A stretch of 64,000 nt of DNA from Robiginitomaculum antarcticum DSM 21748. Lineage in GTDB: Bacteria > Pseudomonadota > Alphaproteobacteria > Caulobacterales > Maricaulaceae. Shown in pieces: positions 1 through 64,000 of this stretch (positions are counted from its first letter, which is position 1; each line of letters starts with the position of its first letter). The stretch spans positions 248,001 through 312,000 of the forward strand of contig NZ_KB823012.1 of assembly GCF_000365025.1 (NCBI RefSeq), in the 5' to 3' direction. The translations under genes were made by a program, and so were the position numbers. The notes beneath the pieces were generated by a model, which did not search any database, had not been told where the DNA came from, and worked only from the letters and a program-made list of their open reading frames with translations.

Positions 1-486
1 TTCACTGACCTGATTTTTCGGCAAACCGTCAATGCGCGAGATATCCCACTCGCGGGCCTTAACGTCAAAGGTTTGTGAATAGCTGTGTCCACCCGGATCA
101 ACCAGCTTAGCCGTCACTGTAGATGGGGCGTCACGGTCAAACCCTAATATAACCTGTCCGCTGCCGTCTGACTGGACTTTTGTGCCGCCAAGGGTCACAT
201 AAGTGCTGCCATAGGTGCGGCAAAGTAATGCGCCGCCTTGAACGGCCTGACCGACACAGGTGAGAGGCTTGCTCCAATCCATTTTTTTCGGCGCAGCGTC
301 TGGATTTGGGGACGATGATTGCGCATCGTGCAAAGGTTCACTGTGAGGTTCAGCAACTTGCGCAGCTTTGGCAGCAATCGGTTTGATCTGCGGCGCGGGA
401 ACATCCTGCGTCTTAGCGCTATCTTGCGCTTCGCTACTACAGGCGGCGAGGGCGATAATGCCCGCAAAAACCATGGTGCGGATCAT
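1..486 (-). CDS. Lipoprotein, probable M23 metallopeptidase, N-terminal part (runs off left edge)
   Basis: Open minus-strand frame from ATG at 486 to the window edge (162 codons, no stop). It begins with a lipoprotein signal peptide with lipobox A-L-A-A-C (Cys at residue 16), then a Pro/Ala/Gln-rich linker, then a beta-rich stretch ending with REWDISRIDGLP. In alphaproteobacterial M23 (LytM) peptidases a very similar phrase comes just before the catalytic domain, so I infer a periplasmic, membrane-anchored peptidoglycan endopeptidase or LytM-type factor. The catalytic domain is outside the window, so function is provisional. The start overlaps the stop of the upstream DUF2093 gene in an ATGA arrangement, implying translational coupling. 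Confidence 0.7.
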   Translation of the reverse strand, partial: MIRTMVFAGIIALAACSSEAQDSAKTQDVPAPQIKPIAAKAAQVAEPHSEPLHDAQSSSPNPDAAPKKMDWSKPLTCVGQAVQGGALLCRTYGSTYVTLGGTKVQSDGSGQVILGFDRDAPSTVTAKLVDPGGHSYSQTFDVKAREWDISRIDGLPKNQVSE

Positions 487-704
487 GCGCTATCTTTCAA
501 ATTTGTCTCTTTCCAGCGTGACCAACTGGCCTCTCCCGTGCAGTAGGCTTCCTGCAAATCCTCTGACCAATATTTCAATTGGTCAACGGGAATGCGCTCG
601 CCTGTAACGGCGCACAGCACATAGGCGCCCGGTTCCATGATCATGTAATCGGGGGTGGCGTAGTGAATTTTCGCTTCGCCGGAAAAATTAGGTCCTGAGT
701 TCAT
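483..704 (-). CDS. DUF2093 domain protein
   Basis: A 73-residue protein. The core has the pattern known from DUF2093: an N-terminal GEAKIHYATPDY, a central VLCAVTGERIPVDQLKYWS, and a C-terminal EAYCTGEAS. The family is small, of unknown function and largely confined to Alphaproteobacteria. No signal peptide or membrane segment is visible, so it is probably cytosolic. Two cysteines (in VLCAVTG and AYCTGE) could bind metal, but that is inference. It lies 29 bp downstream of xseA on the same strand and overlaps the following lipoprotein gene by 4 bp, so xseA, this gene and the lipoprotein gene probably form one transcript. Confidence 0.85.
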   Translation of the reverse strand: MNSGPNFSGEAKIHYATPDYMIMEPGAYVLCAVTGERIPVDQLKYWSEDLQEAYCTGEASWSRWKETNLKDSA

Positions 705-733
705 AATTATACCTTACAGCCGCGCGGGCAAAA

Positions 734-2275
734 CTAAAAGAGTCCCATCTGTGATTGGTCGGTTTTCTTTTTCTGTGTTTTTTTCGGTGTTTTTCTGGGT
801 TTAGGTTTTGGCTTTATAGGCGTGCTGTCCGTGATCACGGCGCCGCGTGTGACGCCGCGCGCAAAGGTCAGGCTAACAGCGTCATTGACGGATAATGCCG
901 CGCCGTCGCGCACAACCGCGCCGCTCTCATCGCTGACCAGAGCGTAGCCGCGGGCCAGCGTCGCCTGATAGCTAAAGGCGTCCAGCAGGGCGGCTTCGCG
1001 GGAGAGCTGCTTTGACTTGCGATCCAGATCCTGCCGGGCGGCGCGGGCCATACGGTCGGTCATGCGCGATAGGCGTTCGCCTGCCTGCGCGGTTTGGCGG
1101 GTCAGGCCCGAAGCCGATAAACGCAAAGATGATAGCGCGCTGCGGTGACGCGACAGCCCCATACGCAGGGCTGGGGTCAGCCGCGCCGACAGGTCGGATA
1201 GCTGGCGTTGCGCGCCTTGAGTGATCTGCGTCAGCTGCGGCAGACGCGCGGAAATTTCGCTAAGACGCTCACGATAGTTCATGAATAGATTTTGCGCGGT
1301 CGGAAACTTCGCGCTTGCCAAATCAAGGCGCTGTATTGAGCGCTCCAGCAATGTCTCGGCGCGGGGCAGACGCTCGGCTTTTAACCGATTGGCTTTATCG
1401 GCCACTAACCGCGTCAGGCCCCGGCGAAGCCGCGTCTCATAGTCTGATAATGTTTCCAGATAATCGGCGCGAACGGGCACGGCGACTTCGGCGGCCCCTG
1501 TCGGCGTCGGCGCGCGGTAATCGGCGACATAATCAATCAGCGTCCAGTCGGTCTCGTGCCCTACCGCGCTGATCAGCGGAATGTCAGAATCGGCCGCCGC
1601 GCGGACGACGCTTTCTTCGTTAAAGCACCACAAATCTTCGAGCGATCCGCCCCCGCGCGCGACGATAATCACGTCAGGGCGCGGGACTCCATATCCTGGG
1701 TCAATAGCGTTAAAGCCGTTAATCGCCGCTGTGATTTGCTCTGCGGCGCGGTCGCCCTGCACAAGGACGGGCCAGACTAAAATATGAACCGGAAAACGGT
1801 CTTCGATGCGGTGCAAAATATCGCGGATAACGCTACCGGTCGGAGATGTTACAACGCCAATAACTTTGGGCAGAAATGGAAGCTCGCGTTTGCGCTCGGC
1901 GGCAAATAAGCCTTCTGCGGCCAGCATTTTTTTGCGCTTTTCAAATAGCGCCATTAGCGCGCCCTGTCCGGCGGGCTCGAGATTATCGATAATCAGCTGG
2001 TAATTAGAGCGTCCCGGATAGGTCGATAATTTGCCTTCGCAAATCACTTCCATGCCCTCTTCGGGCGCCACAGGCAGGCGCGACATCACGCCTTTCCAGA
2101 TGATCGAGTTAATCACGGCCTTGTCGTCTTTGATGTCCAGATAGCAATGACCTGATTTGGCCACGGTGACACGGCCGAGCTCGCCGCGTACCCGTACGCG
2201 GCCATAGGTTTCCTCGACTGTGCGTTTCAGCGCAAAAGCAAGTTCGGAAACGGAATATTCGGGCGTGTTTGACAT
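734..2275 (-). CDS. xseA: Exodeoxyribonuclease VII large subunit
   Basis: 513 residues. An N-terminal OB-fold DNA-binding domain (about residues 5-100, beginning [20 protein letters not shown]) precedes the catalytic domain with the family landmarks [31 protein letters not shown] and [19 protein letters not shown] long coiled-coil region follows, and a conserved LARGYALV-type segment closes the domain. The enzyme degrades single-stranded DNA together with XseB, which is not in this window. The last ~35 residues are Lys/Pro/Thr-rich and end in MGLF, an ending common in alphaproteobacterial XseA. The start is ATG at 2275, beside a 580-bp gene-free region. Confidence 0.97.
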
Positions 2276-2370
2276 GACAGCTCAATTTACGAGTCGCTTG
2301 ATTAACCCGTTCGGCGCAGGCGGTCTATGGATTTGCTGTAGTCATTATGTCCTTTGTTTCGTTATTTAAA

Positions 2371-2455
2371 GAGGGCTGTCTGTGCGGGACTTTGTTAAAC
2401 AGGAGTACCTGAGCTAAAAATGTAATTTCGTTTATCAAAGTCCCTGCCGTCCCTC
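2371..2455. repeat. Long imperfect inverted repeat
   Basis: The arms at 2386-2400 (begins GGGACTTTG) and 2430-2444 (ends CAAAGTCCC) are complementary over 15 nt with two mismatches, around a 29-nt loop. An outer GAGGG (2371-2375) pairs with CCCTC (2451-2455) across an internal loop. There is no U-tract, so it is unlikely to be a terminator. It could be a protein-binding palindrome, an RNA element or the end of a dispersed element. Seen directly; its role is unknown. Confidence 0.5.
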
Positions 2456-2654
2456 CGGATGTGACCCCGCAGTTTCGACATGCGCCCTTTTTCACAAAGA
2501 CGCAGCACAGCAATGTCTTTGCCAGCGGCTATGAGCCGGGGTTTGCCGTTCTAGCTCTCACTGGCGGGAGTCCGCGCGGCACGTTAAGCCACAGATCATC
2601 CCAACACCGCCTCATCTCCAGCCAGCCAACGTACGCTTGCCTGCCCAATGAGAT

Positions 2655-2695
2655 AAGAACAGCTTAAAGATAGGGGCAAAGCGAGAGGCGGGGAT
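2655..2695 (+). repeat. Dispersed intergenic repeat, copy A
   Basis: 41 nt that match 41982-42022 at 33 of 41 positions without gaps. The shared ends are AAGAACAG at the left and GAGAGGCGGGGAT at the right. Weaker similarity continues to the left in both copies (CTTGCCTGCCC versus CTTACCTGTCC, and GCTCTC plus AGTCCGC further out). The same strand and an intergenic location in both places suggest a dispersed non-coding element. Confidence 0.5.
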
Positions 2696-2801
2696 TGTTA
2701 TTTTTCAAAATGCGGTTTTATGGGACATATATGATGCTGTGAAAATGGATTGGGCCTTTTTACGCGCTACACTTGCTCTTAATCCCATTACATTTTTCTT
2801 T

Positions 2802-2826
2802 CTCTCTCGCCATTAGCGCGAGAGAG
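2802..2826 (+). promoter_or_regulatory. Hairpin in the purD leader
   Basis: CTCTCTCGC (2802-2810) pairs perfectly with GCGAGAGAG (2818-2826) over a 7-nt loop. It ends 29 bp before the purD start codon. No T-run follows, so it is not a standard terminator. It may stabilise or regulate the purD mRNA. No known purine riboswitch core was recognised. Confidence 0.4.
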
Positions 2827-2855
2827 GCTTAAAGACAGTGCGAAGCGGGGATGAT

Positions 2856-4127
2856 ATGAAAACACTTTTATTGGGTGGCGGCGGACGCGAACATGCGCTG
2901 GCGTGGAAATTATCGCAGAGCGATCTGGTAAGCACGCTATACTGCGCGCCGGGTAATCCGGGCATTGCCGATGTCGCGACATGTATCGATATGGCGGTGG
3001 ATGATATCCCTGCCATACTCGCCTTTTGTAAAGACATAGACATTGAATTTGTTATCGTCGGGCCGGAGCAGCCCCTGTCCATCGGTATTACAGATGCTCT
3101 GACCGCGCGCGGCATTGCCGTCTTCGGCCCGACGCAGGACGCCGCGCAGCTTGAGAGCTCCAAAGCCTTTATGAAAGATTTCTGCGCGCGTCATAATATT
3201 CCGACGGCGCGCTATGGCGTATTTACCGACCCTGATAAAGCCAAAGCATTTCTCAGCACAATGGAGCCGCCTTACGTCTTGAAAACGGACGGCCTTGCGG
3301 CAGGGAAAGGCGTCACGATTGCGGAAACATTGGAACACGCCCATGCAGAACTGGACGCTTATCTTAGCGGTAAATTCGGCGCGGCCGGACAGCGGGTAAT
3401 TATCGAAGAGTTTATGTCCGGCGAAGAAGCGAGCTTTTTCGCGGTCTGTGACGGGGTGCGCGCCGTGCCGCTTATTGCAGCGCAGGATCACAAACGCGTC
3501 GGCGACGGCGACAGCGGTCCCAATACGGGCGGCATGGGCGCCTACGCTCCTGCGCCGGTTTTTACCGCAGATATTGAAAATCAGGTGATGGACAAAATCA
3601 TCGCCCCGACTATGGCGGGGATGGCTACGGACGGATATCCGTTTACAGGCGTCTTGTTTGCAGGGCTGATGATCACTGCGGGCGGGCCGAAACTGATTGA
3701 ATATAATATCCGCTTCGGTGACCCCGAATGCCAGGTCATCATGCGTATGATGCAGTCCGATTTAGGGCAGCTTCTCTACGCCGCCGCCACGGGTAAGCTG
3801 AACGCCGCGCCTGCGCCGCACTTCACGAACGCCCCGACGGTGAATGTCGTCATGTGCGCCAAAGGCTATCCGGGGCGCTATGATAAAGGCAGCATGATTA
3901 AAGGTCTGGACGCGGCCAACAGGCGAGAGGGCGTTATGGTGTTTCACGCCGGAACCCGCGCGGGCGAGGGCGGCTCGCTAGAGGCGTCCGGCGGCCGCGT
4001 GCTTAGCGTCACCGCTCAGGCCGAGACATTGGCCGAGGCAGTGCGCCGCGCTTACGCCGCGATTGACGAAGATATTGACTGGCCGGAAGGCTTTTGCCGT
4101 CGCGATATTGCCTGGCGGGCGCTCTAG
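2856..4127 (+). CDS. purD: Phosphoribosylamine--glycine ligase (GAR synthetase)
   Basis: Second step of de novo purine synthesis: 5-phosphoribosylamine + glycine + ATP to GAR. The protein of 423 residues starts MKTLLLGGGGREHALAWKL, the classic PurD N-terminus. The ATP-grasp domain carries LKTDGLAAGKGV and GPNTGGMGAYAPAP, and the metal-binding region reads LIEYNIRFGDPECQ. I chose ATG 2856 because a GTG six codons upstream (2838) would place residues before the invariant N-terminal strand. The gene stands alone with its own leader, 40 bp before a secreted amidohydrolase gene. Confidence 0.97.
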   Translation: MKTLLLGGGGREHALAWKLSQSDLVSTLYCAPGNPGIADVATCIDMAVDDIPAILAFCKDIDIEFVIVGPEQPLSIGITDALTARGIAVFGPTQDAAQLESSKAFMKDFCARHNIPTARYGVFTDPDKAKAFLSTMEPPYVLKTDGLAAGKGVTIAETLEHAHAELDAYLSGKFGAAGQRVIIEEFMSGEEASFFAVCDGVRAVPLIAAQDHKRVGDGDSGPNTGGMGAYAPAPVFTADIENQVMDKIIAPTMAGMATDGYPFTGVLFAGLMITAGGPKLIEYNIRFGDPECQVIMRMMQSDLGQLLYAAATGKLNAAPAPHFTNAPTVNVVMCAKGYPGRYDKGSMIKGLDAANRREGVMVFHAGTRAGEGGSLEASGGRVLSVTAQAETLAEAVRRAYAAIDEDIDWPEGFCRRDIAWRAL

Positions 4128-4167
4128 GCCAAATCACGAATAAAGATAACAAATCAAGGGGATTACT

Positions 4168-5493
4168 ATGACTTCAAAATCAAAACTCGTGGGCTGTGCT
4201 GCGGGGCTGGCTGTGCTGGCGATGACATTGTTACCGACGGCATTGGCTCATAATGATACAAAGCCGGACGCTGGTCAGGAGACTCTGATCCATGCCGGAA
4301 CAGTTATGGCCGTGCCCGGACAGCGCACGCTGACAGGCGTTACGATTGTTGTCAAAGACGGCAAGATTGCCGAGATCATTGACGGATATATCCTCCGTGA
4401 CGGGGCTACTATTATCGATTTGAAAGACGATTACGTGCTGCCCGGATTGATCGATAGTCATGTGCATTTATCCAGTGAATGGAACCCGAATGCGCGTCTT
4501 GACGGCGTCACCAAAGAGAGCGGCGATACTGCTTTTGATAGCGCGATCAATGCGCGCAAAACTCTCATGGCAGGCTTTACCGCCGTGCAGGATGTCGGCG
4601 GCCCGCCGGAAATATTTGCGCTGCGCCGCGCGGTTAATTCCGGCAAAATGGTCGGGCCGCATATTCGCGCATCAGGCTCCGCCGTATCAATCACCGGCGG
4701 GCATGGCGACGCGCATGGTTATCTTGTCAGCATCACCGATATGATGCGCCCCGAGACGGTATGCGACGGCCCCGATGATTGCCGCCGCGCGGCGCGTTTG
4801 GCTGTCAAACGCGGCGCAGACGTCATTAAAATCACGGCCACAGGCGGGGTGCTGTCTAACACAAATGCCGGAACAGAGCAGCAGTTCTTCAATGATGAAC
4901 TGGACGCGATCGTCGAAGCGGCCGAAAAAATGGGCCGCAAAGTCACGGCCCACGCGCATGGTAAGACGGGCATTGAAAGCGCGCTGAAAGCGGGCGTCAA
5001 ATCGATCGAGCACGGCACATATCTGGACGATGAGACTGTGCGTCTGTTCAAGCAATATAACGCCGTATTAGTGCCGACGGTTCTCGCCGGGATGACGGTT
5101 GTCGACTGGGCGGAAAATACGGACTGGCTGCCGCCGAACTCACGCCAAAAAGCGCTCGAAGTCGGGCCGCAAATGCAGGATATGCTGCGCACCGCTTATG
5201 AGGGCGGGGTGAAAATTGCCTTTGGCACGGATACGGGCGTCTCCGCGCATGGCGATAATGCCCAGGAATTCGTCTATATGGTCGCCGCCGGTATGAGCGG
5301 GGAAGAGGCGATTCGCGCCGCGACTGTGACCGCGTCGAGGCACATTGAAATGGGCGATAAGATCGGCACTTTAGAGCCGGGAAAACACGCTGATATTATC
5401 GCTGTAAATGGCGATCCGCGCGTCGATATTTCCGAGCTGCAAGATGTTGATTTCGTGATGAAGGGCGGTGAGGTCTATAAGCACGAAGAGTAG
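4168..5493 (+). CDS. Secreted metal-dependent amidohydrolase (imidazolonepropionase/prolidase-like)
   Basis: 441 residues. The N-terminus is a Sec signal peptide ending near TALA, so the enzyme is predicted to be periplasmic or secreted. The amidohydrolase barrel carries the expected metal ligands: H-x-H in DSHVHLS, a Lys in the GADVIKITATGG segment, HAHG, IEHGTYLD and the catalytic Asp in FGTDTG. Closest remembered relatives are COG1228-type enzymes that hydrolyse Xaa-Pro or Xaa-Arg dipeptides. The substrate cannot be fixed from sequence; a role in scavenging peptides is inference. The start is ATG 4168 with AAGGGG eight bases upstream. Confidence 0.85.
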   Translation: MTSKSKLVGCAAGLAVLAMTLLPTALAHNDTKPDAGQETLIHAGTVMAVPGQRTLTGVTIVVKDGKIAEIIDGYILRDGATIIDLKDDYVLPGLIDSHVHLSSEWNPNARLDGVTKESGDTAFDSAINARKTLMAGFTAVQDVGGPPEIFALRRAVNSGKMVGPHIRASGSAVSITGGHGDAHGYLVSITDMMRPETVCDGPDDCRRAARLAVKRGADVIKITATGGVLSNTNAGTEQQFFNDELDAIVEAAEKMGRKVTAHAHGKTGIESALKAGVKSIEHGTYLDDETVRLFKQYNAVLVPTVLAGMTVVDWAENTDWLPPNSRQKALEVGPQMQDMLRTAYEGGVKIAFGTDTGVSAHGDNAQEFVYMVAAGMSGEEAIRAATVTASRHIEMGDKIGTLEPGKHADIIAVNGDPRVDISELQDVDFVMKGGEVYKHEE

Positions 5494-5555
5494 GGTGAGT
5501 CCCTATAACTGCTTTTTTTGCTGTACGGAGTGGCGTAATATCATAACATTAAGCT

Positions 5556-6455
5556 ATGAAACATAGCTTTTTAGTCCCAGCAATTGCGTTAGGTCTTGCT
5601 CTGTCCGCGTGTTCGCCTTCACAGTCTGGCGAAAATAAGTCTGATGAGAACACTGCGCAGCAAGAGCGTGACATCGTCGGTAAAAGATCTGTGGATGGCG
5701 ATATAGCTGTGACAGATGCCCCGGCGCAGCCGGAGTTTCTAAGCTATGACTACCAGCCTGGCCAGGTTGAAGTTCAGGCTCTCGTCACAGGCACTTTGAC
5801 GGTTGAGAATGGCTGTTTCGTACTCAATATGGGCGATCATAAATTGATGCCCCGCATGCCGGCTGGCGTGACGCGATGGGATGCCGAAACGGGCAGCGCA
5901 ATTTTTGCGGGACGGGTCTATCCGCCCGGCGTGCCGATCATAACAAATGGCGGATATGGTACGTTTTCGCCGGAACGGATGAACCCGGACGACTTAGGAA
6001 TAGCTGAAAAATGCATTCTACCGGATACCGTTTTTATGGGGACGCAACTGGACGATAGCTATTATGCGCGCGACCTTGCGCGCAGCGACCCCGGGTTGCT
6101 CGAACAGATAGAGGGCGATTGGGTTATCGAAAAAATTGACGGAAAAAACCCGAAATTTAAATCTATAATTTCCTATCATATCAAGTTTGATAAAGACGGA
6201 GTGATTAGCGGGTATGACGGATGCAACCGGTTTTCGACGACATATAATCTGTTGTCCGGGATTGCGCATTTCGGTAGTTTTATGAGTTCGACCGCGGGAT
6301 GTCACGGCGACCCGGCCGTTATATCTAATGCTGTTATGGCGCTGATCAGAAACGGTAACCGCTATGCGCGCCTTGGTGACACAGTTCACGTCACATCCGG
6401 TGAAACGCAGTATGTACTAAGCAAAAACCCTGCGCCGACCGTTCAAGCGCAATAA
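5556..6455 (+). CDS. META domain lipoprotein
   Basis: 299 residues with a lipoprotein signal peptide (lipobox A-L-S-A-C, Cys at 19), so probably anchored in the outer membrane or periplasmic. The C-terminal ~110 residues form a META/HslJ-like domain: GDWVIEKIDGK, then SGYDGCNRFS, then SSTAGCHGDP. The two cysteines may form a disulfide. The middle region has no domain I can name. META proteins such as E. coli HslJ are associated with stress and antibiotic tolerance, but exact functions are unclear. It ends directly against the convergent pseudouridine synthase gene, with no gap. Confidence 0.8.
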   Translation: MKHSFLVPAIALGLALSACSPSQSGENKSDENTAQQERDIVGKRSVDGDIAVTDAPAQPEFLSYDYQPGQVEVQALVTGTLTVENGCFVLNMGDHKLMPRMPAGVTRWDAETGSAIFAGRVYPPGVPIITNGGYGTFSPERMNPDDLGIAEKCILPDTVFMGTQLDDSYYARDLARSDPGLLEQIEGDWVIEKIDGKNPKFKSIISYHIKFDKDGVISGYDGCNRFSTTYNLLSGIAHFGSFMSSTAGCHGDPAVISNAVMALIRNGNRYARLGDTVHVTSGETQYVLSKNPAPTVQAQ

Positions 6456-7418
6456 TCAACGCGGACCCTTAGGCTTATAGCTTGAGCTTTTGCTGCCGCC
6501 CGGTTTTGAGCGGTTGGATTTGGCGGGGCGCGATGATTTTTTCATCCCGGATTTATTCCCTAATTCAGGGCCTTGATGTTTGTCGGCATTGGGCTTTCCG
6601 GCGCGCGCTTTAGAGCTGGCATTGGTGCCGCGTCTTGGCGGGCGGGCCGGGCGCTTTGTCGGTTGAGGGCGGCCTTTGGGAATCTCGACTAAATTTCCGA
6701 CCTGATCGCGCAAAATGCTGCGTTTGACTTCTTCGACGCCGCCGCGCGCGAGTTGCCCCAATTGGAACGGGCCATAGCTGATGCGGATAAGGCGGTTGAC
6801 GGTCAGGCCGAGGCTCTCAAAGGCGCGGCGCACTTCGCGGTTTTTACCTTCGCGGATAGACACGGCGATCCAGGCGTTATCGCCTTTTTGGCTCTCTAAT
6901 GTGGCTTCAATCGGCCCGGTGGGAACGCCGTCAATGATAATGCCATCCATCAACGTGTCCAGCTCAGATTGCTCGACCTGGCCATAGGCACGGGCGCGGT
7001 AGCGGCGACTCCACCCTGTTGCGGGCAGCTCCAGGGCGCGGGCCAGTTCGCCATCATTAGTCAGCAGAAGCAGGCCTTCAGACGGCATATCCAAACGCCC
7101 AACTGAGATGACGCGCGGCAGGTCTTCGGGGAGTTTTTCATAGATCGTCGCGCGGCCTTTGGGATCATTATTGGTCGTCAAAAGACCCGGCGGCTTATGA
7201 TAACGCCATAGGCGCGGCGGCTCTTTTTCGCCGATTGGAACGCCGTCAACTTCGACCGTATCGGCCTCTGTGACCGTAATGGCAGGCGTTGTTAGCAATT
7301 TGCCGTTCAGGCGCACGCGGCCCTCTTCGATCATGCGTTCGGCGGCGCGGCGCGAGGCCAGACCGGCGCGGGCAATGACTTTAGCGATGCGCTGCGCGTT
7401 TTCTTTAGGGGCGTCCAC
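6456..7418 (-). CDS. rluB: RsuA/RluB-family pseudouridine synthase
   Basis: Isomerises a specific uridine in rRNA; the RluB type acts on 23S helix 80. An N-terminal S4 RNA-binding domain (RIAKVIARAGLASRRAAERMI...GRVRLNGKLL) is followed by the catalytic domain with motif VGRLDMPSEGLLLLTNDG containing the catalytic Asp, and by REGKNREVRRAFESLGL. The final ~90 residues are a disordered Lys/Arg/Pro/Gly/Ser tail, common in alphaproteobacterial members. GTG 7418 is preceded by AGGA at a good distance; a TTG two codons upstream (7424) is an alternative start. RluB versus RsuA/RluE/RluF is assigned from the sequence style only. Divergent from tadA. Confidence 0.88.
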   Translation of the reverse strand: MDAPKENAQRIAKVIARAGLASRRAAERMIEEGRVRLNGKLLTTPAITVTEADTVEVDGVPIGEKEPPRLWRYHKPPGLLTTNNDPKGRATIYEKLPEDLPRVISVGRLDMPSEGLLLLTNDGELARALELPATGWSRRYRARAYGQVEQSELDTLMDGIIIDGVPTGPIEATLESQKGDNAWIAVSIREGKNREVRRAFESLGLTVNRLIRISYGPFQLGQLARGGVEEVKRSILRDQVGNLVEIPKGRPQPTKRPARPPRRGTNASSKARAGKPNADKHQGPELGNKSGMKKSSRPAKSNRSKPGGSKSSSYKPKGPR

Positions 7419-7453
7419 TTGCAATCCTATGCGTTTTGAGTGACAGGGCCGCT

Positions 7454-7945
7454 ATGCGTGAGCCCTTATCTGATGATGCATATATGAAACTGGCGCTGAG
7501 CCAAGCCCAAAGCGCCGCTCGCGCGGGGGAAGTCCCTGTCGGCGCGCTCATTGTTGACCCTGAGAGCGGCGACATTATCGCCTCCGCCCATAACCACCCG
7601 ATCAGCGGCCATGACCCCACGGGTCATGCCGAAATTGCGGCTATCCGCGCCGCGGCCAAAGCCATAGAGAATTACCGTCTCACCGGACTGACGCTTTATG
7701 TGACGCTGGAGCCGTGCACCATGTGCGCCGGGGCCATAAGTCACGCGCGTCTGGGACGCGTTGTCTTCGGCGCTGCGGACGTCAAAGGCGGGGCGGTCAT
7801 TAATGGCCCGCGCTTTTTTGACAGTCCGTCTTGTCACCATCGCCCTGATGTTACAGGCGGGGTTATGGCCGGGGATGCGGCGCACATGCTGAAAGCTTTT
7901 TTCCAAGCCCGCCGAAAAAGAAAAAATGATAATACGTCAATTTAA
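7454..7945 (+). CDS. tadA: tRNA(adenine34) deaminase
   Basis: Converts A34 to inosine in the wobble position of tRNA-Arg(ACG); essential in most bacteria. Zinc and proton-shuttle motifs are intact: GHAEIAAI (HAE) and PCTMCAGAI (PCxxC). The protein starts MREPLSDDAYMKLALSQAQ; a TTG at 7436 would add six residues and ATG 7484 would remove ten. The substrate-contacting C-terminal helix ends in a basic run RRKRKND. Divergent from the pseudouridine synthase gene, so both RNA modification genes share a very short promoter region. Overlaps the next gene by 20 bp if that gene starts at 7926. Confidence 0.95.
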   Translation: MREPLSDDAYMKLALSQAQSAARAGEVPVGALIVDPESGDIIASAHNHPISGHDPTGHAEIAAIRAAAKAIENYRLTGLTLYVTLEPCTMCAGAISHARLGRVVFGAADVKGGAVINGPRFFDSPSCHHRPDVTGGVMAGDAAHMLKAFFQARRKRKNDNTSI

Positions 7946-8966
7946 TCTTCGCTCTATGCTGACTGCGCCGCAATGGGGCTCAGGTGATAATGAGGGGGGC
8001 GAGGATGTTGAGCGCACAGGTTTTGGTCTGGGCATAATATTTGCGGGTGTTGGCGCAGCTTTGTTTTCGCTGAAAGCGATACTGATCAAGCTGGCTTATA
8101 TGAGCGATCAGGCCGGTAGTTTAGACGTTGACGCTATAACCTTAATGGCTCTGCGGATGGCCTTTGCGCTCCCGGTTTATCTATTTATTTTTGGCGCACT
8201 TCTTCGCAAACGCAAGCGGCAGGCGACTCCTAAGACATTGCCGCCCCGCGCCGTCATTAGCGCGCTTATGCTGGGCTGTCTGGGCTATTACATCTGCCCC
8301 TATCTGGATTTTAACGGACTGAAATTCATCACGGCGCAACTGGAAAGACTGTTGCTGTTTACCTATCCGGCCTTTGTATTAATCCTCGGAGCGTTGTTTT
8401 TCGGCGCCGCCTTGTCGCTTCGCAGCGCTTCACTCGCCATGCTGGCTTATGTCGGGATCGGGATCATATATCTGGGCGGAGATATTGCCACGGGCGATAA
8501 TGTGGCACTCGGTTCCGCGTTGATTTTGGGCTGCGCAGTTTTATTTGCGCTGTTCCAGCTTTTGGCCAAGCCGCTCATTGCTGCGCTGGGGGCGGGGCTG
8601 TTTACCTGTCTGTCCATGATGGCGGCGAGCGCGGCTGTTCTGACGCATTTCACCGTGCAAAACGCTGTTGCCGGAACTTTGGGGCAGGCTCTGGATTTGC
8701 CGCCCCGCATCTGGCTGATCGGCGCTGCGATTGCAATTATGTCGACAATTATTCCGTCTTTTCTCGTCAATCTGGCGATTGGGCGGATCGGGCCGCAAAC
8801 CGTATCTATGATCGGGATGATCAGCCCGATTGTGACTATTGGTTTTGCGGTTTACCTGCTGGGCGAGCCCTTTGGCGGGGTGGACGCGCTGGGCACGGGG
8901 CTGACGATATTCGGCATTGGCGCCTATAGTTGGTATTCAGGCCGGGAAAGACGCGCGCTAAATTAA
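7926..8966 (+). CDS. EamA/DMT-family transporter
   Basis: 346 residues with about ten hydrophobic segments in two EamA repeats (roughly residues 40-180 and 195-340), the drug/metabolite transporter architecture. GLGIIFAGVGAALFSLKAILIKLAY begins the first repeat. Substrates in this superfamily range from amino acids to nucleotide sugars and cannot be predicted here. The start is uncertain: ATG 7926 overlaps tadA by 20 bp and has only an A-rich weak ribosome site; ATG 7956 is also in frame. The last nine bases overlap the convergent TSUP gene. Confidence 0.85.
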   Translation: MIIRQFNLRSMLTAPQWGSGDNEGGEDVERTGFGLGIIFAGVGAALFSLKAILIKLAYMSDQAGSLDVDAITLMALRMAFALPVYLFIFGALLRKRKRQATPKTLPPRAVISALMLGCLGYYICPYLDFNGLKFITAQLERLLLFTYPAFVLILGALFFGAALSLRSASLAMLAYVGIGIIYLGGDIATGDNVALGSALILGCAVLFALFQLLAKPLIAALGAGLFTCLSMMAASAAVLTHFTVQNAVAGTLGQALDLPPRIWLIGAAIAIMSTIIPSFLVNLAIGRIGPQTVSMIGMISPIVTIGFAVYLLGEPFGGVDALGTGLTIFGIGAYSWYSGRERRALN

Positions 8967-9713
8967 CCCGTATAAAACCGCCGCGCGCCAAAGGTAAATG
9001 ACGCCGATAACGGTCACAATATATTTAGTGTAGCTTTTAAAATGTAAGTCGGACAGGCGCTGTAAAACCCGCGTGCCCAAATATGTGCCCAGCAACGTCA
9101 GCGGCACGGCCAACGCAAACATCCACCACGGGGGAAGCCCGCCCAGACCTGACGCTTTGACAAGCGGAATACCGAAATAAAATATTTTGACGATGTGAGA
9201 TCCGAACATGGTCACGGCTTTGGTGGCCACAATCTGGTTTCGGTTCATTGTTGTTTTAATAAAAAAGAAATCCAGCGCAGGCCCGGCTACGCCGGCGGTC
9301 AGATTGAGCATCATCACTAAAAACCCGCAAGCCATGGCATGAACGGGTTTGGCAGCGTCAAAGGCCAGCCTGTCTTTGGGAAGCCATAATAAAAATGGCA
9401 GCAGGCCGAGCATCAAATAGAGCAGCGCTTTGCCCGGAATAAAGGCAATCATCGCCATGATCGCGATAGCTGGCAATGCGCCCAGCGCGATAAACATCAT
9501 GATGTCCCACCGTATGTGGCGCTTCAGCATCGCTGCGCGCGACACATTGGACAAGCTCTGGACAAGGCCGTGCACGACCATGGCTTCCGCGACGCCCAGA
9601 TATACGGCAATAATGCCCATGAAGATCATGCCGCCCGCCATGCCGAACACGCCGCTAACAAAGGCGGTGAACAGGGCGGATATAGCAATTATCAGGGCAA
9701 TCTGGGCGCTCAT
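8958..9713 (-). CDS. TauE/SafE (TSUP) family transporter
   Basis: 251 residues and seven to eight hydrophobic helices. The first helix ends FVSGVFGMAGGMIFMG, the glycine-rich signature of TSUP/DUF81 proteins, and the matching half-repeat follows near LTAGVAGPALDFFF. Family members export sulfite, sulfoacetate, taurine-derived anions or similar organosulfur anions across the inner membrane. Nothing nearby indicates the substrate. A ribosome site AGGA lies just before the ATG at 9713. Convergent with the EamA gene. Confidence 0.85.
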   Translation of the reverse strand: MSAQIALIIAISALFTAFVSGVFGMAGGMIFMGIIAVYLGVAEAMVVHGLVQSLSNVSRAAMLKRHIRWDIMMFIALGALPAIAIMAMIAFIPGKALLYLMLGLLPFLLWLPKDRLAFDAAKPVHAMACGFLVMMLNLTAGVAGPALDFFFIKTTMNRNQIVATKAVTMFGSHIVKIFYFGIPLVKASGLGGLPPWWMFALAVPLTLLGTYLGTRVLQRLSDLHFKSYTKYIVTVIGVIYLWRAAVLYGLI

Positions 9714-9812
9714 GCCGTCCTCCTACCGTCTTGTGTGGTTTATGCAATGCAGCGCGGTAAAGCCTATAAAATATTGCGCGCACAGCCATGACTAGGGGTG
9801 TTTTTGCCGTGA

Positions 9813-9827
9813 CTTATGAGTTATAAG
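9813..9827. promoter_or_regulatory. Short palindrome upstream of mmsA
   Basis: CTTAT, a 5-nt spacer GAGTT and ATAAG form a perfect small inverted repeat 30 bp before the mmsA ATG. It could be an operator for the valine catabolism operon, but palindromes this short arise by chance; no regulator gene lies beside it. Confidence 0.2.
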
Positions 9828-9856
9828 CAAGAAAACACATCATAGGGTTTAATTTC

Positions 9857-11350
9857 ATGCAAAATATCGGTCACTACATTAACGGCGCACATGTCAACGC
9901 AAAGGGTGCGCGGCTTCACGATATCTATGACCCCAATACAGGCGCGGTGCAGCGCCGCGTCGAACTGGCCGGTGCTGATACGCTAGATAAAGCGGTTAAG
10001 AGCGCCACTAAAGCGCAAAGAATTTGGGCGCAAACCAATCCGCAACGCCGTGCGCGCGTTATGTTTGATTATAAAGTGTTGGTCGAAAAGCATACGGAAG
10101 AGCTGGCCGAGCTGCTGTCTTCCGAACACGGCAAGGTCGTCGCGGATAGCCGCGGCGATGTTATGCGCGGCATTGATGTGATCGAATTTGCCTGCGGTAT
10201 TCCCCAAGGCCAGAAGGGCGAGCATACGTACGGCGCAGGGCCGGAAATTGACGTTTACTCGATGCGCAAACCTTTGGGCGTTGTCGCCGGTATTACGCCG
10301 TTTAACTTCCCCGCCATGATCCCGATGTGGATGTTTGGCATGGCGATTGCGACAGGCAATGCCTGCATTATTAAACCGTCTGAGAAAGACCCCTCCGTGC
10401 CGATGCGCCTTGCGGAACTCTTCGTTGAAGCGGGCGGGCCGGAAGGTCTGCTGAACGTCGTAAACGGCGACAAAGAAATGGTGGATGCTATATTGGCCCA
10501 TCCCGTTATCAAAGCGGTCAGTTTTGTCGGCAGTTCCGATATTGCGCAATATGTTTACGGCGGCGCAACGGCGACAGGCAAGCGCGCGCAATGCATGGGC
10601 GGGGCGAAAAATCACGGCATCATTATGCCTGACGCCAATATGGAGCAGGCCGCCAAAGATATTCTCGGCGCGGCTTATGGTTCGGCGGGCGAGCGCTGCA
10701 TGGCGCTGCCGGTGGTTGTCCCGGTCGGCGAAGGCACGGCGGAGAAATTCCTCGAGGCCTTTATGCCCAAGCTGAAAGCCATGCGCGTCGGCGTCTCTTC
10801 GGACGCGGAGGCTGATTACGGCCCGGTCGTGACGGCAGCGCACAAGAAACGCGTTGAGTCGATGATCGATCAGGCGGTGGCCGAAGGCGCGACCGTGCTG
10901 GCTGACGGACGCGGCTTTACGCTTCAAGGCTATGAAGACGGGTTTTTCATCGGCCCGACTTTGCTTGATAATGTCACGCCGGATATGGAAACTTATAAAG
11001 AAGAAATCTTCGGCCCGGTGCTGCAGATTGTCCGCGCCAAAACATTCGAAGAGGCTGTCGCCCTGCCGTCCGAGCATCAATACGGAAACGGCGTTGCTAT
11101 ATTTACCCAAAACGGCCGCGCGGCGCGCGAATTTGCCGACCGCGTCGAAGTCGGCATGGTCGGTATTAATGTGCCCATCCCCGTGCCCGTCGCCTATCAC
11201 AGTTTTGGCGGCTGGAAACGCAGCGCCTTTGGCGATGCCAACCAATATGGCAATGAAGGCCTGCGCTTTTACACCAAAGTTAAAACCGTCACCCAGCGCT
11301 GGCCCGAAGGCGAGACCGAAGACAGCGCCTTTATTATCCCGCGGTTTTAG
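9857..11350 (+). CDS. mmsA: CoA-acylating methylmalonate-semialdehyde dehydrogenase
   Basis: Oxidises (methyl)malonate semialdehyde with CoA and NAD+ to propionyl-CoA (or acetyl-CoA) and CO2, the last step of valine degradation. It has the aldehyde-dehydrogenase fold of 497 residues with the family-specific features: PFNFPAMIPMWM, KPSEKDPSVP, GAKNHGIIMPDA and the catalytic Cys281 in GSAGERCMALPV. The C-terminal NVPIPVPVAYHSFGGWKRSAFGD is typical of MmsA. First gene of a four-gene operon (mmsA, DUF2937, acyl-CoA dehydrogenase, mmsB). ATG 9857 follows TAGGG by about ten bases. Confidence 0.96.
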   Translation: MQNIGHYINGAHVNAKGARLHDIYDPNTGAVQRRVELAGADTLDKAVKSATKAQRIWAQTNPQRRARVMFDYKVLVEKHTEELAELLSSEHGKVVADSRGDVMRGIDVIEFACGIPQGQKGEHTYGAGPEIDVYSMRKPLGVVAGITPFNFPAMIPMWMFGMAIATGNACIIKPSEKDPSVPMRLAELFVEAGGPEGLLNVVNGDKEMVDAILAHPVIKAVSFVGSSDIAQYVYGGATATGKRAQCMGGAKNHGIIMPDANMEQAAKDILGAAYGSAGERCMALPVVVPVGEGTAEKFLEAFMPKLKAMRVGVSSDAEADYGPVVTAAHKKRVESMIDQAVAEGATVLADGRGFTLQGYEDGFFIGPTLLDNVTPDMETYKEEIFGPVLQIVRAKTFEEAVALPSEHQYGNGVAIFTQNGRAAREFADRVEVGMVGINVPIPVPVAYHSFGGWKRSAFGDANQYGNEGLRFYTKVKTVTQRWPEGETEDSAFIIPRF

Positions 11351-11383
11351 ATTGGATTTTTTGCGAGCACAGCGAGCGTAACA

Positions 11384-11878
11384 ATGAAAAATTTCTTCAC
11401 ACTCATTGTGGCTTTAATTTGCGGTGTCTTCGCCTCGCAATTTCCGGAATATGCGCAGCAATACCGGCAGCGCCTGGCTGGCGCTGTTGGTGAGCTGGAG
11501 CGCGTTGTCGCGCAGTTTGACGCCGATGCCAATGAAGGCGGGCTGTCTCGTAATGACGCGCTGGCGCGCTATCAAAAATCCGGCGATGATTTTTTGGAAG
11601 ATCGCGGCGACAGTATGGGGCAGACGATCTCGCGCTATATCCGCCTTAACGCACATTTGACCGCGATGAATAAGGCCAATCCGGCAGAGCGCTTATGGGT
11701 GTTTGCCACACAGCGCGATATGCAGCTCGCCGAAGAAACGCTGGAAATTTATGAGCCTGCTGTGCCGGTTACGACAGTCGGCGCAGCCCATGCAGCGGGC
11801 GGGTTTGCGCTGGGATGGCTGCTGCTCTCGCTCCTCATGGCCCCCTTTAAAAAGCGGCGCGCCGCACATAGAGCTTAG
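11384..11878 (+). CDS. DUF2937 family membrane protein
   Basis: 164 residues. It begins with a hydrophobic helix (FFTLIVALICGVFASQFPEYAQQY), continues with a mostly helical periplasmic part including LAGAVGELERVVAQFDADA and DGLSR-like NEGGLSRNDAL, and ends in a second membrane helix (AAGGFALGWLLLSLLMAPF) with a basic tail. The SQFPEYAQQYRQRLAGAV phrase is the hallmark of DUF2937, whose function is unknown. Its place inside the valine operon is curious and suggests co-expression, not necessarily a catabolic role. Confidence 0.85.
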   Translation: MKNFFTLIVALICGVFASQFPEYAQQYRQRLAGAVGELERVVAQFDADANEGGLSRNDALARYQKSGDDFLEDRGDSMGQTISRYIRLNAHLTAMNKANPAERLWVFATQRDMQLAEETLEIYEPAVPVTTVGAAHAAGGFALGWLLLSLLMAPFKKRRAAHRA

Positions 11879-11895
11879 AAAAATTAGAGGTACAT

Positions 11896-13035
11896 ATGGA
11901 TTTCTCCTTAACTGAAGAACAGACAATGATACAGGATATGGCGCGCCAGTTTAGTGACGCCGAGCTCGCGCCTCATGCGGAAAAATGGGATCGCGAGAAA
12001 TTCCTGGATCGTGACGTGTTTGCCAAAGCCGCGCAGCTCGGCTTTCTCGGAATTTATACCGGCGAGGATCATGGCGGCACGGCACTGTCGCGTCTTGATA
12101 GCGCGCTGGTGTTTGAACAGCTCGCGCGCGGTGATGTCTCTCACACGGCGATGATGACCATTCACAATATGGCGACATGGATGATCGACCGTTTTGCATC
12201 TGATGAGCTGCGCGCGAAATATGTCCCGCGCCTGACGGCAGGTGAGCTTATCGCAAGCTACTGCCTGACTGAACCGGGCAGCGGCAGTGACGCGGCTTCG
12301 CTCTCCACCAAAGCCGTCAAAGACGGAAATGATTATCTTATCACCGGAACCAAGACCTTTATATCCGGCGCAGGATGGAGCGATATTTATGTCGTCATGG
12401 CGCGCACATCTAATGACGGCGCGGGCGGTATTTCCTGCTTCGTTGTCGAGAAAGATTTTGACGGGCTTTCCTTCGGGGCCAATGAACGCAAAATGGGCTG
12501 GAATGCCCAGCCCACCGCGCAGGTGATCATGGATGAATGCCGCGTCCCGGGGCAAAACCTGGTGGGCAAAGAGGGCGACGGCTTTAAATTTGCGATGTCC
12601 GGTCTGGACGGCGGGCGGGTCAATATCGGGGCGTGTAGTCTTGGCGGGGCGCAAGCCGCGCTCGACGCCGCGCTGTCTTATAGCAAAGATCGCAAGCAAT
12701 TTGGTAAAGCGATATCGCAGTTTCAAAACAGCCAGTTTAAGCTGGCCGATATGGCGACTGAGCTGGAAGCCTCGCGTCTGATGATCTACCGCGCCGCGGA
12801 TATGGTTGATAAAAAATCGCCAAGTGCGGGCGCGGCTTGCGCCATGGCGAAACGCTTCGCCACAGATATGGGCAGCAAAATTGCTAATGACGCTCTGCAG
12901 CTTCATGGCGGCTATGGGTATCTGGCCGATTATCAAGTCGAGCGGATCGTGCGCGATCTGCGCGTGCATCAAATTCTTGAAGGCACAAATGAAATTATGC
13001 GCGTCATTATTTCGCGCTCTATGCTGCGGCAATAG
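11896..13035 (+). CDS. Acyl-CoA dehydrogenase, probably isobutyryl-CoA dehydrogenase
   Basis: 379-residue FAD-dependent dehydrogenase. The N-terminal helical domain starts MDFSLTEEQTMIQDMARQF. The substrate/FAD signature YCLTEPGSGSDAAS lies in the middle domain, and the C-terminal domain has QLHGGYGYLADYQVERIVRDLRV with the catalytic base Glu362 in ILEGTNEIMR. Context with mmsA and mmsB points to isobutyryl-CoA to methacrylyl-CoA in valine degradation; a 2-methyl-branched or short-chain enzyme is the alternative. AGAGG precedes the ATG. The enoyl-CoA hydratase and 3-hydroxyisobutyryl-CoA hydrolase needed between this step and MmsB are not encoded in the window. Confidence 0.92.
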   Translation: MDFSLTEEQTMIQDMARQFSDAELAPHAEKWDREKFLDRDVFAKAAQLGFLGIYTGEDHGGTALSRLDSALVFEQLARGDVSHTAMMTIHNMATWMIDRFASDELRAKYVPRLTAGELIASYCLTEPGSGSDAASLSTKAVKDGNDYLITGTKTFISGAGWSDIYVVMARTSNDGAGGISCFVVEKDFDGLSFGANERKMGWNAQPTAQVIMDECRVPGQNLVGKEGDGFKFAMSGLDGGRVNIGACSLGGAQAALDAALSYSKDRKQFGKAISQFQNSQFKLADMATELEASRLMIYRAADMVDKKSPSAGAACAMAKRFATDMGSKIANDALQLHGGYGYLADYQVERIVRDLRVHQILEGTNEIMRVIISRSMLRQ

Positions 13036-13044
13036 GAGACAGTC

Positions 13045-13938
13045 ATGACCACAATCGCATTTATCGGCCTGGGAAATATGGGCATGGGCATGGCGGTCAA
13101 CCTGGCCAAAGCCGGACATGAGGTGCGCGCCTTTGACATTAATGACGCGGCACGCGCCAGCGCAGCGCAGCAGGGCTGCGTAGACGCCGGCACGTTAAAA
13201 TCCGCTGTGGCTGACGCCGATATTGTTGTCACCATGCTGCCTGCGGGGCGGCATGTGTCTATGGTGTATGGCGATGAGGGCGGGATATTTTCCCATGCCA
13301 AAGCCGGCGCCTTATTTATCGACAGCTCGACAATCGACGTCACGACCGCGCGCAAAGTCATCAATGAAGCCACCCATTTAGGGTACCGTATGATCGACGC
13401 GCCGGTTTCGGGCGGCGTTGCGGGCGCGGCGGCGGGGACGCTGACCTTTATGTGCGGCGGAACGGATGAGGCCTATGCAGCTGCCAAAGCTTATCTCGAT
13501 ATTATGGGCAAAAATGTTTTCCATGCCGGCGCGGCAGGTAATGGACAAGTGGCAAAAATTGCCAATAATATGCTGCTGGGCATTCATATGATCGGCACAT
13601 GCGAGGCCTTTAATCTGGCTGAAAAACTGGGTTTGGACGCGCAGACATTTTACGATATTTCCAGCACGGCCAGCGGTCAAAACTGGTCCATGACCAGTTA
13701 TTGCCCGGCGCCCGGGCCGGTTCCGAGCGCGCCCTCAAACAAAGACTATAAGCCCGGTTTTGCGGCCGCGATGATGCTGAAAGATCTGCGGCTGGCCAAA
13801 GACGCTGCCGAGAGTGCTAACGCATCAACGCCTATGGGTCTTCGCGCGGCAGAGCTGTATGAGCTGATGGAAAAAGGCGGTCATGATGGCCTTGATTTTT
13901 CCGGCATAATGAAGCTGATAAAGGGTGAGCTTGGCTAG
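13045..13938 (+). CDS. mmsB: 3-hydroxyisobutyrate dehydrogenase
   Basis: NAD-dependent oxidation of 3-hydroxyisobutyrate to methylmalonate semialdehyde, the substrate of MmsA. A Rossmann motif GLGNMGMGMAVNLAKAGHEV opens the 297-residue protein; DAPVSGGVAGAAAGTLTFMCGG is the substrate-site signature, and the catalytic lysine is K171 in GQVAKIANNMLLG. Nine bases separate it from the acyl-CoA dehydrogenase stop, with AGGAG as ribosome site. The 3' end (13832-13938) is overlapped by the convergent glycosyltransferase frame; the ending GIMKLIKGELG is normal for MmsB. Confidence 0.96.
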   Translation: MTTIAFIGLGNMGMGMAVNLAKAGHEVRAFDINDAARASAAQQGCVDAGTLKSAVADADIVVTMLPAGRHVSMVYGDEGGIFSHAKAGALFIDSSTIDVTTARKVINEATHLGYRMIDAPVSGGVAGAAAGTLTFMCGGTDEAYAAAKAYLDIMGKNVFHAGAAGNGQVAKIANNMLLGIHMIGTCEAFNLAEKLGLDAQTFYDISSTASGQNWSMTSYCPAPGPVPSAPSNKDYKPGFAAAMMLKDLRLAKDAAESANASTPMGLRAAELYELMEKGGHDGLDFSGIMKLIKGELG

Positions 13939-15307
13939 TCACCGGCACATAAAGTTTGGCGTCGCCATGGCGGGTTTTATTCCAGTGAAACGGCGCCGTG
14001 ATCAGTTCTTTGGCCGCCTGAATAGCGGCTCTGAACATTAAAAACCAATAGAGCGGCATCGTTAAAAGCGATGGCAGCAGATGCCCTTGTCCCGCCCTCA
14101 CAGCCCCAACTGCGCTACAGGCAAATGCGCCGCTATATCCAAATATCAACGTGCCCCAGATAGAGGCATCAAACGCAGTTGGCTGCCCAAAAATTAGAGA
14201 CCAACCCGCATATACCAGCAAGCCGAATACAGCGGGAAAATGTAGAAACGCGGCGGTTAATGTCAGGCCGAGGGTGATTTGGAGTGTAAACAGGCGCCGC
14301 CATCCGCCTTTAAGGGGTCTACGCATATGCACGCCATAACTTTGCATAAATCCCTTTAGCCAGCGCGCCCGTTGGTTGCGCCAGTTTTTAAAATTGCTGA
14401 CGGCTTCTTCCTGCGTGCCGTATCCGATCATACCGATATCCCACCCAAAGGCCGCCAGACGAAACGAAAGATCGGCGTCTTCGGTGACATTATGCGGATC
14501 CCATAAACCGCTATCCTCCAGGGCGTCACGCCGCATGTGATTACTCGTCCCGCCCAGCGGAAACGGCAGGCCACACCGCGCGTAAAATGGGTTCATGGCC
14601 TGAAATAGAGCGGCATATTCAATCGAGAATTGCCGGGTCAGCCAGTTCTGACGGCTATTGTAATAGATTAGCGGGGCTTGCACGGCCGCTAAGTTTGAAT
14701 TTTGGGCAAGAGCCAGAGCGGCCTGCCGTAATTGCTGCGGATGGGGACGGTCTTCTGCGTCATAGATTGTGATAATTTCGCCGGTGGCGCGGCTCATCGC
14801 GACATTCATGGCCTTGGGTTTGGTGCGCGGCAAGCTTGGCAAGACGCTGACAATGTCAAATAACGTCGTCAGATGAGACTCTACAGCGGCTATTGTGCTG
14901 TGGTCATCCGCCTCGCAAATCATTAGGATTTGTAATTTATCGCGCGGATAATCCAGCGCGCTAAGACCGCACATTAAGCCTTGAACAACTTCTTTTTCGT
15001 GATGCAATGGAACGAGAACTGTATAATTTGGCCAGTGAAATCCGTCCGGTGCGACATGCATTCTGGGCAACGGCGCGAGGCACGCCATCCACCGTAAAAT
15101 GGCGGCGATCACGATAATGCCGGATGCAATTTGACAGGCTAATGTAATGACGGTGCGCGGCGAAAAAATAAACCCAAGGCAAATCAGCAGGCCGATGAGG
15201 GTTAAGGTAGCGCGTATTTTTAGCCCTAAACTGAATTGCGCGCACGACCAATCATGGCGCGCGCTCATGGCGCCATAAATTTGACTGCTATCCCCCCGGA
15301 CCCACAT
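13832..15307 (-). CDS. Family 2 processive-type glycosyltransferase, membrane-bound
   Basis: 491 residues. Two N-terminal membrane helices precede a cytosolic GT2 domain with the D,D,D,QxxRW landmarks of cellulose/hyaluronan/mannan synthases: YDAEDRP (182-188), TEDADL (275-280) and QRARW (312-316). At least three more helices follow. It therefore probably polymerises a beta-linked polysaccharide from a nucleotide sugar across the inner membrane. No partner synthase or export gene is adjacent. The last ~36 residues are read from DNA antisense to mmsB, which looks like read-through after loss of an ancestral stop. The start may be Met14 (15268) rather than 15307. Confidence 0.85.
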   Translation of the reverse strand: MWVRGDSSQIYGAMSARHDWSCAQFSLGLKIRATLTLIGLLICLGFIFSPRTVITLACQIASGIIVIAAILRWMACLAPLPRMHVAPDGFHWPNYTVLVPLHHEKEVVQGLMCGLSALDYPRDKLQILMICEADDHSTIAAVESHLTTLFDIVSVLPSLPRTKPKAMNVAMSRATGEIITIYDAEDRPHPQQLRQAALALAQNSNLAAVQAPLIYYNSRQNWLTRQFSIEYAALFQAMNPFYARCGLPFPLGGTSNHMRRDALEDSGLWDPHNVTEDADLSFRLAAFGWDIGMIGYGTQEEAVSNFKNWRNQRARWLKGFMQSYGVHMRRPLKGGWRRLFTLQITLGLTLTAAFLHFPAVFGLLVYAGWSLIFGQPTAFDASIWGTLIFGYSGAFACSAVGAVRAGQGHLLPSLLTMPLYWFLMFRAAIQAAKELITAPFHWNKTRHGDAKLYVPVTSQAHPLSASLCRKNQGHHDRLFPSAHTALPREDP

Positions 15308-15404
15308 GACAAACTTAAAGCGGAAAAATACCGCCTTTGCAATTTAAAACGCGTCACGCATTAAACTTCTGGGCGCGTTTAAAACACACGGAGGCTTGCG
15401 CCCG

Positions 15405-15462
15405 CTTATTGACCTGCGCAGTCGGCGCGCCTAATCACCGCTTAAATTCAGCGTAGCCTGAG
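15405..15462 (+). repeat. 58-bp direct repeat, copy 1 (promoter-like)
   Basis: Matches 15975-16032 over 58 bp with only about seven mismatches, offset exactly 570 bp. Inside it, TTGACC (15409-15414) and TAATCA (15432-15437), 17 bp apart, resemble sigma-70 -35 and -10 boxes and are identical in both copies. The GGAG ribosome site and ATG of the second copy are not preserved here (GTAG; no ATG). It probably provides the promoter for the 59-aa gene. Confidence 0.65.
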
Positions 15463-15570
15463 AAAAGGCGCGGCGTGCAGCTAAGTCCTTAGGAGTGCTG
15501 CGTGAAATGGGCATTGTGATTGCAAAGCCAATGCATGTTTAAATATCCAATAGATTAGTAGACCAGAAAC

Positions 15571-15622
15571 GGTTAATCAGGCGGTCTGACGGGGCGCTAC
15601 TAACATCCCGCCAGACCTAACC
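15571..15622 (+). promoter_or_regulatory. Strong leader hairpin before the 59-aa gene
   Basis: GGTCTGACGGG (15583-15593) pairs with CCCGCCAGACC (15607-15617) over 11 positions with one A-C mismatch and a 13-nt loop. GGTTA (15571-15575) and TAACC (15618-15622) extend the helix past a 7-nt bulge. It ends 14 nt before AGGAGGT, so it could control translation of the small gene or act as an RNA in its own right. No known riboswitch was recognised. Confidence 0.5.
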
Positions 15623-15646
15623 AGCTAAACCTACTAGGAGGTCAAG

Positions 15647-15826
15647 ATGGCATCAATAGAGCCAATTTGGGACGCAGAAGCGGCCCTCTACAAATTCGAA
15701 TGTGCATTAGGCATACTCGAAAAAATATCAGACGGGCTGCCCGAAGATAAAACAACAACACACGCGCTTAATGGCTTACATAGCCTTATGAGCAATATTT
15801 ATGCCGAATTTACGGCAGAGATGTAA
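15647..15826 (+). CDS. Unknown 59-residue protein
   Basis: ATG GCA TCA... to TAA, 59 codons. Support: a near-consensus ribosome site AGGAGGT (15636-15642) four bases before the ATG, a structured leader, a promoter-like repeat upstream and a clear terminator just after the stop. The protein is acidic and helical in appearance, with one Cys and Trp near the N-terminus (PIWDAEAALYKFECALGILEK), a polar DGLPEDKTTTH turn, and a second helix (LNGLHSLMSNIYAEF). No signal peptide. I do not recognise the family; a two-helix hairpin such as a small regulator or antitoxin-like fold is speculation. Confidence 0.7.
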   Translation: MASIEPIWDAEAALYKFECALGILEKISDGLPEDKTTTHALNGLHSLMSNIYAEFTAEM

Positions 15827-15835
15827 TTAATAAGA

Positions 15836-15880
15836 AAGGCCGCAGCATGTAATTTATGAGGCGGCCTTATTTTATTTATA
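15836..15880 (+). terminator. Rho-independent terminator after the 59-aa gene
   Basis: AAGGCCGC (15836-15843) pairs perfectly with GCGGCCTT (15861-15868) over a 17-nt loop, and an AT-rich, T-containing tail follows. It lies 9 bp after the stop codon and separates the small gene from lysK. Confidence 0.7.
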
Positions 15881-15974
15881 TGAAGCATATCCGGGTCTAT
15901 CATTTCAAATTACTTGCAAATTAAATATGGCGTCGCCATAGGTGCAATCCCAAGGGGTGAGACGACTAATACGT

Positions 15975-16032
15975 CTTATTGACCTGCGAAGCCCGCGCGC
16001 CTAATCACCGCTTAAATCCAGCGGAGCCTGAT
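15975..16032 (+). repeat. 58-bp direct repeat, copy 2 = lysK promoter and ribosome site
   Basis: Second copy of the repeat at 15405-15462. TTGACC (15979-15984), a 17-bp spacer and TAATCA (16002-16007) form a plausible promoter, and GGAG (16023-16026) is the ribosome site for the lysyl-tRNA synthetase ATG at 16034. The predicted untranslated leader is only about 20 nt. Confidence 0.65.
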
Positions 16033-16033
16033 A

Positions 16034-17644
16034 ATGCCTTTTTCCTACGAGACCATGATGCGCAGTAAAGCCTGGCCATTTGAACAGGCGCGCGAAATTT
16101 TAAAGCGTCTGGATATTGAGAAAAAGCGCGGCATTGACCGCGGCGGCCGTCCGGTGATTTTCGAGACAGGATACGGCCCGTCCGGGCTCCCACATATTGG
16201 GACATTCGGTGAAGTGGCGCGCACGACGATGGTGCGCAAAGCCTTCATCGCGCTTTCAGAGGGCAAGATTGAAACGCGGATGATCTGCTTCTCTGATGAT
16301 ATGGACGGCTTTCGCAAAGTGCCGGATAATATGCCCAATGCGGATATGCTAGCGGAGCATTTAGGCAAGCCGCTGACAGATGTACCTGACCCGTTTGGTT
16401 GCCATGATAGTTATGCCGGACATAATAATAACATGCTGCGGCAGTTTCTTGACGGCTTTGGATTTGAATATGAATTTAAATCCGCCACAGAAGAATACCG
16501 CTCCGGCGTTTTTGACGAAGTTTTGTTAAAGGCCGCGCGCAATTACCAGAAAATTATGGACGTCATGCTGCCTTCATTAGGGCCGGAGCGTCAGGCGACT
16601 TATTCACCCTTTCTGCCCATATCGCCGAGTACTGGGCGCGTGCTCTATGTGCCAATGAAAACTGTCAACGCGCAAACCGGCGAGATTACATTTGACGACG
16701 AGGACGGCTCTGAGATCACTATGTCTGTCACCGGCGGCAATGTAAAAATGCAGTGGAAGCCGGATTTCGGCATGCGCTGGGCGGCGCTGGGCGTTGATTT
16801 TGAAATGTTCGGTAAAGATCATCAGGCTAATGCCGGATTATATTCTAAAATTTGTAAAATTCTCGGCGCGCAGCCCCCCGTACAATATGTTTACGAGCTG
16901 TTTCTCGACGATAAAGGCGAAAAAATATCCAAGTCAAAGGGTAATGGAATCGCCGTTGAAGACTGGCTTAAATACGCTATGCCGGAGTCCCTTGCGCTGT
17001 ATATGTTTAGCAAGCCGCGCACGGCCAAGCGCCTATTTTTTGATGTGATTCCCAAAGCTACGGATGAGTATTTTCAGCACCTCTCCGCCTATCCGGGACA
17101 GGATGAAAAGCAAAAGGCGGGTAATCCCGTCTGGTTTATTCACAATGAAAAACCGCCGCAGGACATCCCGCCGATCAGCTTTTCATTGCTGCTGAATTTG
17201 GTCAGCGCGGCAAATGCGTCCTCCAAAGATATTCTCTGGGGGTTTATCGAGCAATATGTGCCGGGCGCGTCGCCTGAAAGCTCGCCTGCTTTGGATGATC
17301 TATGTGAATATGCGGTGCGTTATTACGCTGATTTTGTGAAACCCGCGAAGAATTACCGCGCGCCAAGCGATATGGAACGTGCGGCTATGCTCGATTTAAA
17401 AGCCAGATTGCTGTCCCTCGGTGAGAATGAGCGCGACGCGGAAACACTTCAAACCGAAGTGTTTAGCGCAGGCAAGGCGGCGGACTATGATAATCTTCGC
17501 GACTGGTTTAAAGCGCTGTACGAAGTGCTGTTTGGCGAAGAGCAGGGTCCGCGGTTCGGCTCATTCGTAGCCATTTACGGTGTCAAAGCGACTGCGGATC
17601 TGATCGACCGCGCTCTGGCCGGCGAGCTGGTCAGCAATATTTGA
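16034..17644 (+). CDS. lysK: Lysyl-tRNA synthetase, class I
   Basis: Charges tRNA-Lys. This is the class I (Rossmann) form found in Archaea and many Alphaproteobacteria, not the usual class II LysS. 536 residues with the HIGH-like motif [13 protein letters not shown] near residue 52 and the KMSKS-like [12 protein letters not shown] near 298; both are intact. FCSDD-type [11 protein letters not shown] and the C-terminal helical anticodon-binding region are as expected. The gene stands alone; its stop abuts the stop of the convergent S24 regulator with no spacer. Confidence 0.96.
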
Positions 17645-18277
17645 TTACTGGCTGACCCATACAATACGGGCAATCCACAAGACCTCAATGCGGTCCAGCG
17701 TGCGGTCTTCATATTCCGGATTAAGCGAAATAAGTTCAATACGTTTTTCGGTCATGCGCCGCAACTCCTTGGCCATGACTTCTCCGCTAATCGTCTTGAC
17801 AACAACGCGGTCGCCGCGCCGGACATCCTCATTGGGCGCGATTAAAACGCGGTCGCCTTCGCGCAGGACGGGAGACATGCTGTTGCCGGAAATCTCCAGC
17901 GCGTAAGTATTTTCGTCGCGTACGCCGGGCATACGCACTTCGTCCCACCCGCCGCCAACGGGAAAGCCTGCATCGTCAAAGAAACCATCATTACCCGCTT
18001 GCGCCAGACCGATGAGCGGAACAGGCATGCCGCCAACGCGGCCTTTGCCGAGCGCGACCAGTGTTGCAAAATCTTCGAAATCCACATCCATAGCCTCAAG
18101 CACTTTGGACAGGGATTCTGTGCTGGGCCAGCGCGGCTTGCCGTCACCGGAATTACGTTTGGATTTATTAAAGGTCGTTGAGTCAAGTCCCGCGCGGCGC
18201 GCCATGGCGCTGGTGGAGATAGAAAACCGGTGCGCGAGAAGGTCTAAACCTCTCCAGATATCGCGGTGCTCAAACAT
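17645..18277 (-). CDS. HTH/S24-peptidase transcriptional regulator (LexA/CI-like)
   Basis: 210 residues. An N-terminal helix-turn-helix (ISTSAMARRAGLDSTTFNKSKR, residues 19-41) is followed by a linker and an S24 domain with the Ser-Lys dyad: Ser133 in GNSMSP and Lys170 in VMAKELRR. Known S24 regulators of this kind (LexA, phage CI, HdiR) repress genes and self-cleave on a damage or stress signal; here the cleavage site preceding the domain could be the AGN segment (about 94-96), an inference. A near-perfect palindrome 33 bp upstream (18310-18329) is a likely operator for self-regulation and for the divergent autotransporter. Confidence 0.88.
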   Translation of the reverse strand: MFEHRDIWRGLDLLAHRFSISTSAMARRAGLDSTTFNKSKRNSGDGKPRWPSTESLSKVLEAMDVDFEDFATLVALGKGRVGGMPVPLIGLAQAGNDGFFDDAGFPVGGGWDEVRMPGVRDENTYALEISGNSMSPVLREGDRVLIAPNEDVRRGDRVVVKTISGEVMAKELRRMTEKRIELISLNPEYEDRTLDRIEVLWIARIVWVSQ

Positions 18278-18309
18278 AATGGCGCGGCCTATTTTGACAT
18301 TAACCCCCT

Positions 18310-18329
18310 AATAGGAATAAATTCTTATT
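18310..18329. promoter_or_regulatory. Candidate operator palindrome
   Basis: AATAGGAAT (18310-18318), AA, ATTCTTATT (18321-18329): two 9-bp arms with one mismatch. It lies in the intergenic region between the S24 regulator and the autotransporter gene, exactly where an autoregulatory site would be expected. Assignment to this regulator is inference. Confidence 0.5.
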
Positions 18330-18346
18330 TCGTCAATTCTTTTTTG

Positions 18347-18364
18347 GCGTGATGGTTGTCACGC
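18347..18364. promoter_or_regulatory. Second inverted repeat in the regulator/autotransporter intergenic region
   Basis: GCGTGA (18347-18352) and TCACGC (18359-18364) are perfect 6-bp arms around a 6-bp centre. It lies about 63 bp before the autotransporter start codon and may be a regulator site near its promoter. It differs in sequence from the palindrome at 18310-18329. Confidence 0.35.
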
Positions 18365-18426
18365 AAAAATTGTGTATGGTCGGATAATAAAATGTAGATT
18401 TAATTTGATATTAAATGGGGGAAATA

Positions 18427-20538
18427 ATGACACAGCGCTCACACAATAAACTCTTGGTATCCACAGCATTATGCCTTGGCTCTTTATCAATAAGCTTTGC
18501 CGCAACAGCCGTTACTGTCGACAATAGTGTTTACACAGGCACTCAAGCCTATCCCGTCGGGCGCTCCGGCTTTTGCGAAGTCGGCACGTTAGGCGAAGTC
18601 GTTCTCTTCCAATCCGCAGATACACGTTCGCAAACAGATAGATATTATGCGGGCATCACTGATGCGACGGGAACTATAGCGCGCGGCACTGATAATCGCG
18701 GCAATCCAACACTCGCTTTTCTGCGTGGCGGCTCGCTATATGCTGGTCAAGATGAGGCTATTTCCGGCATCGTGACTCAAAGTGATGTGTCCGGGCCAAA
18801 TGGTCCAACGCCGGCAAATCCGTGGTATTGGACAGTCTGGGAAGCCACGGCAGACGATCCTACCGTGTTTGATTACCAGGCAACATTTTCGCGTGGTGCC
18901 ATTGTCGGCCAGTTTATGATTGCCGATACAACATGGGATAATCCTCCGGGTGCTGCCGGCAATACGCCATGCCGGGCGGCCAATGCTGCGCCTGTAGCAG
19001 CGGCAGGACCCGACCAACTGACATTAGCTGTTGGCGCGACAGCGACGTTAGATGGCTCGGGGTCAACCGATCCTGATAATGACGCGCTGACCTATCAATG
19101 GACACAAGTTTCAGGCCCGACGGTAACATTATCAGATGCGACAGCTCTATCGCCGACATTTACTGTACCGAGCGGGGCTGTTGCTACGCCTATTGTATTT
19201 TCATTGGTGGTCAATGACGGCACGGTTAGCTCCCCAGCGGATCAAGTGACACTTCAGGCCGTAAATAATGCCCCTGTGGCAAATGCCGGGGTGGATCAAG
19301 ACAGTATCATTCCCGGTATGACAGTTACGCTCGACGGTAGCGGATCATCAGATCCCGATGACGACACCTTGACCTATATCTGGACTCAAACGTCGGGTAC
19401 GTCCGTAACGCTCGAAAATGTCACTACGGCTTCGCCAAGTTTCACTGCGCCTGCGGGCGGTGGAGACGTCATATTTGAGTTGACGGTGAGTGACGGGATA
19501 GATACCTCGGCGCCGGACAGCGTGATCATTTCCGTTCAAGACAATGTTGCAATCACGAGTCAGGCTATCGGCGATTACATGACCGTGCGCAATGCGATGA
19601 TCCTATCCCATCAACCGGATATGCAGCGCAGAATTGATCGCCTTCAGAACCGCACAGGCGGCAGCTCCGGCATGAGTCTAAATGGGTTTGCTCTGCCCGG
19701 ATCGCGCAAGCTTCCTGTCTCGCTTAGCGTCACGGGTTCAGACATGCGCGCCTCAAGCAGCCTATCGGCAATAGGAAAGGACGGTTTGGCGGGCGGTAAA
19801 ATTGATATTTGGGGCGAAGCGTACCGCTCTAATTTCACGATACAAAACCGCGACGGCGATTTTTCAATCTATTATCTCGGCGCGGACATCAAAGTTAGTG
19901 ATGATATGCTGATCGGAGTATTGGGCCAAGTTGATGATATAGACTTTGATGGCAATATTGGCGGCCTGGGCGGTGATGGATGGATGGTCGGCCCATATGT
20001 GACGGCGCGGGTTAGCCCCAATCTTTTTCTTGATGCGCGCGTAGCTTGGGGTAAATCCGATAACGAGATTTCTCCATTTGGCACTTATACGGACACATTT
20101 GAGACGAACCGGACTTTGGTTGCGGCGACGGCAACAGGAGAATTGCCTTTATCTGAATCGGTTGTCCTGCGCCCTGAATTAGGTGTTCAATATCTGACTG
20201 AAGAAAGTGACAGCTATACAGATAGTCTGGGTAGCCAAATTCCCGGGCAAAACGCCGATCAGGGACAGCTTAGCTTTGCGCCGCGTATTCACCGTGATTT
20301 AAATTTATCCAGCGGATGGGTCTTGCGCCCTTATGGCGAGATCGAAGGTATTTATAGCTTTGGCGATAATGTCGAAGAGGTGCTGGGCAGTGAAACGCGG
20401 CTGCGGATTGAAGGGGGCATAGATGCCTTCTCAATGTCCGGATGGCGCTTAACAGCCTCTGCATTTTCAGACGGTATCGGCAATGATGATTTTAAAGCCA
20501 ATGGATTCCGTGTGTCCCTCAGCAAGGGTTTTAATTAA
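18427..20538 (+). CDS. Autotransporter-like outer membrane protein with two PKD/REJ-type domains
   Basis: 703 residues. Signal peptide to about residue 27 (LSISFAATA), then an N-terminal domain of about 155 residues with a Cys pair (residues near 46 and 182). Two tandem Ig-like PKD/REJ repeats follow, each with AGxDQ, TLDGSGSxDPDxDxLTYxWTQxSG and FTxPxG (roughly 190-280 and 285-375). After a linker, the C-terminal ~260 residues have the alternating pattern of a 12-strand autotransporter barrel (KIDIWGEAYRSNF ... GFRVSLSKGFN). It is probably a surface-displayed adhesive protein. GGGGGA before ATG 18427 fixes the start; an ATG four codons earlier overlaps that ribosome site. Confidence 0.85.
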   Translation: MTQRSHNKLLVSTALCLGSLSISFAATAVTVDNSVYTGTQAYPVGRSGFCEVGTLGEVVLFQSADTRSQTDRYYAGITDATGTIARGTDNRGNPTLAFLRGGSLYAGQDEAISGIVTQSDVSGPNGPTPANPWYWTVWEATADDPTVFDYQATFSRGAIVGQFMIADTTWDNPPGAAGNTPCRAANAAPVAAAGPDQLTLAVGATATLDGSGSTDPDNDALTYQWTQVSGPTVTLSDATALSPTFTVPSGAVATPIVFSLVVNDGTVSSPADQVTLQAVNNAPVANAGVDQDSIIPGMTVTLDGSGSSDPDDDTLTYIWTQTSGTSVTLENVTTASPSFTAPAGGGDVIFELTVSDGIDTSAPDSVIISVQDNVAITSQAIGDYMTVRNAMILSHQPDMQRRIDRLQNRTGGSSGMSLNGFALPGSRKLPVSLSVTGSDMRASSSLSAIGKDGLAGGKIDIWGEAYRSNFTIQNRDGDFSIYYLGADIKVSDDMLIGVLGQVDDIDFDGNIGGLGGDGWMVGPYVTARVSPNLFLDARVAWGKSDNEISPFGTYTDTFETNRTLVAATATGELPLSESVVLRPELGVQYLTEESDSYTDSLGSQIPGQNADQGQLSFAPRIHRDLNLSSGWVLRPYGEIEGIYSFGDNVEEVLGSETRLRIEGGIDAFSMSGWRLTASAFSDGIGNDDFKANGFRVSLSKGFN

Positions 20539-20540
20539 CA

Positions 20541-20569
20541 AAAAAGCCCCGCATCAGACGGGACTTTTT
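20541..20569. terminator. Terminator after the autotransporter gene
   Basis: Eleven-bp stem with one mismatch: AAAAAGCCCCG (20541-20551) against CGGGACTTTTT (20559-20569), loop of seven. A-run and T-run on either side make it potentially bidirectional. It starts 3 bp after the autotransporter stop. Confidence 0.8.
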
Positions 20570-20586
20570 AAATATTATGAGTAAAT

Positions 20587-20617
20587 TTGGCGGGCCTGTT
20601 TCGGTGAGGCCCGCCAA
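20587..20617 (-). terminator. Hairpin terminator after amtB
   Basis: TTGGCGGGCCT (20587-20597) pairs perfectly with AGGCCCGCCAA (20607-20617) over a 9-nt loop, 12 bp beyond the amtB stop on the minus strand. The tail on that strand is AT-rich but not a clean U-run. Confidence 0.6.
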
Positions 20618-20628
20618 GGGCTTAGAGG

Positions 20629-21975
20629 TTACCCCACAAATTCAGGATAAGCCGGGATGCCGACTTCGGCTTGATCCAGTCCGACATATTCGGCGTCTTC
20701 GCTGACGCGAATACCGAATGTAAATTTCATCGCAGCCCATATGGCAAAGCTGAGAATGAAGATGAACGCGCCGATCGCGGCAATGCCCATCGCTTGGACG
20801 CCTAGCTGCTGCATCACAGTGCGTGATACGCCTTCGGAAATCTCGGTCTGCGTATTGAGTGCAACGACCAATGTGCCGAAGATGCCGGCAAATAGATGAA
20901 CCGGAATAGCGCCGACAACATCGTCGATTTTCAGCTTATCCAGAAGCGGAACTGTGAAGACTACGATCAGGCCGCCAACACCGCCGATAATGATCGAAGA
21001 CAGTGCCGAAGGCGCAAGCGGTTCGGCGGTGATGGCCACCAGACCTGCCAGCGCGCCGTTGAGTGCCATGGTCACGTCGATCTTTTTGTAAATCAGCTGT
21101 GTCAGGATCACCGCAACAACAACGCCTCCTGCGGCTGCGAGATTGGTATTGGCGAAAATCTTAGACACATCTGCCGCGTCGCTGATTGTGCCCATAGCGA
21201 GCTGTGAGCCGCCGTTAAAGCCAAACCAACCCAGCCATAGAATGAATGTGCCCAATGTCGCCAGCGGAACAGAGCTGCCCAGCATAGGAACGGTCTTGCC
21301 ATCGACATATTTGCCATGGCGCGCCCCCAGCAGGATTGCGCCTGCGAGAGCCGCCCAGCCGCCAACCGAGTGAACTAGCGTAGAACCGGCGAAGTCGGAG
21401 AACCCGGCTTCGGAGAGCCAGCCTGCGCCCCACTGCCAAGAGCCTGTGATCGGGTATAAAATACCGGTCAACAGCACGACAAAGACGATGAAGGGCCAAA
21501 ATTTAATGCGCTCGGCCAATGTACCGGAGACGATAGACGCGGTCGTGGCGCAGAAGACCATCTGGAAAAACCAGTCTGAAGCCACAGAATAATCTCCGCC
21601 TTCAGAGCCGCCTGCAGCCGGCCAGTCATAGCCAAAGCCAAAGCTGCCCATAAAGCCGCCATCCACGCCGGTATACATCAGGTTATAGCCAACCGCCCAA
21701 AACATGATCCCGGCCACGGAATAAAGCATAATATTTTTAAGGCACTGCATGGACACATTTTTGGAGCGGACAAGACCCGCCTCTAACATGGCAAAGCCCG
21801 CCGCCATCCACATGACGAGGAAGCCGCCAATCAGGAAAAGGAGTGTGTTGAATACAAAGCTTGTATTGGCGGCATTAGCCGCAACCTGATCGGCGAGCGA
21901 GGCGTCCTGCGCCGCCGCTACGCCGGATAATCCGGCGATTAAGCCGCCTGTAATGAGTAATTTCATGCCGCGCAT
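20629..21975 (-). CDS. amtB: Ammonium transporter
   Basis: Channel for NH3/NH4+ across the inner membrane. After a cleavable signal peptide (ending GVAAAQ) there are eleven hydrophobic helices. Landmarks: AGFAMLEAGLVRSKNV, DFAGSTLVHSVGGWAAL with the first pore His, and IPVHLFAGIFGTL with the second. The start ATG 21975 follows GGGAGAG; a TTG seven codons earlier would swallow that ribosome site. The usual partner glnK is not adjacent, so PII control, if present, comes from elsewhere. A terminator hairpin follows the gene. Confidence 0.96.
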   Translation of the reverse strand: MRGMKLLITGGLIAGLSGVAAAQDASLADQVAANAANTSFVFNTLLFLIGGFLVMWMAAGFAMLEAGLVRSKNVSMQCLKNIMLYSVAGIMFWAVGYNLMYTGVDGGFMGSFGFGYDWPAAGGSEGGDYSVASDWFFQMVFCATTASIVSGTLAERIKFWPFIVFVVLLTGILYPITGSWQWGAGWLSEAGFSDFAGSTLVHSVGGWAALAGAILLGARHGKYVDGKTVPMLGSSVPLATLGTFILWLGWFGFNGGSQLAMGTISDAADVSKIFANTNLAAAGGVVVAVILTQLIYKKIDVTMALNGALAGLVAITAEPLAPSALSSIIIGGVGGLIVVFTVPLLDKLKIDDVVGAIPVHLFAGIFGTLVVALNTQTEISEGVSRTVMQQLGVQAMGIAAIGAFIFILSFAIWAAMKFTFGIRVSEDAEYVGLDQAEVGIPAYPEFVG

Positions 21976-22178
21976 AAGTCTCTCCCTGTTGGGCAATGAT
22001 ATGAACGGCTATGTAGACGCGGCGGGGCGGCGCACTCTATGACAGGGCGATACAAATGCCGCGCCGTCGGGGCCGCGCCTCATTTCTGTGCCGCAATCGG
22101 CTCATATGGCGGTCTTATGTGCACGCAGATATGGGAATCACTAATTGCGGTCTGTGGCGCATAAGATTAGGGACTGTG

Positions 22179-22532
22179 ATGATGAAAAACCGCCCTCAAT
22201 TTATTTACAAATTGCTCTGGCCCTCCCAGTGGTCGCGAATGCAAAAAGACGGCGGGTTTGACGGTGCGCCGATTGATCTGGCGGATGGATATATCCATCT
22301 CTCCGGACCGGATCAGGTGGAAGAGACCGCCGCGAAGCATTTTTCGGGCGATGAAGACGCCGTGCTTTTACGGTTTAAAACATCGGCTTTGGCCGATCAT
22401 CTGAAATGGGAAGTCTCGCGCGGATGGCAAGATTTTCCGCATTATTACGGGGCATTAGATATGAAACATGTTGAGCAGGTTTACGACTTGGAACGGGCGG
22501 GCGGGTCTCTTATCTTTCCCCCAAGCTATTAG
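22179..22532 (+). CDS. DUF952 family protein
   Basis: 117 residues. Core features of DUF952 are visible: FIYKLLWPSQW, DGGFDGAPIDLADGYIHLSGPDQVEETA, LLRFKTSALADHLKWEVSRGWQDFPHYYGALDM. The family has an unknown, probably cytosolic, function (its fold resembles ADP-ribosyl-binding proteins) and often precedes pyrD in Alphaproteobacteria, as here with an 8-bp gap. TAGGGA before ATG 22179 supports that start; the open frame continues 41 codons upstream without family similarity. Confidence 0.88.
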   Translation: MMKNRPQFIYKLLWPSQWSRMQKDGGFDGAPIDLADGYIHLSGPDQVEETAAKHFSGDEDAVLLRFKTSALADHLKWEVSRGWQDFPHYYGALDMKHVEQVYDLERAGGSLIFPPSY

Positions 22533-22540
22533 GACAATAT

Positions 22541-23599
22541 ATGAGCCTCTTTTACGATGCGGGCATGCGTTTTGCCCGGTCTCTTCCGGCAGAAGCTGCG
22601 CATAAATTCGGTCTCGCTGCCGCAGCGCGAGGGCTGGCGCCGGCATCTGACCCCGCGCGTCATGCTATTCTGGCGACGAATTTATGCGGGCTTTCTCTGC
22701 CGAACCCTGTCGGGCTTGCGGCGGGTTTTGACAAAGACGCGCTGGTTCCCGACGCTATGTTGCGCACTGGATTTGGGTTTGTTGAATGCGGCACGGTTAC
22801 GCCGCGCCCGCAGGAGGGCAATTCCAAGCCGCGCCTGTTCCGCCTGACCGAAGACAAGGCGGTGATAAACCGCATGGGCTTTAATAATGATGGACTGGAA
22901 AATTTCGCGGATAAGTTTGCCGCGCGTCATGGCCGAGGCGGCATTGTCGGTGCCAATCTCGGTGCGAATAAAGACAGCGTGGACCGCGCGCAGGATTATA
23001 TTGACGGGCTAACGCGGCTTTGGGGCCTCGCCGATTATTTCACCATCAATATTTCTTCGCCTAACACGCCCGGCCTTCGGGACTTACAGGGCGAAACCGC
23101 AATGGAAGATCTGCTGGGCCGTTTTCAAGAAGCCCGGCAAAATCTAGCCGGAGATCATAAATCTGCCCCTGTCTTTTTAAAGGTTTCACCCGATCTGGAT
23201 AACAGCGCCGCCGAGCGCATTGTGCAGCAAGCACGGCTTTACGGCATATCGGCAATTATTGTGTCCAATACGACTATTTCGCGCCCTGACGGACTTAAAA
23301 GCGAACACCGCAGCGAGGGCGGGGGTCTGTCCGGCGCGCCGCTCAAAAAACGCGCCGACTTTATGCTCAAAGAATTCGCCGCGGCCAGCGCGGGGCGTAT
23401 TCCGCTCATTGGCGTCGGCGGCATTTCCAGCGGGGCCGATGCATATGCTAAAATCCGCGCGGGCGCGAGCGCTGTGCAGCTTTACTCAGCATTGGTATTT
23501 GAAGGTCCGGGTCTTGTGTCGCAAATCTGCGACGACCTTGCCGCGCGCCTTAAGGCGGACGGCTTTAAGAGCGTGACCGAAGCTGTGGGGACGACATAG
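22541..23599 (+). CDS. pyrD: Dihydroorotate dehydrogenase (quinone), class 2
   Basis: Oxidises dihydroorotate to orotate in pyrimidine synthesis and passes electrons to the quinone pool at the inner membrane. 352 residues; the N-terminal amphipathic helix (MSLFYDAGMRFARSLPAEAAHKF) and NPVGLAAGFDKDA, ECGTVTPRPQEGNSKPRLFRL, INRMGFNNDG, TINISSPNTPGLRDLQ (catalytic Ser), LKVSPDL and the FMN phosphate loop IGVGGISSG are all present. Follows DUF952 closely. The last 35 bp overlap the convergent MATE gene. Confidence 0.97.
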   Translation: MSLFYDAGMRFARSLPAEAAHKFGLAAAARGLAPASDPARHAILATNLCGLSLPNPVGLAAGFDKDALVPDAMLRTGFGFVECGTVTPRPQEGNSKPRLFRLTEDKAVINRMGFNNDGLENFADKFAARHGRGGIVGANLGANKDSVDRAQDYIDGLTRLWGLADYFTINISSPNTPGLRDLQGETAMEDLLGRFQEARQNLAGDHKSAPVFLKVSPDLDNSAAERIVQQARLYGISAIIVSNTTISRPDGLKSEHRSEGGGLSGAPLKKRADFMLKEFAAASAGRIPLIGVGGISSGADAYAKIRAGASAVQLYSALVFEGPGLVSQICDDLAARLKADGFKSVTEAVGTT

Positions 23600-24926
23600 C
23601 GGTTTTCACCCCCGGATAATAGGCCATCAGCGTGACGGCGCGGGCGATGTAATAACCCAGAAAAGCCAGCCATATGGCGTGTCCTGAAAGGGTCTGCCCT
23701 AGACCATATTGAAGCAGATAATGCAGGCCGACATAGATGATAACGGCGGCAATGCCCGCATTACGCATTTGCTTTGTGGCCGTTGCACCGATGAAAATAC
23801 CGTCCAGTTGATAGGCGGCAAAGCCGACAATAGGCGCGAGCGCGCAATAGGGCAGGAAGGTCATGGCGCTGTTGATAACCGCCGGATCGCGCGACAGCGC
23901 CGCGATTAAAAACGGTCCGCCAATGATAACAATTGCGCCGCCCAAAACTGCAAATCCGGCGGAAAAATAACTGGTTAATTTGACGGCGCGATCAAAGGCC
24001 TCGCGCCGCCCCGAGCCAAAGGCTTTGCCGACGGCGGCTTCTGCGGTATGCGCGAAGCCGTCCAGCACGAGCGCAGACAGGGTGATGAATTGCAGCAGGA
24101 TATGATTGCCCGCGAGGAAGACTTCACCTTCGCTGGCGGCGGCATTGCCAAAGAAATTGAACCCGAAAGTCAGCGCGAGTGTGCGGATAAATATATTGCC
24201 GTTGGAGACGCCAAGGCGGCGCAGGTCATACGGGTTAAGCAGTACGGATTTTGTCAGCGCGCCCGCGCGAAATCCCCCGCGTGATTTGATCTCCCGCGCT
24301 GCGAAATACAGCCCTGCGAATAAACCACACCATTCAGCAATCGCCGAGCCGAGCCCGACGCCCCACAGCCCCCATCCCAACCCGACAACGAATATAGGCG
24401 ACAGGATGATATTGACAATATTGAGAACGATAGAGAGCTGTAGCGCCCGCTGACTGCGGCTAATACCGACAAACCAGCCCATCAGCGCGATAGTGCCGAG
24501 CGTGGCCGGAAGCCCCCAAAGACGCGCGCTGATATAGGTGCCTGCACTTTGTTCGATACCGCTCTGGGCTGTGTAAATCTTGAACGCACCGGCCAGTAGC
24601 GGAACGTGGAATATGAGGACTAACGTGCCGATCAGCAAACCTATAGGCACGGCGCGAATGGCGTGGGCCTGAACGGCGCGCTCATCACCTTGTCCGTCAG
24701 ATTGCGCGGCGAGGCCCGCCGTGCTCATGCGCAAAAACCCAAAGCCCCAATAAACAATGCCGTAAATAACCGCGCCCAGCCCGATACCCGCCAGCGCGGC
24801 CGTTCCGGCGTAGCGGCCGATGATGAGCGTATCGACAAAACCGACCACAGGTCCGGCCGCATTGGCCAGCATAATCGGCCAGCTTTGCATGAAGACCGCG
24901 CGCGGCGTCAGGCGTGCGGAAACCAC
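23565..24926 (-). CDS. MATE-family efflux transporter (DinF-like)
   Basis: 453 residues with twelve hydrophobic helices in two similar halves. The first helix includes MLANAAGPVVGFVDTLIIGRYAGTAALAGIGLG, a pattern typical of the DinF/NorM multidrug and toxin extrusion family, which exports organic cations or dyes using Na+ or H+ gradients. The substrate is unknown. The likely start is GTG 24926, preceded by GGCAGGG. It ends inside the 3' end of pyrD. Last gene of a long minus-strand run; 8 bp separate it from the upstream thioesterase gene. Confidence 0.88.
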   Translation of the reverse strand: MVSARLTPRAVFMQSWPIMLANAAGPVVGFVDTLIIGRYAGTAALAGIGLGAVIYGIVYWGFGFLRMSTAGLAAQSDGQGDERAVQAHAIRAVPIGLLIGTLVLIFHVPLLAGAFKIYTAQSGIEQSAGTYISARLWGLPATLGTIALMGWFVGISRSQRALQLSIVLNIVNIILSPIFVVGLGWGLWGVGLGSAIAEWCGLFAGLYFAAREIKSRGGFRAGALTKSVLLNPYDLRRLGVSNGNIFIRTLALTFGFNFFGNAAASEGEVFLAGNHILLQFITLSALVLDGFAHTAEAAVGKAFGSGRREAFDRAVKLTSYFSAGFAVLGGAIVIIGGPFLIAALSRDPAVINSAMTFLPYCALAPIVGFAAYQLDGIFIGATATKQMRNAGIAAVIIYVGLHYLLQYGLGQTLSGHAIWLAFLGYYIARAVTLMAYYPGVKTAMSSPQLRSRS

Positions 24927-24934
24927 AGCCCTGC

Positions 24935-25363
24935 CTAGCCGTCTTTGCGCGGGGCCATGAAGTGACCGTGCAGCAGCGAAATCGGCTCGTTAAAGCTCTC
25001 CTGCCACGCGCGCACGCGCACATTGGCGACGCGCTTGCCTTCGCGGGCGACCAATGCACGCGCATAAGTATCCATCGGTTTGCCGCGCCGTAAATAATCA
25101 ATATTAACCCCTACCGGCTTGGGCAGTTTGGAATAGCCGCATTGCAAGGTGAGCTGCAAAATCGCGGCAAGTTCCATAAAGGCTGATACAGCACCGCCGT
25201 GCAATGCAGGCAGGACCGGATTTCCGATCACAGTCTGGGAATAGGGCATGACCAGCGTCAGTTCATGCCCCATGAGGAGCGGTTTGACCCCGATCAATTT
25301 GGCGTAAGGTATGCGGGATAATACGGATTTAACTTGGGCTTCAGTGAAATCATGCGTGGTCAT
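24935..25363 (-). CDS. PaaI-family hotdog thioesterase (first of a pair)
   Basis: 142 residues, hotdog fold. HGGAVSAFMELAAILQL carries the family signature with the helix that holds the catalytic acidic residue, and VNIDYLRRG the following strand motif. Such enzymes hydrolyse acyl-CoA thioesters (aromatic or medium-chain). The upstream gene encodes a second, different member with only 2 bp between them. The products may pair as a heterodimer, which is inference; two such genes in tandem are seen in other Alphaproteobacteria. Confidence 0.88.
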   Translation of the reverse strand: MTTHDFTEAQVKSVLSRIPYAKLIGVKPLLMGHELTLVMPYSQTVIGNPVLPALHGGAVSAFMELAAILQLTLQCGYSKLPKPVGVNIDYLRRGKPMDTYARALVAREGKRVANVRVRAWQESFNEPISLLHGHFMAPRKDG

Positions 25364-25365
25364 AC

Positions 25366-25899
25366 TTATTCCCTCGCCATTCCGCCGCCTGCAGCGGCAA
25401 TGTTTTCGGACGCCTTTATGCGGTCGGCTTCGTAATCATTGGAGCCGGATTTAATCTGCATAAATATGGCTTGCGCGCTGGCAACGGGGTCTTCGCTGTC
25501 CCCGTCATGGGCAATAGCGCGGACAAAGGCGATATCGCGTGTGGCCTTATAGCAATGCGCCTCGGCAATAATGGTTTCGCCGGGAGTGGCCGCGCGCATA
25601 TAATCAATACGCAAATCCAGCGTCGCCAAGGCGTCGAGCTTGTCCAGTGCAGAGAGGGCGGCAAGACCGCAAGCCTGATCAAGCAGAGCCGTGACGGCGC
25701 CGCCAAACATGACGCGGGTTTCCGCGTCACCAATTAATTTGGCATTATACGGAAGGCTAATCGTGGCGCGGCCAATATCCACGGCCACGAATTTCAGGCC
25801 AAGCGCTACGCCGTGCGGCGTGCCTTCGGTAAACATGGGCGCAATGGTCCAGAGCTTTTTGCGACGCTCTTCAATATCGAATTTTGGTGAGTCGGTCAT
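25366..25899 (-). CDS. PaaI-family hotdog thioesterase (second of a pair)
   Basis: 177 residues. Its core has FGGAVTALLDQACGLAAL, with Asp in place of the Glu of its neighbour, and LDLRIDYMRAATPGETIIAEAHCYK, both hotdog thioesterase landmarks. The final ~35 residues are extra and charged. Probably acts on CoA thioesters in the cytosol; substrate unknown. The gene lies 38 bp downstream of the ABC exporter and couples closely to the next thioesterase gene. Confidence 0.88.
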   Translation of the reverse strand: MTDSPKFDIEERRKKLWTIAPMFTEGTPHGVALGLKFVAVDIGRATISLPYNAKLIGDAETRVMFGGAVTALLDQACGLAALSALDKLDALATLDLRIDYMRAATPGETIIAEAHCYKATRDIAFVRAIAHDGDSEDPVASAQAIFMQIKSGSNDYEADRIKASENIAAAGGGMARE

Positions 25900-25937
25900 G
25901 GGGGAGGTCTAATGCCCCGCGCGGTATTTGCAAAGCT

Positions 25938-27725
25938 TTACGATAATTGTAGCGCCGCTAATTGCGCGTAAATTCCGCCGCCATCCATCAAGCTGTCATG
26001 TGTGCCGCGTTCTAGGATTGTGCCGCCATCCAGAACGATGATCTGATCAGCATTGCGCACCGTCGACAGACGATGGGCGATAACAAAGCTGGTACGTCCG
26101 GCTGACAGCCTGTCCAGCGCCTCTTGGATTTGCGCCTCGCTCTGTGCGTCCAGTGCGCTGGTCGCCTCGTCCAGTAAGAGGATCGGCGCGTCCCGGACAA
26201 TGGCGCGGGCAATGGCAATACGCTGGCGCTGTCCGCCGGATAGGCGCGCGCCGCCCGGTCCGACTTTGGTATCATAGCCATCGGGAAGCGCGGTAATAAA
26301 GTCGTGAGCCGCCGCCTGTTTGGCTGCGGCGGTAATATCTTCGCGGCTGGCGCCAGTGCGGCCAAAGCCAATATTGGCGGCAACGGTGTCATCAAATAAG
26401 GTCACATCCTGAGAGACCAGCGCGATGTTGCTGCGCAGCGTCTCCAGCGTCACGCCGCGAATATCCTGACCGTCAATTGTGATCGTGCCGGACGCGGCGT
26501 CAAACAGGCGCGGCAGCAGATTGAGCAAAGTCGTCTTGCCACCCCCGGACGGCCCGACAAAGGCGACCGTCTGCCCGCCTTTTGCCGATAACGTTATGCC
26601 CGATAAGGCCGGACCTTCGCCGTTTTCATAGGCAAAGCCAACAGTCTTAAAGTCGACATTTCCCTTTGTGACGGTCAGCGGTTTTGCATTCGGCGCGTCG
26701 ATGATCATAGGCTTTTGGTCAATTAATTCAAAGATGCGTGCCAGCGAGGCAAGGCCTTCTTGAACGACATTATTAAGCGTCCCTAAGGCGCGGAGTTTTG
26801 GCGCAAGTAGGGCGAGACTGGCGAGGATTGCTGCAACATCCCACCCTGTTACCGCGCCGGACGTAACACGCCAAACGCCCGCAATGATCAATCCGACAAT
26901 AGCAATGCCACCGATGATTTCCATCATCGGGTCAACGCGCGCTTGGTTTGTGACCAATTTCAAATAGAGGCGAAACCGCTCAGTAAAACTTTTCTCAAGC
27001 CGCTTATCTTGCGCGCCCTCCAGCCCGTAAGTTTTAACAAGACGTGCGCCGGCGAAGCTTTCGGATAATTGTTCTGTAATCAATCCGACCTGACTCTGTG
27101 CGTCCGTGGAATTGCCACGAAGCGTGCGGCTTAGGTTAACAAGTGGGATAATGATCAAAGGGTAAATGATTAAAACTAATATGGTTAAAAGCCAGTCTGT
27201 AAATAGCATTGCACAAATTACGGCAATTACCGTGAGCAAGTCCCGGCCCAGATTATTCATTGTGCGCAGTAATGCGCCCGTCAAAATTGTTATGTCATTT
27301 ACAAAGCGGGAGACTAATCCGCCGCTGCCTTCGCGTGTAAACAGCGCATAGTCTGCGCGCTGCGCCGAACTGAACATATCGACTTGCAGGTCTCGTATCG
27401 TTGATAAAGCAATTTTGTTGGTCAAGATGTTCTGAATATACATTGACGCTGCAGCGACGACGGTAATACCGATGACCAACGGACCGATCATTAAGGCCGC
27501 AGTGTAGGCTTTTTGCTCAGCACTGGCAGGCTTATCCAAACCTTCTAAAAATTGACCTGCCTGCGAAATGAGGAAGACATAGCCCGCCTGCGTCGCCGCC
27601 AAAATTGCCATAAACAAAAATGCGAGCAGTAATGTGCTGATATGCTTGCTGACATACCCGCGCCAAAGCCGCGCAATCATAGCGCGGTCAGATGTTGTTT
27701 CAAATGGTGTGGTGGATATGCTCAT
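25938..27725 (-). CDS. MsbA-like ABC exporter (fused permease and ATPase)
   Basis: 595 residues. Six transmembrane helices (to about 320) precede an ATPase domain with Walker A GPSGGGKTTLL, signature LSGGQRQRIAIARAI, Walker B ILLLDEATSALD and H-loop IAHRLSTV. This architecture is that of MsbA (lipid A flippase) and of multidrug half-transporters. Alphaproteobacterial lipid exporters often look like this, so a lipid or LPS precursor is the favoured substrate, but drug export is possible. The upstream DUF4170 gene is a common neighbour of lipid A genes in this class. Confidence 0.9.
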   Translation of the reverse strand: MSISTTPFETTSDRAMIARLWRGYVSKHISTLLLAFLFMAILAATQAGYVFLISQAGQFLEGLDKPASAEQKAYTAALMIGPLVIGITVVAAASMYIQNILTNKIALSTIRDLQVDMFSSAQRADYALFTREGSGGLVSRFVNDITILTGALLRTMNNLGRDLLTVIAVICAMLFTDWLLTILVLIIYPLIIIPLVNLSRTLRGNSTDAQSQVGLITEQLSESFAGARLVKTYGLEGAQDKRLEKSFTERFRLYLKLVTNQARVDPMMEIIGGIAIVGLIIAGVWRVTSGAVTGWDVAAILASLALLAPKLRALGTLNNVVQEGLASLARIFELIDQKPMIIDAPNAKPLTVTKGNVDFKTVGFAYENGEGPALSGITLSAKGGQTVAFVGPSGGGKTTLLNLLPRLFDAASGTITIDGQDIRGVTLETLRSNIALVSQDVTLFDDTVAANIGFGRTGASREDITAAAKQAAAHDFITALPDGYDTKVGPGGARLSGGQRQRIAIARAIVRDAPILLLDEATSALDAQSEAQIQEALDRLSAGRTSFVIAHRLSTVRNADQIIVLDGGTILERGTHDSLMDGGGIYAQLAALQLS

Positions 27726-27749
27726 CAGAGCTGTATGGCGTGAACAGCT

Positions 27750-27998
27750 CTAGCCGATCACGCCGTCCATATCCGGATCAATGAGGGCATGGGCGTGCAG
27801 TACAAAAAAGCGCATATGGGCATTATCGACTGTGCGCTGCGCGGCGGAACGCCATGCATCTTTGGCGCTTCTATAATCTGGAAAAGCGCCGACAAATTCA
27901 ACTTGTTTCAGATCACGGAATTCGGTCTTCATGGGATCGATCAGTTCGCCGCCAATGACGAGATGTAAAAGCTGGGTCGGTTTGAATTTTTCAGTCAT
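27750..27998 (-). CDS. DUF4170 family protein
   Basis: 82 residues. LHLVIGGELIDPMKTEFRDLKQVEFVGAFPDYRSAKDAWRSAAQRTVDNAHMRFFVLHAHAL is an excellent fit to DUF4170, a short, cytosolic alphaproteobacterial family of unknown function. It commonly sits between an inositol-monophosphatase gene and an MsbA-like exporter, exactly the context here. Separated from the upstream phosphatase gene by a minisatellite (28021-28100). Confidence 0.88.
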   Translation of the reverse strand: MTEKFKPTQLLHLVIGGELIDPMKTEFRDLKQVEFVGAFPDYRSAKDAWRSAAQRTVDNAHMRFFVLHAHALIDPDMDGVIG

Positions 27999-28020
27999 TT
28001 AGGCCTCTGGTCTACTTTGT

Positions 28021-28100
28021 TCGCGCGGTCATTTTATGCGCTAGTCGCGCGGTCGTTTTATGCGCTAGTCGCGCGGTCGTTTTATGCGCTAGTCGCGCGG
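28021..28100. repeat. 24-bp tandem repeat overlapping a gene end
   Basis: Three full 24-bp units (28021-28044, 28045-28068, 28069-28092; the first differs at one base) plus an 8-bp partial unit (TCGCGCGG). The third unit contains the TAG stop of the phosphatase gene, so the protein's final R-D and stop are repeat-derived, and each extra unit carries another copy of the stop. Copy number could vary between strains without changing the protein. Confidence 0.85.
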
Positions 28101-28895
28101 ACTGGGAGGAGCAATATTGCCCATGCCCGTTTTCACCTGTTGTAATAGCTTAGGATACAGCCGCGGGCCAGCGCAAATGACGCCTGAATTTTCTGTGGTG
28201 TCATGGTTATATTGCAGCGGCATTCCGTCAATATCAGTGATAACGGCGCCCGCTTCCCGCGCGATGACCTCAGCTGCGGCCAAATCCCAGTCCGATTTGG
28301 GCGTAAAGGCGACTGTGGCATCAGCTTTCCCTGCCGCAACCAAGCCAATACGGTAGGCCATGGAATTGCGGGCCTCACAAATCATAGACGGCCATTTTTT
28401 CGCTGTGAATTTGAAATCATAGCCGATCATTTTGCACCCTGATATGCCTTCGCAGTCCGACACAGAGATCGGCGCGCCATTATATTTTGCGCCGCCGCCT
28501 TCATACGCCTCGAACAGCTCTTCGGTGAGCGGGTTATATAGCGCGCCTGCGACAGGGCCGTCTTTGGTTATGACCGCGAGCGAGACGACAAAATCCGGAC
28601 GGCGTTTTATAAAGGCTCGCGTGCCGTCGATCGGGTCGACAACGAAGACGCGTTTTGCCGTGCGCCGCGACCCGTCATCTTTGGTTTCTTCTGACAGCCA
28701 ACCATAATCGGGACGCGCGGCCATCAACGCCGTAAGCAAAAACGAATTCACTGCAATATCGGCGTCAGTGACAGGCGAATTATTGCTCTTATTCCAAATC
28801 GCCGAGGCGTTCAGATCGTAATGCGCTTTGGCAATTTTGCCGGCGTCTTTGGCCATTTTAACCAATAGCGCACAATCGTCTTTATTGATGCTCAA
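28089..28895 (-). CDS. Inositol-monophosphatase family enzyme (CysQ-like)
   Basis: 268 residues. Li+-sensitive phosphatase motifs: LSEETKDD near residue 70, VVDPIDGTRAFIKRRPDF (metal-binding DPIDGT, 105-125) and SDWDLAAAEVIAREAGA. This set fits 3'(2'),5'-bisphosphate nucleotidase (CysQ, recycling PAP from sulfate assimilation) or an inositol phosphatase. RRPDF after the metal motif favours CysQ-like. The start is apparently TTG 28895, two bases after the pmbA stop; ATG 28856 is the fallback. The C-terminal SPRD comes from the adjacent tandem repeat. Confidence 0.85.
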   Translation of the reverse strand: MSINKDDCALLVKMAKDAGKIAKAHYDLNASAIWNKSNNSPVTDADIAVNSFLLTALMAARPDYGWLSEETKDDGSRRTAKRVFVVDPIDGTRAFIKRRPDFVVSLAVITKDGPVAGALYNPLTEELFEAYEGGGAKYNGAPISVSDCEGISGCKMIGYDFKFTAKKWPSMICEARNSMAYRIGLVAAGKADATVAFTPKSDWDLAAAEVIAREAGAVITDIDGMPLQYNHDTTENSGVICAGPRLYPKLLQQVKTGMGNIAPPSPRD

Positions 28896-28897
28896 AG

Positions 28898-30265
28898 CTA
28901 GCCGCCCGCAACAGTCATATCGCCGAGCAGCAGGCTGGGCGCGGTGGTCGAGCTCTCAATAATCAGATCATCAGCAGGCTCCAGTACGCGGAATATCTCC
29001 AGAAGATTTCCGGCGACGGTGATTTCGCGTACGGCCGCCCCGCGCGCGCCGTTTTCAATTTTATACCCGGAGACGCCAACACTGTAATCGCCCGTATTGC
29101 TGTTCAGCGACGGGCCGAACATTTCAGTAATCAGCACGCCTGCGCCGATATCGGCCATGATGGCGTCGACGTTGCGCCTCCCTGCGGCCATAACAAAATT
29201 GGTGCTGCCCACGCCCGGCGCGCCGCCAATAGAGCGAAAGGCATGTCCGGTGGACGGCAGGCCAAGCTGCAGTCCCGAGGATGTATTGAGCATCCACGTT
29301 GTTAAGACGCCGCCGTCAATAATTTTATGTTTCTGTCCCGGGAGGCCTTCGCCGTCAAATGGACGGGAGCCCAGACCGCGCGGCATAAAAGGGTCATCGG
29401 TGATGTGTATGCTGTCACCAAAAAGGGTCTCGCCCCGTTTGTCGCGTAAAAATGATGTGCCGCGCGTGATGGCGGGGCCGCTAATCGCGCCGGCCAGCGC
29501 GGATAAAAGCGAGCCGGAAATGCGGCGGTCAAAGATAACCGGCATTTTCCCCGATGGTACCTGCGTCCCGCCAAGACGGGCGCTCGCGCGCATGCCGGCT
29601 TTGCGGCCGACTTCCGCAGCGCTGCGTAAATCTTCGCTATGGCGGGCGCTGCTCATATCATAATCGCGCTCCATGCCGTCTGCGTCACTGGCAATCGCGG
29701 CGACCGAACGGCCATGCCGCGTGCTGCGATAGCCGCGGGCAAACCCATCGGAGCTGGCATAAAACAGGGCTGCAGCGCTGGTTGAGGCGGACGCGCCTTC
29801 GGCCTGCTGCACTTTGGCAACGGCGCAGGCCGCGGCCTCGACTTCGCGGGCAGTGTCCTGCAGGGCCTTAATATCCGGCGCGGTGTGGTCAAAAATATCC
29901 AGATCTATGACGCGCTGTGCCAAGAGATCAGGGTCAGGCAGGGCGCAATAGGGATCTTCCGGAGCGAGCTTGGCCATGGCCACGGCGCGCTGCGCCAACC
30001 GCTCGAGCGAGGCGGGCGAGCTATCTGATGAGGAAACGCAGGCCATGCGCTTGCCGATCATGACGCGCAGGCCGATATCGCGGCCTTCACTGCTGTCGAC
30101 ATCCTCGATCGCGCCGCCTTTGACGGAAACGGATAGAGACTGCCCATGCGTGGCGATGGCGTCAGCGCTGCTCGCGCCAAAGCGTTTGGCATGCGACAGC
30201 AGGGCGTTTAGATCGGCGCTTAGGCCCTCGGGGGACGGCGCGTCGGAATGTTCAGATTGACTCAT
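28898..30265 (-). CDS. pmbA: TldD/PmbA-family protein, TldE type
   Basis: 455 residues; with TldD it forms a protease that, in E. coli, processes microcin B17 and CcdA antitoxin. The N-terminal part has GQSLSVSVKGGAIEDVDSSEGRDIGLRV, and the C-terminal domain SLLSALAGAISGPAITRGTSFLRD and GVLITEMFGPSLNSNTGDYSVGVSGYKIENG, both typical of PmbA. The HExxxH zinc motif of TldD is absent, as expected for the non-catalytic partner. tldD itself is not in the window. Confidence 0.92.
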   Translation of the reverse strand: MSQSEHSDAPSPEGLSADLNALLSHAKRFGASSADAIATHGQSLSVSVKGGAIEDVDSSEGRDIGLRVMIGKRMACVSSSDSSPASLERLAQRAVAMAKLAPEDPYCALPDPDLLAQRVIDLDIFDHTAPDIKALQDTAREVEAAACAVAKVQQAEGASASTSAAALFYASSDGFARGYRSTRHGRSVAAIASDADGMERDYDMSSARHSEDLRSAAEVGRKAGMRASARLGGTQVPSGKMPVIFDRRISGSLLSALAGAISGPAITRGTSFLRDKRGETLFGDSIHITDDPFMPRGLGSRPFDGEGLPGQKHKIIDGGVLTTWMLNTSSGLQLGLPSTGHAFRSIGGAPGVGSTNFVMAAGRRNVDAIMADIGAGVLITEMFGPSLNSNTGDYSVGVSGYKIENGARGAAVREITVAGNLLEIFRVLEPADDLIIESSTTAPSLLLGDMTVAGG

Positions 30266-30289
30266 GGCCGCGGGCTTAGACCGCTAAGC

Positions 30290-30703
30290 TTATGCGGGCA
30301 AGTTACCGCCTGATGTTACAGCCAAAAATAGCAGGTAAAGCGCGATCCCTAAAATGGCGAACAGGCTCATGAGCATGCCGATTGGGCGGGCTTTTCCGGC
30401 ATTATGTTTGCCGCCCATACCGATCAGATGAAAGATGCGGCCAAGGAGCAAGAGCGCGCCAAAGCCGTGCAGGGCGTAATCATGAGCGCTTAATAAGACC
30501 AGCAAGACAAGTCCGATAAGCGGCAGGGGCACGATTTCAATGAAATTGCCGTGGGCGCGAATACGGGCCAAAAGATCCGGATTGCCGCCATCGCCAAGAG
30601 AGATTTTATTTTTTACGCGGACGCTGCCGACACGCAAGGTCATGAAAATATGCATGAGCAAAATAAGCGAAGCCCAAAAGCCAACAATTGAAAGTCCGGT
30701 CAT
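30290..30703 (-). CDS. MAPEG family membrane protein
   Basis: 137 residues, four hydrophobic helices. RVKNKISLGDGGNPDLLARIRAHGNFIEIVPLPLIGLVLL matches the MAPEG signature (R-hydrophobic-R-A-H-x-N-x-x-E), shared with glutathione transferase-like membrane enzymes. The bacterial proteins are mostly uncharacterised; glutathione-dependent peroxide or xenobiotic handling is possible. GGGGAGA sits eight bases before the ATG. It lies between pmbA and the FrnE-like gene. Confidence 0.88.
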   Translation of the reverse strand: MTGLSIVGFWASLILLMHIFMTLRVGSVRVKNKISLGDGGNPDLLARIRAHGNFIEIVPLPLIGLVLLVLLSAHDYALHGFGALLLLGRIFHLIGMGGKHNAGKARPIGMLMSLFAILGIALYLLFLAVTSGGNLPA

Positions 30704-30727
30704 AATATCTCCCCGATCATTATTATA

Positions 30728-31420
30728 TTATTCATCGTCTTGTGCGGGCATTTCGGCGGCTTGCGCGATAGCTTGTATATGTGCGGCGACAGGCTGCGCG
30801 CCTTGAACAGCAAATTGCCCATTATAGATAAATGTCGGCACGCCGCTTATGCCCAGTCCTCTGAAAAATGCCATTTCTTCGGCCACATCTTTAACGTCAC
30901 GACCCTCAATCAGAAGCTCGCGCACCAGAGCGGCGTCCATATCATTGGCTTTCGCAATGTCGCATAAAACGTCAATATCGCCGATATCGCGCAACTCGTC
31001 AAAATAGGCTTTGAACAAAGCCTCTTTAACATGCCCGCCCTTATTCGGACTCTGCCCTTGCGCCCAGCGGATCAAGCAATGGGCGCGCATCGTATTGGGA
31101 CGAACAGTCAGCTCGGAAAACCGAAAATGAATTCCGGCGTCGGGCGCGGATTTTTCCAATTGCTCGCGCATGGCGCTAAACCTGTTATCCGGCTTATCGC
31201 CGAATTTAGATTTCATATAGTCGCGATACGGCAGGCCGTCTTTGGGCACGGTCGGATCGAGCATGTAAGGGCGATAGGTGACATTCACCTTCGCGCCGTT
31301 TTTCTGAACGGCTTGGTCGAAATAGCGTTTGCCAAGCCAGCACCACGGACAGACAATATCGCTGACCATATCGACCTGAATACTGTCCGGCCCGCTACGC
31401 TTGGCTCTGGATTTCACCAT
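30728..31420 (-). CDS. FrnE-like DsbA-family oxidoreductase
   Basis: 230 residues with a thioredoxin fold interrupted by a helical insertion. The active site near residue 25 is CPWCWLGKRYF, and the cis-Pro loop GISGVPTFIYNGQFAVQGAQP follows. This is the FrnE/2-hydroxychromene-2-carboxylate isomerase-like branch of DsbA proteins. It has no signal peptide and is probably cytosolic, with roles suggested in redox and stress tolerance in other bacteria. It overlaps the stop of the upstream symporter gene by one base (TAATG), so the two are translationally coupled. Confidence 0.9.
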   Translation of the reverse strand: MVKSRAKRSGPDSIQVDMVSDIVCPWCWLGKRYFDQAVQKNGAKVNVTYRPYMLDPTVPKDGLPYRDYMKSKFGDKPDNRFSAMREQLEKSAPDAGIHFRFSELTVRPNTMRAHCLIRWAQGQSPNKGGHVKEALFKAYFDELRDIGDIDVLCDIAKANDMDAALVRELLIEGRDVKDVAEEMAFFRGLGISGVPTFIYNGQFAVQGAQPVAAHIQAIAQAAEMPAQDDE

Positions 31421-33162
31421 TAATCGTTCAACCCGCCATGCTCAACATCATGTTCACCGCGCGCATGAGCGCTTTCGTCATGAGGCTCGGGCTTGCGCTT
31501 ATATTTTCCGCCGCGCGAGATCGATATGACAATGCCTGAGAGCAGAAGAACTGCGATCAGGTTCGGCGTTGCCATAATCCCGTTCCCAATGCCGCCAATT
31601 GTCCACACAGCCTGAACCGGAAGAACCGCGCCTGCAAAGACGATTAAGCACCAGATAATGCGGAACGGCAGAACCGACTTCTCGCCCGCCAGATAGGCGA
31701 TAGAGCGTTCGCCATAATAGCTCCAGCCCAAAATCGTCGTGAAGGCAAAAACAAGCAACGAGATGGCAATGAAGTACTTTCCGTAAGGAATGCCGGCTTC
31801 GAATGCGGCGGCGGTAATGGACGAGCTTTCGCTATCTGATTTCCACGCATAATCCGTGTCGAGTTTGGTAAAATCGGACATGGCCGCATAGGCTCTGTCG
31901 TCAAATACAAACCCTTCAGGAGCAGCGGCTTCGCATTGCTGCAACTTCTCGGTTATCGTTTGACGTTGCACGATTTGCTCGGCCTGCGCCGCGGCGCTCA
32001 GCGCTTCGAAATCGACAATTTTGAATTTTGCGACCGCTATCTCGTCATTTGAGAAGCTGGTAATATTGGCTGTCTCGCAGAACTTCATTTGCGTTGCTGC
32101 CGCGCTATATTTGTAATTTCCCGTAACAGATAGAATAATCAAAGCTGTCATCGTACAAATTACGATCGTGTCGATAAATGTCCCGAGCATGGCAATCGTG
32201 GCCTGCTGGACGGGGTCTTTGGTCTGGGCCGCCGCGTGAGCGATAGGCGCAGAGCCTTGGCCCGCCTCATTAGAGAACAGACCGCGATTAACACCGAAGG
32301 AGATCGCCTGCGCAATAGTTGCGCCGATAAATCCGCCTGCGGCGGCGCGGCCGCTAAAGGCGTTGTCGAAAATAGCTCCGAACGCGGCCGGAACGCCGTC
32401 AATATTCATAGCCAGAATTACAATTGCGATAAGCACGTAACCGACGCCCATAAAGGGAACCAGTTTGGACGCAACGCGGCCAATCGATTTAATGCCGCCA
32501 ATAATAATAGCAAAAGCTGCACTGGCCAGAATTAGGCCGGTTACAAGATTGGGTATTCCAAATGATGTGCGCATAACTTCGGCAATAGAATTGCCCTGCG
32601 CCATATTACCGGCGCCTGCCGCAGAGGCCAGCGCGCCCACGCAGAACAGGATGGCCAGCCATTTCCATTTTGGGCCAAGACCGTTTTTGATGTAATACAT
32701 CGGGCCGCCTTTATAGGTACCATCCGTGTCGACTTCGCGGTACCGTACAGCCAGCAGGCTTTCGGAATATTTCGTCGCCATACCGACTAAAGCGGTCATC
32801 CACATCCAAAAAATTGCGCCCGGTCCGCCGATAGCGATGGCGGTGGCGACGCCGGCAATATTGCCGGTACCGACAGTTGAGGAGAGCGCTGTGGCCAGAG
32901 CCGCAAAAGGCGTGACTTCACCTTCTTCGGTTTCGGCTTTACGGCCCTTCCAGAGCATGGCAAAGCCTTTGGGGATGCCCCAGATCGGCATAAAGCGCAG
33001 CCTTACGGTCAAATACAGGCCCGTGCCCAACAGAAGCATAACGATAAACGGGAATTGCAATATTACGGGAGCCTGCGCCGCATTTTCCCAAAAAAGATTA
33101 GCTATCGACGTTTCCCATATGAGACTCTCGATCGACGCAAGAATATTTTCAAACGATTCCAT
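31420..33162 (-). CDS. Alanine/sodium symporter (AGCS) with a large loop insertion
   Basis: 580 residues, against about 450-480 for most AGCS proteins. The family core is intact: TALSSTVGTGNIAGVATAIAIGGPGAIFWMW, KYSESLLAVRYRE, GGPMYYIKNGLG, FSNEAGQGSAPIAHAAAQTKDPVQQ and GWSYYGERS. Between two helices, residues 350-440 form an extra hydrophilic segment rich in Ala, Glu and Gln with Cys362 and Cys410. The usual loop there is short. The protein imports alanine or glycine with Na+; the loop might form an external domain. AGGGGAAG before the ATG supports the start. Confidence 0.9.
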   Translation of the reverse strand: MESFENILASIESLIWETSIANLFWENAAQAPVILQFPFIVMLLLGTGLYLTVRLRFMPIWGIPKGFAMLWKGRKAETEEGEVTPFAALATALSSTVGTGNIAGVATAIAIGGPGAIFWMWMTALVGMATKYSESLLAVRYREVDTDGTYKGGPMYYIKNGLGPKWKWLAILFCVGALASAAGAGNMAQGNSIAEVMRTSFGIPNLVTGLILASAAFAIIIGGIKSIGRVASKLVPFMGVGYVLIAIVILAMNIDGVPAAFGAIFDNAFSGRAAAGGFIGATIAQAISFGVNRGLFSNEAGQGSAPIAHAAAQTKDPVQQATIAMLGTFIDTIVICTMTALIILSVTGNYKYSAAATQMKFCETANITSFSNDEIAVAKFKIVDFEALSAAAQAEQIVQRQTITEKLQQCEAAAPEGFVFDDRAYAAMSDFTKLDTDYAWKSDSESSSITAAAFEAGIPYGKYFIAISLLVFAFTTILGWSYYGERSIAYLAGEKSVLPFRIIWCLIVFAGAVLPVQAVWTIGGIGNGIMATPNLIAVLLLSGIVISISRGGKYKRKPEPHDESAHARGEHDVEHGGLND

Positions 33163-33348
33163 TTATACTTCCCCTAGGATTAGCTACGCGGCATCAGTTT
33201 ATATTTGGGCGTGCTATCAAAATTTGGCTTGTTTTAGGGGTCTGTTCGTCGATTGCAAAGGCTAATTGCGCGCTATGCACAATCACGGCTTTTATCCCGC
33301 GCGCAAAACGCATAAGAGCGGGCAGTACTTTTAGCTAAGGTTTTTACT

Positions 33349-34530
33349 ATGTTTGATGTCTTAACTGCGATGCCCGATGATCCGATTCTGTCGATCAGCA
33401 CCGCCGCTGCCGCCGATAAGCGCGCCGACAAAATTGATCTGGGTGTGGGTATATATAAAGATGAGGCCGGACATACCCCCGTGATGCGGGCCGTCAAAGC
33501 TGCTGAATTTGCTTATGCCGGGCTTGAAACAACCAAAAAATATGTCAGCACGACCGGATTGGAAGCGTTTAATACGGCGCTTTTGACTCTTGTTTTGGGC
33601 GATATTGATACATCGCATTTCGCGACATGTCAGGGCGCGGGCGGCTCCGGAGCCCTGCGGATCGGCGCAGAACTTATTAAGCGCGCCAGCGACAGCGCGG
33701 TTGTTTATGTGCCGACTCCGACTTGGGGCAACCATACGCCGCTGATCGGCTCTGCCGGCATCGAAATGAAAAGCTATCCCTATTATGACAGGGCAGAACT
33801 GGACGTTAATTTTGCCGCGATGAGCGAATTCTTGTCGACCGTCCCAAAAGCCGGTGACGTCATTATCCTTCATGGCTGCTGTCATAATCCGACAGGGGCG
33901 GACCTTTCACCTGACCAATGGGACAGTCTGGCTGATATTTTAACCGCTAACGGCCTGATCGCTTATGTCGATATCGCTTATCTGGGCCTTGGTGACGGTT
34001 TGGATGAGGATTGTTATGGGGTGCGCAAGCTGGCCGAAACACAAGACGAAATGTTGATCGCCGCCTCATGTTCAAAAAACTTCGGTCTGTACCGTGACCG
34101 CGTCGGTTTGATTGCGGTAAAAACCAAAAGTAAAGCGCAGGCCGATATTGCCAAATCCCATATGGGGCGCGTGATGCGCCGCATGATCTCCATGCCGCCT
34201 AATCACGGCGCGGCCGTCGTCGCCCATATTTTGGGTGACGATGAGCTGCGCGCTGAATGGCTTAAAGAGCTTAATGAAATGCGCGAGCGGATGAACGGTC
34301 TGCGCCGCTCATTGGCCTATGCACTGGATGTTCAAGGTCACGAAGATATGGGCGCGGCGCTGGCGCGGCAAAAGGGCATGTTCTCTATGCTTCCCGTCAC
34401 GCCGGAGCAGGCTGCGCGCCTACGCAAAGACCATAGCGTCTATCTGCTGGACAGCGGCAGGATTAATATTGCGGGCGCCGCGCAAGACGACATTGAACGT
34501 CTGGCCAGTGCGATACTCGATATTTTCTAG
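33349..34530 (+). CDS. Aromatic amino acid/aspartate aminotransferase
   Basis: 393 residues, PLP-dependent fold type I, group Ialpha. The core order MPDDPILSISTAAAADKRADKIDLGVGIYKDEAGHTPVMRAVKAAE, HGCCHNPTGADLSPDQWDSLADIL, and the PLP-binding lysine in SCSKNFGLYRDRVG is that of TyrB/AspC-type enzymes. It transaminates tyrosine, phenylalanine or aspartate with 2-oxoglutarate. TyrB and AspC cannot be separated by eye. A monocistronic gene, divergent from the symporter across a 186-bp promoter region. Confidence 0.92.
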   Translation: MFDVLTAMPDDPILSISTAAAADKRADKIDLGVGIYKDEAGHTPVMRAVKAAEFAYAGLETTKKYVSTTGLEAFNTALLTLVLGDIDTSHFATCQGAGGSGALRIGAELIKRASDSAVVYVPTPTWGNHTPLIGSAGIEMKSYPYYDRAELDVNFAAMSEFLSTVPKAGDVIILHGCCHNPTGADLSPDQWDSLADILTANGLIAYVDIAYLGLGDGLDEDCYGVRKLAETQDEMLIAASCSKNFGLYRDRVGLIAVKTKSKAQADIAKSHMGRVMRRMISMPPNHGAAVVAHILGDDELRAEWLKELNEMRERMNGLRRSLAYALDVQGHEDMGAALARQKGMFSMLPVTPEQAARLRKDHSVYLLDSGRINIAGAAQDDIERLASAILDIF

Positions 34531-34545
34531 CGTTTTTATCGGTAT

Positions 34546-35586
34546 TTATTGCGGGTCAACAGGCTGAGGGTCAGGCTTGATATCCGGCTCGGGCTCCGAT
34601 TGTGTCTGCGTGGGTAGCGGCGATTGCAAAAGGACGGGCCCGCTTTCGTCATTATTATTGGCAGGGTCCAATATTACGTCCGGCGTCTCGGCCGCCGGCG
34701 GCGTCTCATCTGATTGCACGTCAATATTAAGGCTATCTTGCGTCTCCTGCGGCTCAATCGGCGTAGCGGGTTTCAGCGCAGGCGTTTGCGCAGGCGGGGC
34801 CTGAACGGCGCTAACACGGGGCGAGGATTTCGCGTCCAGACCTATACATTTCGCGAGACCTTCATTGCGCACAACCGCGGCGCGCTGTTGCAAGCTACCC
34901 GCCCGGCGACTGACATAAGGGCCGGGCGGATCCACGCGCCATTTATTCGGGCTGGGCAGAACGGCGGCTAAAAGCGCGGCCTCGCGGCTGGAGAGCTGCG
35001 CGGCGGATTTGCCGAACCGCGCCTGACTGGCGGCTTCAATGCCGTAATATCCATCGCCCCATTCGGCGACGTTTAAATAGACTTCCATGACTCGGCGTTT
35101 GCCCCAGACAATATCAATGGCATAGGCAAAATAGGCTTCAGCCGCTTTGCGCGCATAACCACCGCCATTCCAGAGAAAGACGTTTTTGGCTGTTTGCTGC
35201 GTCAGGCCTGACGCGCCGCGACGCTTTTCGCCCTGTTGATTGCCCTCCATCGCGTCTTTGGTCGCGTCCCAGTCAATACCGTTATGGCTGCAAAACCGCG
35301 AGTCTTCTGCCCCGATAACGGCGTAGACAATTTGCGGCGAAATGCGCTCCAAGGGCATCCAGTTCTTGGTGACGCCCTCATCACGGATCATATTGATGGT
35401 ATAGGGCACGGGGACAAACCGCAGAGCGAGCAGATAGAGATGAACAGCGAGTGCGATCCAGAGCAGAAGCCAAAATAGGTTTCGAAAAAGCCGGGCAAAC
35501 TGATTAGACTTGCGCCTATCGGCCAGCGCATAATCGCGTGCGGCTATGCGCTTAGCCGCGCGCCATTGGCGGCGTCGGGTAAGCAT
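34546..35586 (-). CDS. mtgA: Monofunctional peptidoglycan glycosyltransferase with long acidic tail
   Basis: Polymerises lipid II into glycan strands in the periplasm. One N-terminal membrane anchor (LFWLLLWIALAVHLYLLAL) precedes a GT51 domain with catalytic Glu in GAEDSRFCSHNGIDW and RGASGLTQQTAKNVFL, KRRVMEVYLNVAEWG. The domain ends near residue 245; about 100 residues follow that are rich in Pro, Glu, Asp and Gln and end DPQPVDPQ. A typical MtgA is about 230-240 residues, so the tail is unusual. ATG 35586 was chosen over TTG 35598, which overlaps the PPK2 stop by 8 bp. Confidence 0.9.
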   Translation of the reverse strand: MLTRRRQWRAAKRIAARDYALADRRKSNQFARLFRNLFWLLLWIALAVHLYLLALRFVPVPYTINMIRDEGVTKNWMPLERISPQIVYAVIGAEDSRFCSHNGIDWDATKDAMEGNQQGEKRRGASGLTQQTAKNVFLWNGGGYARKAAEAYFAYAIDIVWGKRRVMEVYLNVAEWGDGYYGIEAASQARFGKSAAQLSSREAALLAAVLPSPNKWRVDPPGPYVSRRAGSLQQRAAVVRNEGLAKCIGLDAKSSPRVSAVQAPPAQTPALKPATPIEPQETQDSLNIDVQSDETPPAAETPDVILDPANNNDESGPVLLQSPLPTQTQSEPEPDIKPDPQPVDPQ

Positions 35587-35590
35587 AGGC

Positions 35591-36400
35591 TTAATCAATG
35601 TCGAAATCGCCTGGGCGGTAGCCCGGATCCGGATAGGCGGGATTCATATCCTCTAATGTTTTTCGGACAATATTGGCGACAATGGCTTTGCGGGTGCTGC
35701 GGCTGTCGGACGGGATGACATACCACGGCGCATGGGCTGTGCTGGTGCGATTGAGCATAGTCTCGTAAGCAGTCATAAATTTCGGCCAGAGTTTGCGATC
35801 TTCAAGATCGTCTGGATTAAACTTCCACCGCTTGTCAGGCTCTTCCAGCCGCTCAGCCAAGCGCTTACCTTGCGTTTTATGAGACATGTGCAGCATACAC
35901 TTTATTACGGTGCTACCGGTTTCGGTCAGCAGACGTTCGAAATCATTGATCTGATCGTAACGCTTCTCGATATCTTCGGCACTTGCAAATTTGCGCACTT
36001 TAACCACCAAAACATCTTCGTAATGAGACCGGTTAAAAACCGCGATTTGGCCATTGGCCGGACATACATTATGTACGCGCCATAAATAATCATGCGCTAG
36101 CTCGGTTTTGCTCGGCGCCTTGAAACTGGCGACATAGACATTAAGCGGCGGGGTGCGCGCGAATACGGCAGAGGTTGTTCCGTCTTTTCCTGAAGTGTCC
36201 ATGCCTTGCAGGACAAGGATAAGACTGCGCTGCGACTCGCCGTAGAGCTTGTGCGCGAGATCCTCAATGGTTTTGGCATCGTCTAAGGCGGAATCCTTGG
36301 CCGCGTCTTTATCGCTAAAAAGTGAAACCCGCGTCGGGCAGTCTTTGATTGACACTGTAGTGCCGGGGCTTACGATGAATTTTGAGCGGTAATCTGTCAT
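35591..36400 (-). CDS. Polyphosphate kinase 2 (PPK2) family protein
   Basis: PPK2 enzymes transfer phosphate between polyphosphate and nucleotides, usually making NTP or NDP from polyP. 269 residues: Walker A LVLQGMDTSGKDGTT, the short FKAPSKTELAHDYLWR motif and Walker B IAVFNRSHYEDV, followed by the lid region CMLHMSHKTQGKRLAERLEEPDKRWKFN. Class I, II or III was not resolved by eye. The start MTDYRSKF at 36400 removes thirteen upstream residues that are not family-like. It overlaps or abuts mtgA, so the two are probably co-transcribed, an unusual pairing. Confidence 0.9.
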   Translation of the reverse strand: MTDYRSKFIVSPGTTVSIKDCPTRVSLFSDKDAAKDSALDDAKTIEDLAHKLYGESQRSLILVLQGMDTSGKDGTTSAVFARTPPLNVYVASFKAPSKTELAHDYLWRVHNVCPANGQIAVFNRSHYEDVLVVKVRKFASAEDIEKRYDQINDFERLLTETGSTVIKCMLHMSHKTQGKRLAERLEEPDKRWKFNPDDLEDRKLWPKFMTAYETMLNRTSTAHAPWYVIPSDSRSTRKAIVANIVRKTLEDMNPAYPDPGYRPGDFDID

Positions 36401-36491
36401 ATGTGTTATCCGAAATAAGGCTGCGCGGGTTTTTATCAAAGCACATTATATCAAAGCGCGTCACCCCTGAAGATTTAAAATGGAGACTACA

Positions 36492-37190
36492 ATGCATTAT
36501 AAAGTTCTACTCGGCACATTTTTTTCGGCAGCCCTTCTGAGCGGCTGTCAGGGTGACAGCGCAGTCCAAGACGCAGACACAGTAGAAAAAACCGACATAC
36601 AAGTTGTTGACGCGCAGGTTGTTGACGCGAAGGTTGCTGACGTGCAAATCGCTGACGCTCCGGATATATCCATGCTGACGGCAGGCGATTATGTTATGGA
36701 TAAAACCCATGGCTATGTTGTATTTACTTACCTGCATATGGGCTACTCTAAACCGCTTTTGCGCTTTAACGATGTTGACGCGACTATCACGCTGGATCCG
36801 GAAAACATGACCGGTAGTTCTGTCACAGTCGACATTGACCCGGCCTCGATTGACTCGGGCGTTGCTAAATTCGACGATCATTTAAAAAGCGCCGATATGT
36901 TTGATGTCGCCGCATATCCCAATATTACCTTTCGCAGCACATCGTTGACACAGCTCACGCCGGTCACAGGCACGCTGACCGGCGACCTGACCATGAAAGA
37001 CGTTACTAAGCCCGTCACGCTCGACGTAACCTTTAATAAGGCCGGGGAAAACCGCGACGGGGAACCGACCATCGGCTTTTCGGCTACGGGTAAATTGACG
37101 CGGTCCGATTGGAATTTGGGCTACGCTGTCCCGGTTGTCGGGGATGATGTCGAACTGATGATCGAAGCTGAATTCTCGAACAAGACTTAA
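36492..37190 (+). CDS. YceI-family lipoprotein
   Basis: 232 residues. Lipoprotein signal peptide with lipobox ALLSGC, then a linker made of four 15-nt repeats (36600-36659) that encode near-identical V-V-D-A-x units. The YceI domain follows: GDYVMDKTHGYVVFTYLHMGYSKPLLRFNDVDATI, FRSTSLTQLTPVTGTLTGDLTMKDVTKPVTLDVTF, and GFSATGKLTRSDWNLGYAVP. YceI proteins are periplasmic lipocalin-like proteins that bind isoprenoid chains. The chosen ATG has GGAG upstream (12 codons into the open frame). The stop overlaps the cytochrome b561 start (TAATG). Confidence 0.9.
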   Translation: MHYKVLLGTFFSAALLSGCQGDSAVQDADTVEKTDIQVVDAQVVDAKVADVQIADAPDISMLTAGDYVMDKTHGYVVFTYLHMGYSKPLLRFNDVDATITLDPENMTGSSVTVDIDPASIDSGVAKFDDHLKSADMFDVAAYPNITFRSTSLTQLTPVTGTLTGDLTMKDVTKPVTLDVTFNKAGENRDGEPTIGFSATGKLTRSDWNLGYAVPVVGDDVELMIEAEFSNKT

Positions 37191-37768
37191 TGAGCGTTAC
37201 TCCTACCGCGCCGCGCTATACCCGCGTGGCGGTGATCCTGCATTGGGTCATCGCCCTGCTGATTCTCGGGCAATTGGCGGGGGGACTGTTTTTCACAAAT
37301 CTGTCCTTTGCCACTCATGCAGAGCTTCGTATCTCGCTGACCCAATTTCATAAGGCCGTCGGACTGACGGTTCTGGTTTTGTCGATTGCCCGGCTGATAT
37401 GGCGGTTGACGCACCGTCCGCCGGCTTTACCCGTCGGAATGAGTCGCATGGAGCATATGGCGGCCAAAGCGACGCATATTTTATTTTATGTCCTGATCAT
37501 CGGTATCCCGCTGGCGGGCTGGTTGATGGTCAGCGCCTATAAAAATCCCATCAGCTATTTTGGAGTGTTCAACTGGCCCAAAATTCCCGGCTTTGAAGGC
37601 CAGAATGATTTCGGTGAAATCATGCACGAGGTGCATGAATATATGGCCTTTGCCGCCATTGCCTTGATCGCACTTCATATCGGGGCGGCGCTGAAACATC
37701 ACTTCATCAATAAAGATAATGTCCTCGCGCGTATGCTGCCGCTCGTGAAAGCCCGTAATAAGGATTAA
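37190..37768 (+). CDS. Cytochrome b561
   Basis: 192 residues with four membrane helices. Candidate haem-ligand histidines lie in VAVILHWVIALLIL, TQFHKAVGLTVLVL, MAAKATHILFYVLI and LIALHIGAALKHH. The family passes electrons between quinol or ascorbate and a periplasmic acceptor. It sits between two YceI genes, an arrangement seen in other bacteria and suggesting quinone or isoprenoid handling. Overlaps the upstream gene by one base and is followed by the second YceI gene after 3 bp. Confidence 0.93.
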   Translation: MSVTPTAPRYTRVAVILHWVIALLILGQLAGGLFFTNLSFATHAELRISLTQFHKAVGLTVLVLSIARLIWRLTHRPPALPVGMSRMEHMAAKATHILFYVLIIGIPLAGWLMVSAYKNPISYFGVFNWPKIPGFEGQNDFGEIMHEVHEYMAFAAIALIALHIGAALKHHFINKDNVLARMLPLVKARNKD

Positions 37769-37771
37769 GTG

Positions 37772-38395
37772 ATGAAATACTGGATGATAATGTGTGCGGC
37801 TTTATATCTGCCGCTTGCAGCGTGTTCAAACCCTGCCGATAGCGGCGCGGCCCCGCAGGTGGAAACGCCTGCAAGCGAGATGCCTGCCGGCAACTGGACG
37901 GTGAATAAATCCGCCAGCACGCTCGGGTTTTCCGGCGTGCAAAAAGGCAATGTTTTTACCGGAGAATTTACCGACTACGACGCCAGCATATATTTTGATC
38001 CTGAGAACCTGCAGGCCTCAAATGTCGTGGTCATGATCAAAACCGGCAGCGCTAAAACGGGTGACGGTGAGCGTGATGAGACGATGCCCGGGCCGGATTG
38101 GTTCGCCATTGGCCTGCACCCGACCGCGCAGTTTGAGACCTCGGATATTACCAAAATCGCCGATGAGGCTGATGGCGCGCGCTATCTCGCCAAAGGCACG
38201 CTGACGATCAAAGATATTTCGCTTCCGGTAGAGCTTCCGTTTTCTCTGTCCATTGACGGCAATACCGCAAAAATGGCGGGCAACTTGACCTTAGACCGCA
38301 CGGCTTACCGCGTCGGAACAGGAACATGGCAGAGTGATGAGTGGGTCAGCAAAACCGTCAAAGTCAGTGTCGAAGTCACGGCCACAAAGTCTTAG
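37772..38395 (+). CDS. Second YceI-family lipoprotein
   Basis: 207 residues. Lipobox PLAAC (Cys about 19), a short linker, then NWTVNKSASTLGFSGVQKGNVFTGEFTDYDASIYFDPENLQASNVVVMI, the YceI lipocalin-like fold, with ISLPVELPFSLSIDGNTAKMAGNLTLDRTAYRVGTG. This is a divergent paralogue of the first gene of the operon. It lacks the repeat linker. AGGA precedes ATG 37772; a GTG three bases upstream is possible. Third and last gene of the operon; no terminator is obvious downstream. Confidence 0.92.
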   Translation: MKYWMIMCAALYLPLAACSNPADSGAAPQVETPASEMPAGNWTVNKSASTLGFSGVQKGNVFTGEFTDYDASIYFDPENLQASNVVVMIKTGSAKTGDGERDETMPGPDWFAIGLHPTAQFETSDITKIADEADGARYLAKGTLTIKDISLPVELPFSLSIDGNTAKMAGNLTLDRTAYRVGTGTWQSDEWVSKTVKVSVEVTATKS

Positions 38396-38421
38396 AATCC
38401 AGTGACCTAGAGCAAATCTTT

Positions 38422-38808
38422 TTACAATGAATCCATTGCCGTATCGCCAAGCCACCAGAGCAGGCAAATGCCTGTTGCGGCAATCATCAGCATGGGCGTG
38501 CCCGCACTTTGCGCTAATCCATCCACGATATGACTAAATGACAGGCTCGGCAGATCTGGCAGAGCCGCATTCGCTAACGGCCCGCGCTTTGACGCGCCTA
38601 CCGCTAAATCAATCAGCTTCGGGATTTGCATCCCCGCGATAATACCGCCCGACAGCGAGGCTCCGGCTAATAATGCGCGGCGAAGTTTAGTCCGTCGTCC
38701 GATCCGGTCTTTTACCAGTGCCGCAAATCCGTCATCGGGAATAGGCGCGGCGTAATCGGACAATAGCGCTTTGAGGCTCTCATTTAAGGGGTCGTTATCC
38801 ATCATCAT
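38422..38808 (-). CDS. Small membrane protein, probable anti-sigma factor
   Basis: 128 residues. An N-terminal cytosolic helix (DPLNESLKALLSDYAAPIPDDGFAALVKDRI), a basic segment, and two hydrophobic stretches (LLAGASLSGGIIAGMQIPKLIDLAV and MLMIAATGICLLWWLG). The position directly downstream of an ECF sigma gene, separated by one base, is the standard arrangement for an anti-sigma factor that holds the sigma at the membrane. No ZAS motif HxxxCxxC is present, so it would be an atypical one. The open frame reaches back into the sigma gene; MMMDNDP is taken as the start. Confidence 0.65.
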   Translation of the reverse strand: MMMDNDPLNESLKALLSDYAAPIPDDGFAALVKDRIGRRTKLRRALLAGASLSGGIIAGMQIPKLIDLAVGASKRGPLANAALPDLPSLSFSHIVDGLAQSAGTPMLMIAATGICLLWWLGDTAMDSL

Positions 38809-38809
38809 A

Positions 38810-39313
38810 TTATGCCTGCTGGTAAGCGTGAAGGAAAGCGCGGAGTTTTTCGGTCCCGCGCTTAATGTGGGATTTGACGGTGCCAAGCGGCAGGCCGCTG
38901 GCTTTGGAGGCTTCGCTATGGCTCATGCCGTAGGACAGGCACATCAGGACGCAGGCCCGTACATCGGCCGGCAATTGATCCATGGCCATCGCAATATCGC
39001 GGGCCATTCCTGCCGGGGCTGGCTGCGCGGCATCATCTAAATCCGCGCCGTTTTGCGCCTCAAAAAGTTCGCGCCGCCGCGCATGTTTGCGCGCATGGCC
39101 TGCATAGACATTATAGGCGATTTGAAACAACCAGCTTTTGGCTGCGCCGGTGTCGCGTAAATCCCCCAGCCTTTGGTGGGCGATTAAAAACGCGTCTTGC
39201 GCCAGATCATCTGCTAAGGCGTCGTTTCTGCAGAGCCGCCGCAGAAATGCCCGGATCATACCCTGATGGGCACGCAGTAAATCATCAAAACTGACGGAGG
39301 CGACAGGCCGCAT
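38810..39313 (-). CDS. ECF-type RNA polymerase sigma factor
   Basis: 167 residues with the sigma-70 region 2 pattern (DDLLRAHQGMIRAFLRRLCRNDALADDLAQDAFLIAHQRLGDLRD) and region 4 (AMDQLPADVRACVLMCLSYGMSHSEASKASGLPLGTVKSHIKRGTEKLRAFL). A short, region-3-free ECF sigma that probably responds to an envelope signal through its downstream partner. Its target promoter and inducer are not visible. GAGAG precedes the ATG. A stand-alone two-gene unit with no nearby histidine kinase. Confidence 0.9.
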   Translation of the reverse strand: MRPVASVSFDDLLRAHQGMIRAFLRRLCRNDALADDLAQDAFLIAHQRLGDLRDTGAAKSWLFQIAYNVYAGHARKHARRRELFEAQNGADLDDAAQPAPAGMARDIAMAMDQLPADVRACVLMCLSYGMSHSEASKASGLPLGTVKSHIKRGTEKLRAFLHAYQQA

Positions 39314-39361
39314 GATTATGCTCTCTCATTCATAATCACGCGGCCTATCAGTCGGGCAGCT

Positions 39362-39730
39362 TCAGGCATCTTCGGTTTTGCGGCCGACAAAATACCAGAA
39401 CAGAAGCAGCGCTATGCCGATCAATATCGGAAAGGAGGCAAAGCCGGCAAAAATGACTGTGGCTTCTTCATCGGGGATGACTGAGCCCATAATAAAGAAG
39501 GCCAGACCAATGGCGATGGCGAGCATGCCGCGGCGCAAGTCTGTATGGGGCTGACGGCGCGGCAGACCGATCGCTTTGATCAGGTCTTGCGGGGGCTCTT
39601 TATCCGATACAGCATATTGTTGCAGCACATCGGCCATGCGGTTACGCGTTTTGTAGCGGTAATGGCTCACCGCCCAGACTGTGACGGGAATGATGGCAAA
39701 TAATGTAATCGGGACTAGAATTTCTTCCAT
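39362..39730 (-). CDS. DUF6249-like membrane protein
   Basis: 122 residues, three hydrophobic segments. The N-terminal helix IPVTVWAVSHYRYKTRNRMADVLQQYAVSDKEPPQDLIKAIGL matches my memory of the small DUF6249 family that often accompanies ECF sigma factors in Alphaproteobacteria; the identification is moderate. The function is unknown. AGGAGAG sits seven bases before the ATG, a strong ribosome site. Upstream on the same strand as the sigma factor, 48 bp before it, so a role in the same response is plausible. Confidence 0.6.
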   Translation of the reverse strand: MEEILVPITLFAIIPVTVWAVSHYRYKTRNRMADVLQQYAVSDKEPPQDLIKAIGLPRRQPHTDLRRGMLAIAIGLAFFIMGSVIPDEEATVIFAGFASFPILIGIALLLFWYFVGRKTEDA

Positions 39731-39823
39731 AACGCTCTCCTATGTTATGCCCTTAAGACGTCATAATAGGCCGCTTTGGATGCGCGTGGATGAAATTATT
39801 TTATAATCCTTTCAAAATTGGGT

Positions 39824-41641
39824 CTAACCTTCGCGCATCATTTCAATCTCCAGCCATTCATCTTCGGCATCGAGCAGGCCTTTTTTCGCTTTTTCCAGCG
39901 CTTTGATCGCGCCGTTAAAGGCTTCGGGATCGCGGGCAAACAGCCCGCCATCATCTAATTTGGCTTGCGCGGATTTGATATTGGCCTGCAGCTTTTTCAT
40001 TTCTTTAGGCAGCTCTTTGGCGCGGTGCTCATATTTATAAGATAGTTTTTTCGGCGTCAGTTTTTGAACTTTTTTAGGCTCAGTCTTTATAGCTGGAGCA
40101 GCGCTTTTCGACGAGGCCGTTTTCTCTTCACGGCGCGATGACACATTTTGTCCGCCCTGGGCCAGCATATCGGAATAGCCGCCTGCATATTCTGTCCAGC
40201 GGCCTTGGCCGCCGGGGTCACTGGCGAGAACAGAGGTCACTGTGCGGTCAAGAAAATCCCGGTCATGGGAGACGATAATCACGGTGCCGTCATAATCCGC
40301 GACCATTTCCTGCAATAGATCCAGCGTTTCCAAATCCAGATCATTGGTCGGCTCATCGAGCACGAGCAGATTGGACGGCAATCGTAACCCGCGCGCCAGA
40401 ATGAGCCGCGCGCGCTCCCCGCCGGACAGGCGGGTGACGGAGGTGCGGGCCTGTTCCGGCGCAAACAAAAAGTCTTTCATATAGCCGACAACATGGCGGC
40501 TCTCGCCGTCAACGATGACGTGATTGCCGCCGCCATCTGTGAGCGCTTCAGATAATGACCACTCATCTTTGAGCGTCTCGCGGCGCTGATCAATGACCAG
40601 CGGTTCCAGATTGACGCCGCGCGTAATTTTGCCGCTATCGGGCTCCAGCCCGCCCATAATAAGCTTAAGCAATGTTGTTTTGCCCGAACCGTTGGGCCCG
40701 ATAATGCCGAGGCGGTCACCGCGCGCAATTTTCAGATCAAGGCTGTCAACAATCATCCGATCGCCAAAGCTTTTGCTGACGCGCTCCATCCGCACGACGG
40801 ATTTACCGCTGCGCTGTCCGGTGGATACCGTGATATTAGACGCGCCTTGGACGCTGCGGTGATCTGTGCGCGATTGGCGCAGATCGGCCAGTTCTTTGAC
40901 GCGGCGCACATTGCGTTTACGGCGACCGGAGACGCCGTGGACGATCCAGTGTTGTTCGCGCGCAATCTGGCGGTCCAGCTTGTGCTGGTCCAGCTCTTCC
41001 TGCTCAATGAAATTATCGCGCCAGTCTTCGAACTCGCCAAAGCCTTTATCCAGCAGCCGCGTTTGGCCGCGATCCACCCATAGGGTTTTGCGCGACAGGG
41101 CGCTGGCAAAACGCCGGTCATGGGAAATCAGAACAAGCGCGCTGCGCGTCGCGCCCAGCTCGCCCTCAAGCCATTCAATGGCAGGCAGGTCTAAATGGTT
41201 TGTCGGCTCGTCCAGCATCAAAATGTCCGGCTCGGGCGCCAAAGCCCGTGCAAGAGCCGCGCGTCGGGTTTCACCGCCCGATAGATGCGACGTGCCATTG
41301 GCGCCGTCCAGTCCCAAAGCGTCCAGCAGATACGGAATGCGGTAATAATCATCCGCGCCTTCAAGACCGCCTGAGACGTAATCGGCAATGGTCGCATAAG
41401 CGGACAAATCCGGCTCTTGCGGCAAGTAGCGCAGCGTCGTTCCGGGCTGGAAGAACCGCTCGCCTTTGTCCGGCTCAATTTGTCCTGCCGCAATTTTAAG
41501 AAATGTCGATTTGCCCGATCCGTTACGCCCGACGACGCAAATGCGCTCGCCCGCATGGACGGCCATTTCCGCGCCTTCGAGCAGTGGTGTGGTGCCGAAT
41601 GTAAGATGCGTATCTTTAAGATGTAACAGAGGTGGAGCCAT
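39824..41641 (-). CDS. ABC-F family ATPase (Uup-like)
   Basis: 605 residues without membrane helices. Two ATPase domains: Walker A GRNGSGKSTFLK and GPNGSGKTTLLK, signatures LSGGETRRAALARAL and LSGGERARLILARGL, Walker B ILMLDEPTNHLDLP and LLVLDEPTNDLDLE. The C-terminal ~80 residues are a Lys-rich coiled coil (KELPKEMKKLQANIKSAQAKLDD) as in Uup. ABC-F proteins act on stalled or antibiotic-bound ribosomes; Uup also affects DNA-transposon excision in E. coli. Separated from the gene-free region upstream by its own start at 41641. Confidence 0.93.
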   Translation of the reverse strand: MAPPLLHLKDTHLTFGTTPLLEGAEMAVHAGERICVVGRNGSGKSTFLKIAAGQIEPDKGERFFQPGTTLRYLPQEPDLSAYATIADYVSGGLEGADDYYRIPYLLDALGLDGANGTSHLSGGETRRAALARALAPEPDILMLDEPTNHLDLPAIEWLEGELGATRSALVLISHDRRFASALSRKTLWVDRGQTRLLDKGFGEFEDWRDNFIEQEELDQHKLDRQIAREQHWIVHGVSGRRKRNVRRVKELADLRQSRTDHRSVQGASNITVSTGQRSGKSVVRMERVSKSFGDRMIVDSLDLKIARGDRLGIIGPNGSGKTTLLKLIMGGLEPDSGKITRGVNLEPLVIDQRRETLKDEWSLSEALTDGGGNHVIVDGESRHVVGYMKDFLFAPEQARTSVTRLSGGERARLILARGLRLPSNLLVLDEPTNDLDLETLDLLQEMVADYDGTVIIVSHDRDFLDRTVTSVLASDPGGQGRWTEYAGGYSDMLAQGGQNVSSRREEKTASSKSAAPAIKTEPKKVQKLTPKKLSYKYEHRAKELPKEMKKLQANIKSAQAKLDDGGLFARDPEAFNGAIKALEKAKKGLLDAEDEWLEIEMMREG

Positions 41642-41763
41642 GGCCGCGCTTTAGGGCAGGGGGCAGGGAAAAGAAAGCCGCCGCGTTCAGTTTCAACAGC
41701 GCAGCCGTCATCGTGCAATGACGCATCGGGCCGTCACAAAATTTAATAAAGCAAAGCGGATGT

Positions 41764-41828
41764 CCGCGAAGCCGTCTCCTTGCCGGAGACCGTAAGTGTA
41801 AGTGTTTCGCAAAGAGATGACTTCGCGG
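41764..41828. ncRNA. Candidate structured RNA or palindromic element
   Basis: CCGCGAAG (41764-41771) pairs perfectly with CTTCGCGG (41821-41828). Inside it, GTCTCC (41774-41779) and GGAGAC (41785-41790) form a six-bp hairpin, and GCGAAGC (41766-41772) could alternatively pair with GTTTCGC (41804-41810). Two mutually exclusive pairings of this kind are suggestive but can occur by chance. No known RNA family was recognised. Confidence 0.3.
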
Positions 41829-41981
41829 CGATATCTCACGGCCGATACGCGGCTCTCGCTAAGGTCACAGTCCGCAGCGCAGTCTGCTCCCAAACCCGTT
41901 TGATGTAGGCCGTAACCCCACCTCGCCCGAATCCAATACCGTCTTCTGGCGTGCAAGAGACGTCTTACCTGTCCGGTCCAA

Positions 41982-42022
41982 AAGAACAGTTTAAAAATAG
42001 GGCAGATTGGAGAGGCGGGGAT
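41982..42022 (+). repeat. Dispersed intergenic repeat, copy B
   Basis: Aligns without gaps to 2655-2695 at 33 of 41 positions, sharing AAGAACAG and GAGAGGCGGGGAT at the ends. Lies 225 bp before the orphan gene start. See copy A for the neighbouring weaker similarity. Confidence 0.5.
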
Positions 42023-42173
42023 GAGTTTGGTTAAAAGCCATCTAAGGCGTTGGTTTTCTTTGGGTCGTATTTCGGCGTTATGAGGATGTATTTTTAAAGT
42101 TGGTGCAAATTATATATTCAGGCTGCTGTCTGCTTTGGAGGCAACTGGCGAAAGGCATTAATAAAAACCTGAT

Positions 42174-42189
42174 CGTGACCGCTATCACG
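42174..42189. promoter_or_regulatory. Palindrome in the orphan gene leader
   Basis: CGTGA (42174-42178) and TCACG (42185-42189) are perfect arms with a 6-bp centre, 58 bp before the orphan ATG. ATCAC (42184-42188) can also pair with a GTGAT just downstream, giving two exclusive hairpins. It may be an operator; unproven. Confidence 0.3.
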
Positions 42190-42247
42190 GCGAAAGTGAT
42201 GTATATATGGCAAGCATATTCTTCTGAAGACAAAATAGGAGAAAACT

Positions 42248-42829
42248 ATGCCACAGGAAAAAAAAGACGACTTATCTGAAATTAGATCATTTTTTGATCA
42301 ATTCGCCGCCTTCGTAGCTGAAGGTGCGCGGGAACTCATAAAAATTTCTGATGATGAGGATGAAAAGGCCGTCATTCAGTCTCTGTTCCCAACATTAAAT
42401 GCTCAGATTAAGGAAACGGGTGCATATATTATGAGCCGAGGCGAAGTTGCCAATCGTCAACAACGTGCTGAGGCCGTTCAAGCATTTAAAATGTCAGCAG
42501 GGCCTCAATTGTTATCAAATGCAAAAGGTATATTTGGGAGCCTTAAGTCATTTATTGGGAAACTTGGATTTGCCAAAATTGCTCAAGAGGTAAAAAAGAT
42601 ATTTCGTATACTTATGGATGCTTTTGGCTGGGCCATTCCAAAATGGATTGAAACCATTCTCATACTCATTGACCAAATTATCAATTTTCTTACAGGTGGG
42701 AAGTCCATGAAAATGCAGACAGCATTGTCCATTCAAGAACAAAACTACCTCGCTGAAATGACACACCTCACTCGTTTGCAACGTGCAATGGGTAATGACG
42801 GTTCAGATGATGATGATGAAGACTATTAA
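42248..42829 (+). CDS. AT-rich orphan protein, 193 residues
   Basis: I do not recognise this protein. Visible features: acidic N-terminus (MPQEKKDDLSEIRSFF), helical middle, then a long amphipathic and hydrophobic region (about 95-150, including KIFRILMDAFGWAIPKWIETILILIDQIINFLTGG) which could insert in or lie on a membrane, and a very acidic end (NDGSDDDDEDY). No signal peptide or Cys. By eye the gene is clearly AT-richer than its neighbours, suggesting recent acquisition. Strong AGGAG ribosome site six bases before the ATG and a terminator just after the stop support it as a real transcription unit. Confidence 0.75.
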   Translation: MPQEKKDDLSEIRSFFDQFAAFVAEGARELIKISDDEDEKAVIQSLFPTLNAQIKETGAYIMSRGEVANRQQRAEAVQAFKMSAGPQLLSNAKGIFGSLKSFIGKLGFAKIAQEVKKIFRILMDAFGWAIPKWIETILILIDQIINFLTGGKSMKMQTALSIQEQNYLAEMTHLTRLQRAMGNDGSDDDDEDY

Positions 42830-42858
42830 TGGTCTCATGAAAATGATGTTTTAGATTT

Positions 42859-42895
42859 TGCTCACCTTTGATATATTCAAGGGTGGGCATTTTGT
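42859..42895 (+). terminator. Terminator after the orphan gene
   Basis: Thirteen-bp stem with wobble pairs (42859-42871 against 42877-42889), 5-nt loop, followed by TTTTGTTTG. It lies 29 bp after the orphan's stop codon. Confidence 0.75.
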
Positions 42896-43024
42896 TTGCA
42901 GATTGTTTGTTGTTGTTTTGCTATGCCCACAGTCCAACTATTCACCAACTCCTCTATTAATGATTTCTCTTCAAAGTTTCACACTGGCCGCAAGAGAATA
43001 TACTCTAACTTCTACTCATGGCGA

Positions 43025-43429
43025 TTAAACGAAATCCTGAGTGTTTGACGCCGCTTCCGCTTTCCGCCGCCTCGCCGCCAGTTTCGTCTCTATCCGATCT
43101 TTCGTCGCGACAGCCATGTGTCCGGCGATAACCTCGCTTTTCTGCCGCAATCGGCGGATGGCGCGCAGGGCAAAATAAAGCGCCGTGCCCGCAAGGACGG
43201 CCAAGATAAGGAAGATATAGAATATGCCGTGAAGCTGGCTGCCCAGCCAAAGGCCCAATGCGCCGAACAGGACAATTAGTGCAAAGGCTGCCCATGCCAT
43301 AAACACGGCGCGGGCGAGCAGGAAGCGCGCGGGCAGCAGCGCCGCATCCACAGCGATCTCGCCCGCCAGACCGCGCGCTTTTTCCCGATCTCTCCCGGCC
43401 CGTAATAAACTGAAAGATTTAAGCAGCAT
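43025..43429 (-). CDS. Small two-helix membrane protein
   Basis: 134 residues from ATG 43429; the open frame extends to a GTG at 43450. Two hydrophobic stretches (AVFMAWAAFALIVLFGALGLWL and GIFYIFLILAVLAGTALYFALRA) are followed by a basic tail with RRLRQKSEV and KLAARRRKAEA. No named family recognised; a phage-shock or holin-like accessory could be imagined but nothing supports it. Divergent from atpH and close to the orphan gene. Coding assignment is moderately secure from length and composition. Confidence 0.6.
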   Translation of the reverse strand: MLLKSFSLLRAGRDREKARGLAGEIAVDAALLPARFLLARAVFMAWAAFALIVLFGALGLWLGSQLHGIFYIFLILAVLAGTALYFALRAIRRLRQKSEVIAGHMAVATKDRIETKLAARRRKAEAASNTQDFV

Positions 43430-43644
43430 TCCGCAATTATGCCGCGACACAGGGATAATGCAAGACGCGTCGCGCCGGGGCGTAAACCGAACTGTTTGCC
43501 GTGGTGCAGTTAGGGTTGGAATCTAAAAAATGCCGTGCTAAGGGGGCGCGAATTTCCACAAATGGTAGCGATTTGACCCGCCGTTTGAAACTTGTTTCCT
43601 CTCAGCCTGCGCGGTGCGGTCTGACAAACTTAATGGACGGCTCA

Positions 43645-44202
43645 ATGTCACAAGACGGCGTGATTGCAAGCGAAGCCGCAGGGCGTTATGCCATTGCGCT
43701 TCTTGACCTGGCGACAACCGCCAGCGCCTTGAAAACATTAGAAAAAGACGCCAAAACGGTAAAGGCTCTCTTTGCCGATCATGCCGATATCCGGCGTCTG
43801 GCGCATAGCCCTATCTTTGCCGCAGAAGACAAAGCGTCCGCCTTTGTTGCTATCCTGAAAAAGGCCAAAGTCGGCACATTGATGCAGCAATTTGTCGGAA
43901 CCGTCGCGCAGAATCGCCGCGTTGATGAAATTACCGATATGCTCAATGTGTTCGAAGAAAAGCTGGCGCTAAAGCGCGGCGAGACAACGGCTGTTGTTAC
44001 ATCCGCTAAAAAACTCTCGCCAGCCGAGCTGAAAAGCATGAAGGCCGAGCTTAAGACATCCCTCGGCCGCACGGTCGATATTGAAACCAAAGTCGACCCG
44101 GACCTTCTGGGTGGCTTCTCCGTAAAAATCGGCTCACGCCTATTTGATAATTCACTCAAGACCCAATTGGGTGGTCTTAAACTCGCGATGAAAGAGGCCT
44201 AA
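43645..44202 (+). CDS. atpH: ATP synthase F1 delta subunit
   Basis: 185 residues; links the F1 head to the peripheral stalk. VIASEAAGRYAIALLDLATTASALKTLEKD opens the family's N-terminal domain, and ALKRGETTAVVTSAKKLSPAEL...VDPDLLGGFSVKIGSRLFDNSLKTQLGGLKLAMKEA is the canonical C-terminal half. The frame stays open 48 codons upstream, but family length and the Ser-rich N-terminus point to ATG 43645. First gene of atpHAG-D-x-C; the Fo genes are elsewhere, as usual in Alphaproteobacteria. Confidence 0.95.
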   Translation: MSQDGVIASEAAGRYAIALLDLATTASALKTLEKDAKTVKALFADHADIRRLAHSPIFAAEDKASAFVAILKKAKVGTLMQQFVGTVAQNRRVDEITDMLNVFEEKLALKRGETTAVVTSAKKLSPAELKSMKAELKTSLGRTVDIETKVDPDLLGGFSVKIGSRLFDNSLKTQLGGLKLAMKEA

Positions 44203-44205
44203 ACC

Positions 44206-45741
44206 ATGGATATCCGCGCTGCTGAAATTTCCTCAATCCTTAAGAAGCAAATCAAAGGCTTCGGGACTGAGGCCAAAGTCTCTGATGTTGGACAGGTTCT
44301 GTCCGTCGGTGACGGTATTGCCCGTATTTACGGTCTGGAAAATGTCCGCGCCGGTGAAATGGTCGAGTTCCCGGGCGGCGTCAAAGGTATGGCGCTAAAC
44401 CTTGAGACTGACAATGTCGGCGTGGTTATCTTCGGTGACGACCGCGGCATTAAAGAAGGCGACACTGTTAAGCGCCTCGGCGAAATCGTTGACGTTCCTG
44501 TCGGCATGGGTCTTTTGGGCCGCGTTGTCGATCCGCTGGGCAATCCGATTGACGGCAAAGGTCCGCTCAAAGATGTGGCCGAGCGCCGCCGCGTTGACGT
44601 TAAAGCGCCGGGCATTATGCCGCGTAAAGGTGTTCACGAGCCTGTGCAGACCGGTATTAAAGCGATTGACGCGCTCATCCCAATTGGCCGTGGCCAGCGC
44701 GAGCTGATCATTGGCGACCGCCAGACCGGTAAAACCGCTGTTGCGATTGACGCAATCTTAAACCAAAAAGCCGCCTTTGATGATAACCGCGAAAGCGACA
44801 AGCTGTATTGCATCTATGTCGTGATCGGCCAGAAGCGCTCAACTGTGGCGCAGCTTGTTAAAGTTCTCGAAGAAAACGGCGCGATGGATTATTCCATTAT
44901 CGTCGCCGCGACGGCCTCCGAGCCGGCTCCGCTTCAGTTCCTCGCGCCTTTTGCCGGGTGCGCCATGGGCGAATATTTCCGCGATAACGGCATGCACGGC
45001 CTGATCATTTATGATGATCTGTCCAAACAGGCTGTCGCCTATCGCCAAATGTCACTTTTGCTACGCCGTCCTCCGGGCCGTGAAGCCTATCCGGGTGATG
45101 TGTTCTATCTTCACTCCCGTTTGCTTGAGCGCGCCGCGAAACTCAACGAAGATCATGGCGGCGGGTCATTAACGGCGCTGCCGATTATTGAAACGCAGGG
45201 CAATGACGTGTCGGCCTTTATTCCGACCAATGTGATCTCGATTACGGACGGACAGATTTTCCTTGAGACAGATTTGTTCTTCCAGGGCATCCGCCCCGCG
45301 CTCAATGTCGGCCTGTCCGTGTCCCGTGTGGGGTCTGCGGCGCAGATCAAAGCTATGAAACAGGTGGCGGGCCCGATTAAAGGCGAGCTTGCCCAATACC
45401 GCGAAATGGCGGCCTTTGCGCAGTTCGGTTCAGATCTTGACGCATCAACACAGCGCCTTCTGGCCCGTGGTGAGCGCCTGACAGAGCTGCTGAAACAGCC
45501 GCAATTCTCTCCGCTTCAAGTTCAGGAGCAGGTCTGCGTGATTTACGCGGGAACGCGCGGTTATTTGGATAAGATTGCAGTTGGTGATATTCAGAAATAC
45601 GAAGCCGAGCTTTTAGCCCATCTTCACGCCGAGCACGACGCGATCCTCTCTGATATTGCCACACAGAAAAAGCTGACTGACGATATTGAAAACCGTCTGA
45701 AGACCGTTCTGGACAGCTTTACAGCGAATTTCGCGGCGTAA
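44206..45741 (+). CDS. atpA: ATP synthase F1 alpha subunit
   Basis: 511 residues, regulatory nucleotide-binding subunit of F1. Walker [16 protein letters not shown] near residue 170 and the signature [17 protein letters not shown] (written here [17 protein letters not shown]) are present, as is the N-terminal [19 protein letters not shown], a typical alphaproteobacterial start. Starts 3 bp after atpH with overlapping control elements. No deviations from the family noticed. Confidence 0.98.
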
Positions 45742-45762
45742 TCCGGATAAAGAGACAGGGCT

Positions 45763-48219
<2,457 letters not shown>

Positions 48220-48220
<1 letters not shown>

Positions 48221-48420
48221 TGTCAGCTTCGCTCGATATTAAGGACTGTGTGAATACACATTGTCCTTGGTCGGGCGACACAATTTCTGCCGACAGCCTG
48301 ACTCTTTATAAGGGACAGGTCGTCGGCTTTTGCAATCCCGCCAATTTCTTTTCCGGCGGAGATAAATTTGATAAGGCAACCCGCCTGTTTGATGACGCTT
48401 TAGGAGCCACTCATGGCTGA
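48220..48420 (+). CDS. 66-residue protein between atpD and atpC
   Basis: Begins at GTG 48220, sharing its first base with the atpD stop, and overlaps atpC by 8 bp, so it is locked into the ATP synthase operon. Features: DCVNTHCPWSGDTISADSLTLYKGQVVGFCNPANFF and GDKFDKATRLFDDAL. Short proteins with CPNTHCPWSG...GFCNPGCRDKF are recalled from Alphaproteobacteria; in this copy the second cysteine pair is reduced (CNPANFF). A metal-binding role in ATP synthase or heavy-metal handling is only a guess. Its place in the operon is the best clue. Confidence 0.75.
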
Positions 48421-48805
48421 AAAACTTCACTTTTCACTCGTATCGCCTGCGCGCGAGCTTTATTCCGGCGCAGTGGATCAGGTTGATGTTCCGGGCACTG
48501 AGGGCGATTTTGGCGTGCTGCCGGACCACGCGCCGTTAATGGCCGCGATCCGCACGGGCCTGCTGGGCGTCTATCATGAAGGCGTTGAGAGCTTTTATTT
48601 CGTCCAAGGCGGCTTTGCCGATGTGACGCCTGCGGGCCTGACGGTATTAGCGGAAAAAGCCATGCCGCTCGGTGATGTCGATCTCCCCGGGATTGAAGCT
48701 GAGATTGAGCGTATTGAGAAAAAAATGCATGAGCTTGAGGGCGACGCTGCGCTGAGCGCAGCGCAGGACGTCGAGGGTCTGAAAACCGTCGCGGCCATAC
48801 TGTAG
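48413..48805 (+). CDS. atpC: ATP synthase F1 epsilon subunit
   Basis: 130 residues. The beta-sandwich half (LHFSLVSPARELYSGAVDQVDVPGTEGDFGVLPDHAPLMAAIRTGLL) is complete; the C-terminal inhibitory helix segment is comparatively short and is Glu/Ala-rich (ALSAAQDVEGLKTVAAIL). Last atp gene of the operon. The ATG at 48413 lies within the previous gene's end. Confidence 0.96.
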   Translation: MAEKLHFSLVSPARELYSGAVDQVDVPGTEGDFGVLPDHAPLMAAIRTGLLGVYHEGVESFYFVQGGFADVTPAGLTVLAEKAMPLGDVDLPGIEAEIERIEKKMHELEGDAALSAAQDVEGLKTVAAIL

Positions 48806-48806
48806 A

Positions 48807-49349
48807 TTGAGCCGCGCCTGCGTTATTGCGGTTGCGCAAAGCGCCTCGCATTCATTTACCAAACACACACAGCTCGCGGTTTCACTGATCGCGGGCTTTG
48901 GCGTTCAAGGGGACGCCCATTACGGTCAAACTGTCCAGCATATTTACGATAAACGCCGCGACCCATTGCGGCCCAATCTGCGCCAAGTCCACCTCATTCA
49001 TAGCGAATTGTTCGATGAGATGAGCCGCTATGGCTATGACCTTGGTGCGGGCCAGCTTGGCGAGAATATCACCACGCGCGGCATTGATTTGATTAATCTG
49101 CCAACAGGGACGCAACTGACGATTGGCGAAGCGCAGATCGAGGTGACGGGCCTGCGCAAGCCCTGCTCGAAAATCAATGCGCTGGGCGAAGGTTTAATGG
49201 CCCGTATGATCGAAAAAGCGCCGTCCGGGGATTTAATTTTAAAATGTGGCGTGATGGGCATTATTACCCAAAGCGGGGAAGTCATGCGCGGCGATAATAT
49301 TGATATTAAATTGCCTGACCTGCCGCACCGCCCCCTGGGCGCTGTATAG
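48807..49349 (+). CDS. MOSC-domain protein
   Basis: 180 residues. MOSC proteins transfer sulfur or bind molybdenum cofactor-derived metal; the conserved cysteine is present in VTGLRKPCSKINAL. FGVQGDAHYGQTVQHI and GQLGENITTRGIDLINLPTG are typical of the YiiM-like branch. The only in-frame start close to the domain is TTG 48807, immediately after atpC. A different, later start would cut into the conserved N-terminus. It follows the ATP synthase operon by one base and may be co-transcribed; no functional link is evident. Confidence 0.88.
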   Translation: MSRACVIAVAQSASHSFTKHTQLAVSLIAGFGVQGDAHYGQTVQHIYDKRRDPLRPNLRQVHLIHSELFDEMSRYGYDLGAGQLGENITTRGIDLINLPTGTQLTIGEAQIEVTGLRKPCSKINALGEGLMARMIEKAPSGDLILKCGVMGIITQSGEVMRGDNIDIKLPDLPHRPLGAV

Positions 49350-49385
49350 CCTTAATCACGCCATATAAAGTCTGTATTCCCCGTT

Positions 49386-50228
49386 ATGAAACGCATTGTG
49401 AAATATATATTCGGGCCGTTGGCGCTTATAATATTGGCGTGTTTACTTTACGGTTTTCTGATCGAGCCCCTCCTGCTGGTCCGGCGCGACGTGACCATTG
49501 CTTCACCGCATTATAAGGGTCCACCCCTAAAAATATTGCTGCTGTCTGACTTTCACATTGGCGGCCCGAATATAAACGCAAAACGCATTCAAGATATTGT
49601 TATAAAGACAAATCAACACGGCCCGTATGACGCCGTCTTGATTGCCGGAGATTTTATAAACGGGCATGTTCCGCGCGTCCAAAGAGATGCAGCGGATCGT
49701 GCAGATATTGAGCAGGGCATAGACTATTTGGGCGCGCTTAATGGCGGCTTAAAAATTTATGCGTCTCTGGGAAACCATGATACATGGTATAGCAAATCTG
49801 TTGTCACGCGAACGCTCAACACTGCCGGTATAGCGGTGTTAGATAATGACAGCGTCATGATGGGGCGATTTTGTATCGTCGGAATTGCTGATTTTGATAC
49901 GGACAGGCCGGATATATATGCGGCGCAAAACTGCACGTCTGATGCCATAAAAATCGTCATCACCCATTCCCCGGACGCACTCGCTTTCGCGCCGAAAAAT
50001 AGCGCGCTAATTGTATCGGGGCATACACATGGCGGGCAAATTAATCTGCCCTTTATTGGGCGGCGGGTGACGTCGACGCGCGCGGGGCAAGCCTATGCCT
50101 ACGGTTTAAAATCCTATCGCGGGTCGCCCGTCTTCATTACAGCGGGTATCGGCACATCAATACTGCCCGCGCGGTTTCGCGCGCCGCCGGAATATGTTGT
50201 GATTACACTGAGGCCGGCTCAGGATTGA
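49386..50228 (+). CDS. Membrane-anchored metallophosphoesterase
   Basis: 280 residues. A single N-terminal membrane helix (IFGPLALIILACLLYGFLIEPLLL) and a calcineurin-like phosphoesterase domain with all metal motifs: LLLSDFHIGG, AVLIAGDFINGH, YASLGNHDTWY, VITHSPDALAF and SGHTHGGQINLP. The YaeI/YkuE-like branch hydrolyses lipid-linked or cyclic diphosphates at the membrane; the exact substrate is not evident. Poorly defined ribosome site. It stands before a lipoprotein gene in the same direction. Confidence 0.87.
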   Translation: MKRIVKYIFGPLALIILACLLYGFLIEPLLLVRRDVTIASPHYKGPPLKILLLSDFHIGGPNINAKRIQDIVIKTNQHGPYDAVLIAGDFINGHVPRVQRDAADRADIEQGIDYLGALNGGLKIYASLGNHDTWYSKSVVTRTLNTAGIAVLDNDSVMMGRFCIVGIADFDTDRPDIYAAQNCTSDAIKIVITHSPDALAFAPKNSALIVSGHTHGGQINLPFIGRRVTSTRAGQAYAYGLKSYRGSPVFITAGIGTSILPARFRAPPEYVVITLRPAQD

Positions 50229-50285
50229 CTGGCTTGACGAATGACATCTCCGGTGCACAATCGTGGCATAAAATGGGGGAGATAT

Positions 50286-51158
50286 ATGGCGTTCAATAAA
50301 TTTATGGTCGCTGTCGCGTTAGCGTCGTTATTGGCGAGTGTTGGTTGTGAGAAAAAAGTCTCCAAACCCGATATTTCAACGCTCAGCACGGCGCAGCTTG
50401 AAGCCGCTATAGCGAAAGGCGGAGATCGCACCGCAGAAAAACTACGCTTGTCTAAAATGTATACCCGCTATGGTAACGGCGCACAGAAACAAACAGCGTA
50501 TGACATGCTTCTGGACATGGCCGAGGCCGGCAATGGGGACGCCGCAGTCGGATTATGCGGCTTTACTGATGACATAACGGCGCTCGGGTTCTGCCAAAAA
50601 GCTGCAGATGAAGGGGATCAAGACGCCTCGGCGCAAATCTGTGTCATGACGCCGTCAGCGCAAAATGCCTATTGCGAAAGCCCCGCTGCAGCCGGGATCA
50701 CGCGGACATATTTATTTTATGCGCAAAACCTCGCCGCCGAAAATAAATGGGATGAGGCAGCCATATGGTTTGAAAAAGCCATTAAAGACGGCCCTGTCGA
50801 ACACCGCGATCCTGCCGTCACAGCGATGACGCAGACGGTCAAGAATAAAGCTGATAATCCATATTATAAAGCCTTGCAGGCGTCCGGCGGAAAGCTGGTC
50901 AAGTTTGAAGTGCTCGACGCCATAACGCCGACGACACCTGCCGGTCTGCGCCGTGACGCTCAATGCTATGTGACATGGACGGTCACGCCGACCGGCGTAG
51001 CCTCAAATGTAAAAATTAATTGTGCCGATGACGTGCTGATTGATCCTGTCTCGCGCGCGGTTCATGCATGGCGGTTTAAACCCAGTAGGAAAAATAGCGT
51101 AGCTGTATTTGACTCCTCCCGGGCCTCAACCACAATCTATTTCAAAGCCCCGCAATAA
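50286..51158 (+). CDS. Putative lipoprotein with TonB-like C-terminal domain
   Basis: 290 residues. GGGGGAG before ATG 50286 fixes the start; the next residues form a signal peptide ending LLASVGC (Cys near 21), a slightly atypical lipobox. The central part is helical with Cys-rich repeat-like segments (CGFTDD, CQKAADEGDQDASAQICVM) like Sel1 repeats. The C-terminal ~80 residues read as a TonB_C-like domain: QCYVTWTVTPTGVASNVKINC...VHAWRFKPSRK. Exported, but without a visible energising partner. The role is unknown; similar architectures have been linked to envelope sensing. Confidence 0.75.
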   Translation: MAFNKFMVAVALASLLASVGCEKKVSKPDISTLSTAQLEAAIAKGGDRTAEKLRLSKMYTRYGNGAQKQTAYDMLLDMAEAGNGDAAVGLCGFTDDITALGFCQKAADEGDQDASAQICVMTPSAQNAYCESPAAAGITRTYLFYAQNLAAENKWDEAAIWFEKAIKDGPVEHRDPAVTAMTQTVKNKADNPYYKALQASGGKLVKFEVLDAITPTTPAGLRRDAQCYVTWTVTPTGVASNVKINCADDVLIDPVSRAVHAWRFKPSRKNSVAVFDSSRASTTIYFKAPQ

Positions 51159-51182
51159 AATCAGTATTAATAAGATTAGAGT

Positions 51183-52514
51183 CTAGGTCGCGGGGTCGAT
51201 ATCCGATGTTGGAGGCTGAGGCATAGCCGCGGGGTCGACGCCCGGCTCGGCTTTCGGGGCCTTAGCCCGCCTGTCCGCTTGGGTCGTGACCAGTATTAGC
51301 GCAATGAACGCCATTATCACAAGCAGGACGGCGACTGAGAAGGGCGCGCCAGGATGATAATGACCGCTGCCGCGCTGTGCGAAATAGAAGAAACTGACAC
51401 CCATCAGGATCGGGCCGACCATCATGGCGAGGCCCTGCGCCGCGCCGATGGCGCCTTGCAGCTCGCCCTGTTCAGATTTGGATAGGCGCGAGCTGATCAT
51501 ATTATTGATGGCAGGGCCGTATAATCCGGCCATCGCCGCAAACGGCCCTGCCGCGTAGACCACCCATCCGGCCCACGCCCCGCCCATCATGGCATAGCCG
51601 ATGGCGGCGGTTATGATGCCGATAATTGCGGCCCAAAACAATCCTGTCTTGGGAATGATCCAGCGAATGAGGAGGCCTTGAACGATAATCTGCGCAATTC
51701 CGAAGGCAAATAAAGACCAGCCGACATCCCCCGATGTCCAGTCCAATTTGGTCTGCATTGAGATGGTATAGGTTGTCGGATAGACCGTATGCGCCGTCGC
51801 CAGAAGGAAGAGCACGAAGATAAGCCCTTGCGCGCCTCTGATCTTTTTCAGGGACTTCAGCGCGCCCAGCGCATTGGCGCGCGCCCAGCTAAAGTCGCGG
51901 CGGTCTTTTTGCGCCAATGTTTCGGGCAAAACGATATAGCCGAAAATGACATTAATAATGGACAGCACGCCTGCGGCAAAAAACGGCACGCGCGGTCCGG
52001 CTAGATCACCCAGAATGCCTGTCGGATCGCCTAATATACCGCCAATTGCGGGGCCTAGGACAAAGCCCGCGCCGAAGGCTGCACCGACAAGGCCGAAATT
52101 TTGCGCCCGGCGTTCCGGCGGCGTAACGTCAGCGATATAGGCATTGGCGGTGGAAAAAGTTGCGCCGAATGCGCCCGATACGGCCCGCCCGACATATAGG
52201 ATGGCAATGGCGGGCGCGAAGGCCATGAGGAAATAGTCTATACCCAGACCGAAGAGCGAGAGCAGCATGATCGGTCGGCGTCCATATTTATCGGATAGCG
52301 CGCCGATGATGGGCATGAATATGAACTGCAACAGCGCCCAAATAAATGTCAGCCCTGCCATATGCAGGCCGATCAGATTTTCCTTTGCGCCTGTTAACTC
52401 TCCGACCAAATCGGGCAGAACCGGAATGATAATTCCAAAGCCGATGGCATTGATCAACACCGTAATCAGGACAAAGGCGAGGGCGTTCTTCCCGGCTGTG
52501 CGCGGCGCGGCCAT
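51183..52514 (-). CDS. MFS transporter, TetA/TCR-like
   Basis: 443 residues, twelve hydrophobic helices. [28 protein letters not shown] is the MFS motif A after helix 2; [19 protein letters not shown]-type motif C is seen as [23 protein letters not shown]. The central loop and a Pro-rich C-terminal tail follow. Such proteins expel tetracyclines or other drugs and are also found as housekeeping transporters in Alphaproteobacteria. No regulator of the tetR type is adjacent. Ends 3 bp from the rppH gene. Confidence 0.87.
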
Positions 52515-52517
52515 GAT

Positions 52518-53006
52518 CTAGACGTTTTCCAGATGCGCAAAATCTTGCGCCAGACGGGCATAAAGGTCGCGTTTAAACGGCACAATCAGATCGCAGGCTT
52601 CACTGAGACTGGCCCAGCGCCACTGCGTAAACTCCGCGGGCATGTGGTATTTCAAATTAAAATCATCTTCGCCGCCATGATAGCGAAACGCAAACCAGCG
52701 TTGTTTTTGTCCATGCCAGAGACGTTCTTTGCGGCGATGCCCGCCGGGTATATCGTAATAGAGCCAGTCCTGAACCTGCGCGAGCGGGGAGAGTAAATTG
52801 ACATGCGCGCCGGTTTCTTCGTGGACTTCGCGTATAGCGGCGTAGAGCGGGTCTTCGCCCGCATCAATACCGCCTTGTGGAAATTGCCAGCAATAAGGGG
52901 CAGGCGTATTGGCCCGCCGTCCGAGCCAGACTTTGCCGTCACCATTGAACAAGCAGACCCCTGCTGCAGGGCGGTAAGCGTCATCCTCGCCGGTCGGTAA
53001 TGTCAT
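52518..53006 (-). CDS. rppH: RNA pyrophosphohydrolase
   Basis: 162-residue Nudix hydrolase that removes pyrophosphate from 5' triphosphate mRNA to start decay. YRPAAGVCLFNGDGKVWLGRR opens the fold; the Nudix box GGIDAGEDPLYAAIREVHEETGA is intact. KERLWHGQKQRWFAFRY and EFTQWRWASLSEACDLIVPFKRDLY are typical of alphaproteobacterial RppH. The ATG overlaps the stop of the upstream deacetylase gene by 4 bp (ATGA), a usual coupling in this locus. Confidence 0.95.
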   Translation of the reverse strand: MTLPTGEDDAYRPAAGVCLFNGDGKVWLGRRANTPAPYCWQFPQGGIDAGEDPLYAAIREVHEETGAHVNLLSPLAQVQDWLYYDIPGGHRRKERLWHGQKQRWFAFRYHGGEDDFNLKYHMPAEFTQWRWASLSEACDLIVPFKRDLYARLAQDFAHLENV

Positions 53007-53833
53007 GGATTATTTTTGATCTTATAACTGACAGGCACGATGATTGTGCCCGTGTCTTCCAGCGTTGCCGCCCAGACATTTATACCGTCCAATGTAGCAG
53101 GCAGCGCCCCGCCCACCGCCAGAGGAATTGCGCCGCCGGGATTGGTGCTGGCCTCAAGCGCGTCCAGCGTGGAGTGCACACGCGCCGCGCCTTCGCCCAG
53201 ATCGATATAGGCGCGCCCCTGTGTCCACGGTATGCCGCTGGCGAGTGCGCTTATGCGGCCATTTTGATCGGATTCGGAATATATAAAGCCGAGGCCCGTA
53301 TTGCGTAGCTGTCCAAAGACCGGCGCCGCTTTAATCGGACTGTCGAGAAACAGCTCGCCGTAAAAATTCGTGACCGCGAAATAGCCCTGAGCGCGGCTGA
53401 GGATGCGGTCGAGCATACGGGCATTATCAGCAGGAGTAACATCGACGCGAAGCAAAAAAGGCGGGATATCTTCCGGGTTAGCCTGCGCCAGATTATACGG
53501 CTCCATGGGAACTTCTAAAACAACTTCATGACCTTTGGCGCGGGCCTTATCGATCCAGCCCTGCAAGCCCGAGGCATGAGGAGCAAAGGAAAGGGTAACT
53601 TCCGGCGGCAGCTCATCAATGGCGCGCCGGGTTAAAGCCGCGTTGAGGCCCAGGCCGCGCACGATAATGGCTAGTTTTGTGCTGTCCTTGCGCGCGGCAA
53701 AGGGTTTGGCATAGACCTCGAAAGGTGTCTGTCCGGCGGCGTTTGGCGCGGGAACAGCGCCAAATGGGCCTTGTTTGCTATATCCTGCAATCGGCGCGCG
53801 GCGCAAAGGGATTGCTGACTGATTGAGGGACAT
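53003..53833 (-). pseudogene. Divergent polysaccharide deacetylase, C-terminal part (frameshift-separated)
   Basis: Frame for a divergent polysaccharide deacetylase (DUF610/YibQ-like). Visible: PIAGYSKQGPFGAVPAPNAAGQTPFEVYAKPF, IIVRGLGLNAALTRRAIDELPPEVTLSFAPHA, EVVLEVPMEPYNLAQANP. Such proteins are envelope polysaccharide deacetylase homologues that may lack activity. The frame is open further upstream to 53983, but the proper N-terminus lies in another frame (53778-54257). A 4-bp tandem duplication at 53815-53822 separates the two. An internal ATG at 53833 could restart translation of this part. Linked to rppH by an ATGA overlap. Confidence 0.8.
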
Positions 53834-54257
53834 ATTGCCCGGGCGCAGGCTGCCGTCCGATATAGGCGGTTTCGCCGGCGCTAACGGGCTCACCGTTAAT
53901 CGTAATGACAGAGGGCGGCTTAGACGTCGCGCGGCGCGGCGCATCTGTCTCTGTGCCGGCCATAATACCATCCACGCCGGCAATCATGGGCATGATCTGC
54001 GCGGTTTGTGCGTTATCCGCGGGGTCAAGGATATCGACGGGACCGAGCAGCTGACCGTCCAGCTGGTTAGGGCGCGCGGATTGGGGCATTATATCGAGAA
54101 CGGCGTAGCCCTGCGGCGTTGCGTCTTCGGCATGACCTGAGACATAGCCATATGCGCCGATCATAGCGGGCAAAAGCAGCACCACTAAAAGCGCCATCAC
54201 CAGATGACGCTTTAGCGACGGGCCTTTGCGGCTATATCGATAAATCGCGCGTGACAT
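53778..54257 (-). pseudogene. Divergent polysaccharide deacetylase, N-terminal part (frameshift-separated)
   Basis: 159-residue frame: basic start (MSRAIYRYSRKGPSLKR), a membrane helix (HLVMALLVVLLLPAMIGAYGYVSG), then a low-complexity periplasmic stretch ending GRQPAPGQYVPQS. The frame then runs on into VSNPFAPRADCRI and stops. If one copy of the duplicated TCAG (minus-strand sense) is removed, this frame passes directly into the deacetylase frame as VPQSAIPLRRAPIAGYSKQG, a continuous family-like junction. The two entries are therefore probably one gene of ~420 residues disrupted by a duplication, a sequencing error or a rare frameshift. Confidence 0.8.
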
Positions 54258-54320
54258 GCGCCATCAATAGCGCTCAGAGATGAGTCGCGCCAGCACCATT
54301 GCTGAATTTAAATCAGACGC

Positions 54321-55646
54321 TTAGCGCGCGCCCGATCCAATTAAGGAATTAAAATCGTCACGCTTGACGATCTCGATTGCGCGTTTGAGCTGATAATCGT
54401 CATCGATCTCAAAGTCTTCCGGCGGGTAATCGATAATGATTTCTTTTTCGACAAGCTCGCCTTCATCATTCATGCGCTCGACTTCCAAAGTGTTGGGCAA
54501 ATCGCTCTCGCTAATATTTAGCCGTTTTTTGCCATCATCTTTAACATATGAGACCGCGATGTCGGGATCCACGCCAAGGCCCTGAATAGAGCGGCCTGAC
54601 GGCGTATAATAGCGCGCTGTCGTCAGGCGCAGAGCGCCGTCGCGACCACCGGCCAGCGGAATAACGGATTGCACGGAGCCTTTACCGAAGGTTGTCATGC
54701 CGACAACAACCGCGCGTTCGCGGTCTTGCAGAGCGCCTGCAACAATCTCTGCAGCGGAGGCTGAAGCGCCGTTAATCAGAACAACGACAGGGACATTTTT
54801 AAGCATGTCGCCGCGTTTGGCATTATAGCGCGCTGTGTCACGCGGATCACGGCTGCGGGTGGAGACGACTTCGCCGCCATCCAAAAAGACGCCGGAAACA
54901 CGGACGGATTGGTCCAGCAAGCCACCCGGATTACTGCGCAGATCGACAACAAGACCGGGAAGTTTCCCGCCTATTTCTTTTTTCAGTTCTTTAACGGCAT
55001 TTTCCAGTTCTTCACCGGTATTTTCGTTAAAAGAAGAAATGCGCACATAGCCGACGCCGTCTTTGACTTCATAACGGACAACTTTACGCTTGATCACTTC
55101 GCGCACCATCGACACTTCAATCGGCTCGTCGGCACCTTCGCGTATAACAGTGATAACAATCGGCTCGCCTGCCGCGCCGCGCATTTTCTCCACGGCTTCA
55201 GTGAGAGACAGACCCAATATGCTCTCGCCGTCAATCTCGACAATGCTGTCACCCGCTTGAATGCCGGCACGTTCCGCAGGTGTGTCGTCCATGGGCGTGA
55301 TCACTGTGACGACGCCGTCTTCGATCGTAACCTCCATGCCCAGGCCGCCATATTCGCCGCGCGTCGTGCTGGTCATATCCCGAAAATCGTCGGGATTCAT
55401 ATATGAGCTGTGCGGATCCAGAGAGTGCAACATACCGTTCAAGGCTTCGTCTATCAGCTCGCTGTCATCAACTTCGACAACATAATCCTTTCGGATACGC
55501 GCCAGAACGTCAGCAAACAAACCCAGCTGTTGAAAGGTTTGCGCATTGGACGGTTTTTCCACAGCAAAGGCTGAGTAATTCGCGGTGGAGAATGTAAACA
55601 GCGCCGTTGCCGCTGCAGCGCCCAATAATGGCAGACCATATTTCAT
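54321..55646 (-). CDS. ctpA: Carboxyl-terminal processing protease (S41, CtpA-like)
   Basis: 441 residues. Signal peptide/anchor, then an N-terminal helical part, a PDZ domain (GGLGMEVTIEDGVVTVITPMDDTPAERAGIQAGDSIVEIDGES) and an S41 catalytic domain with Ser in INGASASAAEIVAGALQD and Lys in TTFGKGSVQ. It cleaves periplasmic substrates from their C-termini and is usually encoded next to the EnvC-like gene, as here. AGAGGTAAT before ATG 55646 fixes the start; the frame opens 12 codons earlier. Confidence 0.95.
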   Translation of the reverse strand: MKYGLPLLGAAAATALFTFSTANYSAFAVEKPSNAQTFQQLGLFADVLARIRKDYVVEVDDSELIDEALNGMLHSLDPHSSYMNPDDFRDMTSTTRGEYGGLGMEVTIEDGVVTVITPMDDTPAERAGIQAGDSIVEIDGESILGLSLTEAVEKMRGAAGEPIVITVIREGADEPIEVSMVREVIKRKVVRYEVKDGVGYVRISSFNENTGEELENAVKELKKEIGGKLPGLVVDLRSNPGGLLDQSVRVSGVFLDGGEVVSTRSRDPRDTARYNAKRGDMLKNVPVVVLINGASASAAEIVAGALQDRERAVVVGMTTFGKGSVQSVIPLAGGRDGALRLTTARYYTPSGRSIQGLGVDPDIAVSYVKDDGKKRLNISESDLPNTLEVERMNDEGELVEKEIIIDYPPEDFEIDDDYQLKRAIEIVKRDDFNSLIGSGAR

Positions 55647-55785
55647 AATATTACCTCTTCTTAGGGCTAACCTAGTCTTCAAAATAGCCTGTGCAAAGTG
55701 TTTTGCGCTGAAAACTGAATTAACATTACCTCACAATGACGCGATTGACAGGTTTACCTGCAATGGATGTGCCTAGGCGGTATAT

Positions 55786-57012
55786 TTATCCAAAATTAGA
55801 TCCCAGCCATGGCAAAGGATCAACCGGCGTTCCGCTTTTGCGAAATTCGATGTAAAGCTGACCTGCACTATTACCCATAAGACCCAACGGTTCACCGACC
55901 AGTACCATTTGGCCTTTTTTGCCAAAGCTTTCGCTCATTCCTGTCAGAACAATAAAGTAACCGTCTCCGACATTGAGAATCACGACGCGTGAATAATTCT
56001 TGAAAGCCCCGTCAAATTCTATCCGTCCTGAGAACGGAGCAAGGACTTGCGCGCCGCTGCGCGTGCTGACGGTGACGCCTTTTGCGCGTTCGCCATCCGG
56101 CAAAGTTTGGTTGAATTTATAGACCAGACGGCCGCGGGCGGGCGGGCGAAGCTTGCCCCTCGCGTCAGCGAAACGCAGTGTATCGGGAAGAATAAGCGGC
56201 TCTGGCGAGCTGTCGCGCGGCGGTTTGAGCTGCGGCACAGGGATGCCGCGTATCGTAATCTGTCCGCTGGGCTCGTCGCTGCGGCCGGGTTTGACGCGCG
56301 GGGTCACATCGGCATCGGCTTCGAGATTGGCAATCAATTCGCGCAGGGAATTTGCTTCGCGCGCATATTGATCCGCGCGCTTTTGGGCGGCGTCGCTTTG
56401 TTCACCGAGCTTGGCTTCCTGCGTTTTTTTGTCTTTGATCAGCGCCGTGATTTGCCCGCGTTTATCGCGGAGTTTAATCTCGGTTGTTGCGAGCTTGGCC
56501 TTTTGCGTTTCTATTTCGGCGCGTACGGTTTGAAGGGCGTCAAGCTGCTGCGTGAGACGTTGCGCCTTTTCAGATACGCGCTGCGTCATCGTGCTGATCA
56601 GCAGGGCGGCCTGCGCGGCGGCGCGGGCATTATCGGGATGGGTCGCCAGAGCAGGCGGCGGATTACGGTCAATGCGTTGCAGGGCGGCGAGCAGAATATA
56701 GAGATCTTTACGGTTTTTGAAAATTTGCGCATTAAGTGCGGTCTCGTCTTTGACTAATGTTTCAAGCCGGGCGTCGGCGGCGCGCGCCGCTTTTTCATAG
56801 CGCTCTACTTCAGCGCCGAGCTTAACCAGTTCACTCTGGAGCCGGGCGATATCAAGGCGCGCCGCTTCGCGGTCAGTCTCAAGCCCGGCGCGCTGCGCTT
56901 CTGCCGCTTTTTGCTGGCGCTCCAGCGCCTCTATCTGCTGGGTGTCCGGCTGCTGCGCCAGGGCCGATAAAGGCCAAAGAGCGACGAGAAGGATAAGGCT
57001 TAAATATCGCAC
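55786..57012 (-). CDS. Murein hydrolase activator EnvC family
   Basis: 408 residues. Signal peptide (YLSLILLVALWPLSALAQ), a long coiled coil (residues about 20-260) and a LytM/M23-type domain (GRLVYKFNQTLPDGERAKGVTVSTRSGAQVLAPFSGRIEFDGAFKNYSRVVILNVGDGYFIVLTGMSESFGKKGQMV). The domain lacks a full HxH zinc set, so, like E. coli EnvC, it likely activates amidases at the division site and does not cut by itself. GTG 57012 has AGGA upstream and lies 12 bp after the rlmH stop; the open frame extends into rlmH. Confidence 0.88.
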   Translation of the reverse strand: MRYLSLILLVALWPLSALAQQPDTQQIEALERQQKAAEAQRAGLETDREAARLDIARLQSELVKLGAEVERYEKAARAADARLETLVKDETALNAQIFKNRKDLYILLAALQRIDRNPPPALATHPDNARAAAQAALLISTMTQRVSEKAQRLTQQLDALQTVRAEIETQKAKLATTEIKLRDKRGQITALIKDKKTQEAKLGEQSDAAQKRADQYAREANSLRELIANLEADADVTPRVKPGRSDEPSGQITIRGIPVPQLKPPRDSSPEPLILPDTLRFADARGKLRPPARGRLVYKFNQTLPDGERAKGVTVSTRSGAQVLAPFSGRIEFDGAFKNYSRVVILNVGDGYFIVLTGMSESFGKKGQMVLVGEPLGLMGNSAGQLYIEFRKSGTPVDPLPWLGSNFG

Positions 57013-57023
57013 GGCGCTATATC

Positions 57024-57494
57024 CTAATCTCTGTGATAGGGCGTTCCGGCCAATATGGAAAAGGCGCGGTAGATTTGTTCGCATAACATAATGCGTAGAA
57101 GTTTGTGAGGCCAAACCGGCTTTCCCAGCTGCCACATAACCACGCCACTCGGCACGTAATCGCGGTCAAACCCGTCCGGCGGGCCGATCAGGAAAACCAG
57201 TTCGGAGACGCCGTCATCACGCCAGCGCGTTATGTGTGTTGCAATTTGCCGAGATGTCAGCGCTTTGCCGCGCTCGTCCATATAGACGGTAATTGAGCCG
57301 GCAGGGGGCTCGCCAATAACGGCAAGGCTTTGCTCGCGGCGGGTCTTTTTAGAGCGCAGGTCAATCTGCTCTTCGGTCACATGCGGCACACCGAGATTAC
57401 GGGACAGGGCGCGAGCACGATTAAGGTAATCGTCAATAAGATCGCGTTCAGGGCCGGATTTAATGACGCCGCCTGCACGGACCGTGATCTTCAC
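57024..57494 (-). CDS. rlmH: 23S rRNA (pseudouridine1915-N3)-methyltransferase
   Basis: 156-residue SPOUT methyltransferase. MKITVRAGGVIKSGPERDLIDDYLNRA opens the fold; LVFLIGPPDGFDRDYVP forms the SAM-binding knot and the C-terminal PHKLLRIMLCEQIYRAFSILAGTPYHRD is canonical. Acts on H69 of assembled 70S. Follows rsfS by 4 bp; the pair is conserved in bacteria. Confidence 0.97.
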   Translation of the reverse strand: MKITVRAGGVIKSGPERDLIDDYLNRARALSRNLGVPHVTEEQIDLRSKKTRREQSLAVIGEPPAGSITVYMDERGKALTSRQIATHITRWRDDGVSELVFLIGPPDGFDRDYVPSGVVMWQLGKPVWPHKLLRIMLCEQIYRAFSILAGTPYHRD

Positions 57495-57498
57495 GCGG

Positions 57499-57936
57499 CT
57501 ACGTGACCGGTTTCGCGGCCACCTTATCGGCCAAATGACCTTCGCCGGCCGGAGAGGTCCAGATTTTTTCGATATTGTAAAATTCGCGGACTTCAGGGCG
57601 GAAAATATGGATGATTAAATCACCGGCATCAATCAGGACCCAATCATTACTTTCAGTGCCTTCAATGCCCATTTTCGTCAGGCCGTATTCTTTTAGGGCA
57701 GTCTGAACATAGTCCGCCAACGCATTCACATGACGGTTGGAGCGGCCCGAGGCCACGATCATGAAATCGGCAAGCGAGCTTTTTCCGTCCAGATCGATAC
57801 GGAGCATATCTTGCGCGCTATGTTCGTCCAAAACGCCTTCGATAAGTTTAGTCAGTTTAAGGACGTCTTCAACATTGCCCTCGATGGCGATCGGATCTGC
57901 TGCAGATCCTTCGCCTTTGTTATACCGGGTAGTCAG
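57499..57936 (-). CDS. rsfS: Ribosomal silencing factor RsfS with non-canonical start
   Basis: RsfS binds uL14 and blocks subunit joining in poor conditions. DEHSAQDMLRIDLDGKSSLADFMIVASGRSNRHVNALADYV, GIEGTESNDWVLIDAGDLIIHIFRPEVREFYNIEKIW match the family. The family's first helix (here LKLTKLIEGVLDEHSAQD) is in frame, but no ATG, GTG or TTG precedes it; the first such codon is TTG 57831, which removes the helix. CTG 57936 has AGGAG with 8-nt spacing and gives 145 residues. I therefore take CTG as start; a sequence error is the alternative. See findings. Confidence 0.85.
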   Translation of the reverse strand: MTTRYNKGEGSAADPIAIEGNVEDVLKLTKLIEGVLDEHSAQDMLRIDLDGKSSLADFMIVASGRSNRHVNALADYVQTALKEYGLTKMGIEGTESNDWVLIDAGDLIIHIFRPEVREFYNIEKIWTSPAGEGHLADKVAAKPVT

Positions 57937-58050
57937 CGCAAAGGCTCCTGTGATTAAAATACAATATGTCGCCTAACATGATTATCCATACGGGAAAACA
58001 GTCAATGCCACAGCTCATTACAGTAGATAAGGGGTTTCGTTTCATCACAT

Positions 58051-58069
58051 AATGTTATAATGGTGCATT
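58051..58069 (+). promoter_or_regulatory. Candidate Zur-type operator overlapping a -10 box
   Basis: AATG and CATT arms enclose an 11-nt centre, and the left half AATGTTATAAT resembles the enterobacterial Zur box half. TATAAT (58056-58061) could be the -10 element; the transcript would then start about at the ATG (58071), giving a nearly leaderless mRNA. Repression by Zur in zinc excess would fit the following genes. Inference from similarity only. Confidence 0.35.
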
Positions 58070-58070
58070 C

Positions 58071-58373
58071 ATGAACGCGCTTCATCGATTATTTTTGCGG
58101 CTTACGCTTTTAACCTTGCTCCTTTGGGGTATGGGCGCGGCGGCGGCGCATGGTCATGTCCCACATAACGACGCGCATAACATGCCCTGCGATATTTGCC
58201 TCATTATGAAGTCCGGCGGCGAGCAGAACGCTGCCATCGCCCTGCCCGTCGCTGAATTTTCGCTGTTCATGTCCCGCCCTGCACCGATGACATATGTGTC
58301 TTTCCACAGCAAAAGCATTGCCATTACGCCCGTTCGCGGTCCGCCTAAGCGAGGTCCGCCCGCCATCTTTTAA
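58071..58373 (+). CDS. DUF2946-like small exported protein
   Basis: 100 residues. Signal peptide (LTLLTLLLWGMGAAAAHGH), then HVPHNDAHNMPCDICLI with a CxxC pair and several His, and a Pro-rich C-terminus (VRGPPKRGPP). These are traits of DUF2946-like proteins, often next to copper or zinc TonB receptors. A role in metal handling at the cell surface is inference. The gene has no clear ribosome site; see the overlapping -10 box. It lies 55 bp upstream of the TonB receptor gene and probably shares its transcript. Confidence 0.7.
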   Translation: MNALHRLFLRLTLLTLLLWGMGAAAAHGHVPHNDAHNMPCDICLIMKSGGEQNAAIALPVAEFSLFMSRPAPMTYVSFHSKSIAITPVRGPPKRGPPAIF

Positions 58374-58428
58374 ATCCTCTTTGCCCCGCGCCGCGCGCGG
58401 ATGATTAATTGTATTTGAAAGACTCACC

Positions 58429-60432
58429 ATGATAAATTCTCGTGCTTTACTGCTGGGCGCAGCCTGCTCAGCCATTCTCATTCCTGTACATGTGCAGGCC
58501 CAAACCTCACCCGGCTTTGAAGACGAAATTATCGTCACGGGTAGCCCTCTTAACCAAACGCCTGACGAGGCCATTACCGGCCTCTCCATAATCTCGGGCG
58601 ATAATTTGGCCCGCCGGATTGCCCCCACGCTGGGCGAGACGCTAAAGTCTGAACCCGGCGTGTCCTCGACATTTTTCGGCCCGGGCGCGTCACGCCCGAT
58701 TATTCGCGGGCAGGGTGCAGGCCGCGTGCGCATTTTGACGAATGGCATCGGCTCTATCGACGCCTCTGCGGCGTCCCCCGATCACGCGGTCGCGGCAGAG
58801 CCGGCCCAGGCCGAACGCATTGAAGTGGTGCGGGGCGCGGCGCTGCTGCGCTTCGGCAGCTCGGGCAGCGGCGGCGTTGTCAACGTCATTGACGGGCGTA
58901 TGCCGACCACTTTGACGGATGACGGCCGCGACGGCGCGATCCGGTTGGGCGTGTCCTCCGTGGATGGCGGCCGCGAAGGCGCAGCAGCGCTTAACCAACA
59001 ATTGGGCGACAATGTCGTTTTGCATCTAGGCGTCACGGCGCGCGGCGCTGGCGATTACCGCGCAAATGGGGAGAGCATTGAAAACTCGCAATCACAATCA
59101 AATTCCGTCACGTTAGGCGGCTCTTATATTGGCAACGCGCTGACGCTCAGCGGAGCCTATCATGAATTTGAAACCGATTACGGCATACCCGGCGGTCACG
59201 GTCATGAGGAAGAAGAAGGTCATGACGAAGACGAGGATCATGATGAAGAGGCCGAAGAAGAGGAGGAAGAAAACGTTACAATCAGCCTGAAACAAAAGCG
59301 GTTTGATTTTAACGCAGGCCTCGAAATGGACGGCTATTTTGATCGTATCAATGTCTTTGCAGGCATAGCCGATTATCAACATATTGAATTTGAAGGGCCG
59401 GGCGAAGTCGGCACAATTTTCAATAATGAAGGCTATGAGATGCGTGCGGAAGCTGTGCGAAACAGGCCCGACGGGCGCGGGCAAGCTTACGGGCTGCAAC
59501 TCACCCACCGTGATTTTGAAGCCATTGGCGATGAAGCCTTTGTGCCGCCGACGTCAACAGACAGTGTAGGTATCTACACTTTCCAAGAAAAAGAAATCGG
59601 CGAATTCCACCTCGAAGGAGCAGCACGGTATGAGCGCACAGAGATCGAAGATAATAGCACTCGAAATACACGCAGCTTTGACGGGTTTAGCGTCTCCCTT
59701 GGCGCAGACCGCCATATTGGCGATGCAGTGCGTATTGGCGGCACGGTCTTTCGCACAGAGCGCGCGCCGTCCAGCGAAGAGCTGTTCTCAAACGGCCCGC
59801 ATCTGGCGACATCGCAATTTGAACGCGGTGACGATGCACTCGGCATAGAAACCGCGACAGGCGTGGAGGCGGCCTTGCGCCACCGTGAAGACGGCCATTT
59901 TGTCACCCTGAACCTGTTTTACACCGATTATTCGGACTATATTTTTGAACGCGAAACGGGCGCTATGGAGGACGGCTTACCCGTCTTTCAATATGGGGCG
60001 GAGGACGCAAGTTTTAGCGGATTTGAACTGCAAGGCGGGCGGGATTTATTCTCTATCGGCGGTTTGGATATAAGCGGCGACGCGCTGCTGGAATATGTGC
60101 GCGCGGAAACCGATAGCGGTAACCTGCCGCGCATTCCGCCGCTCTCAATTCTTGCCGGATTGGACTTTGACCACGGCGCGCGAAGTTACCGTGTAGAGGC
60201 GGAATATGTCGCAGAAGCCGAAAATCTGGCTGCGCTGGAGACCCCAACGAAAGCCTATACTCTGGTCAATACATTTGCAGATTGGCACTTTGACGCCGCG
60301 CAAAATGTGACGATTTCGGCCTCTGTCATGAATATTTTTGACGAAGATGCGCGGCAACATACCTCGTTTTTGAAAGACGATGTGCCGCTCCCGGGCCGCA
60401 ATCTGCGGCTGTCTATCCGCGCCGCGTTTTAA
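58429..60432 (+). CDS. TonB-dependent receptor, zinc type (ZnuD-like)
   Basis: 667 residues. Signal peptide ending VQAQ; TonB box-like DEIIVTGS; plug domain (LSIISGDNLARRIAPTLGETLKSEPGVSSTFFGPGASRPIIRGQGAGRVRILTNG) and a 22-strand barrel ending in F. An extracellular loop near residues 252-280 is extremely rich in His, Glu and Asp (GGHGHEEEEGHDEDEDHDEE), as in Neisseria and Caulobacter zinc receptors. Probably imports Zn2+ (or Cu2+) across the outer membrane with TonB-ExbBD, not encoded here. Convergent 4-bp overlap with nadD. Confidence 0.9.
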   Translation: MINSRALLLGAACSAILIPVHVQAQTSPGFEDEIIVTGSPLNQTPDEAITGLSIISGDNLARRIAPTLGETLKSEPGVSSTFFGPGASRPIIRGQGAGRVRILTNGIGSIDASAASPDHAVAAEPAQAERIEVVRGAALLRFGSSGSGGVVNVIDGRMPTTLTDDGRDGAIRLGVSSVDGGREGAAALNQQLGDNVVLHLGVTARGAGDYRANGESIENSQSQSNSVTLGGSYIGNALTLSGAYHEFETDYGIPGGHGHEEEEGHDEDEDHDEEAEEEEEENVTISLKQKRFDFNAGLEMDGYFDRINVFAGIADYQHIEFEGPGEVGTIFNNEGYEMRAEAVRNRPDGRGQAYGLQLTHRDFEAIGDEAFVPPTSTDSVGIYTFQEKEIGEFHLEGAARYERTEIEDNSTRNTRSFDGFSVSLGADRHIGDAVRIGGTVFRTERAPSSEELFSNGPHLATSQFERGDDALGIETATGVEAALRHREDGHFVTLNLFYTDYSDYIFERETGAMEDGLPVFQYGAEDASFSGFELQGGRDLFSIGGLDISGDALLEYVRAETDSGNLPRIPPLSILAGLDFDHGARSYRVEAEYVAEAENLAALETPTKAYTLVNTFADWHFDAAQNVTISASVMNIFDEDARQHTSFLKDDVPLPGRNLRLSIRAAF

Positions 60433-60995
60433 GAACCGGCTGGAGTTTGCTGCCTAATCTTTGTTGAACTTTGATAATTGAGCGGCGGGGTCAGATAGAC
60501 CCATGCCGGCGCAGTCATGTCGGCAATATTATGTGAGTCTGTCTCGTCAATACGCGCCTGCGCGTATTGACGGGCGACCTGTCCCAGACGCGGCTTCAGA
60601 CCCCCGCCGGGCCGCGCAATAACAGCGATGGGCAGAGCGTGCATGATGACCTGCCAGTCTTTCCAGTGCGGCATTTGCAGTAAATTATCCGCGCCCATCA
60701 TCCAGACAAATTGCGTATCCGTGTGTCGGGCGAGCAGACGCGCCAGCATATCGACGGTGTAACGCGTACCATAATCGCGCTCGATATGGCTGATCTTCAT
60801 CTGGCGCGGCAGGTCTAACGCTTCGATACTGGCGACCCTCGCCTCATAATTATCCGTTGAGGCTTTAAGCGGATTGCCCGGACTGACCAGCCACCAGACC
60901 TCGTCCAGACCCAGATCGCGTAGCCCGCACTGCGCGACCATTTTATGGCCCTCATGGGCGGGATTAAAGCTTCCTCCGAACAGTCCGACTTTCAT
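60429..60995 (-). CDS. nadD: Nicotinate-nucleotide adenylyltransferase
   Basis: 188 residues; converts NaMN to NaAD in NAD synthesis. VGLFGGSFNPAHEGHKMVAQCGL is the nucleotidyltransferase GxFxPxHxGH motif, WWLVSPGNPLK, QFVWMMGADNLLQMPHW and the final STKIRQQ follow as expected. A GTG one codon upstream (60998) is also possible; it overlaps the proA stop. Usually followed directly by rsfS; here the receptor cassette is in between. See findings. Confidence 0.96.
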   Translation of the reverse strand: MKVGLFGGSFNPAHEGHKMVAQCGLRDLGLDEVWWLVSPGNPLKASTDNYEARVASIEALDLPRQMKISHIERDYGTRYTVDMLARLLARHTDTQFVWMMGADNLLQMPHWKDWQVIMHALPIAVIARPGGGLKPRLGQVARQYAQARIDETDSHNIADMTAPAWVYLTPPLNYQSSTKIRQQTPAGS

Positions 60996-60997
60996 CA

Positions 60998-62281
60998 CTA
61001 TAAAGGTCTGATCTGGCCATTGCCGCGCACGGCGTATTTATAAGTGGTCAGTTGCGCCGCGCCGACCGGGCCGCGCGCATGCAGCCGCCCTGTGGCAATA
61101 CCGATCTCCGCGCCAAAGCCAAATTCTCCTCCATCGGCAAATTGGGTCGAGGCATTATGAACGGCAATGGCGCTGTCGACTCCGGCAATAAATTTTGCCG
61201 CGGCGGCCTCATTTTCGGTTATGATAGCGTCCGTGTGTCCGCTGCCAAAAGCGTCAATATGGGCGAGCGCACCGTCAATATTGTCAACGACTTTTACGGC
61301 GAGAATAGCATCCAGATATTCTGTAATCCAATCCTCGTCTGTCGCCGCATTCATCTGCGGGACGAGTTTTCGCGAGCGCGCGCATCCGCGCAATTCGCAT
61401 CCGGCCTCGCGTAAATCCTGGGCGATTAAAGGCAAAACTTTCGGTGCAATGGACGCGTCGATTAGCAGTGTCTCGGTCGCTCCGCAAATGCCTGTGCGCC
61501 GCATTTTTGCGTTCAAAACAATCGCGCGGGCTTTGTCGATATCGGCATCCCCATGGACATAGCTGTGGCAAATGCCTTCCAGATGAGCGAGCACGGGAAT
61601 GCGCGCCTCTTTTTGTACGCGCGCCACCAGCGATTTGCCGCCGCGCGGGATCACCAGATCAACTTTGCCGCCCAGCCCCGTCAGAAGATGCCCGACGGCA
61701 TCCCGGTCTGTCGTCGCGACAAGCTGCACACATGTTTCCGGCAAATCCACTTTTTTTAGGCCCGCAGTCATGGCCTTATGAAGGGCCATAGCGCTGCGCA
61801 GGCTTTCCGACCCCGCGCGCAATATCGCCGCATTACCGGATTTGACGCACAAAGCCCCTGCGTCTGCGGTCACATTGGGACGGCTTTCATAGATAATGCC
61901 GATCACGCCGATCGGAACGCGCACGCGGGCGATCTTTAAACCATTAGGCGGAGCGTAATGTGCGTCTTCCAGTCCGACAGGGTCCGGCAGGGCGGCGATA
62001 TCGTCGAGACTATTCACAATATTATCAATACGCTGCGGCGTGAGCGCCAGACGGTCCAGCATAGCGGGGGACAGACCTTTGGTTTTGCCATCTTTCATAT
62101 CCAGCGCATTGGCGTCGAGAATGGCGCTGGATTGCGCGCGGATAGACCGGGCCATTGACGCAATCGCTTCCGCTCGGGATTTCCCCGATGAGAGGCGAAG
62201 CGCCTTAGCCGCTCTGGCGGCATTCCGGCCCATTTTAGCCATATAATCCGGCAGGTCAGTGATGGTATTCTTAAGAGTCAT
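60998..62281 (-). CDS. proA: Glutamate-5-semialdehyde dehydrogenase
   Basis: 427 residues; NADPH-dependent reduction of glutamyl-5-phosphate in proline synthesis. MGRNAARAAKALRLSSGKSRAEAIASMA opens; PIGVIGIIYESRPNVTADAGALCVKSGNAAILRAGSES and the catalytic Cys in RRTGICGATETLLID, and STQFADGGEFGFGAEIGIATGRLHARGPVGAAQLTTYKYAVRGNG are canonical. Overlaps proB by 4 bp (ATGA). Confidence 0.97.
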   Translation of the reverse strand: MTLKNTITDLPDYMAKMGRNAARAAKALRLSSGKSRAEAIASMARSIRAQSSAILDANALDMKDGKTKGLSPAMLDRLALTPQRIDNIVNSLDDIAALPDPVGLEDAHYAPPNGLKIARVRVPIGVIGIIYESRPNVTADAGALCVKSGNAAILRAGSESLRSAMALHKAMTAGLKKVDLPETCVQLVATTDRDAVGHLLTGLGGKVDLVIPRGGKSLVARVQKEARIPVLAHLEGICHSYVHGDADIDKARAIVLNAKMRRTGICGATETLLIDASIAPKVLPLIAQDLREAGCELRGCARSRKLVPQMNAATDEDWITEYLDAILAVKVVDNIDGALAHIDAFGSGHTDAIITENEAAAAKFIAGVDSAIAVHNASTQFADGGEFGFGAEIGIATGRLHARGPVGAAQLTTYKYAVRGNGQIRPL

Positions 62282-63405
62282 AGCAAAACAAGATTGTCTC
62301 TGTGGATCAGGGCTGCGCCCAAACTATAGCCCAGCGCGCCTGTAATGTCGCCGGATTTGAGGCCTAATATTTGCTGCGTCTCCGCTGCGTCATATCCCGC
62401 AAGCCCTTTGGCGATGGCTTTAGCGTTATGCACCACAGTGACGGCGTCTCCGGCGCTAAAACTTCCTGCCGATTTCGTAACGCCAGCGGGGAGCAGACTC
62501 TTGCCGCTGCGCAGGGCATGGGCTGCGCCGTCGTCAATATGGAGCTGCCCATGAGAGCGAAGCTGACCTGAAATCCACTGCTTGCGCGCGCTGGCCGGAT
62601 CGGCATGGGCGACAAACCAGCTGGCCCGCGCACCGCTTTGCAGTGCCGATAAAGGCCGCTCGACTTCTCCCGATGTAATGATCATATGACACCCCGCTTT
62701 GACCGCAATTTGCGCGGCAAGCAGTTTCGTGGCCATGCCGCCGCTGCCCATGGCGGCCTTGGAATTGGGATCGCCGCCCATAGCCAGAATACCGGGCGTG
62801 ATCTGTGCAATCACAGGCATGTGCTGCGCGCGGGCATGACGGCGCGGATCTGCAGTATAGAGGCCATCAATATCTGACAGCAGGACCAGCATATCCGCGC
62901 CCACCATTTGCGCCGTGCGCGCCGCGAGGCGGTCATTATCGCCATAACGAATCTCATCGGTCGCAACTGTATCGTTCTCATTAATCACCGGGACAGCTCC
63001 CAATTTTAACAGCGCGCGCAATGTGCGGCTGGCATTGATCCAGCGCGTGCGGTCTTCGGTATCGGGCAAGGTGAGCAAAGCCTGCGCCGTCGCAAAGCCG
63101 TGCTGTGCCAGCGCGTCCTCATAAGCCCGGGTCAGTACGGCCTGACCGACTGCGGCGCAGGCCTGTTTTTCTGACAGGCTAAGTTGACGACCGCGAAGAT
63201 TAAGCCGCGTACGGCCCAGCGCAATCGCGCCCGAGGAGACAATAATAACGTCTGTTCCCCGCGCGCGTATATCGGCGATGTCGGTTGCGATGCCGGATAG
63301 CCAAGCCTGGCGCAGCTGCCCGGTTTCAGCATCGACCAAGAGGGCCGATCCTATTTTAACGATAAGAGTTTTAGACTCAGATAGAGCGGTTATGTACTTG
63401 CCCAT
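62278..63405 (-). CDS. proB: Glutamate 5-kinase with PUA domain
   Basis: 375 residues. Amino-acid-kinase domain with KIGSALLVD, VIIVSSGAIALGRTRLNL, NENDTVATDEIRYGDNDRLAARTAQMVGADMLVLLSDIDGLYTADPR and GSGGMATKLLAA. A C-terminal PUA domain (about 285-365) is implied by length and SGKSLLPAGVTKSAGSFSAGDAVTVV. First enzyme of proline synthesis, feedback-inhibited by proline in known relatives. One-base TAATG overlap with obg, so the two are coupled. Confidence 0.97.
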   Translation of the reverse strand: MGKYITALSESKTLIVKIGSALLVDAETGQLRQAWLSGIATDIADIRARGTDVIIVSSGAIALGRTRLNLRGRQLSLSEKQACAAVGQAVLTRAYEDALAQHGFATAQALLTLPDTEDRTRWINASRTLRALLKLGAVPVINENDTVATDEIRYGDNDRLAARTAQMVGADMLVLLSDIDGLYTADPRRHARAQHMPVIAQITPGILAMGGDPNSKAAMGSGGMATKLLAAQIAVKAGCHMIITSGEVERPLSALQSGARASWFVAHADPASARKQWISGQLRSHGQLHIDDGAAHALRSGKSLLPAGVTKSAGSFSAGDAVTVVHNAKAIAKGLAGYDAAETQQILGLKSGDITGALGYSLGAALIHRDNLVLL

Positions 63406-64000
63406 TACGGGCTCCAGCTTTCCGCTTCCGGCTCGCCTTCTTTTTTCTCGGCGGCGCGGCGCGCATCGACTAATTTAAACACTTCACCCAGAACGTCTCT
63501 GACGCCTTCGCCGGATACACCTGACACATGAAGGGGGGTCTTCCCCGACGCCTTTTTAATCGCCTTGGATACCTTTTTTAGCGTGTCGGCATCCACGGCG
63601 TCAATTTTATTAAGGGCCAGGATTTCCGGCTTCTCGGAAAGGCCGTTTTCATAGGCTGCAAGCTCGCCGCGAATGATTTTATACGCTTCAACAGGGTCTT
63701 TACCGGTGACATCGACCAGATGGACAAGTGCTGCGCAGCGTTCAATATGGCCGAGAAAACGCGTGCCGATGCCCGCGCCTTCGCTCGCGCCTTCGATCAG
63801 GCCCGGAATATCAGCCAGAACGAAACGCGCGGTTTCAGCGTAATCGACCACGCCCAGATGGGGGCGCAAAGTCGTAAAGGGATAGGCGGCGGTTTTCGGC
63901 TTGGCCGCGCTGACTGCGGACAAAAATGTTGATTTTCCGGCATTAGGCAGACCGACCAGCCCGGCGTCTGCAATGAGTTTTAGCCGCAGCCAGACCCAGC
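63405..64000 (-). CDS. obgE: Obg-family GTPase, C-terminal part (runs off right edge)
   Basis: Open from the window edge. P-loop [31 protein letters not shown], switch I/G3 [31 protein letters not shown]4 [12 protein letters not shown] and G5 SGVSGEGV are present; the N-terminal glycine-rich Obg domain is outside. Obg GTPases act in 50S assembly and stress response and are essential. The frame continues beyond the first ATG (63923), so the real start lies outside. Confidence 0.97.

Follow-up and report, generated by a model that had tools for sequence, protein, structure and literature searches.

A probable foreign small-gene insertion accompanied by duplication of the lysK promoter in Robiginitomaculum antarcticum

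The intergenic region upstream of lysK in R. antarcticum was analysed within a stretch of 64,000 nucleotides (hereafter the window) and compared with the corresponding loci of related genomes. The best supported explanation for its organization is an insertion-duplication of about 570 bp in the lineage of the window, given that the congeners carry a single promoter copy, that the two copies found here are closest to each other, and that the segment between them is AT-rich. More precisely, we estimate with a probability of about 0.72 that foreign AT-rich DNA containing a small gene was inserted between a divergent glycosyltransferase gene and lysK, and that the event left behind a second copy of the lysK promoter, which the small gene probably uses. 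The features of the locus are collected in Table 1.

Table 1. Features of the glycosyltransferase-lysK region (positions in the window)
Feature	Position	Strand	Evidence
Glycosyltransferase (family 2 type), divergent left neighbour, marks the empty site of relatives	13832..15307	-	Weak matches to several glycosyltransferase models; same position in G001, G002 and G003
Repeat copy 1, duplicated lysK promoter, putative promoter of the small gene	15405..15464	+	54/60 identity to copy 2
Lineage-specific insert, 510 bp	15465..15974		Absent from G002 and G003; base composition
Leader hairpin	15583..15617	+	Fold -19.2 kcal/mol, z -2.78
Ribosome-binding site AGGAGG	15636..15641	+	Sequence
Small gene, 59 residues, predicted helical hairpin	15647..15826	+	Homologues in G024, G448 and G452; protein-level conservation; model
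Intrinsic terminator of the small gene	15836..15878	+	Fold -22.2 kcal/mol, z -5.19, T-rich tail
Repeat copy 2, original promoter of lysK with its ribosome site	15975..16034	+	Repeat match; comparison with relatives
lysK, class I lysine--tRNA ligase	16034..17644	+	NF001968, 847 bits

Two promoter copies in the window and one in its congeners

The two copies of the direct repeat lie 570 bp apart and differ at 6 of their 60 positions; the top match in 30 shuffles of the region was 33/60, against the 54/60 observed. Both carry TTGACC (15409-15414 in copy 1, 15979-15984 in copy 2), a 17-nt spacer and TAATCA (15432-15437 and 16002-16007), identical in the two, and all six differences fall outside these hexamers, which is not significant alone since the hexamers occupy 12 of the 60 positions (chance ~0.26). 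The original prediction had described two 58-bp sequences with about seven differences; its spacing and its identical boxes agree with the sequence, while the length and the number of differences had to be corrected. It had also taken the second copy for the promoter and ribosome site of lysK, which is borne out by the single promoter that precedes lysK in relatives. Copy 1 has kept the ancestral position relative to the glycosyltransferase gene, and copy 2 the one relative to lysK.

In two genomes of the same genus, G002 and G003, whose lysK is 92% and 91% identical to that of the window, about 117 bp separate the glycosyltransferase gene from lysK (726 bp in the window), with the same downstream order, without the small gene, and with one promoter that reads TATTGACC...CCTAATCACCGCC...GGAGCCTAAAATG. 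The glycosyltransferase gene adjoins lysK in G001 as well, and G004 and G005 have a different left neighbour, in all three cases without the small gene; the small protein was not found in any of the five congener assemblies (67-93% complete). As a side observation, a LexA/S24-type peptidase-repressor gene (17645-18277, minus strand) lies tail to tail with lysK in the window, and a similar gene adjoins lysK in G003 (L016).

The repeat copies match the promoter of the congeners at 36-40 of 58 positions and each other at 54 of 60, and the promoters of G002 and G003 agree at 49 of 59; lysK synonymous sites are near saturation between the window genome and G002 or G003. Given this difference in similarity, the duplication most likely happened after the split from the congeners. 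The main reading of the original prediction, in which a small-gene cassette was inserted and the lysK promoter duplicated, thus passes the comparison with relatives that it had proposed, and its interpretation as a whole is supported only in part. A single promoter would also be left by recombination between the repeats, so the two-repeat state with its gene might instead be ancestral to the genus and the unit lost from other lineages: direct repeats delete precisely to one copy, the congener genomes are few and incomplete, and homogenization of the repeats could make the copies look young. This alternative is improbable, considering that the copies are far closer mutually than to the promoter of the congeners, that the small gene was kept in no congener, and that the insert is AT-rich.

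Composition and origin of the insert

The insert has a G+C content of 44% (54% for the window), which places it in the lowest 1.4% of the window's 510-nt stretches, and it holds a single open reading frame of at least 40 residues. A leader hairpin, a small gene with a ribosome site and a terminator had been predicted between the repeats, and folding, sequence and reading frame agree with all three. The AGGAGG is spaced 5 nt from the ATG at 15647, and the terminator consists of the hairpin proper (15836-15868) followed by its T-rich tail. The insert also contains a perfect, operator-like palindrome, TATGGC-GAC-GCCATA (15926-15940), just upstream of the native lysK promoter.

The insert was probably acquired by horizontal transfer, and searches of plasmid, phage and viral-contig records with the protein or the insert DNA gave chance matches only, so that the donor was not found. 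Foreign-looking DNA between direct repeats, with homologues of its gene near mobile genes, would also be expected if the repeats were attachment sites for an element that is integrated here or has decayed, as the original prediction had offered as a second possibility. The chances of site-specific integration appear slim, given that the 510 bp encode no recombinase, that neither the 60-mer nor the insert unit has a further copy in the 2.77-Mb genome, that no phage or plasmid matches, and that the repeat corresponds exactly to the lysK promoter and ribosome site.

In the window gene, the 3' arm of the leader hairpin could alternatively pair with the ribosome site, and such pairing is predicted in G024 and G452 too, with modest z-scores. 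The leader may therefore gate translation of the small gene, which we regard as a lead only, given these modest scores and the fold of the whole leader, which does not exceed that of shuffles. It is scarcely credible that the small gene and its terminator form a regulatory leader of lysK through which transcripts from copy 1 read conditionally, as the shared strand, the terminator before lysK and the leader hairpin might suggest, since lysK retains a complete promoter downstream of the terminator, like the one in relatives, the small gene occurs elsewhere without lysK, and the predicted fold of the full leader is not more stable than that of shuffled sequences (z -0.7).

A small protein family of four members

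Homologues of the 59-residue protein were searched in 137 genomes of the bacterial family, 398 of the order and 385 of the class. Four members were recovered, namely the window protein and those of G024, G448 and G452, all from one family of Caulobacterales. The original prediction recognised no family for the protein and proposed a profile search; this holds for the libraries tested, as Pfam, NCBIfam, PHROGs and PADLOC yielded no family and scattered weak matches of single members only, and it does not hold in that three homologues exist. The protein family is tiny and undescribed, and no report on this gene or locus was found in the literature.

The last 50 residues are conserved (WDxE...FE...I.D.LP.D....ALNG) and the N-terminus is variable. 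Among the homologues, silent sites are saturated and 29-45% of replacement sites differ; because the replacement sites differ less than the saturated silent sites, the small gene is a real protein-coding gene under constraint. The protein is predicted to be a helical hairpin, with helices at residues 10-28 and 35-58 in an AlphaFold2 model built from two sequences (pLDDT 76), and, as expected for a two-helix hairpin, the fold search of the PDB with this model gave no match with E <=0.001. We infer that the protein is an accessory one, derived from mobile elements; a weak guess at its role would be that it forms a small dimer serving a mobile element as adaptor or regulator.

Apparently borrowed promoters in other genomes

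In both G448 and G452, the sequence preceding the small gene can be aligned with a promoter of G017, that of an accessory Y-family polymerase (scores of 54 and 49, with shuffle maxima of 24 and 28); in G017, the polymerase gene is divergent from a conjugative coupling-protein gene. TTGAC is part of the aligned promoters, as is a GTTC-N7-GTTC box that is perfect in G452 (L053:1290-1370) and has one mismatch in G448; in Alphaproteobacteria, such a direct repeat is the motif of LexA (PMC3323433). In G448 (L052:1263-1424), the first 39 codons of the polymerase and its LexA-type promoter stand directly upstream of the small gene and the polymerase is truncated, and a close full-length copy is absent from both G448 and G452. 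Matches to the promoter pattern at clpB-like genes in the genus of G448 were unrelated. Upstream of the window gene, no LexA box was found with one mismatch allowed, and the lysK promoter copy is present there instead; for G024, no promoter relative was found upstream of the small gene. Borrowed promoters thus appear to serve three of the four members, judging in G448 and G452 by promoter homology alone.

Besides these polymerase-type promoters in G448 and G452, a mobile origin is supported by the neighbours of other homologues, with the G024 gene flanked by an IS transposase on one side and a Pif1-like helicase on the other, and the G452 gene near a ParB-domain gene. In G024, an 18-nt inverted repeat (16/18 matching; L050:2079-2096 and 3107-3124) surrounds the small gene and a 66-residue open reading frame over 1046 bp, and resembles the ends of a small mobile element. 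It is possible, and we propose it only tentatively, that the small gene moves as a unit of its own and has repeatedly come to rest behind copied promoters of a host or plasmid (that of lysK here; that of the damage-inducible Y-family polymerase in two other genomes). If so, the four members would represent an accessory function of the mobile elements of this bacterial family, and the small gene could switch between damage-induced and constitutive expression.

Proposed course of the insertion and comparison with known systems

For the insertion-duplication, the following course is proposed. AT-rich DNA of foreign origin, with one small gene on it, would have been placed between the glycosyltransferase gene and lysK, and the 60 bp of the lysK promoter would have been present in two copies thereafter, either through template switching with a staggered 60-bp duplication or through a crossover in which the incoming DNA brought along a fragment of the lysK promoter; in the latter case, the 10% divergence of the repeats could predate the insertion. 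With its boxes and 17-nt spacer intact, copy 1 is the putative promoter of the small gene, probably transcribing it as a short mRNA of leader with hairpin, open reading frame and terminator, and copy 2, downstream of that terminator, would still transcribe lysK independently. With a terminator between the two copies, the essential lysK would therefore be undisturbed and the small gene would gain a housekeeping promoter.

The event is ordinary in kind and well resolved, an insertion with promoter duplication, and the tiny protein family is new. At this locus the states before and after can be compared, which illustrates how a small gene of foreign origin can settle beside an essential gene, bringing or making a copy of the neighbour's promoter and leaving the original one working. 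The locus also reveals a family of small proteins, so far undescribed, whose genes seem to stand behind borrowed promoters; LexA-type boxes are present in two of these.

Two known systems were compared. A covariance-model search, proposed for the hairpin in the original prediction, gave a weak match to RF00043, the antisense RNA region of plasmid R1162 (window 15582-15654, 27 bits, E 0.019); in both, a ribosome site and ATGGC come after a leader hairpin. RF00043 was rejected as a homologue, as the score is far below the gathering threshold of 55 and the reading frame that follows matches no known family; none of the other members matched RF00043 at the gathering threshold. The other system is promoter capture in the long-term evolution experiment with E. 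coli, in which a duplication of rnk-citG activates citT (PMC5918244). At lysK, two copies of the neighbour's promoter are present, one of them upstream of the acquired gene, and G002 and G003 retain the single-copy, gene-free state. As with rnk-citG and citT, the active promoter of a neighbour was copied upstream of a gene and the original arrangement was kept; there, however, a large native tandem segment was duplicated, whereas here the duplication comprises only 60 bp of promoter around a foreign insert.
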